Source: a virus. From it: a stretch of DNA of 22,580 bases. The stretch lies in IMG/VR virus record IMGVR_UViG_3300033153_008715, positions 1 through 22,580 of that record. One strand, given 5' to 3'. The notes under the pieces are model-generated. The model was not told where the DNA came from and did no database searches. It was given only the letters and a program-made list of their open reading frames with translations. Positions 1 to 22,580 of the stretch are shown here, piece by piece. The translations under genes and the position numbers were made by a program. Each line of letters opens with the position of its first letter. The stretch's first letter is position 1.

Positions 1-1593
1 CGCATTGCCTGATAATTGAGCTAAAATTTCCGCATCCGTTCTACTCTCCAATCCTGCTGCCGTAGCCCGTACAATATCGCCATCTGTAAGCCCTGCCCCC
101 TGGTCAACCTCTAATAGCTTGTTATCAGCAACGCCTATATTACCGGAAAGCAAAACGTTCTGCCATGCCCCATCATAGAATTCATATTTGCCTAAAGTGG
201 AATTATATCTAATGTCGCCTACGGCTCCGGCTGGTCGCTGTCCAGTAGTTCCGGCTGCAATATTAGTTACGCTTGTACTTATATCCGTTATGCCATTTGC
301 GGATAATGTCCCGATATTCGTTAGATTCTGGGCGTTCCAATTAAAGGCAGCAGCGGCCTGACCTGATAAATCAGCTAAAACCTGAGCGTATGTCCGCTCC
401 TGTGCAGCTCCAGCCCCATCAAAGCCTATGTATCGGCTTGCTGTCCCAGAATGTCCACAGCTTGTCCATGCAAGAGTGCTTAAATTTGCATGAGATGATA
501 TAACTCCATTCCCCCCATTTACTCCAAGCATAGGTCGCACATCTATCCACTGGTCGCTTCCGGCAGCAGGAAAGGCCGCAGCATTGCCTTTTAAAACAAC
601 TGTTGTTGTCTTTGGCAAATGTTCCAATGCAGCCGGAGGGGTTGGATCTGGAGCGATTAGAGCAGCGTTTATGTTATCATATTCAACCTGTGGGTATACC
701 CAATGGATATGATCACCGCAACTATAAAACGTACTCCGATAATATTTATTCGCTGTATTTGCTTGTGGTACAGCCCCATCAGTCGGATCGTCCCAATTAG
801 CAGCATCTATCTGGCTATTCGTATCCGTCTCCCAGACATCGGCTGCATTATGGAACCAGCGGATTATATTTTTAACCGTTGAATCGATAGCATCTCCGGG
901 AATTACCTCAAATCCGCCATATGCAAAACTTCCTGGGCTCTGATCAACATCAAATGCGTTGGCTCCCGCATGTTCTGAAATAAGCATTCCTGAAGAAATA
1001 ACCGCAGGAAAAGCTTCTTTTAAAACATGTCTTATTTTTTGAATACTCTCATAACAAACGGGGCGTTGAAGTATCCCAAGAATATCATTGTGTAATGTTA
1101 AAATGTGAGCAATACTAAAATCACCGTCTGCATAATCTGGCCCAATTGTATCAAGCGCTAAGGCTCCAGCAGAGCGGTCATAAAATAAATAATTTAATTC
1201 AGATGCAGCGCAAGCTTGATTTACAGGCTGGGCGGGAATATCAACTATTTGACTTCTGCCTGTGATCTCAGCGTCAAATATTTTGCCTGCACTCCAAGTT
1301 ATATTCAGTCCTCCCGCATCGGTAACGGTTATATATTCATGGATACAAGAGCTAACCCCCTTTGCTCCAGCCGATAAATCATGCCAGTTATCATCCGATG
1401 TAAGCCCAATTAAATGTTCATTATTGGCAAAAAACCTGACATATCCAGCTCCAGGAGCGCCTGGGTCTGCGGTATTAACCATATCTGTATATGGGTTAGC
1501 GTGACCGCCCCCATATGCCCTGACATTAGATAGTTGAATTTTTATGTAGGCTAAATCTTTCGCAATCCGTCTAATCTCATCTGCGACATTCAT
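1..1593 (-). CDS. Tail fibre / receptor-binding protein, 3' end cut by window edge
   Basis: An open frame of 531 codons runs from the ATG at 1593 to base 1 without a stop, so the C-terminus is missing. The start overlaps the stop of the upstream gene as ATGA. No enzyme motif is visible. Three stretches are of the low-complexity kind common in phage fibres: HANLSTLAW followed by CGHSGTA near residues 364-380, LTNIGTLSANGITD near 421-435, and GDIRYNSTLGKYEFYDGAW near 457-476. The end reads LTDGDIVRATAAGL, another recurring fibre phrase. The first 200 residues look like small beta-rich modules. Its place after the distal-tail-like gene fits an adhesion protein at the tail tip. The tail/fibre assignment is good, but the receptor cannot be inferred. 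Confidence 0.8.
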   Translation of the reverse strand, partial: MNVADEIRRIAKDLAYIKIQLSNVRAYGGGHANPYTDMVNTADPGAPGAGYVRFFANNEHLIGLTSDDNWHDLSAGAKGVSSCIHEYITVTDAGGLNITWSAGKIFDAEITGRSQIVDIPAQPVNQACAASELNYLFYDRSAGALALDTIGPDYADGDFSIAHILTLHNDILGILQRPVCYESIQKIRHVLKEAFPAVISSGMLISEHAGANAFDVDQSPGSFAYGGFEVIPGDAIDSTVKNIIRWFHNAADVWETDTNSQIDAANWDDPTDGAVPQANTANKYYRSTFYSCGDHIHWVYPQVEYDNINAALIAPDPTPPAALEHLPKTTTVVLKGNAAAFPAAGSDQWIDVRPMLGVNGGNGVISSHANLSTLAWTSCGHSGTASRYIGFDGAGAAQERTYAQVLADLSGQAAAAFNWNAQNLTNIGTLSANGITDISTSVTNIAAGTTGQRPAGAVGDIRYNSTLGKYEFYDGAWQNVLLSGNIGVADNKLLEVDQGAGLTDGDIVRATAAGLESRTDAEILAQLSGNA

Positions 1594-2366
1594 AACAATC
1601 GAATACCCCGCACAAGTGTTTTAAGCGTCATTGTCCATTCGTTTAATTCACGTGTGAAACCCCGGACTATCTGATTATTGACAATATCAGTATTTGCTAT
1701 TTTAACAAGATAACAATAAGGTTGATTTTCCTTTGGGATAAAAACGAATCGGCCTGCGCTACCGCCTATACTTCGGAAAAACGTTTCAAGATCATCTATG
1801 TTTGCAGGATTGTTTAAATTCTTAATTTTTATATTAAACTTCTTACAATCAGACAAATAATAATCCCAATTCTGGCCGAAGTAAGTTTTTTCCTCAGCAA
1901 TTGAAAAATCAAGATTTTGGCTCCAATCTGGCTGAACATGACCATTTGAAAATTCTGAATGTTCGCCCAAGAAAAGTTCCCCAATCTGCGGATAACCCGT
2001 ATTCGTCGGATCATCAACAAATAATCGCCACCAGCGGAAGGTTTCATTAAAATGCCGGTATAATGAGTATTCCTGCCATGTTAAAGCTTGATTATAAGTC
2101 GGAGCGCCCCAAGCATCCGCAGCATTTCCCTGCAATCTCAAATCAACAGCATCAGTTAAATTATGATTAAATATTGAAACATGGGTAAGCTTCTGAGCTG
2201 CCCCAAAATCAACTTTTATCCATTCATCATTTTTATCTGTAAACCGGAAAGGTTTTGATGGCCGGTTATTATATAAAAACTCTTTGACATATATCGCATC
2301 CTCAGTTGATACAGAATCCAATGAGTCCACATCCAGTAAATTTGCTGCAACATATATAAATGACAT
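1590..2366 (-). CDS. Distal-tail-like protein with discoidin (F5/8 type C-like) N-terminal domain
   Basis: 258 residues. Residues about 1-135 look like a galactose-binding-like (discoidin) beta-sandwich: a conserved core WIKVDFG, then LTHVSIFNHNL, and a closing RWWRLFV followed by QIGELFLG. The C-terminal half (FRSIGGSAGRFVFIP, then RGFTRELNEWTMTLKTLVRG) resembles the region of phage proteins found directly after the tape measure, where distal-tail or baseplate-hub proteins are encoded. It would sit at the tail tip and may bind carbohydrate, which is inference from the fold. The ATG at 2366 follows the tape-measure stop by one base, and its own stop overlaps the fibre start, so the three are likely co-translated. 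Alternative: a minor tail protein rather than a true Dit. Confidence 0.65.
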   Translation of the reverse strand: MSFIYVAANLLDVDSLDSVSTEDAIYVKEFLYNNRPSKPFRFTDKNDEWIKVDFGAAQKLTHVSIFNHNLTDAVDLRLQGNAADAWGAPTYNQALTWQEYSLYRHFNETFRWWRLFVDDPTNTGYPQIGELFLGEHSEFSNGHVQPDWSQNLDFSIAEEKTYFGQNWDYYLSDCKKFNIKIKNLNNPANIDDLETFFRSIGGSAGRFVFIPKENQPYCYLVKIANTDIVNNQIVRGFTRELNEWTMTLKTLVRGIRLL

Positions 2367-2367
2367 T

Positions 2368-4928
2368 TTATGCTATTCCTAATATTTGTTTCATTTTTGT
2401 TTTTTCAAAGTTCGCTTCAAGAGCTGAGAGCATCTCTGGAATCATCCTCTTACGGGTATAATCACGATCTGTGATAATAGTCCCATTTAGATTGACATAA
2501 TTATTAACCGTAACATTAGACGAGGAAGGCGACCGCCCCCCTGATAAAGGTTGCACGCTCACCCATTCCGGGCCAGCCTCGCCAATTAGCGGCCTTATAG
2601 GTTGTGTAACTATTCCCTCAAAGCCGGTAGCCCAGCCCTCACTTTTCCCTTTTAATGTTTCAAAGGTTCTCTTCGTCCATTCCCGGATTAATGCCGTATT
2701 CCCTCTAATTTGTTTAAGAAAATTATTTGTTGCAGTAAAATCAATATCTACAGCCATGCCCCCTAGCCCGCCTTTTAAGCTATCCTTGATTTGTGCTAAT
2801 AATGTCGTTTGTTTCCAGCCAATTTTTTTCAACGCCTCCTGATTCCATTTCATATTATCAACATTTTGAAGGATATTCCGAGCTTCAGCCCAGATATTAT
2901 GAAGCTCTCGATTCGTTGCGTCCATATCAGTTTTGCCACCAATTAAACCGCTTACAAGGCCTGATACTGCACCGCTTACTACGCTACCTAAAAGATTAAC
3001 TCCACTTACAGCCGCTTCAGCACCCTTTGTTATCCCTCCGATTGCACTCCCAATATTACCAACAATAGCTGTACCGACTTCTTTAGCAGCAGATGTCATA
3101 AGGCTGAATACATTTTCAGCGATAAATTTGGCTACCATCTGACCAACCATATCGGTAAATTGAGTCAAGACAGCATCCCAAATTCCCTTCAGCCCATCTT
3201 TAAGAGAAGTCGCCCCCCTTAAAACTTCTCCTATAGTTGATGACCATTTAGTTTGCAAGCCGTCTGCCATTGTGTCCCAGAAGGATGTAACATTTCCCGT
3301 TTCTGTTTCAACTGCAGTTGTTATGTCTGGGATCCTATCTGTCATTTCTCCAACTGCTGAATCCAACGCTCCGCTCATATCTCTGAAGGCAGGGAGAGCG
3401 GTTGTTGAAACTGAGGTTGATAAATCTTTAATCTCATCCTTAGCTGTCTTGACCGCTTCGATATAATCATCCAGATCAATTTTACCATCTGCATATGCTT
3501 GGCTCAAATCATCGACATATCCCTCTAATTCTTCGACTCTGTCGGCTTTTTCTTCAACCGTTTTCAATCCCATATCCTTAATATAATCAACCCAGGTTTT
3601 AGTTTTTTCCATCACTTCAGGAATTGTAACTGTAAGCGGTTTAAATCCTTCTTCATCTAATTTTTTAAGCGATTTTTGTTGTTTTTCCCATTCTTTGCTG
3701 CCTATTTTTGCTTGCTCAGCCATTGCCTTTTGAAGCTTAACGCCTTCTTTTCCTTTCAAAATTGCTGAACCTAAGGCCGTATAATTTCCCTTATATTTTT
3801 TCGTTAATTCTGCAAATTCTAATCTTGTTAATCCTGCGGCATCTGCAATTTTTCTTAGTTTCTGTCCAAAATTATGCTGTGCGGTTTCTGCCTCTTTGGT
3901 TGCCTTGGCTAAATATTCTTTTGCTTTGGCAAGTTTTTTTACAATATTATACGCTGCAATTGCTGCAGCCGTAACCGCTCCAAGCGGGCCTAAAATTGCA
4001 CTGATTCCAGTTGCTATGGCTGGCAGAGCAACAACAATCCCAGGAAGCATCATCACAAGCGGGCCTAAAACAGTCATTAAAGCACCTATTCCCAAAACCG
4101 CCTTTGCAATTATTTCTGTTAATTTAGGATGTTCTTTTATCCAATCACTTACCTTTGCTATCGCGTTGCTTAATCCTTCGATAAGTTTTGATAGGGCAGG
4201 CGCAAGGTTTTGGGAAATTGATATCCCAAGTCCTGATATAGCTGTTTTAAGCGTTGTCTGTGCGTCAACAAGTCTAGCCGCACCCTCTGCGGCTTCTGTA
4301 TCAAATGAATATCCCAATTCTTTAGCTTTTTCTCGTAAAGCGGTCATGCCATCAACGCCTTCTGCAAATAAAGGTAAAAGTTCTGTCCCAGCCCGTCCAA
4401 ATATTTCCTGAGCCGTTGCAGCCCTTAAAGTTGGGCTTTCAAGTGATGCGATTCCTTCGGCTATTTTCAAAAATTGATCTTCGGGTGATAATGTCATCAA
4501 CTCTTCAACAGATAATCCAATCCGGTCAAATGATCTCACATAGGTTTCAAGCCCAATGCTGGCATCTGTTAAAGATTTAGACATCTTTTTAATGCCCTTC
4601 TCTAAAGAAGTAATACTTCCCCCGCTTATTTCGGCTGCATATTTAAGCTCTGATAATGTACTTGTTGCAAATCCTGTCCGGAGTGCCATTTTGTGAACTT
4701 CATCCCCAGCTTGAGCATACTTTTTAATCATCAATCCCATAGATGCAACTATAGCACCACCGGCCATTGTCATGCCTCTTCCCATAGATTTAAATTTAGC
4801 AGAATTTGCCTGTATTTTCCCCCCTAAAGTCTTTAAATCTCCCTTAACAGACTTAACAGACGCGTCCCATTTAGATTTCTGAAGTTCTAGCTTTGAAACT
4901 ATACTTCCGGCATTCCATCCACCAGCCA
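2368..4928 (-). CDS. Tail tape measure protein
   Basis: 853 residues from the ATG at 4928. I prefer this start (MAGGWNAG) to an in-frame ATG at 4947 because GAGGAG lies 8 bases upstream of it. The N-terminus (residues 1-60) is lysine-rich and helical and leads into RGMTMAGGAIVASMG, typical of phage tape measures of the TP901 type. Further on there are hydrophobic segments around residues 270-340 (VLGIGALMTVLGPLVMMLPG), a charged coiled-coil middle, and a glycine/alanine-rich segment around 630-680. It sets tail length and occupies the tail lumen. The family rule of roughly 0.15 nm per residue would predict a tail near 130 nm. It follows the chaperone frameshift gene, as is usual. Confidence 0.93.
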
Positions 4929-4930
4929 TT

Positions 4931-5454
4931 TTAATTCTCCTCGGCATTCATGAGTTTTAAAGTCCACGATAACCGCTCATGGCTTTCTGGTGTAAGATTA
5001 GGGTTTTCCAATAGATTGCGAACTCTTTTTTTTGAGGCTTCTCGCATCCAGAAATCCTCCTCACGGTAATCTAAATTATAAAGCTTAGACCCTGGAAACT
5101 GGCCTGGGAATTCATTAGCGATTAATGCTAATTTTTGTCGCCAGGCCTTTCCGAGTTTTTTTCTTTTGCTGGCAAATCCCTCTCAGGTTCATAGATATTT
5201 TTAATAATGTGCCTTGTAATTTCATTAACCTCTCTGATATCCAGCTTATCAATAACGGTTTGCTTTCCAATCAACACTTCCAGCCGCTTAAATGCTGCAT
5301 CTTCATCGCCTTGATCGATTAATTTATCATACTCACCAAGTTTTTTCAAAAATTTGCGTGTAAATTTAGCTTTAACTGTATAGGTTTTTCCATCAATTTC
5401 AATTTCAATTGGCTTATATAGTTCCTGGGTTGTGTTTATAACCAATTTTGACAT
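4931..5454 (-). CDS. Tail assembly chaperone, -1 frameshift fusion (gpGT-like)
   Basis: Predicted 174-residue product: residues 1-100 are the zero-frame chaperone, then a -1 shift at A AAA AAC (5161-5155) adds 74 residues from the next frame, starting LGKAWRQK and ending MNAEEN at a TAA at 4933-4931. The extension is open for its whole length and ends just before the tape-measure start, exactly where gpT-type domains lie in lambda and many siphoviruses. In those phages the long form bridges the chaperone to the tape measure during tail assembly. An alternative reading is an independent 38-residue gene from the ATG at 5047, which also has GAGGAGG 8 bases upstream. The frameshift explanation uses the full frame and is preferred. 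Confidence 0.82.
5094..5161 (-). promoter_or_regulatory. Programmed -1 ribosomal frameshift signal
   Basis: On the minus strand the slippery heptamer A AAA AAC (5161-5155) is in the correct phase (zero-frame codons AAA AAC). A 7-base spacer is followed by GGCCTGG (5147-5141), which pairs perfectly with CCAGGCC (5107-5101). The stem can extend outward with GGAAA (5152-5148) to TTTCC (5098-5094) across a 2-base bulge. Its loop contains a second 6-bp hairpin, ATTAGC with GCTAAT. Heptamer, spacer and stem match the established layout for -1 frameshifting in tail chaperone genes. Confidence 0.85.
5128..5454 (-). CDS. Tail assembly chaperone, short form (gpG-like)
   Basis: 108 residues, the zero-frame product. 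It starts MSKLVINTTQELYKPIEIEIDGKTY and has the simple pattern of tail chaperones: a short beta-rich N-terminus with a DGKTYTVKAKFTRKF segment, followed by charged helices. Its place between the tail tube and the tape measure, together with the frameshift signal eight codons before its stop, supports the call. Known family role: many copies coat the tape measure and are released before the tube polymerises, so it is not a virion protein. The start at 5454 lies one base after the tube gene stop, which suggests coupled translation. Confidence 0.85.
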   Translation of the reverse strand: MSKLVINTTQELYKPIEIEIDGKTYTVKAKFTRKFLKKLGEYDKLIDQGDEDAAFKRLEVLIGKQTVIDKLDIREVNEITRHIIKNIYEPERDLPAKEKNSERPGDKN

Positions 5455-5455
5455 T

Positions 5456-6010
5456 TTAGCATATTCCTGTTATTGGAGTTGAGCCAGATGCCATTCCCTC
5501 AGTTCCATATTCGCCGCAGTAACCGGAATCCTGGTTTGGGAAAATCATAAACTTTACAAGATGTACTCTCTGCGTTGATCGATCATACGGTAGGGTAAGC
5601 GTGCGATATGGATAACATTTGTAAAGTAATGTCCAGCTTGCCGGATCTGTATTAACGACATTATTACATATTGGGGCGATTACAATCTGTTTTGAATTTG
5701 CATACATATCACAACCAGCTACATTATTTAGAGTAATCACCTGGCCAGCCCTACTCCCTAGCACATCATAGGCGATAGAATTTTCTAATTGCGTGAGCGT
5801 TGATCTAGACATTGGGACAGAAAGCCCCATGACAGTCCCCATAAATACAGCGTCAACTGGGGCATCGCCATAATTTTCCTCTTCAACATTGCTGATATGA
5901 TCTTCAAGAGTTAGTTCTACTGTCCCAAACACAGGGCTTAAAGTGATAGGCGTTCCCCCATAATCCCAGACAATTTCTGCTGGGCCTTTATCTCCTATTG
6001 CGAGTTTCAT
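5456..6010 (-). CDS. Major tail tube protein
   Basis: 184 residues, starting at an ATG preceded by a strong AGGAGG 7 bases upstream, one of the best ribosome sites in the window and suited to an abundant protein. The N-terminus (MKLAIGDKGPAEIVWDYGGTP) and beta-rich body with few charged helices fit tube-like proteins of the lambda gpV / SPP1 gp17.1 fold. Position is the main evidence: after the tail terminator and directly before the chaperone. It forms the rings of the tail tube. Seven cysteines, several near the C-terminus, are more than I would expect and could be checked for virion cross-links. Sequence motifs alone would not identify it. Confidence 0.75.
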   Translation of the reverse strand: MKLAIGDKGPAEIVWDYGGTPITLSPVFGTVELTLEDHISNVEEENYGDAPVDAVFMGTVMGLSVPMSRSTLTQLENSIAYDVLGSRAGQVITLNNVAGCDMYANSKQIVIAPICNNVVNTDPASWTLLYKCYPYRTLTLPYDRSTQRVHLVKFMIFPNQDSGYCGEYGTEGMASGSTPITGIC

Positions 6011-6048
6011 TCTAATACCTCCTAATTTAAATATATGTTAAAGGCTTT

Positions 6049-6540
6049 CTAACAAATCGCCTTTTCCATTCTAAATATAAAATTTGTTGAAAATATTGTG
6101 TTTCCTTTTAAATCCGGATTCTGGATAGGCGCCGGAACAGATAAGGCATCGATAACCATAGCAAGCCATTGAGGGCCGCCTGCTACGATTGGTAATTCAA
6201 TCCCAGCAGCCCCGTATGTATTAACATCCCGATGTAAAAGCGTATAAACATCCATTGCATCCTTACGAGCTTGAAAATAACTATCAGCCTGATTATAGAT
6301 TTGTATTGCCTTTTCAATAAAATCCGGTTGCTGATTATCTACGGCTCCCCCTGCATTCTCTAAAACAGCGACATAGCGTTGATTAGTGAGATCAGCCGGC
6401 ACATTATCCCCATTCATATTTTTAATCGGTATATGACCGGCAAATAGATTGACTCCGATTGTTAAAGCTGGCGCCGTCCAGGTTATAAGCGCATCAAGGG
6501 GGATCTGATTCTGTATATATGTTGTAATTTCCTTTATCAT
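6049..6540 (-). CDS. Tail terminator / tail completion protein
   Basis: 163 residues. It begins MIKEITTYIQNQIP, with an amphipathic N-terminal helix, followed by a mixed alpha/beta region (RYVAVLENAGGAVDNQ, then IQIYNQADSYFQARKDAMDVYTLLH) typical of small tail-completion proteins such as lambda gpU or HK97 gp10-neighbour proteins. The family caps the tail tube and joins it to the head. Its start overlaps the stop of the gp10-like gene as ATGA, and the tube gene follows after 38 bases. The gp10-like, terminator, tube, chaperone order is canonical for siphoviruses and supports the call more than any single motif. Confidence 0.72.
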   Translation of the reverse strand: MIKEITTYIQNQIPLDALITWTAPALTIGVNLFAGHIPIKNMNGDNVPADLTNQRYVAVLENAGGAVDNQQPDFIEKAIQIYNQADSYFQARKDAMDVYTLLHRDVNTYGAAGIELPIVAGGPQWLAMVIDALSVPAPIQNPDLKGNTIFSTNFIFRMEKAIC

Positions 6541-6932
6541 TTCGCATCACTTAATATTTCATCCGCAACTTTCTTCATGTACTTTTCTTTGTTTCTAATT
6601 AATTTAGTAGATAAATATTGAGGCCCTGAACCAGGTTCAGTAAAATTATTCGTATCAGGCATTTCATGAACCTTCGCTGAATAATCAGCAGCAAATCCCG
6701 CTTCAACAGATATATCTGGTTTTAAAACTGGTTCATTAACTTGCTGAGTTCGTCTTAAATTTCCCTCTTTTTTTGGTACAGTCGGAATTTCAAGGATTGC
6801 ATCTCTGAGTAAAAAAGCTGCTGATTTTTTTAATCCTCTGGCCGCAGCGCCAGGAATTGCAGAATTGACAATACGCTCAAATTGTTTATCAAAATCAGAA
6901 AAATCAATTGTAAAGCCTGTTTCTTCTGCCAT
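6537..6932 (-). CDS. HK97 gp10-like head-tail/tail component
   Basis: 131 residues. Residues about 20-60 (IVNSAIPGAAARGLKKSAAFLLRDAILEIPTVPK) and the following YSAKVHEMPD segment match the pattern of the HK97 gp10 family: a helical N-terminus, then a small beta domain with a conserved Y-x-V-H-E/F motif. In related phages the protein acts at the head-tail joint or in tail completion. The ATG at 6932 has only a weak GAGAA ribosome site. It is the first gene after a 158-base intergenic region with a promoter candidate, so the tail genes may have their own transcript. It overlaps the next gene by ATGA. Confidence 0.75.
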   Translation of the reverse strand: MAEETGFTIDFSDFDKQFERIVNSAIPGAAARGLKKSAAFLLRDAILEIPTVPKKEGNLRRTQQVNEPVLKPDISVEAGFAADYSAKVHEMPDTNNFTEPGSGPQYLSTKLIRNKEKYMKKVADEILSDAK

Positions 6933-7054
6933 AATATTCTCATGTTTTGAATCTTGCGCTCAGGCAGGCATTCAAAAAGTTTTTAACCTTTGAACATTAG
7001 AGCGCTTGCAAGTGACAAGCTTCAGCCTCAAATCTCAAGGCTTTATTATCTATA
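6933..7054 (-). promoter_or_regulatory. Structured leader upstream of the tail genes
   Basis: Gene-free stretch between the head-closure and gp10-like genes, downstream of a promoter candidate. Several short stems can form: GCGCTC (7005-7000) with GAGCGC (6961-6956), enclosing TTCAAA (6994-6989) with TTTGAA (6976-6971), and an upstream stem GCTTG (7020-7016) with CAAGC (7008-7004). The last shares bases 7004-7005 with the first, so those two are mutually exclusive. There is no U-tract, so it is not an intrinsic terminator. Function unknown. Confidence 0.4.
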
Positions 7055-7083
7055 AATTTACATACTTTTAGCCTATTTGTCAA
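7055..7083 (-). promoter_or_regulatory. Sigma-70-like promoter upstream of the tail module
   Basis: Minus-strand TTGACA (7083-7078), a 17-base spacer, then TAAATT (7060-7055), which matches four of six bases of the -10 consensus. It lies in the only large gap in the tail half of the window and points at the gp10-like gene. The region around the -10 shares an 18-base block (16 identical) with the promoter at 20112-20140. Confidence 0.55.
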
Positions 7084-7090
7084 TAAAAAT

Positions 7091-7414
7091 TTAAGAAATC
7101 CAGATTTCATTATGATGTAATTTAACTGCATCCTGAGGTCTTGTTATCTTGATTATTGAATGGTCTATTGTTTTTGCTATGTTCTGTGGATCTTTTATTC
7201 GTATTTTCATTGAATGATTAATTGTCTGGCCAGGCTTAAAAAATAGCTTTGCAAATGATAGAACTTCCTCGCCCTGTGCATTCCGAATAAGTTTATTTGT
7301 ATACACAATCCGACAAACAACATCGCTTGTTATTACCTCTGTAGGCTGCCCCCACTGATCCAGGGTAATGTCTATTAAATCTACCTTGTTGATTAATAAG
7401 CTGTTATATGACAT
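7091..7414 (-). CDS. Head closure / head-tail joining protein
   Basis: 107 residues, start at 7414 with AGAGGTG upstream. It is predicted as a small beta-barrel: LLINKVDLIDITLDQWGQP at the N-terminus, then VVCRIVYTNKLIRNAQGEEVLSFAKLFF and a C-terminal beta strand. The N-terminal pattern followed by a C-R-I-x-Y-x-x-x-x-I/L motif is typical of head-tail joining (SPP1 gp16 / HK97 gp7-like) proteins. It should plug the portal-adaptor channel and offer the docking site for the tail. In most siphoviruses this gene directly follows the adaptor gene. Here the adaptor ends at 14530 and ten sugar-metabolism genes intervene. Confidence 0.68.
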   Translation of the reverse strand: MSYNSLLINKVDLIDITLDQWGQPTEVITSDVVCRIVYTNKLIRNAQGEEVLSFAKLFFKPGQTINHSMKIRIKDPQNIAKTIDHSIIKITRPQDAVKLHHNEIWIS

Positions 7415-7443
7415 TTTATCACCTCTTGTCTATTTTATAATTT

Positions 7444-8055
7444 TCATAGTATATATGGATAAGGTTCGCCCAATAAAATTAAGCCAGTGCCCTGTCCCAG
7501 TATATCCCTTGGATATTTACGTCCTTTTGCTCCTGGCCCGAACGGGCTACAATATCCTGTAAAAGTAATAAAAGTTTTATCTTGAACTTCTTTGTTTTCT
7601 GCAATTAATTCTTTCCAAAACCTTCCACAAGTACTTTTAAGATCCTCAAGCACAATATCATGAATGGCAATAATATTTTTTGTCAACGGCGCATAAAATT
7701 CATAATCTTTTTTAAGAATAGGATATAGATGACCTCCGTCAATATAGAGTAGATTAATATCACGCCCTTTTAGCCTATTTTTTAATTTCTTCAATGTCTT
7801 CGGATTATTGCTATCACCTACAATATCAGGTTTCCGGTCAGCTCGGATATCAATCCCAATATGTTCATAGCCAAGAAGCTGCTCATAAAACCGCTTTTGC
7901 CGGCCAAACCCAATGCCTATCTCAACGATTATGGGTTTTTTTATCTCTCTATTTCTGAAATATGTATCTATGAATTCTAAATAATATCGCCATTCTCCTA
8001 TACTTTGAGAAAGCTTTGTGAAATCCTGGATTTTATCTAATAATAAATTTTTCAT
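7444..8055 (-). CDS. SAM-dependent class I methyltransferase
   Basis: 203 residues. Motif I is IVEIGIGFGRQ (residues 43-53), followed by the acidic loop YEHIGIDIRAD (63-73), and then LLYIDGGHLYPILKKDYEFY (102-121) and IAIHDIV (129-135). The last two are characteristic of the CmcI / methyltransferase-24 group, which use SAM to methylate small molecules or sugars, often as O-methyltransferases. It is the last gene of the glycan cluster, and its start overlaps the radical SAM gene as ATGA. By context it probably methylates a sugar of the cluster's product (inference). The enzyme class is safe and the substrate unknown. Confidence 0.82.
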   Translation of the reverse strand: MKNLLLDKIQDFTKLSQSIGEWRYYLEFIDTYFRNREIKKPIIVEIGIGFGRQKRFYEQLLGYEHIGIDIRADRKPDIVGDSNNPKTLKKLKNRLKGRDINLLYIDGGHLYPILKKDYEFYAPLTKNIIAIHDIVLEDLKSTCGRFWKELIAENKEVQDKTFITFTGYCSPFGPGAKGRKYPRDILGQGTGLILLGEPYPYIL

Positions 8056-9266
8056 TTATTCATCCCTTTTAAAAATACGCCATCAGATTCCTCTATGGTT
8101 GGCTGCCGCTTATGTGTAACTTCAAATCTTTTCCAGGCTTCTGTACCGCTTAAAAGCCCCATCCTGGAATATTGTTGACTATTACATTTAAGCTCTGCCA
8201 TCACCCTTTTTGTCATTTGCATCTCTTCTGCTGTTTCTGTTGGAAATCCATACATAAATGTTCCATGAACATGAATTCCTATTTTCTTAATTACTTTAAT
8301 CATATTGACCGCTTTTTTCAAATCCAATTTTTTATGGATAATATCATCTAAAATTCTTTGGCTGCCGCTTTCAATTCCTATTTTTAGTTCCTTGCAACCG
8401 CATTGATACATAATAGCATATGTTTCTAAATTAAGAGTATCAGCACGGCACATTGCCCCCCAGGGCAACCCGAATTGTTTCAACATTTTAGATATTTCTC
8501 TGATTCTTTCATTGCCTATATTAAACGTATCGTCATCAAAATAAATATATCGAATCCGAGGTAATATTCTTAAAATATCCTTAATTTCTCTTTCGATCCT
8601 TTCAGGGCTATGAGGTCTATATAGATTATTTTTATGAAAACATTCGGCATAACAAAATGAACATTTATAAGGACATCCCCTACTGCCCCAAACATTTACA
8701 GCCAATGGATGCCTTGGAGTGGTATAAAGATAAGTAGTTTCATCTCTTGTTGGGAATGGGGCGTCGTCTATATTTTCCCATTCATCAAAATCATATACAC
8801 CGCCAGCCCCTCCAATTAAACAGGCATAAAGATTTTTTTCATATTCTCCCTTAAGAACCGCATAAACCTCTTTTAACTTTATCAATTCATCAGCAAATGC
8901 AGTGGCATGCATACCTACTAAAATTACTTTGCTATTCTTTGAGATTTCTTTTGTTATATAGTAATCATTTTTCCATGAAGCCGATGCTGTTTCCAATACT
9001 ACATAATCAAATTTTGCAGCAAAATTAAAAAAATCTTTATACTCGTCAAGATGTAGAATCGAATCTCTGAGTACTGATTTTATTCCTTTTTCCTTCAAAT
9101 AAGCATCTGCATAAGCCATATTAAACGGAAAGGGGAAGTATCCCTTATGTATCCCTGGGCTTGTATATGGCCAACGCCCTCCGGCTCTTAATCCCATCCT
9201 CGTTGCATTCTCTTTTAATGTTCCCGTAGGAACGAACCAGGGGGGATTAGAAATCAGAACTTTCAT
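8052..9266 (-). CDS. Cobalamin-type radical SAM enzyme
   Basis: 404 residues from the ATG at 9266, chosen because GGAG lies about 7 bases upstream; an in-frame ATG at 9302 has no comparable site. The N-terminal 165 residues resemble a B12-binding Rossmann domain (MKVLISNPPW, VVLETASASW, VILVGMHATAF, and KGEYE, which corresponds to the usual GE-x-E). The radical SAM core follows with CPYKCSFCYAEC (C198, C202, C205), the CxxxCxxC site for the [4Fe-4S] cluster. Family members catalyse radical methylations, rearrangements or ring formation. Here, among glycosyltransferases and next to a methyltransferase, tailoring of a sugar is likely but unproven. It overlaps the preceding glycosyltransferase by 20 bases. 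Confidence 0.87.
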   Translation of the reverse strand: MKVLISNPPWFVPTGTLKENATRMGLRAGGRWPYTSPGIHKGYFPFPFNMAYADAYLKEKGIKSVLRDSILHLDEYKDFFNFAAKFDYVVLETASASWKNDYYITKEISKNSKVILVGMHATAFADELIKLKEVYAVLKGEYEKNLYACLIGGAGGVYDFDEWENIDDAPFPTRDETTYLYTTPRHPLAVNVWGSRGCPYKCSFCYAECFHKNNLYRPHSPERIEREIKDILRILPRIRYIYFDDDTFNIGNERIREISKMLKQFGLPWGAMCRADTLNLETYAIMYQCGCKELKIGIESGSQRILDDIIHKKLDLKKAVNMIKVIKKIGIHVHGTFMYGFPTETAEEMQMTKRVMAELKCNSQQYSRMGLLSGTEAWKRFEVTHKRQPTIEESDGVFLKGMNK

Positions 9267-9999
9267 TAAATTCTCCGATAGTTTCATGCCATTTTTTGGC
9301 ATAATAAATCTTATTTACAGTCCATAGTCGTTTCATATCCGGTATTGGCGGGTGTTTCATATGGATAGCAATAATATTATCTTTAGTGATAACTTTCACT
9401 TTATTAACAATTAAAGTTCTTAAAAAATCGACATCTTCTCTTCCAAATCCACTAGCATAGCCCTCATCAAAACCGCCAACCCTATTATATGTTTCTTTCG
9501 ATAGCACAGAGCAGAAATGAAGCCGGCGGTTTCTATATTTTGAATGTTGATACCAGTTAATCATCTGATATCTAAAGTCTTCAAATTTATTGATATTCCC
9601 ATTATAGTCTGCATTTAATACGGCTGCAATAACATACAAATTAGGATTTTTGCTTAAAACTAAATCAAATCCTCCGAGTATATTTGTCAAATGTAAGCAC
9701 TCTGGATTAGTTAGAATAAGGAATTTCCCGCTTGCTTCTTTAGCCCCAACATTAAACATCCTACAGGGAGCATATGAGGGTTTAAACGTGGTTTCGAGAT
9801 GTTTAATTTTAAGAGATGGGGAGAAATTTTTGATCGTATTTACTAAAAACTCATGCTCATTTTCTTCCTCTATATTCTTGCGATCTTCCATTACTATAAT
9901 TTCATAATCTTCTCTTCCAGCATAGTGATAGAGAAACGATACAAATGTATTATGTATCATCGGCTTTCTATAATAAGGCATTAAAATTGAATATTTCAT
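9247..9999 (-). CDS. Family 2-like glycosyltransferase
   Basis: 250 residues. The N-terminus MKYSILMPYYRKPMIHNTFVSFL is the GT-A entry strand, and EIIVMEDRK gives the nucleotide-binding acidic residues. FNVGAKEASGKFLILTNPECL (around residues 82-102) replaces the canonical D-x-D with N-x-E. The segment GGFDEGYASGFGREDVDFL matches the galactosyltransferase/chondroitin-polymerase C-terminal signature (W/F-G-x-ED-x-D). It should transfer a sugar from a nucleotide-sugar donor, in the cytoplasm as no membrane segment is seen. It overlaps its neighbours (ATGA with the epimerase gene upstream; 20 bases with the radical SAM gene). Confidence 0.82.
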   Translation of the reverse strand: MKYSILMPYYRKPMIHNTFVSFLYHYAGREDYEIIVMEDRKNIEEENEHEFLVNTIKNFSPSLKIKHLETTFKPSYAPCRMFNVGAKEASGKFLILTNPECLHLTNILGGFDLVLSKNPNLYVIAAVLNADYNGNINKFEDFRYQMINWYQHSKYRNRRLHFCSVLSKETYNRVGGFDEGYASGFGREDVDFLRTLIVNKVKVITKDNIIAIHMKHPPIPDMKRLWTVNKIYYAKKWHETIGEFNESSDF

Positions 10000-10907
10000 T
10001 TATATACAGCCCTCATCCAGTCTATCGTCTTGGGTATTCCAATCTCTAAAGATATTATTGGATTATGATTAAATAAGCGTTTAGCTTTTTTAATATCTGG
10101 CTTTTTATTAACGACGTTATGCTTATCTTCGGGCAAATAATCAACTAATTTATCACTTTTCCCTATATAGGCTAAAACAATGCTACTTAATTCTTCTACA
10201 CTACGATATTCTATTCCCCCAATATTAAATACTTCTCCTGATATGAAATTTTCACAAGCTCTAGCAAGCGTAGGAATAAAATCATCAATATACATAAATA
10301 CTCTATGATATCCCTTATAAACCTGATAGGGTATGTCAAATAATGCTCTATAACAGAATAAACAAACAACGCTCCGGTAATTATGATAATATTCACCCGG
10401 ACCGTATGCGTTAAAAAATCTTAGTCGCATACATTGATTATTAAATCGTTTTTCAAAGTTCATGATTTGTATTTCATTCACCCATTTTGTTACCGCATAA
10501 TCATTATGCTGTATGATAGAGGATTGAAGTGGTAAATTTTCCGACAAAATACCATCATACTTATCGCCATAAATCTCAGATGAACTTGCAAATATAAGTT
10601 TAAAACCTTTCTTTTTTTGCCATTCTAAAATATTCCTTGTGCCTATCACGTTAGTCTGCCAAAGGGTATCGTAATATTCCTCGCCATTTATCCTGCCAAA
10701 CTCAGCGGCAAGGTGATAAACATAATCATAATTATTAGCAAATACTCGCTCCAGTTGTCTATAATTTGCTATATCCGCTCTGATATAGTTATCATCTTTA
10801 TGATGAGCCAGATCGCATTGATAAACGCTATGACCACGCTGTATAAGTTCTTTTACAAGTGGGACGCCGAGAGTCCCTTTGCTTCCTGTTACTAATATTT
10901 TTGACAT
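9996..10907 (-). CDS. NAD-dependent sugar epimerase/dehydratase (extended SDR)
   Basis: 303 residues. The N-terminal Rossmann motif is VTGSKGTLG (GxxGxxG, residues 6-14). DIANYRQLE and YHLAAEFGR follow, then the catalytic serine region FASSSEIYG (about 105-113) and YAVTK (YxxxK, about 138-142), and FFNAYGPGE plus a C-terminal substrate domain with EVFNIGG. This is the full catalytic set of nucleotide-sugar epimerases and 4,6-dehydratases (GalE / RmlB / GMD superfamily). The length is normal and nothing is missing. It would make the activated sugar used by the neighbouring transferases. The exact reaction cannot be told from sequence. Confidence 0.88.
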   Translation of the reverse strand: MSKILVTGSKGTLGVPLVKELIQRGHSVYQCDLAHHKDDNYIRADIANYRQLERVFANNYDYVYHLAAEFGRINGEEYYDTLWQTNVIGTRNILEWQKKKGFKLIFASSSEIYGDKYDGILSENLPLQSSIIQHNDYAVTKWVNEIQIMNFEKRFNNQCMRLRFFNAYGPGEYYHNYRSVVCLFCYRALFDIPYQVYKGYHRVFMYIDDFIPTLARACENFISGEVFNIGGIEYRSVEELSSIVLAYIGKSDKLVDYLPEDKHNVVNKKPDIKKAKRLFNHNPIISLEIGIPKTIDWMRAVYK

Positions 10908-11497
10908 TACCAGTACTCCTTTATGTCTATTATTGGATGTGAATTAATATATTCAAATTCTTTTTTTATTGAAATAGGAATATTATGAGGGTAACTTCCA
11001 GCCCTTGGAATTCTCCAGTCTTTCCCATAACGAATTTTAAGGTATTCTTCTGGAGGATTCGGAACTCGAGCTTTTATGTCCATAAAATTAATAAAATAAT
11101 CATCTTTAAAAAATCTCGCTGGCAGTACTGAAACATTCGACATTGGCTTATATGCTAATACTACAATCTTATCTTCTAGGGGATAATAATAACCTAAGCA
11201 AATGTCTATTTTAATTCCTCTTTTTCGAATGACAGATCCTGGACTTAAATTGCCGTAATGCTTTGTATCTCTTATTTTTTTACAGATAAATCCATTAGAA
11301 ATTAATTTTTTAAATACTATTGGAAAATTCCAATCAGAAGCCCATACCCTTAAATCAATATCTTGATCATTAGTAATTATGCTACCTTCTCTCACTGTTC
11401 CCAATGCCGTGCCATCAACTAGCCAGAATTTTATACTTAATTGATCTAAAATTCTTTTAATATCTAAAAATGTTTGCTTTGCATCTTTAATATTCAT
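10907..11497 (-). CDS. LicD-family nucleotidyltransferase-fold protein
   Basis: 196 residues. Residues about 22-53 read FWLVDGTALGTVREGSIITND then DQDIDLRVW, the LicD/fukutin signature with the paired aspartates of the nucleotidyltransferase fold. The C-terminal PPEEYLKIRYGKDWRIP is also typical of LicD. LicD proteins attach phosphocholine or other phospho-groups to bacterial glycans. It begins by overlapping the upstream glycosyltransferase (ATGA) and ends by sharing a base with the epimerase start (TAATG). In context it suggests that the cluster's glycan carries a phospho-substituent. The fold is well supported, the substrate unknown. Confidence 0.83.
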   Translation of the reverse strand: MNIKDAKQTFLDIKRILDQLSIKFWLVDGTALGTVREGSIITNDQDIDLRVWASDWNFPIVFKKLISNGFICKKIRDTKHYGNLSPGSVIRKRGIKIDICLGYYYPLEDKIVVLAYKPMSNVSVLPARFFKDDYFINFMDIKARVPNPPEEYLKIRYGKDWRIPRAGSYPHNIPISIKKEFEYINSHPIIDIKEYW

Positions 11498-12078
11498 ATA
11501 AATTTCCCTTGCCCATGATTTTTTTCTCCCTGTCCTCTTCCTGGCCCTTTTTGGGTACTGGCAACTAGTCGATCAATCCATAAATGTTCAATTGTATTTT
11601 TATAACAGGCCGCAATAAAGCAAAAATCTCCTCCGAATCGTCTATTACCGAAGATAAGAATATTTCTTTTCCATACGTCTAATCGTACAGCAAAACAGAA
11701 GGAAGCTATTGAACCGTAAACCGGAGCTTTGCTCCAGATTTCAGGCCGTGGATAAATACCTCTCCCGTCAACATACCCTTTAAAAAAAATAATTTCAGGA
11801 TTCTTATCTTTAATGAGATTTGAAAAATAATCTACAAAACAATCATCAATTAGCATATCATCATCATCAAGCACCATAACATATTTTGCATCAATCTGCT
11901 TTATTTTAGCAAATGATTTATTTGCCTGAAATATACCATACCCATCAATTGATCTATCATCATGATTTAAGATATGGACATAATCATCATTTATTTGTGC
12001 TTTAACTGATTGAATACATAGGTTAAGCATTCTACTTCTTTTAGGATGCACTCTAGTTATAAATGCAATTGATTTCAT
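11494..12078 (-). CDS. Family 2 glycosyltransferase
   Basis: 194 residues, short for the family. It starts MKSIAFITRVHPKRSRMLNLCIQSVKAQ, a classic GT2 entry. The acidic DDRS loop near residue 40 and KYVMVLDDDDMLID (about 65-78) provide the D-x-D metal/nucleotide site. FGGDFCFIAACY (about 148-159) stands where the catalytic ED motif is expected. No transmembrane helix is seen. The tail is basic and glycine-rich (KGPGRGQGEKNHGQGK). It overlaps both neighbours by ATGA. It likely adds one sugar to a growing glycan. Confidence 0.82.
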   Translation of the reverse strand: MKSIAFITRVHPKRSRMLNLCIQSVKAQINDDYVHILNHDDRSIDGYGIFQANKSFAKIKQIDAKYVMVLDDDDMLIDDCFVDYFSNLIKDKNPEIIFFKGYVDGRGIYPRPEIWSKAPVYGSIASFCFAVRLDVWKRNILIFGNRRFGGDFCFIAACYKNTIEHLWIDRLVASTQKGPGRGQGEKNHGQGKFI

Positions 12079-12734
12079 CTAACCTCCCATTGTCCAACTA
12101 TTTGTTTAAGACCAACTGATCTTCTATAATTTCTCGTTCCCTTAGAGTAATGTTTTATATAGCTTTTTAGATTAGGAAATTCTTTCAATATTTTTTTAGA
12201 TAATTTTTTCTTATGAATATCAATCATTGTTAAATAACAAGGCGCTCCATGATGTACATATCTATGGTGTTTTTTATAATTTGCGACATTTATTATTTGA
12301 AAAAATGGATGAAGATATAATAAACAACCTTCTGTTTTATGATAAGACCTTTTTCCGCAATCAATTCCATCATAACCTATTTTTATAATCTTACCAACCC
12401 CGAATGAATTATCATCCATTAAACCCAACATTTCACTTACAGGCGACTTGAGCATTTTAATATCTGTATCAAATAGCATGGCATATTTTGTCTTAACTCT
12501 ATTGATTCCAAAATCCAAACCTCGACCATGCCCGATATTATATCCCATCATTACTATTTCTGTATTTTTCGACATTATACTATATAGATATAAAGTGCAT
12601 GGGTTATTTAAATCAGAACCATTGATAATAAGAATAGGCATATCTGGATGAAATTTGCGAATAGAATTATAAGCAATTTCCATAAATCCCTTTGTATTAT
12701 AACAGACCGTAATGCCTGTTATGTCTTGAACCAT
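12075..12734 (-). CDS. GT-A fold glycosyltransferase
   Basis: 219 residues. The opening ITGITVCYNTKGFMEIAYNSIRKFHP is a GT-A entry, and KTKYAMLFDTDIKML (about 81-95) carries a DTD motif. NIGHGRGLDFGINRV is the substrate loop often seen in GT2 enzymes. YVHHGAPCYLTMIDIHKKKLS in the C-terminal half is a phrase I associate with phage glycosyltransferases, although I cannot give a named family. Its start lies 16 bases inside the upstream gene, so the two are probably coupled. Cytoplasmic; sugar and acceptor unknown. Confidence 0.8.
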   Translation of the reverse strand: MVQDITGITVCYNTKGFMEIAYNSIRKFHPDMPILIINGSDLNNPCTLYLYSIMSKNTEIVMMGYNIGHGRGLDFGINRVKTKYAMLFDTDIKMLKSPVSEMLGLMDDNSFGVGKIIKIGYDGIDCGKRSYHKTEGCLLYLHPFFQIINVANYKKHHRYVHHGAPCYLTMIDIHKKKLSKKILKEFPNLKSYIKHYSKGTRNYRRSVGLKQIVGQWEVR

Positions 12735-13480
12735 GATTGATAGTTATCCTCTGTTAAATTTCCATTGACTATTGCCATATAAATATTATAATCTTCCTCG
12801 TTTGGTATCCATTTTTTCAAGACCGCTCTTGATTCATCCCTAGTTCTATTTCGATAAATACGATGATTTGTATCGTGTCCGCCACCTATACCATGCCGGC
12901 CTGGCATGCCTTTCATACCAACGTGCAATGGTTTTTTATCATCAAAAAATAAATGTGCTCTTCTTCGATCAACTGCTCTCCAGATTCTCATATCAAGATA
13001 TAGATTTCCGGTTAAAAAGTTCCTGAATTCTGATAAAAAAGTTCTACTGAATGCCATCTCCGCAAGTGAAGATTGATGTGTATTTGCAAGGTGAGCAAAA
13101 TAACCAGATGGTAGATGATAATATTTACTTCGACCAATGCCTACGATTTCATGATGATTAAGTCGTGATGATATTTCCTCTACATAACCAGGAGCATAAT
13201 ATTCATCATCCTCAATAATTAAAATCTTATTTCCTCTTATATAAGGTATCGCAGCCCTAAGATTTTCAATTAAAGTACGCTCTGGATCATCCGGCTGCGG
13301 CTCCCGTCTTATATATTCCATTCCAACTTTAGGCTCAGTGGGAATTTTCCCATCATCAACTACAATCCATTGGTCTATTTTCAAAGTTTGCTTGCTCATC
13401 CAATATTGACATAGAGTAAAAGGTAACGGCCTGTCACCTGTTGGAGTGATAGCGGTTATAATCTCAATTTTATCTTTCAC
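12719..13480 (-). CDS. GT-A fold glycosyltransferase (phage type)
   Basis: 253 residues. The N-terminus IITAITPTGDRPLPFTLCQYWMSKQ, then QWIVVDDG (about 37-44), and NKILIIEDDEYYAPGYVEE (about 84-102) give the nucleotide-binding aspartates and the D-x-D-like EDDE. This arrangement, with the TPTGDRP opening, recurs in glycosyltransferases encoded by phages and prophages. A glycine/histidine-rich loop (GMPGRHGIGGGHDTNH) near residue 195-210 may shape the active site. It overlaps the cupin gene by ATGA and the next transferase by 16 bases. Substrate unknown. Confidence 0.82.
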   Translation of the reverse strand: MKDKIEIITAITPTGDRPLPFTLCQYWMSKQTLKIDQWIVVDDGKIPTEPKVGMEYIRREPQPDDPERTLIENLRAAIPYIRGNKILIIEDDEYYAPGYVEEISSRLNHHEIVGIGRSKYYHLPSGYFAHLANTHQSSLAEMAFSRTFLSEFRNFLTGNLYLDMRIWRAVDRRRAHLFFDDKKPLHVGMKGMPGRHGIGGGHDTNHRIYRNRTRDESRAVLKKWIPNEEDYNIYMAIVNGNLTEDNYQSWFKT

Positions 13481-13821
13481 TTCTCAATCCCTCCAACTGT
13501 TTCCCTTTCAATATCCTCGCCTCTGAATTTAATCTCGTATATTTCAAGGCATACAACCTGAGTTAATGCTTTAAATTGATGATAGATTCCTGGCTTAATT
13601 TCCGTCTGTTCTCCCTGCCATAATACTGTATCATCCCTTATTCCCTCTGCTGTCCAGACGCTCAATTTTAAATTTCCAGATATGATATAGAAGATATTTG
13701 ATTTACAGTGATGTAGATGTTTAGAGCAATATCCATCTTTTTTAATATCAAGAATATGCACGGCAACGTTTTTATTGCAAAATAATAATTCAGTAGTTCC
13801 CCATATCTTACCTTTTTTCAT
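13477..13821 (-). CDS. Small cupin, sugar isomerase-like
   Basis: 114 residues, one cupin domain. Motif 1 reads DGYCSKHLHHCKSNIFYIISG (residues 29-49): the metal-binding histidines H35 and H37 are present, but the usual glutamate is replaced by asparagine. Motif 2 is IKPGIYHQFKAL (about 75-86), with the third histidine. The spacing resembles type II mannose-6-phosphate isomerase cupins and nucleotide-sugar epimerases of the same fold. Beside glycosyltransferases it may interconvert a phospho-sugar or activate one. The missing glutamate means that metal binding and activity need care. It is coupled to both neighbours by ATGA. Confidence 0.75.
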   Translation of the reverse strand: MKKGKIWGTTELLFCNKNVAVHILDIKKDGYCSKHLHHCKSNIFYIISGNLKLSVWTAEGIRDDTVLWQGEQTEIKPGIYHQFKALTQVVCLEIYEIKFRGEDIERETVGGIEK

Positions 13822-14528
13822 TTTAATACTTCCTTATAATCTTTTTTAGGGAAACAATCAAGCCCTGAATCAGGATTTAAATTAATAACCTCAACATTTG
13901 TTTTTCTTTTAATCTCATTTGCTGCATGTTTAAAGTATTGTTTAAACCCCTCAAGCACGCTCTGTTTCATCCATATCCTCTTCCCGCCCTCATAATGACC
14001 GTTATGCCAATGAGTCTCAGATTTGTTGATTTTCATATCAAAGCCCAGGAGATAGATTCGCCTAACTCCCAGACAGACGGCCAGATTTATAGCCCCATAA
14101 CCGGAGTTGTTACCATGCCCTATACCGTCTTTCATAGTTAAAGGAAAGGCTTTAAAGCCCCTTGAGTAGTTAATATATACGGGTATTATAAATATATTTG
14201 CCGGAAGTCTACAAATATAAGTACAAAGCCAGGCTCTATAGGCTTTAGATTTAAGAAATTTATCCTTTGCTTCCTGGCCATAATTTCCTTCTAAAATCCA
14301 TCGGATTGTACGGGTGTCCATCGAGAAAATAATAGACGGATCGAATTTTTCATATACCCTATTTATCCCTATTGTTTTTTTACCCTTGAGTAAAGACCAG
14401 TTAAATCGTTTAAGGCTCGGGCCACCACCTATGATGTAACAGTCCTCATCCTTCCAGCTATTATCAGGGAGTACTTCGATTAAAAAATGATTGCTGAATT
14501 TTTTTGATCGTGAAACATATTCCGCCAT
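13818..14528 (-). CDS. DUF115-like / sialyltransferase-like Rossmann protein
   Basis: 236 residues. Near the N-terminus DCYIIGGGPSLKRFNW (about 29-44) contains the GGGPSL loop shared by DUF115 (motility-accessory, MptE-like) proteins and GT42-type sialyltransferases. KTIGINRVYEKFDPSIIFSMDTR follows, then NNSGYGAINLAVCLGVRRIYLLGFDM (about 140-165) and a histidine cluster THWHNGH. The family binds a nucleotide-sugar or a pyrophosphate compound and is common in glycan loci of phages. It is the first gene of the sugar cluster and starts one base after the adaptor stop, so its expression should follow that of structural genes. Catalytic role uncertain. Confidence 0.7.
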   Translation of the reverse strand: MAEYVSRSKKFSNHFLIEVLPDNSWKDEDCYIIGGGPSLKRFNWSLLKGKKTIGINRVYEKFDPSIIFSMDTRTIRWILEGNYGQEAKDKFLKSKAYRAWLCTYICRLPANIFIIPVYINYSRGFKAFPLTMKDGIGHGNNSGYGAINLAVCLGVRRIYLLGFDMKINKSETHWHNGHYEGGKRIWMKQSVLEGFKQYFKHAANEIKRKTNVEVINLNPDSGLDCFPKKDYKEVLK

Positions 14529-14529
14529 A

Positions 14530-15186
14530 TCAGGGAGCCATTATAATCGGCTTTCTTTTCACATAGAGTCGCAGGAATTGATCAGCCTCAAGAATGCCCG
14601 TTAAAATCTCGCTCTGTGAGCCTGCCAGATTGGTATAGGAATAATCTCCTATTTTCTCAGACTTTTTATAAGATATGTTTGTATATAATGTCGGATCATT
14701 CTCCCATTTTGCCAGTATAATAGCTGCCTGCTTGATAGCCTCTGGTACATCTCCCTCACTGCCAAACGTGCCTTTAACCCATATGTTATCATAACCCCTG
14801 GGAAAGATTCCCCGCTCATAGCTGGCAGAAAGAATAAATATAAGCTCCGGATCAAAAGTATAGCCGGCACCGGAAACACAGGGGTCTAAAAAGATTGAAT
14901 GCTCATCCCAGGTATACCATGACGAAGGCATTTCAATACAGGATACAGCTACATATGTTACCGTGATTATATCTGATTTAAGCGGGATAAACAGGCGATT
15001 TTTACCGTTTCCATTAAGCTTGATATCAAACGCTTCGCCCCCGAAATGGGTATGACAGGTTTTATCGATTAGCTGTTCAACTTTATCGATTATTGCTTTC
15101 CAATCGTCATAATCCGATCCACTGGGAAAATTATCGATATCTGAGGAGCAAATATAATCCCCACAATAAGTACCTGATGCAGGCAT
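14530..15186 (-). CDS. Head-tail adaptor (gp6/gp15-like connector)
   Basis: 218 residues; AAGGAG lies 6 bases before the ATG at 15186. The opening GTYCGDYICSSDIDNFP, then WKAIIDKVEQLIDKTCHTHFG, and the C-terminal PEAIKQAAIILAKWENDPTLY resemble phage connector proteins (HK97 gp6, SPP1 gp15): an N-terminal helical region followed by a small beta insertion and a helical C-terminus with the P-E-A-I-K-Q-A motif. It would bind beneath the portal ring. It sits after the capsid genes, as expected. In the usual order the head-closure gene comes next, but here a sugar cluster intervenes. Confidence 0.75.
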   Translation of the reverse strand: MPASGTYCGDYICSSDIDNFPSGSDYDDWKAIIDKVEQLIDKTCHTHFGGEAFDIKLNGNGKNRLFIPLKSDIITVTYVAVSCIEMPSSWYTWDEHSIFLDPCVSGAGYTFDPELIFILSASYERGIFPRGYDNIWVKGTFGSEGDVPEAIKQAAIILAKWENDPTLYTNISYKKSEKIGDYSYTNLAGSQSEILTGILEADQFLRLYVKRKPIIMAP

Positions 15187-15198
15187 GGTTGACTCCTT

Positions 15199-15245
15199 AA
15201 ATAAAAGTAAATTGGGGCTGCAAGCCGTAAAACCTACAGCCCCAG
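15199..15245 (-). terminator. Hairpin between lectin-like and adaptor genes, possible weak terminator
   Basis: Minus-strand TGGGGCTG (15244-15237) pairs with CAGCCCCA (15220-15213) around a 16-base loop. The stem is followed by an interrupted T-rich stretch (ATTTACTTTTATTT) rather than a clean U-tract. This gap (15187-15297) holds no gene. It may be a partial terminator that lowers expression after the capsid genes, or an RNA-processing hairpin. Confidence 0.45.
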
Positions 15246-15297
15246 AATTAACATCCAGTCGAACAATGAGCTATTCTTGGAATTATATACTTTTTCA

Positions 15298-16080
15298 TTA
15301 CTCAATAACCCGCATTTGTACGCATTTAATATAATCAACGCTAAGTGTTTTAGCTGCTGCTTCTCCTGCTTGGATACCGAATCCAAGGGTCAGCTCCTCA
15401 TCTTGAACTATACTTGTCGTAACCGTTCCGGTTGCAAGAACTGTCTGCGGGAAGTCACCGTCCTGGATAACGAACCAGCGAATTGTCCCGTCCCCGTCCC
15501 AATGGAAAGCTATTCTATACCAGGTATCATCTACAAGATCAATTCCGGTATCAGTATCATTTCCGGCTGCATTTGTAGCGTTTACAAAATCAAGGTTATT
15601 ATCCCCATCATCTTTATTGAATACAACATAATCATTAGGCGGCCCTGCGAACCATCCGGCTGTTCCGGTTATAAGCCCGAACCAGAAATCAGTTTGTTCT
15701 GCATCTGAGAGCTTAAATCTCAACTCCGTATATAACGGATAGCAATCTACAAGTTTCCAGCATTCACACTGCTGCACAAGTTCGCCATTGTCATCATCAT
15801 CGCCCTCAGTTACAAGTTCCAGCACACCATTAACCTCATCGGCGCACGCTATTGCGTCAACTCCAGATGTTCCAGGTGATTCAAGCAGATCCCACTCATA
15901 GGTTACATCGGGAAGATTGCAGAAATCATCTACAAAACGATGAGCGTCAATGATATCGATAACATCTTTCAGATACAACATTTTATCATGCTGAATATGA
16001 AGATTGTGCATTCTGAAGTCACGCCATAACAATTCAGGCTGATGAGCATCATCATTATCTAATACTTTCGGATATTCCAT
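15298..16080 (-). CDS. Lectin/LamG-fold-like structural protein, possible capsid decoration
   Basis: 260 residues from the ATG at 16080, chosen because GGAGG lies 6 bases upstream; an in-frame ATG at 16101 lacks such a site. Residues about 60-255 look like a concanavalin/LamG-type beta-sandwich: LYTELRFKLSDAEQTDFWFGLI, DTWYRIAFHWDGDGTIRWFV, and KTLSVDYIKCVQMRV at the end. These strand phrases recur in such domains. The protein is strongly acidic. It lies just after the capsid gene, so a virion surface or decoration role is plausible. Notably it is close to the glycan cluster. No precise family named; the fold is inferred. Confidence 0.6.
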   Translation of the reverse strand: MEYPKVLDNDDAHQPELLWRDFRMHNLHIQHDKMLYLKDVIDIIDAHRFVDDFCNLPDVTYEWDLLESPGTSGVDAIACADEVNGVLELVTEGDDDDNGELVQQCECWKLVDCYPLYTELRFKLSDAEQTDFWFGLITGTAGWFAGPPNDYVVFNKDDGDNNLDFVNATNAAGNDTDTGIDLVDDTWYRIAFHWDGDGTIRWFVIQDGDFPQTVLATGTVTTSIVQDEELTLGFGIQAGEAAAKTLSVDYIKCVQMRVIE

Positions 16081-16444
16081 CTTTTTCCTCCAATTTTTCA
16101 ATCAATAATTTTTTTGTCATTTTGAAAGTCCCTTTAATTCCTTTTGCCCCGGCCATAGATCGTAGTTGTTGTATTTTGAACTGTGAATAATCCATCTTGA
16201 ATTCATCAAAATCCATGTATTGTGCTTCTGTTTTAATTTCTTTTTCTACCTTTTTCCCAGGATATAATGGGTCTTTAATTATCTCGATTTTCAGTTGGAT
16301 ATCTCTGCGTTCATTATATTTCTGTAATTCTTTAATTACTTTTGGATTTCTAACCTCTATGGGCGCCAGCATGTTTAACCAGAGATTACCTTGACTGCAA
16401 GGAAAAACCCTAGGTCTTCCAAAATTAGTAACGATTGCTAACAT
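16055..16444 (-). CDS. Small head-region protein with Rho-N/SAP-like C-terminus
   Basis: 129 residues; the ATG at 16444 overlaps the capsid stop by 7 bases. The N-terminal half is beta-rich (NLWLNMLAPIEVRNPKVIKELQKY) with basic and acidic stretches. The last 40 residues, FKIQQLRSMAGAKGIKGTFKMTKKLLIEKLEE, fit the helix-extension-helix pattern of Rho-N, SAP or HeH/LEM domains, which bind nucleic acid or proteins and recur in small genes next to phage capsid genes. It ends 26 bases inside the next gene. Virion role not known. Confidence is good that it is a gene, moderate for the domain. Confidence 0.62.
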   Translation of the reverse strand: MLAIVTNFGRPRVFPCSQGNLWLNMLAPIEVRNPKVIKELQKYNERRDIQLKIEIIKDPLYPGKKVEKEIKTEAQYMDFDEFKMDYSQFKIQQLRSMAGAKGIKGTFKMTKKLLIEKLEEKDGISESIR

Positions 16445-17559
16445 TTATGCTCCAGGCATTTCAGGAATACAACGGCATTAACGTTTTCAATTTGAACTGC
16501 AATTTTCATGGTATAGAAATAATATGTGCATTCATCAGCAGCACTTCTCTGAGGTTCAATTTTAATATCCTTCTGGATTCCGATAATCAAGTTATTTTTC
16601 GGAGTCAATATAGCATCCGTATATTCACCAGCCCCAACTATACCATAATCAGGAGCGGTTCCTAGGGCGGTAGGCATAAGCGGGACGTCGATAATAGGAA
16701 CTTTATGATACTTAGTTATATCACCATCTGTGATTGCCCTATCTCCAAGAGCTGTTCCCCTGGCTTCTAAAGCCATTAAATAATCCTGAGTTACTAGATC
16801 AGAGTTTAAGAATACCATATTCTTCAGCCCTGTGTTTGCCTTGTACTTTGAGGGCATATTCTTTAGCATCTGTCCATATTTAATCTCCAGATTATATGGT
16901 GCGCTTGTGTGCTGTTCAGCAATCATCCCTGCTAATTCAAAATGAGCACTTGGATCCTCATCTCCACTTGCGCAATCATCCCCACTCTCGCATAAACAGG
17001 CGCTCTTGATATGAGCAGCCCCGCAGACTGAATTATAATAAGTATCCCCGACTTGGCTGTTATTTATAATATAACGCCAGCCGTCCAGTTTGCTCTCAAT
17101 CCGATCATCACACCAGGTATTGTAACTATGTGTATCGCCCATATAGGCGGCATATTCCAACTCATTAGCAGTTTGCCTTGCAATTATTGACATTAGATGA
17201 TTCTTATAGGCAGCCCCTTCAAGCCCCTCCTCAAGATCATCATCATAAACAGGAGCGCAGCCTCTGAATTTAACGGCATTCAAAGTAATGAGGTTGTGTG
17301 ACCATTGTTTTTTATAATCACTCTCATCAAAATTCTCAGCAGGATACAGGAAATGACCATCGCCAAAACCTAAATGTCTTATCCGCTTCTGAGGTTTTTT
17401 CATTTTAACTATCCGGGCATAATTTTTCATTACAGATTCATCAACTATGCAATCGATAAACTTATCGGCTTCCTCTGGCGGCAGGTCAATAGTTGGCAAG
17501 GATATCAGGTTATACTTCTCGATTTTTTTCTTTTCGAGCAATTTCTTTGCATCTTTCAT
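16438..17559 (-). CDS. Major capsid protein
   Basis: 373 residues, start at 17559 with GGAGG 8 bases upstream. The N-terminus (DLPPEEADKFIDCIVDESVM, then ARIVKMKKPQKRIRHLGFGDG) and the following VYDDDLEEGLEGAAYKNHLMSIIARQTANELEYAAYMGD match a capsid group with the HK97 fold. The C-terminal half (GDRAITDGDITKYHKVPIIDVPLMP, then LTPKNNLIIGIQKDI) carries its usual A-domain phrases. It follows the scaffold gene directly. There is an unusual cysteine-rich insert near residues 178-196 (CGAAHIKSACLCESGDDCAS) and a terminal cysteine, which could form disulfides or bind metal. Known role: self-assembling shell protein. Confidence 0.88.
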   Translation of the reverse strand: MKDAKKLLEKKKIEKYNLISLPTIDLPPEEADKFIDCIVDESVMKNYARIVKMKKPQKRIRHLGFGDGHFLYPAENFDESDYKKQWSHNLITLNAVKFRGCAPVYDDDLEEGLEGAAYKNHLMSIIARQTANELEYAAYMGDTHSYNTWCDDRIESKLDGWRYIINNSQVGDTYYNSVCGAAHIKSACLCESGDDCASGDEDPSAHFELAGMIAEQHTSAPYNLEIKYGQMLKNMPSKYKANTGLKNMVFLNSDLVTQDYLMALEARGTALGDRAITDGDITKYHKVPIIDVPLMPTALGTAPDYGIVGAGEYTDAILTPKNNLIIGIQKDIKIEPQRSAADECTYYFYTMKIAVQIENVNAVVFLKCLEHKC

Positions 17560-17585
17560 TGTTTAATCCTCCAATTAATATTTTT

Positions 17586-18308
17586 TTAGCTCACTATGGG
17601 AATTGATGGGAATTTGTCTTCCTCATCATCTTCATCGCCAGCGTCATTGTCCTGACCATCGATGCTCTTTTTTGTCCCTTTCTTTTTCTCAAGCTTTTCG
17701 ATCCTTTTCAGCAATTCAGCTTTTTCCTTTTCTTCTTTCTCAGCCTTCTCTTTAGCTTCCTTTTCTGCTTTTTCCTTGGCTTCCTTTTCAATTTTATCCA
17801 GCTTATCAAGACGTTTCTGAATCTCTTCTGGAATTTCTATCTCTTCGCCATCTTTCTTTTTGAGTTTCTTAGTCTTTTCACCTATAAGCTTTTCGATTAT
17901 CTCTTGAATCTTTTTGAGCTGTGCCACGGTTGCCTTCGATAGAGAAGCCCCGGCCTTTTCAACGTCCTCAAAATCAAGCTCAGATTCTTTGACGGGATAA
18001 TCATAGGTTGCACTTTTAGCAAGCGATAAGAATGCTTCGTCAAGTGCGGGCGGAAAATTCTCTTGAAAACCTTCTATTTCATCAAGTGCCTTCCTGAGAC
18101 TTTCGACATTATCTTCAGGAAGCCCTTTAATCTTCTCGACAGATTCATCATTAATTTCCTCATCGCCCAATATCTTTTTTAATACTTCTAATAATTTTTC
18201 CATTTTATTACTCCTCTTCAAAATTTGAAATTTAGTTTTTTTGTTTGCTCCAAAATCAACAACGCTCACCTCTTTAATATCTAAATCAAATAAGCGACGT
18301 TTTGCCAT
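17586..18308 (-). CDS. Scaffold-like coiled-coil protein with protease-tail remnant
   Basis: 240 residues; the start at 18308 has TGGAGG 8 bases upstream. Residues 1-33 (RLFDLDIKEVSVVDFGANKK, then FQILK) are the phrase that normally ends XkdF/prohead-protease proteins (E-V-S-x-V-D-x-x-A-N). The rest is highly charged: helical to residue about 130, then a lysine/glutamate coiled coil with the repeat KEKAEKEAKEKAEKE near 165-185, and an acidic tail. This is typical of phage scaffolding proteins, which guide capsid assembly and are then removed. A second start at 18203 with a strong ribosome site would give a 205-residue scaffold without the remnant. The capsid gene follows directly. Confidence 0.75.
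   Translation of the reverse strand: MAKRRLFDLDIKEVSVVDFGANKKTKFQILKRSNKMEKLLEVLKKILGDEEINDESVEKIKGLPEDNVESLRKALDEIEGFQENFPPALDEAFLSLAKSATYDYPVKESELDFEDVEKAGASLSKATVAQLKKIQEIIEKLIGEKTKKLKKKDGEEIEIPEEIQKRLDKLDKIEKEAKEKAEKEAKEKAEKEEKEKAELLKRIEKLEKKKGTKKSIDGQDNDAGDEDDEEDKFPSIPIVS
18201..18217 (-). promoter_or_regulatory. Internal ribosome site and start within the scaffold gene
   Basis: Minus-strand GAGGAG (18217-18212), an 8-base spacer and ATG (18203-18201) in frame with the longer gene. The site is stronger than many true starts nearby. It would give a nested 205-residue scaffold (MEKLLEVLKK), as in lambda C/Nu3, where the scaffold is translated from inside the protease gene. Confidence 0.6.
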
Positions 18309-18352
18309 ATCAAAGCCTCCAAAATATTTTAATTCTTTTGAACCCCCTTAAA

Positions 18353-18404
18353 TAAAAAAAAGGCGTCCAAGACTCATTTGCATAAACAAGCCTTGAACGC
18401 CTTT
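18353..18404 (-). terminator. Intrinsic terminator upstream of the scaffold gene
   Basis: Minus-strand stem: AAAGGCGT (18404-18397) pairs with ACGCCTTT (18366-18359), then one mismatch and four more pairs (CAAG with CTTG). The stem is followed by an unbroken run of eight T (18361-18354). This is the cleanest Rho-independent terminator in the window. It lies between the promoter at 18499 and the scaffold start at 18308, so it either ends a short leader RNA or regulates read-through. Confidence 0.8.
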
Positions 18405-18464
18405 AAAAACGTTCGCAAACCCTGAAGGTTTCGACTTCCAGCTTCAGGCTTTAATCAAATTGTT
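18353..18464 (-). ncRNA. Predicted short leader RNA or attenuator, about 112 nt
   Basis: From the start expected for the promoter at 18499-18471 to the end of the intrinsic terminator there is no open frame, but there are two hairpins. The first is CCTGAAG (18448-18442) with CTTCAGG (18427-18421), and the second is the terminator. GAACG (18414-18410) can also pair with CGTTC (18399-18395) inside the left terminator arm, which would block the terminator. This fits an attenuator for the capsid genes or a stand-alone phage small RNA. I do not recognise a known riboswitch. Confidence 0.45.
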
Positions 18465-18470
18465 ACTTAT

Positions 18471-18499
18471 AATCTAAATGATAATATTGATTTTGTCAA
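18471..18499 (-). promoter_or_regulatory. Sigma-70-like promoter upstream of scaffold/capsid genes
   Basis: Minus-strand TTGACA (18499-18494), 17-base spacer, TAGATT (18476-18471; four of six consensus bases), directed at the leader RNA and scaffold gene. The -35 is perfect. The sequence downstream (ATTAAAGCCT) resembles that after the tail promoter (AATAAAGCCT). Confidence 0.6.
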
Positions 18500-18548
18500 G
18501 AAAAAAGATTAAACCTATTAGAATTTATTAATTTATGATTATAATAAA

Positions 18549-18618
18549 ACCCTTACCTCAGCCTACCACACCAAACCGCAGCCCAACTAACCTCAACCCA
18601 ACAAACACAACCTCGCCA
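18549..18618 (-). repeat. Degenerate G-rich pentamer array (14 units)
   Basis: Fourteen consecutive 5-bp units after the stop of the gene ending at 18621. Read on the minus strand they are G/T-rich (TGGCG, AGGTT, GGTTG, AGGTA and so on), most with a G pair at a fixed place. It is more diverged than the arrays at 19190 and 19286 and has T in place of many C. Together with the flanking sequence it fills the gap between the gene and the promoter at 18499. Confidence 0.65.
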
Positions 18619-18620
18619 TA

Positions 18621-19160
18621 TTATCTTTGTGCTTCAATGCCAATCTCTTTTGGAACTTTAAAATTAAGTTTTTTCTGTACTTTTTTTATCGCTCCAAATA
18701 TCTCCTCTAATTCTTTAAAGCTTTTAAATCTATTTTGCCATGCCAATAGATCATTTAATGCCTGCTGTATTACCATTTCCCGAAGTGAACTATCATTAGC
18801 AACTATTTCTGATGAAATATAACGTCTTTTATCCTCATCTTCTTCATCAAATTTAACGCTTATATAGGCTGGGGTGGTCTTTTCTTCGTCATCATACTCA
18901 ACGATTATTTCGATTGAATTTATTAATCCTCTGGCCTGTTGCCTTCTCCAGCTCTCTCCCGCTTTTTTATTATCCCATTCAAAGCATTCGTGAAGTATAG
19001 ATTTTTTTTCCCTGGCCGCATCTACGACTATCTGAGGAGATAGAGAGAAATATTTATCATTTGTTTTTTTTGCCAGCCGCTCTAATTCTTCAGCATAATC
19101 CTGTACTTTCTTCTTGTTAAACATCGCCCTATCCTTTGCTTTGTAAGTCTTTTTTTTCAT
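18621..19160 (-). CDS. Phage protein of unknown function (early-region type)
   Basis: 179 residues; ATG at 19160 with GGAGG 8 bases upstream. It begins with a very basic segment (MKKKTYKAKDRAMFNKKK), then a helical region. The core phrase QIVVDAAREKKSILHECFEWDNKKAGESWRRQQARGLI (about residues 43-80) is one I have met in phage hypothetical proteins, where V-x-x-A-x-x-x-x-S-x-L-H-x-x-F-E-W-D is conserved. An acidic beta strand region and a helical C-terminus follow. No enzyme motif is seen. Related proteins are usually found among DNA-metabolism or early genes, so its place inside the head operon is odd. It lies between two pentamer arrays, beside a gene of similar character. Confidence 0.7.
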   Translation of the reverse strand: MKKKTYKAKDRAMFNKKKVQDYAEELERLAKKTNDKYFSLSPQIVVDAAREKKSILHECFEWDNKKAGESWRRQQARGLINSIEIIVEYDDEEKTTPAYISVKFDEEDEDKRRYISSEIVANDSSLREMVIQQALNDLLAWQNRFKSFKELEEIFGAIKKVQKKLNFKVPKEIGIEAQR

Positions 19161-19189
19161 TCTAATTTACCTCCAAGCAAATATATTTT

Positions 19190-19249
19190 AGCCTTACCTT
19201 GCCTCGCCGGGCTATGCCGCATCGAGCCTCGCCATGCCTCGCCTCGCCC
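19190..19249 (-). repeat. Phased G-rich pentamer array (12 units)
   Basis: Exactly twelve 5-bp units in unbroken phase, mostly NGGCN on the minus strand (AGGCG, AGGCA, TGGCG, CGGCA). It sits 30 bases upstream of the start codon of the gene at 19160, in its transcribed leader. Two or three units depart from the consensus (for example CGATG). Confidence 0.8.
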
Positions 19250-19285
19250 GATCATTTATATTTTCATTCTTAATCATTTTAATTA

Positions 19286-19345
19286 ATCCTCGCCATACCA
19301 CGCCCTGCCTTGCCTTGCCGCGCCAGGCCTCGCCGCACCTGGCCT
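19286..19345 (-). repeat. Phased G-rich pentamer array (12 units)
   Basis: Twelve 5-bp units with no slip, nearly all NGG(C/T)N on the minus strand (AGGCC, AGGTG, CGGCG, TGGCG). It starts just after the stop of the gene ending at 19353. It is separated from the array at 19190 by a 36-base A+T-rich segment, so the two form a pair filling this intergenic gap. Confidence 0.8.
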
Positions 19346-19352
19346 ATATTAT

Positions 19353-19916
19353 TTATTTCTTATCCTCAACAATCTCAAATCTTCCATGATTCCCATTACA
19401 AGCTGGCCGCCAATCTCCAATACCAACACAATTCCCAGCCGCAGCAAATAGATTGATAATTATCTCGATTGACAAAACTCCATTAGAATCATATTGAATC
19501 GGGAATATCATTTCCCAATTCTTAAATTCTGCCCGGATTCTTTCAATAGCACTTTTCCTATTCACCGTCACAACATCTTTCCTGATAATTGGCTCATCTC
19601 CAAAAATAGGGATATAATCAATAGGAATAAAAAAAGCTCCTCTGACTTTTGTCTTTGGGATGTTCTCAACAAACGTATGAGCTGTATCAATAGCACATCG
19701 CTTTAATCCAGTGGCAGGGAAGGAATATTTACCATCCACTTTAGGATAAAGACAGCTCTCAAAAATCTTATCTTCATCCTTTTCCCTTGTTGTCTTTTTC
19801 TCAATCTTTTCCGGAGTTCTCCGGTTCGTGATTAACGACGTAAGACCTCTAATACGAATATTAGTCGTTACAATCTTTGGTCTCACCAGTTTAATTCTTG
19901 ATGCTTTTTCAGCCAT
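19353..19916 (-). CDS. Phage protein with Cas7/RAMP-like features, function unknown
   Basis: 187 residues; start at 19916 with AGGAGG 7 bases upstream. It opens with beta strands (IVTTNIRIRGLTSLITNRR), has a PATGLKRCAIDTAHT segment near residue 68, and then a strand-rich half with FKNWEMIFPIQYD and LSIEIIINLFAAAGNCVGIGDWRPACNG (about 146-173), ending HGRFEI. The glycine-rich end and strand order recall RRM-type RAMP (Cas7-like) folds. I have seen this C-terminal phrase in phage hypothetical proteins. No CRISPR genes are nearby, so a CRISPR role is not claimed. It is preceded by a promoter, a long inverted repeat and a pentamer array. Confidence 0.7.
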   Translation of the reverse strand: MAEKASRIKLVRPKIVTTNIRIRGLTSLITNRRTPEKIEKKTTREKDEDKIFESCLYPKVDGKYSFPATGLKRCAIDTAHTFVENIPKTKVRGAFFIPIDYIPIFGDEPIIRKDVVTVNRKSAIERIRAEFKNWEMIFPIQYDSNGVLSIEIIINLFAAAGNCVGIGDWRPACNGNHGRFEIVEDKK

Positions 19917-19943
19917 TTTAAATCCTCCTTTTATTTGATTTTA

Positions 19944-19973
19944 AGCCTTGCCTGGCCTCGCCCCGCCGAGCCT
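19944..19973 (-). repeat. Short G-rich pentamer array (6 units)
   Basis: Six in-phase units (AGGCT, CGGCG, GGGCG, AGGCC, AGGCA, AGGCT on the minus strand) about 27 bases upstream of the start codon at 19916. It is the same unit as in the arrays at 19190 and 19286. A further C-rich stretch on the plus strand at 20006-20030 could be a fifth, poorer copy. Confidence 0.7.
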
Positions 19974-20023
19974 CGAATAAATATTTTTAATCATCATGTC
20001 AATATAGCCTCCCCCTGCCCACC

Positions 20024-20095
20024 AGCTCCTGAACAGAGAAATAGGGCTTACAGGGAAGGCATTAATTACAATTGTTATTTTTTTGTTCAGGAGCT
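20024..20095 (-). repeat. Perfect 12-bp inverted repeat, leader hairpin
   Basis: AGCTCCTGAACA (20024-20035) and its exact complement TGTTCAGGAGCT (20084-20095) are separated by 48 bases. With the promoter at 20140-20112, the stem would begin about ten bases into the transcript. No U-tract follows on either strand, so it is not an intrinsic terminator. Possible roles are a 5' stabilising hairpin, a regulator site, or a replication or packaging element. Confidence 0.75.
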
Positions 20096-20100
20096 TCATA

Positions 20101-20120
20101 ATCTATAAATAATTATAGAT
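20101..20120. promoter_or_regulatory. Perfect 8-bp dyad over the -10 region, operator candidate
   Basis: ATCTATAA (20101-20108) and TTATAGAT (20113-20120) form a perfect dyad with a 4-base centre. It covers the -10 box and predicted start of the promoter at 20112-20140, the usual place for a repressor site. An A+T-rich dyad could arise by chance, but its size and placement are suggestive. Confidence 0.5.
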
Positions 20121-20140
20121 TTTATTAATCTAAAAGTCAA
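20112..20140 (-). promoter_or_regulatory. Strong sigma-70-like promoter of the accessory block
   Basis: Minus-strand TTGACT (20140-20135), a 17-base spacer and TATAAT (20117-20112): eleven of twelve consensus bases with ideal spacing, the best promoter in the window. It would transcribe the genes at 19916 and 19160 independently of upstream read-through. Confidence 0.8.
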
Positions 20141-20162
20141 GGATTATTTTCAAATAATTTTC

Positions 20163-20384
20163 TTAATCTTCGATTCTTTCCTTATTTTTATCTGACATAT
20201 TTTGTTGAGCCCAATACTTTATCTCAGTAAAGAATTTCTGCATACAGTCTACACATAGATGGTTTATGTTTTTATTAAAATAAGCCTGATCTCTATTTTC
20301 ATTTGTACCCGTTGTAGTTATTTTAATTTCTCCAGAACCATAAAACATTTCACAACCGCATAAATCACAATCTCGTTTATTCAT
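20163..20384 (-). CDS. Small CxxC zinc-binding-type protein
   Basis: 73 residues; start at 20384 with GGAG 8 bases upstream. The cysteine pairs CDLCGC (residues 6-11) and CVDC (44-47) are spaced as in small zinc-finger/ribbon proteins, with a strand segment (SGEIKITTTG) between and a helical acidic end. It could bind zinc and act as an adaptor or nucleic-acid contact, but no function can be given. It lies between the protease-like gene and the promoter of the accessory block, and is the last gene before that promoter. Confidence 0.65.
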   Translation of the reverse strand: MNKRDCDLCGCEMFYGSGEIKITTTGTNENRDQAYFNKNINHLCVDCMQKFFTEIKYWAQQNMSDKNKERIED

Positions 20385-20418
20385 AATTTATCTCCATAAA
20401 TTATTCTTTAATCGCATT

Positions 20419-21879
20419 TTAAACATCTTTTGAAGCCGCAGATCCACCCATGCTAAATGAATGCAATTCTCCATCTAACATCTTTTTAAATATTTCTTTT
20501 GTCTCTTTTGTTTCACCGAAATAAAAAGAAGCATACCAATCGCCTTTATTGATTAAATGATCTTCACTAGTTCCGCCTTTATGTGTCTTTGAATCCGCTT
20601 GGAAACATTCAACGACTTTTATATTCTGATCTTTCCCCTTGTGCATCAATTTTACCTTGCCGCCATTTAACATCCAGCTTTTCATGCCCTTCCATATCTC
20701 TTCTTTTGAAACGATGTCACCCTGGGAGTCTGTTTTTTCACAAGCCGTTACAATTCCGCCGGCAATATATTCCTTCTCATCAGATTTTAATATTTTCAAT
20801 GTTATCTTGCTTATTTCCCCAGCCCCCGGCCTCTCAGCCCTCCTCATCGTTCCCCCGCATTTAGGACATTTAACGTCTTTGCAGTGGCTATCCGTAGTCA
20901 GCTTATGGCCGCACTCGATACACTCGCAGCTGTATTTCTGCTTCTCCTCTTTCTTCTTTTTCGCCTCTTTTTTTGCCGGCTCAAACTTAATGTATGCAAT
21001 CTTGTTATCAGTTAAGAATTTCTTAGCCTGTGCAACCGTATATTTATCCTTAGGAAACCGTAAAGCCTGCGGTACCCAGGTTGCAGGTGCTTTCCCTTTC
21101 GGGTGTCCCCAGATGATACCAATGGCAGCGGGGATAACTGTTTTGAAATATATCTTACCCCCCTTTGTTCGTCTGAAATTGTCATACCTGCTAGGCAATT
21201 GAAGTCTGGCAGAATGCTCCGAGGGATAAGGTTTAGTTATATCAACCTTACCTCCCTTATCAATGTCCTCACCCTTCTCTTCCTCATCTTCCCTTGGCTG
21301 CCCCCATTGGTCAGTTTTTATTACAGGCTTTTCCTCTTTCCGAGGCTTAGAATTATCTATAGGCTTTAGTATTAAATCATACAAGGGGATGCAATCTTCC
21401 GGTATATCCTCTGCACATTTTGTTACTGTAGAATCCTTCCCCAGCTCTTCCTCTAATACCTGCTTAATCCGCTCCTCAACCTCAACCGTTCTTTTATCTC
21501 CCTTCTCCCTGATATAAATGCTAAATGAACCCTGCTCTTTTGGGCTTTTAAGGAATGATCCATGTATAGAAATATAATCATTTGTAATACCTACTTCAGG
21601 CAGGCTTTTAACATCCACACCGGTCATTTCCTTGCTGAATATAATCTTATCAAGCTCATTGCTTTTATTAACTTTGAGCCGCCGGCACGTTATCTCCCGA
21701 TTAAGCAGTTTATAGCGGTTTAGAAAATCCTTTCTATCCAGGAAGTTAAAATCACTCTTTTTAAATAGATTGGTTTTATAAAACTTCTTGAATATCTGGG
21801 AGAATCGCATTCGCAGGTTGAATAGCTCTTTATCCGGTTCTTTTTTAAGGTTGTCTTTATTTATATTTTCTATGCGCAT
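20419..21879 (-). CDS. XkdF-type prohead protease-like protein with zinc ribbon
   Basis: 486 residues. Residues about 1-90 are a charged helical head; about 215-305 include EHSARLQLPSRYDNFRR and the WVPQALRFPKDKYTVAQAKKFL segment, seen in phage proteins encoded with portal and capsid genes. C320/C323 and C338/C341 form a zinc ribbon. Residues 355-486 fit the XkdF-like putative serine protease domain: EYIAGGIVTACEKTDSQGDIV, a histidine (H413) in VKLMHKG, and SFSMGG near the end, S476 being the likely nucleophile. It should process the prohead. The protein stops right after SFSMGG, while family members usually continue to an E-V-S-x-V-D phrase, here found at the start of the scaffold gene 2.1 kb downstream. 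Confidence 0.75.
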   Translation of the reverse strand: MRIENINKDNLKKEPDKELFNLRMRFSQIFKKFYKTNLFKKSDFNFLDRKDFLNRYKLLNREITCRRLKVNKSNELDKIIFSKEMTGVDVKSLPEVGITNDYISIHGSFLKSPKEQGSFSIYIREKGDKRTVEVEERIKQVLEEELGKDSTVTKCAEDIPEDCIPLYDLILKPIDNSKPRKEEKPVIKTDQWGQPREDEEEKGEDIDKGGKVDITKPYPSEHSARLQLPSRYDNFRRTKGGKIYFKTVIPAAIGIIWGHPKGKAPATWVPQALRFPKDKYTVAQAKKFLTDNKIAYIKFEPAKKEAKKKKEEKQKYSCECIECGHKLTTDSHCKDVKCPKCGGTMRRAERPGAGEISKITLKILKSDEKEYIAGGIVTACEKTDSQGDIVSKEEIWKGMKSWMLNGGKVKLMHKGKDQNIKVVECFQADSKTHKGGTSEDHLINKGDWYASFYFGETKETKEIFKKMLDGELHSFSMGGSAASKDV

Positions 21880-21891
21880 TTTAAGCCCCCA

Positions 21892-22014
21892 TCATTTTTT
21901 CTTTCTTAATATTTCCTTCCACCGGCATTTAGTACAGCTCAACATAATCCGGCAGCAGGTTACTTTCTTTTTTATATCTGCCCCGCATCTGGGGCATTTT
22001 TTAATTTCACTCAT
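21892..22014 (-). CDS. Tiny zinc-ribbon protein
   Basis: 40 residues from the ATG at 22014, which has GAGGA about 7 bases upstream; a longer reading from 22122 would run inside the MuF gene. It contains CPRCGAD (residues 8-14) and CTKC (28-31), with a CC pair (20-21) between, a compact zinc ribbon with a basic tail (CRWKEILRKKK). Com-like proteins of this size and cysteine pattern occur in phages next to head genes. Such a protein could bind RNA or DNA, but that is inference. It fits snugly between the MuF and protease genes. Confidence 0.6.
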   Translation of the reverse strand: MSEIKKCPRCGADIKKKVTCCRIMLSCTKCRWKEILRKKK

Positions 22015-22025
22015 ATGCTTATCCT

Positions 22026-22580
22026 CTATGCTGCAACAAACGTACAGCGGCAGCCAGGATGAACCGCAATCACGCCTTCGGCCTCCGCTATCGGAAATAT
22101 TTGCCCGTCTAAGCCTGCGCAATCATCACAGCTTCCAGGGCCAGCTACAAATTGTAATTTATCAACTCCCATCTGCATATAGCCTTGCCGGATTCCCTCG
22201 CTCAGTGAATTTGCTGTTTCAGTCCGGGCTATCAACTGCGCCCTATACCTATGCAACCGCCTTGCCTTGACCTCTGCCATTTCCCGAATTACTTTAACGG
22301 AATATTCGGGCCTATTAATTATCAGCCATTCCTCATAATTAGCAACCGCCATTATTTGTCTTGTTGTAAGCCCTACAAGCGGCCGGAGCTGTTTTGCTAT
22401 TGCTGGGATTGACTGCCCTTTTTTAATAGCCTCAACTATAAATGCTTTTATGGCCGCTTGTGTTTCGTTGGTTATTTCAACTACCAAGGCCGCTGTGTGT
22501 TTTTCAGCCCATTTAACAGCGCTTGTGCCTATCTCATCAAATCGATCCTGTTTCATTATCTTCCGGTCAACTACGGCCTT
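22026..22580 (-). CDS. MuF-type minor head protein, 5' end cut by window edge
   Basis: The frame is open to the right edge (eight more codons above the ATG at 22556), so the true start is probably outside. The last 110 residues hold the phage Mu gpF-like domain: RAQLIARTETANSLSEGIRQGYMQMGV, then SCDDCAGLDGQIFPI and VHPGCRC, the conserved R-T-E, C-x-x-C and H-P-x-C-R-C features. The family acts in head morphogenesis near the portal, sometimes fused to it. It is the first gene here and fits just upstream of a prohead protease-like gene. Portal and terminase genes should lie beyond the edge. Confidence 0.85.
   Translation of the reverse strand, partial: KAVVDRKIMKQDRFDEIGTSAVKWAEKHTAALVVEITNETQAAIKAFIVEAIKKGQSIPAIAKQLRPLVGLTTRQIMAVANYEEWLIINRPEYSVKVIREMAEVKARRLHRYRAQLIARTETANSLSEGIRQGYMQMGVDKLQFVAGPGSCDDCAGLDGQIFPIAEAEGVIAVHPGCRCTFVAA

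Follow-up and report, generated by a model that had tools for sequence, protein, structure and literature searches.

The window analyzed here, the whole 22,580 nt of the tailed-phage IMG/VR fragment IMGVR_UViG_3300033153_008715, carries ten minus-strand sugar-handling genes (7444-14528) in a slot at the head-tail joint (neck), between a head-tail adaptor gene and a head-closure gene. The first of them, which codes for a DUF115/MptE-like protein, is the conserved part of the cassette, and the nine genes behind it are cargo that can be exchanged, a division that the preliminary description of this DNA had not recognized. Taken together, the sequences, the structural models and the analogy with known enzymes make it probable that this leader is a cytosolic, Maf-like protein glycosyltransferase which, with its exchangeable partners, equips a virion protein with a glycan as the particle is assembled. 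Glycosylation of phage virions is a known phenomenon. In mycobacteriophages, where the glycosyltransferases are also phage-encoded, the capsid and tail-tube subunits have been reported to carry glycans at their C-termini (Freeman et al. 2023, as covered in PMC12619734). The system described here differs in that it occurs in other phages, would make a glycan predicted from its genes and takes the form of a slot-locked, DUF115-led cassette of up to 17 ORFs. The literature searched contained no description of such a cassette or of DUF115 proteins in phage structural operons.

Results

All genes in the window discussed below are on the minus strand. The left border of the slot is the gene for the 218-aa head-tail adaptor (14530..15186; phrog_442 head-tail adaptor, E 3e-16), which is 42-99% identical in island-bearing relatives. 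The right border (7091..7414) codes for a head-closure/connector protein with two weak PHROGs matches, phrog_3881 'head-tail connector' (E 2e-4) and phrog_615 'head-tail adaptor' (E 2e-3). It is 31-75% identical in relatives, and the neck-like, tape-measure and tail genes found downstream are consistent with its assignment. The ten open reading frames and their tight packing, both claimed in the preliminary description, were confirmed by the coordinates. A single base separates the adaptor stop (14530) from the start of the leader (14528), and the cassette genes overlap by 4 bases at six junctions (13818-13821, 13477-13480, 12075-12078, 11494-11497, 9996-9999 and 8052-8055), by 16 bases at 12719-12734 and by 1 base at 10907. 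The radical SAM frame was listed from 9302, but an ATG at 9266 preceded by GGAG is the likelier start; an overlap of 20 bases with the preceding glycosyltransferase gene, as originally noted, follows from that choice. The last cassette gene ends 29 bases before the head-closure gene. The glycosyltransferase genes are co-directional with the neck genes and overlap within that block. The preliminary description is supported as to an insertion of genes for glycan enzymes between neck genes, translationally linked to co-directional late structural genes. A nucleotide search of 50,697 phage records found no near relative, and the adaptor had no protein match in the same records.

The leader (13818..14528, 236 aa) matched phrog_4603 'alpha-2;3-sialyltransferase' with an E value of 4.5e-32. 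Its score against PF01973 (26.8 bits) is below the cut-off of 34.6; the orthologous domain of the relative L004 reaches 40.0 bits, above it. Structure prediction, a check proposed at the outset, gave a confident model (pLDDT 93) of one domain with a CstII/MptE-like fold. The best PDB match found by Foldseek was CstII (1ro8), followed by MptE and then by a Pasteurella sialyltransferase; 1ro8 (E 2e-4) and 8sd5 (E 2e-3) were assigned a probability of 1.0, with a TM-score of only about 0.47. The conserved leader residues GGGPSL, N56, D71 and NSG align with those of CstII by profile. The leader thus has the fold and the aligned motifs in common with the GT42 sialyltransferases, but its identity to CstII is 15% and it lies outside any LPS locus. 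The substrate of CstII is lipooligosaccharide and that of MptE is a pterin, so the fold determines neither the acceptor nor the donor of the leader. Another instructive comparison is with Maf, which O-glycosylates flagellin and whose PF01973 domain has been described as CstII-like (PMC11339370). Like the Maf enzymes, the leader has no membrane segment and is encoded beside genes for an assembled structure. It differs in that it consists of one domain (about 236 aa) and lacks those that flank it in the three-domain Maf architecture, and there is no flagellin.

The protein families proposed from the sequence alone were upheld in part: LicD, the epimerase, radical SAM and two of the glycosyltransferases scored above the Pfam cut-offs, whereas the cupin, the methyltransferase, the B12-binding domain, the two other glycosyltransferases and DUF115/MptE remained below them, most of these latter calls being backed by PHROGs or by relatives. 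The leader is followed by a small cupin of 114 aa (13477..13821; phrog_7851, E 1.6e-13; WbuC-like below the NCBIfam cut-off), which was found in four of eight islands. Next come three GT-A-like glycosyltransferases: a, with a GTG start (12719..13480; Glycos_transf_2, E 0.0025, below cut-off), b (12075..12734; Glycos_transf_2, 30.8 bits, above the cut-off of 23.3) and c (11494..12078; Glycos_transf_2, E 0.024, below cut-off). Glycosyltransferase a is 66% identical to one domain of a fused protein of L009, and b and c show 54% and 58% identity to that protein. The LicD-type phosphotransferase (10907..11497; PF04991, 38.0 bits, cut-off 22.6) precedes an SDR nucleotide-sugar epimerase/dehydratase (9996..10907; PF01370, E 1e-35, 123.5 bits, cut-off 20.9) whose nearest solved structure is 8w3u (E 6e-85), and glycosyltransferase d, of the galactosyltransferase C-domain type (9247..9999; PF02709, Glyco_transf_7C, 27.8 bits, cut-off 23). 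The radical SAM protein (8052..9266; PF04055, E 3e-19, 70.2 bits, cut-off 29.5) contains the CxxxCxxC motif and a weak B12-binding N-terminal part. It is HpnJ-like at E 5e-46 but far below the HpnJ cut-off, and it also matched 6fd2 (apramycin oxidoreductase 4, E 3e-17). The last gene codes for a Methyltransf_24-like methyltransferase (7444..8055; PF13578, E 0.003, below cut-off) with 46% identity over 142 residues to a protein of the L027 island. No membrane protein was predicted in the island, in which no 19-residue hydropathy mean exceeds 1.6, and Pfam, PHROGs and NCBIfam gave no match to a flippase, a polymerase, a Gtr membrane protein or a lipid-linked initiating enzyme. The weak GtrB-like matches in PHROGs involved the glycosyltransferase domain only.

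The slot is occupied in the window and in seven relatives whose islands are bounded on both sides, eight bounded islands in all, and in seven further cases in which one side is visible. The bounded islands measure 5.0-12.8 kb and share a single junction. The preliminary description had stated that the two border genes are normally neighbors, and indeed they are 12, 12 and 15 bases apart in L049, L052 and L053, and their counterparts Ad1 and Hc1 are adjacent in D3 and PAJU2. Since the flanking genes lie 12-15 bases apart in distant relatives, the cassette is a true insertion. An early-controlled cluster elsewhere in related phages, which would have spoken against a late function, was looked for and not found. 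The leader is the sole family present in all eight bounded islands, and every other family occurs in at most four. LicD, the epimerase, glycosyltransferase d and the radical SAM protein are confined to the window and were found in none of the seven other bounded islands. Sulfotransferases and a WbuX sugar amidotransferase scoring above its cut-off are among the cargo elsewhere. The island genes are under purifying selection in relatives, with dN/dS values of 0.02-0.22 compared to 0.03-0.10 for their structural neighbors. The junction common to eight islands and these dN/dS values exclude a chance arrangement. Foreign composition was considered as proof of insertion and rejected: the cargo has a GC content of 34-36%, against 40-48% in the flanks, in the window, L003 and L009, and this AT-richness is absent in L004 and L015.

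Homologs of the leader also occur in unrelated phages (D3, PAJU2, S20 and Caulobacter phages among them), mostly within blocks of head, neck or tail genes. They follow the capsid gene in D3, S20 (a capsid-region position), L029 and L041, and lie between Hc1 and an HK97-gp10-like gene in PAJU2, between the tail terminator and the major tail protein in L042, and behind the tail genes in CcrColossus. The P1 homolog, pmgO, is near tail genes, within a run of genes whose function is unknown, and that of XacN1 is located by ribonucleotide reductase, not beside structural genes. Methyltransferase or glycosyltransferase genes are often found near D3 orf7, PAJU2 gp10, P1 pmgO and S20 TVGG_00049, although the partner sets are mostly smaller than that of the window and the exact positions are different.

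Discussion

We infer the following pathway, modeled on the action of Maf on flagellin. The cytosolic leader would transfer a first sugar from a nucleotide-sugar donor, most likely to a side chain in one of the structural proteins that make up the new particle, and the glycosyltransferases would lengthen the glycan on that protein. The epimerase, radical SAM, LicD and methyltransferase proteins may synthesize or cap its particular sugars. If the cassette is read together with the neck and tail genes, its product would be present while particles are assembled. Retention of the leader accompanied by the swapping of elongating and capping genes between phages would alter the glycan coat, and the benefit may lie in adsorption, in the stability of the particle or in its being masked from molecules that bind it. 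The low TM-score and the missing three-domain Maf architecture count against this pathway, as do the usual role of LicD and WbuX types in surface-polysaccharide loci and the occasional separation of leader homologs from structural genes (XacN1, P1 pmgO).

Those enzyme types could instead indicate that the phage alters the LPS or capsule of its host late in infection, which would keep progeny from re-adsorbing to debris or infected cells. Enzymes of the LicD, WbuX and GT9 (heptosyltransferase-like) types typically belong to the synthesis of surface glycans, and the nearest fold to the leader is that of a lipooligosaccharide sialyltransferase. However, none of the island genes is predicted to code for a membrane protein, and the searches for a flippase, a polymerase, a Gtr protein and a lipid-linked initiating enzyme were empty. 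The gtrABC-type serotype-conversion clusters are likewise phage-borne glycosyltransferase genes, but the island contains neither a GtrA flippase nor a membrane-bound glucosyltransferase and is embedded in neck genes rather than forming a separate moron; the membrane flippase and polymerase of Wzx/Wzy polysaccharide loci are also missing from it. Furthermore, the position is locked into the neck genes throughout the lineage, and late expression would probably leave little time to renew the surface. Host-surface change is therefore less likely than virion glycosylation, and we regard it as unlikely. More doubtful still is that the junction merely tolerates insertions and has collected sugar genes of mixed kinds that share no product. 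The AT-rich cargo of three islands and the high variability of the cargo would fit such a moron hotspot. Against it, the cargo that can be recognized resembles glycan-, methyl- or sulfotransferases in nearly every case and never comes without the same leader, the island genes are under purifying selection, the GC difference does not extend to two other islands, and the leader domain is fused in frame to downstream domains in four contigs. Glycosylation of a hypermodified base in the phage DNA is very improbable: phage glycosyltransferases that act on DNA exist (cited in PMC12619734) and are cytosolic like those of the window, but no thymidylate-synthase/hydroxymethylase family member (PF00303) was detected in ten partial records in which the controls worked (a search for Tet_JBP, PF12851, likewise gave no hit, but neither did its control), and such a function gives no reason for a slot among neck genes.

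Virion glycosylation may reach beyond this lineage. We tentatively suggest that an exchangeable virion-glycan cassette, led by a cytosolic, single-domain, Maf-like priming enzyme, is widespread in unrelated tailed phages, including D3 and P1, with the leader inherited together with the structural genes and the rest shuffled, so that related phages would wear different sugars on particles that are alike in other respects. If so, particle glycosylation would be a recurring modular trait, with a marker gene among the assembly genes, beyond the mycobacteriophages. It would give a meaning to P1 pmgO and D3 orf7, now labeled only 'putative morphogenetic' or 'sialyltransferase', and explain possible differences in surface chemistry among related phages that would affect adsorption, recognition and stability. 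Both P1 and D3 are laboratory phages in which this reading can be tested.

Two genes of the window deserve mention as candidate acceptors. A tail protein, possibly the tail tube (5456..6010; phrog_2175), ends in SGSTPITGIC, the only C-terminus that was suggestive among the Ser/Thr-rich tails considered. It is kept in the nearest relatives and absent from L015 and L016, and a role of this protein as acceptor is speculative. A lectin-fold (LamG/SO2946-like) protein (15298..16101; PF22237, E 2.5e-5, below cut-off) matched 2a5z (E 2e-10) and then legume lectins in Foldseek, from a model with pLDDT 69. Its gene is found only in the lineage with a filled slot, and the protein is possibly a virion decoration protein or an acceptor. 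As an obligatory acceptor it was rejected, because it is absent from other DUF115 phages and cannot be required everywhere.

With regard to the host, a capsid gene 64% identical to that of the window is present in a contig of a Desulfobacterales MAG, the sole match in 292 genomes of the order. Neither the leader nor the adaptor was found in that MAG, and with a single capsid match a Desulfobacterales host stays a lead. A terminator-like hairpin (15213..15244, minus strand; 14 bp, 4-nt loop, z -3.75) separates the lectin-fold gene from that of the adaptor, and nine other relatives that were tested have hairpins in this gap too, mostly with a different sequence.

Results and Discussion

The window is a virus record of 22,580 bases. 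Its genes are transcribed on the minus strand in the order minor head-like, capsid-associated, major capsid (16438-17559), small protein, lectin-fold protein, head-tail adaptor (14530-15186), ten sugar-handling genes (the island, 7444-14528), and then head-closure (7091-7414), neck-like and tail proteins and tape measure. The major capsid protein shows distant similarity to proteins annotated as such in Streptomyces phages. All island genes abut or overlap, and the island lies 1 base from the adaptor stop and 29 from the head-closure gene, which was assigned by position and weak profile matches. For the radical-SAM gene, a start at 9266, preceded by GGAG, was preferred over 9302, so that the overlap with the preceding gene is 20 bases.

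The ten genes are an insertion between adaptor and head-closure. These two genes are separated by 12, 12 and 15 bases in L049, L052 and L053 (the capsid proteins of such relatives are 40-44% identical) and by a single small ORF in L057, and their counterparts Ad1 and Hc1 are adjacent in phages D3 and PAJU2. In the nearer lineage (capsid 54-99% identical) this slot is occupied wherever the junction is visible, with both borders seen in the window, L003/L068, L009, L004, L015, L016, L017 and L019/L027, and the left side only in L005, L014, L018, L020, L021, L023 and L046. Every one of the slot relatives is a metagenomic contig.

The island is kept by selection. When L014, L015 and L016 were compared, dN/dS was 0.02-0.22 for island genes and 0.03-0.10 for neighbouring structural genes; between the window and L002 there were zero amino acid changes in the cupin and in the part of the glycosyltransferase GTa (12719-13480) compared.

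Eight islands are bounded on both sides (5.0-12.8 kb), and the DUF115-like leader, the first gene (13818-14528 in the window), is the only family present in all of them. The cupin occurs in four and the remaining families in at most three, most in one; the window's LicD, epimerase, GTd (9247-9999) and radical SAM have no counterpart among the other seven. Elsewhere, cargo proteins are of GT4, GT9, rhamnosyltransferase-like, sulfotransferase and methyltransferase types, among others, and one is an N-acetyl sugar amidotransferase of the WbuX family that scores above its cut-off. In L009 (12980-15850), L004 (5514-8204), L017 (9965-12610) and L019/L027 (L019:9950-13231), a single ORF encoding 881-1093 amino acids joins the leader in frame to the domains that come after it. 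Since the fused parts in L009 correspond to GTa, GTb (12075-12734) and GTc (11494-12078), gene architecture argues that leader and glycosyltransferases would function jointly. One ORF of L019/L027 holds two leader domains.

The leader recurs across unrelated phages, mostly in structural blocks; XacN1 is an exception. In D3, orf7 sits between capsid and Ad1, and orf12 with a methyltransferase between Hc1 and an HK97-gp10-like gene; in PAJU2, leader, unknown protein and methyltransferase are grouped between Hc1 and the genes preceding the tail terminator. The leader follows capsid-region genes in S20 (then a glycosyltransferase, a second leader-like gene, a methyltransferase and a glycosyltransferase) and a tail gene in CcrColossus (sugar-transferase genes and a methyltransferase next). 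It is flanked by tail terminator and major tail protein in L042, where a methyltransferase follows, lies behind the capsid gene in L029 and L041, and is close to a major-head-like gene in L034. The P1 homolog, pmgO, lies within a block of putative morphogenetic genes; pmgO and pmgP look like tandem paralogs because both score with the leader profile (L063:3935-5121; 88.5 and 31.2 bits). Neighbouring pairs of leader-like genes were also seen in L026, L028, L030, L032, S20 and XacN1.

The leader model, built on a 25-sequence alignment, has a mean pLDDT of 93, and its Foldseek matches were CstII (E 2e-4), then MptE (E 2e-3) and a sialyltransferase from Pasteurella (E 6e-3). The profile search gave weak matches to CstII-type and MptE proteins, and the conserved motifs align with CstII. 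The PF01973 domain of Maf flagellin glycosyltransferase has been described as CstII-like (PMC11339370). Taken together, these data make it likely that the leader is a cytosolic nucleotide-sugar-dependent transferase.

Flagellin glycosylation is established to occur intracellularly, prior to export, and PMC11339370 cites a paper whose title says as much. No membrane proteins were predicted among the island proteins, and export and polymerisation genes are absent from the island; both point to a cytosolic acceptor, in the compartment where virions assemble. A change of the host surface by the island enzymes is possible, since lipid-linked glycans at the membrane are accessible substrates for LicD enzymes and cytosolic glycosyltransferases. 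DNA glycosylation by the island glycosyltransferases is disfavoured.

Other features were observed around the slot. The tail protein at 5456-6010 (minus strand) ends in GTEGMxSGSTPITGIC, a possible flexible acceptor tail found also in L003 and L009 and absent from L015/L016. The adaptors L005:9989-11122, L017:8590-9708, L019:8835-9950, L020:8584-9702 and L023:3508-4623 are 371-377 amino acids long (vs 218) because of an insert of some 150 residues that, judged by eye, resembles a carbohydrate-binding jelly roll; L049 and L052, in which the slot is empty, have even bigger adaptors. Two other empty-slot relatives encode, behind the neck genes, a different protein whose sequence starts with GxGxSLLRC (L048:5633-6292, marginal against the leader profile, E 0.0047; L054:10659-11324), followed in L048 by a second look-alike (7324-8055); these are perhaps diverged leaders in another slot. 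Upstream of the capsid gene, 19353-19916 (minus strand) encodes a 187-amino acid protein without Pfam match, with a distant homolog in L049 (28%).

A strong hairpin (15213-15244, minus strand) in the gap between the lectin-fold gene (15298-16101) and the adaptor is possibly a leaky terminator setting capsid against neck/tail expression. Nine relatives have hairpins in this gap, mostly unrelated in sequence (z about -2 to -6.6); in L005 the gap is merely 19 bases. The Desulfobacterales MAG contig L060 (JABXJW010000046.1), which ends inside the lectin-fold gene, has a capsid gene 64% identical and could be a host hint or a co-binned phage contig.

Follow-up and report, generated by a model that had tools for sequence, protein, structure and literature searches.

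VIPR is described in a 2026 preprint (PMC13142463) as an RNA-guided, phage-borne system used against rival phages, and a literature search with its full name returned this preprint only. According to the preprint, the system has three parts: the Vipr protein, which is small and resembles the RAMPs of CRISPR systems; an accessory gene called vap; and guide RNAs called vrRNAs. Vipr is a RAMP of about 20 kDa with an RRM core and a glycine-rich loop. A vrRNA is built of 9–16 YNNGG units, the NN pairs of which recognize DNA with a one-base skip. The arrays are intergenic and lie next to vipr, and a constant 3′ tail follows the repeat tract. As the preprint reports, the complex represses competing phages, and Vipr-RNA binding and pairing have been demonstrated for VIPRs other than the one treated here. 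The accessory genes are numbered vap1–6, a DNA-binding role is given to some of them, VIPRs are divided into seven types, and it is proposed that VIPR predates CRISPR (PMC13142463).

The VIPR of Escherichia phage SUSP1 is presented there as a working system of type II (PMC13142463). In the first 50 kb of SUSP1, our Vipr profile matches one of 144 ORFs (28474–29076, E 7e-40), and direct reading shows this homologous gene to be flanked on both sides by GGT-type arrays with some imperfect units. TIGR-Tas, as described, appears to resemble VIPR in being found in phages and in having a tandem guide array and a DNA-targeting RNA guide, but it differs in its protein family and its two-spacer guide.

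We analyzed the IMG/VR record IMGVR_UViG_3300033153_008715, a virus contig of 22,580 bases (the window, i.e., the whole stretch), and studied the region at about 18,549–19,973. It is very probable that this region is a VIPR locus, because its array grammar is that of the vrRNAs as given in the preprint (PMC13142463) and because the profile of one of its genes finds the SUSP1 Vipr. We regard the locus as one more member of the VIPR family. Its arrays and genes are as follows:

Array 1: 18549–18617, minus strand; 13 units with a looser GGT-type consensus, plus a GGGTT end; candidate vrRNA downstream of gene B
Gene B: 18621–19160, minus strand; 179 aa, phrog_15946; likely vipr-accessory protein
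Array 2: 19189–19248, minus strand; candidate vrRNA of 12 units that precedes gene B
Array 3: 19285–19344, minus strand; candidate vrRNA that follows vipr, with 11 GGY-NN units and a terminal GGATT
Gene A (Vipr): 19353–19916, minus strand; 187-aa RAMP protein with a glycine-rich C-terminal loop, assigned by profile and model
Array 4: 19943–19972, minus strand; candidate vrRNA that precedes vipr, short at 6 GGY-NN units

Pentamer arrays and the genes they flank

Read on the minus strand, all four arrays have the form (GGY-NN)n with 13, 12, 12, and 6 units, and this orientation is the sense orientation of both flanked genes. An earlier note on this DNA had described four arrays of G-rich pentamers in strict phase; the arrays are real, and their coordinates and unit numbers hold. 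As it had claimed, a GG pair stands in a fixed place in the GC-rich arrays 2–4 (10/12, 12/12, and 6/6 units); in array 1, the GG is in phase in 8/14. The longest in-phase GG run, that of array 3, scores 12, compared with a best score of 5 in 200 dinucleotide shuffles of the whole window and of 5 in 1000 shuffles of 18301–20450. The GGY fit of each array was reached by none of 5000 shuffles of that array alone. Shuffles never matched the phase of the arrays. With GC contents of 0.55, 0.68, 0.72, and 0.77 for arrays 1–4 against 0.38 for the window, the arrays are indeed unlike their A+T-rich surroundings.

The conserved word is GGY, beyond GG alone, as a pyrimidine follows GG in 42 of the 43 full units. 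In the A/T-richer array 1, 12/13 units begin with G and 13/13 have a pyrimidine as their third base, and departures from G, G, and Y are few in arrays 2 and 3. Distinct NN pairs number 9 in array 1 (13 units), 7 in array 2 (12 units), and 9 in array 3 (12 units), and the four arrays have at most two consecutive NN units in common. The suggestion that fixed spacing with variable units reflects selection for a scaffold is borne out. A short A/T-rich stretch follows each array, with no hairpin by eye.

Gene A: The family profile, made from the window protein and 43 homologues, matches the PDB entry 36pp, “SUSP1 Vipr protein”, at E 3.4e-26, with no other match below 0.28. The gene A protein singly finds the same entry at E 1.6e-4. 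Its C-terminus is conserved (AGxxxGxGxxRPxxxGxFG). The predicted model (pLDDT 91.6, pTM 0.85) resembles the Csm3/Cas7 backbone RAMPs of type III CRISPR-Cas (Foldseek E 6e-6; Z 12.1, rmsd 3.1 over 154 residues), with a sequence identity of only 8–16% in the aligned rows. A Shine-Dalgarno sequence, GGAGG, precedes 19916 and lies between the array and the start codon. The viral contig collection contained no close relative of the window Vipr protein, and no named-phage DNA matched the cassette region.

Gene B: The Shine-Dalgarno sequence TTGGAGG precedes 19160, also between the array and the start codon, and the reading frames of both genes are intact with clear ribosome sites. Family and profile searches gave no named family. 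In a tree of 76 Viprs, all 26 that are labelled with a gene B partner (the labels of Quico and UmaThurman being assigned by hand) fall into one clade with the window (support 0.91). This clade also includes some members without gene B, and the SUSP1 Vipr lies elsewhere in the tree. Gene B likely encodes a vap-type accessory protein. Its predicted model (pLDDT 88.7) had no Foldseek match at E ≤ 0.001. The best Z was 5.6, too low to rely on, and the rows included DNA-binding proteins of the winged-helix and forkhead kinds; the modeled fold is at best weakly winged-helix-like. Such a likeness would suit, but not prove, the DNA-binding role which the preprint gives to some vaps (PMC13142463).

The window and the SUSP1 VIPR share a homologous small RAMP and tandem GGY/NN arrays up- and downstream of it in intergenic DNA, and both are phage-borne. 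They differ in the Vipr clade and in the arrays, which are mostly GGT in SUSP1 and mostly GGC in the window. Gene B has no detectable sequence relation to the SUSP1 neighbor gene, and no hairpin tail was recognized in the window. The locus adds a layout with arrays on either side of both genes, in a non-SUSP1 branch and with a different second gene. Mycobacterium phage Quico, Gordonia phage UmaThurman, and the IMG/VR contig L085 belong to the same Vipr clade with a gene B partner, and in them, as in the window, GGC-NN arrays adjoin vipr. The order array-vipr-array-gene B-array of L085 is that of the window. Quico and UmaThurman, unlike the window, have runs of adjoining or overlapping arrays, and the arrays of L085 end in a hairpin, whereas those of the window show none by eye. 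In L021, L049, L056, L074, and Quico (L170, 1440–1680), successive arrays are split by a four-base GGCA unit that shifts the phase; these are perhaps the staggered arrays of the preprint (PMC13142463).

Association across viral loci and readings of the arrays

Searching phages for the degenerate pentamer, as the earlier note had proposed, proved to be the right test. IMG/VR was scanned for a degenerate pattern, GGC recurring every five bases, with no protein data used, and at least 120 viral stretches with such arrays were found. Control loci (104) were fetched with other patterns, and profiles started from genes A and B were run on all ORFs. Among the matches listed, 78 of 120 array-selected loci contain a gene A homologue and 29 of 120 a gene B homologue, compared with 0 of 104 controls in both cases, a comparison which leans towards the array loci because the profiles were trained on them. 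With single sequences as queries, gene A alone matched more than 40 ORFs and gene B alone more than 25 in array loci. Every array is on the strand of gene A in 78/78 gene A loci, and the distance between gene A and an array is at most 100 bases in 61 of them and at most 733 bases in all. The 42 listed loci without gene A comprise 11 simple repeats, 19 with an array within 900 bases of the end of the retrieved DNA, and 12 that are unexplained. The claim that the arrays belong to the two genes is right, and an array-gene association is shown across viral loci. It follows from the 78 listed loci that guide arrays are recognizable from sequence alone, one degenerate DNA pattern leading to Vipr genes.

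Because the arrays are located around VIPR genes, we read them, by analogy, as most likely guide RNAs. The cassette transcript or transcripts would be expressed and processed so that each GGY-NN array yields a vrRNA. By the mechanism given in the preprint (PMC13142463), Vipr subunits would line the array, with the GGY of every unit held and its NN pair exposed. These NN pairs, with one base skipped between them, would then pair with the duplex DNA of a competitor, whether phage, satellite, or prophage (PMC13142463). This pairing would block transcription of the target; we infer both such targets and such a use for the window phage. The gene B protein (18621–19160) is probably a vap and may help DNA binding.

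Target patterns were composed of the NN pairs of arrays 1–3 with one-base skips, array 1 being represented by one half. Exact 8-unit patterns occur in 21, 19, 10, 42, and 12 stretches of the viral contig collection, and one 9-unit pattern of array 3 occurs in 6 stretches of the genome contig collection. The best all-unit scores are 20/22 for array 3 (L133, L142, L143, and L146; also L244, L246, and L247 from Rhodococcus), 21/24 for array 2 (L190), and 20/26 for array 1 (L225). We judge these scores to be at chance level, because they are about those expected for such collections by our own estimate with assumed collection sizes, and no target above chance was found in the viral and genome contig collections searched. 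Seed matches are in frame in 15/21, 7/20, 2/10, 23/42, and 7/12 cases, which are uncontrolled counts and are not taken as evidence. Ten proteins at candidate targets were scanned, and those with a family differ in kind. A test of the skip rule with 226 guides on 2.1 Mb gave no signal, and permuted guides did no worse. No target was found for one Quico guide in 401 genomes from the family to which the L246 genome (G001) belongs or for array 3 in the whole records of L236, L237, L239, and L240 with up to 3 mismatches.

Several points speak against the VIPR reading: with 6 units, array 4 falls short of the published 9–16, array 1 has the full GG in only 8/14, no hairpin tail common to the four arrays was seen by eye, and no target stands above chance. 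The last we do not count against VIPR, because natural targets are specific competitors which may be unsampled. The short array 4, the loose array 1, and the missing target would also suit a decayed locus, in which genes and arrays are of VIPR descent and guide nothing in the window phage now. We consider such decay improbable, as the two ORFs are uninterrupted and have clear ribosome sites and as arrays 2 and 3 seldom depart from G, G, and Y; SUSP1, a working system according to the preprint (PMC13142463), has imperfect units too.

For the arrays, the earlier note had considered roles that involve no guiding: RNA G-quadruplexes, serial weak ribosome-binding sites, a protein-binding lattice in DNA, or a footprint of slippage. 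GG at 5-base spacing can in principle give two-layer quadruplexes, and the arrays of relatives do duplicate and recombine. However, the pyrimidine kept after GG in all but one full unit is needless for a quadruplex and for a ribosome site, each gene has its own Shine-Dalgarno sequence, and the arrays go with one protein family. Moreover, gene A is related to the CRISPR RAMPs, and its named homologue is a binder of RNA of this type. Neither a DNA lattice nor slippage is supported as the main reading, but slippage or recombination seems active on the arrays of relatives, as a source of guide change. The quadruplex, ribosome-binding, and slippage readings are not needed to explain the arrays, and we regard any non-guiding role as highly improbable. 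That the locus is instead a piece of a type III CRISPR-Cas system whose repeats are unusual is hardly credible: gene A folds like Csm3/Cas7, but a tandem-repeat scan of the 22.6-kb record gave no repeat-spacer array, no cas family matched the cassette genes, no other cas gene was seen in the window, and Vipr is the only strong PDB sequence match of gene A.

Cassette slot and guide variation

The putative VIPR cassette occupies a delimited stretch of the record, on the minus strand of which a Mu-F-like head protein, an XkdF-type protease, and a virion structural protein are also encoded. The further features are as follows:

VIPR cassette: about 18501–20415, minus strand; missing in near relatives, the alignment with L236/L237 breaking at about 20416 and resuming at about 18500
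73-aa ORF with CxxC motifs: 20163–20384, minus strand; inside the cassette
Promoter-like site TTGACT-17-TATAAT: 20112–20140, minus strand; upstream of array 4, 11/12 consensus matches
Terminator-like hairpin with a T run: 18359–18404, minus strand; downstream of the cassette, in DNA common to relatives

The sense order is protease gene, 73-aa ORF, promoter-like site, array 4, gene A, array 3, array 2, gene B, array 1, and terminator-like hairpin. The promoter-like site is only weakly suggestive, because 12 such sites were found in the region compared with 8.5 expected. The 73-aa ORF is perhaps a passenger, and no homologue of it was found in the 120 array-selected loci listed. The leader between the promoter-like site and array 4 (20106–19975) contains the inverted repeat GCTCCTGAACA/TGTTCAGGAGC. 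We claim no structure for this leader, because the folding of its strand did not surpass that of shuffled sequences (z −0.48). An Rfam search gave nothing of note.

Six contigs have the same virion structural protein at 75–99% identity, and gene A, gene B, and arrays are absent from the DNA compared from them. The DNA of L236 and L237 is 95.8–97.4% identical to the window on one flank of the cassette and 86–91% identical on the other. In place of the cassette, they have a 467-aa ORF with similarity to HNH endonucleases (L236, 850–2253; L237, 3661–5064; phrog_1271, E 1.5e-23). The slot of L240 (4020–5045) holds an ORF with helix-turn-helix and HNH similarity, that of L241 holds an ORF at the same coordinates, and that of L239 has only about 190 bases between the flanking ORFs. 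L238 is a partial case, as the contig begins inside the slot. Its positions 1–820 contain no ORF of 60 aa in the slot, have no Rfam match, and show degenerate repeats around TTTGTCATGGTTTCACGG by eye, which could be another non-coding array. The related phages with and without the cassette thus offer a natural pair for testing its role.

Loci with near-identical Viprs (99.5–100%) can differ in all of their NN pairs while the GGC frame stays the same: L111/L121 (99.5% Vipr identity) and L088/L097 (100%) have no identical array in common. In L032/L082 and L076/L114, the arrays are copies. At least six consecutive NN units are in common in 13 of 1338 within-locus array pairs, compared with 0 of 1338 pairs with permuted order and 0 of 18,501 sampled between-locus pairs, from which nine close pairs were left out. 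By eye, one array of L097 (region 2846–3039) looks like the beginning of one L088 array fused to the end of the following one (region 6074–6376) at a shared GGCGAGGCGTGGCA.

Partial duplication and recombination are, we infer, among the ways in which guides arise. A broader proposal, which we put forward tentatively and which may well prove wrong, is that VIPR is exchangeable cargo, and that it and HNH (homing-type) endonucleases use one fixed slot of the head-gene operon. Guides would change with no adaptation machine, through duplication, deletion, and recombination of the GGC-NN repeats, and chimeric guides would then be selected. If this is true, the repeating scaffold is both the frame of the guide and its engine of change. 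The partial duplicates and chimeric guides of relatives bear on how guides arise without Cas1.

Elsewhere in the window, several ORFs at 7444–14528 are, by translation, presumably glycosyltransferase-like, epimerase-like, and radical-SAM-like and lie inside the phage structural region. At 17715–17790, a 24-base repeat with 3.2 copies lies in the coding sequence of a 240-aa ORF, where it gives a Lys/Glu-rich stretch.
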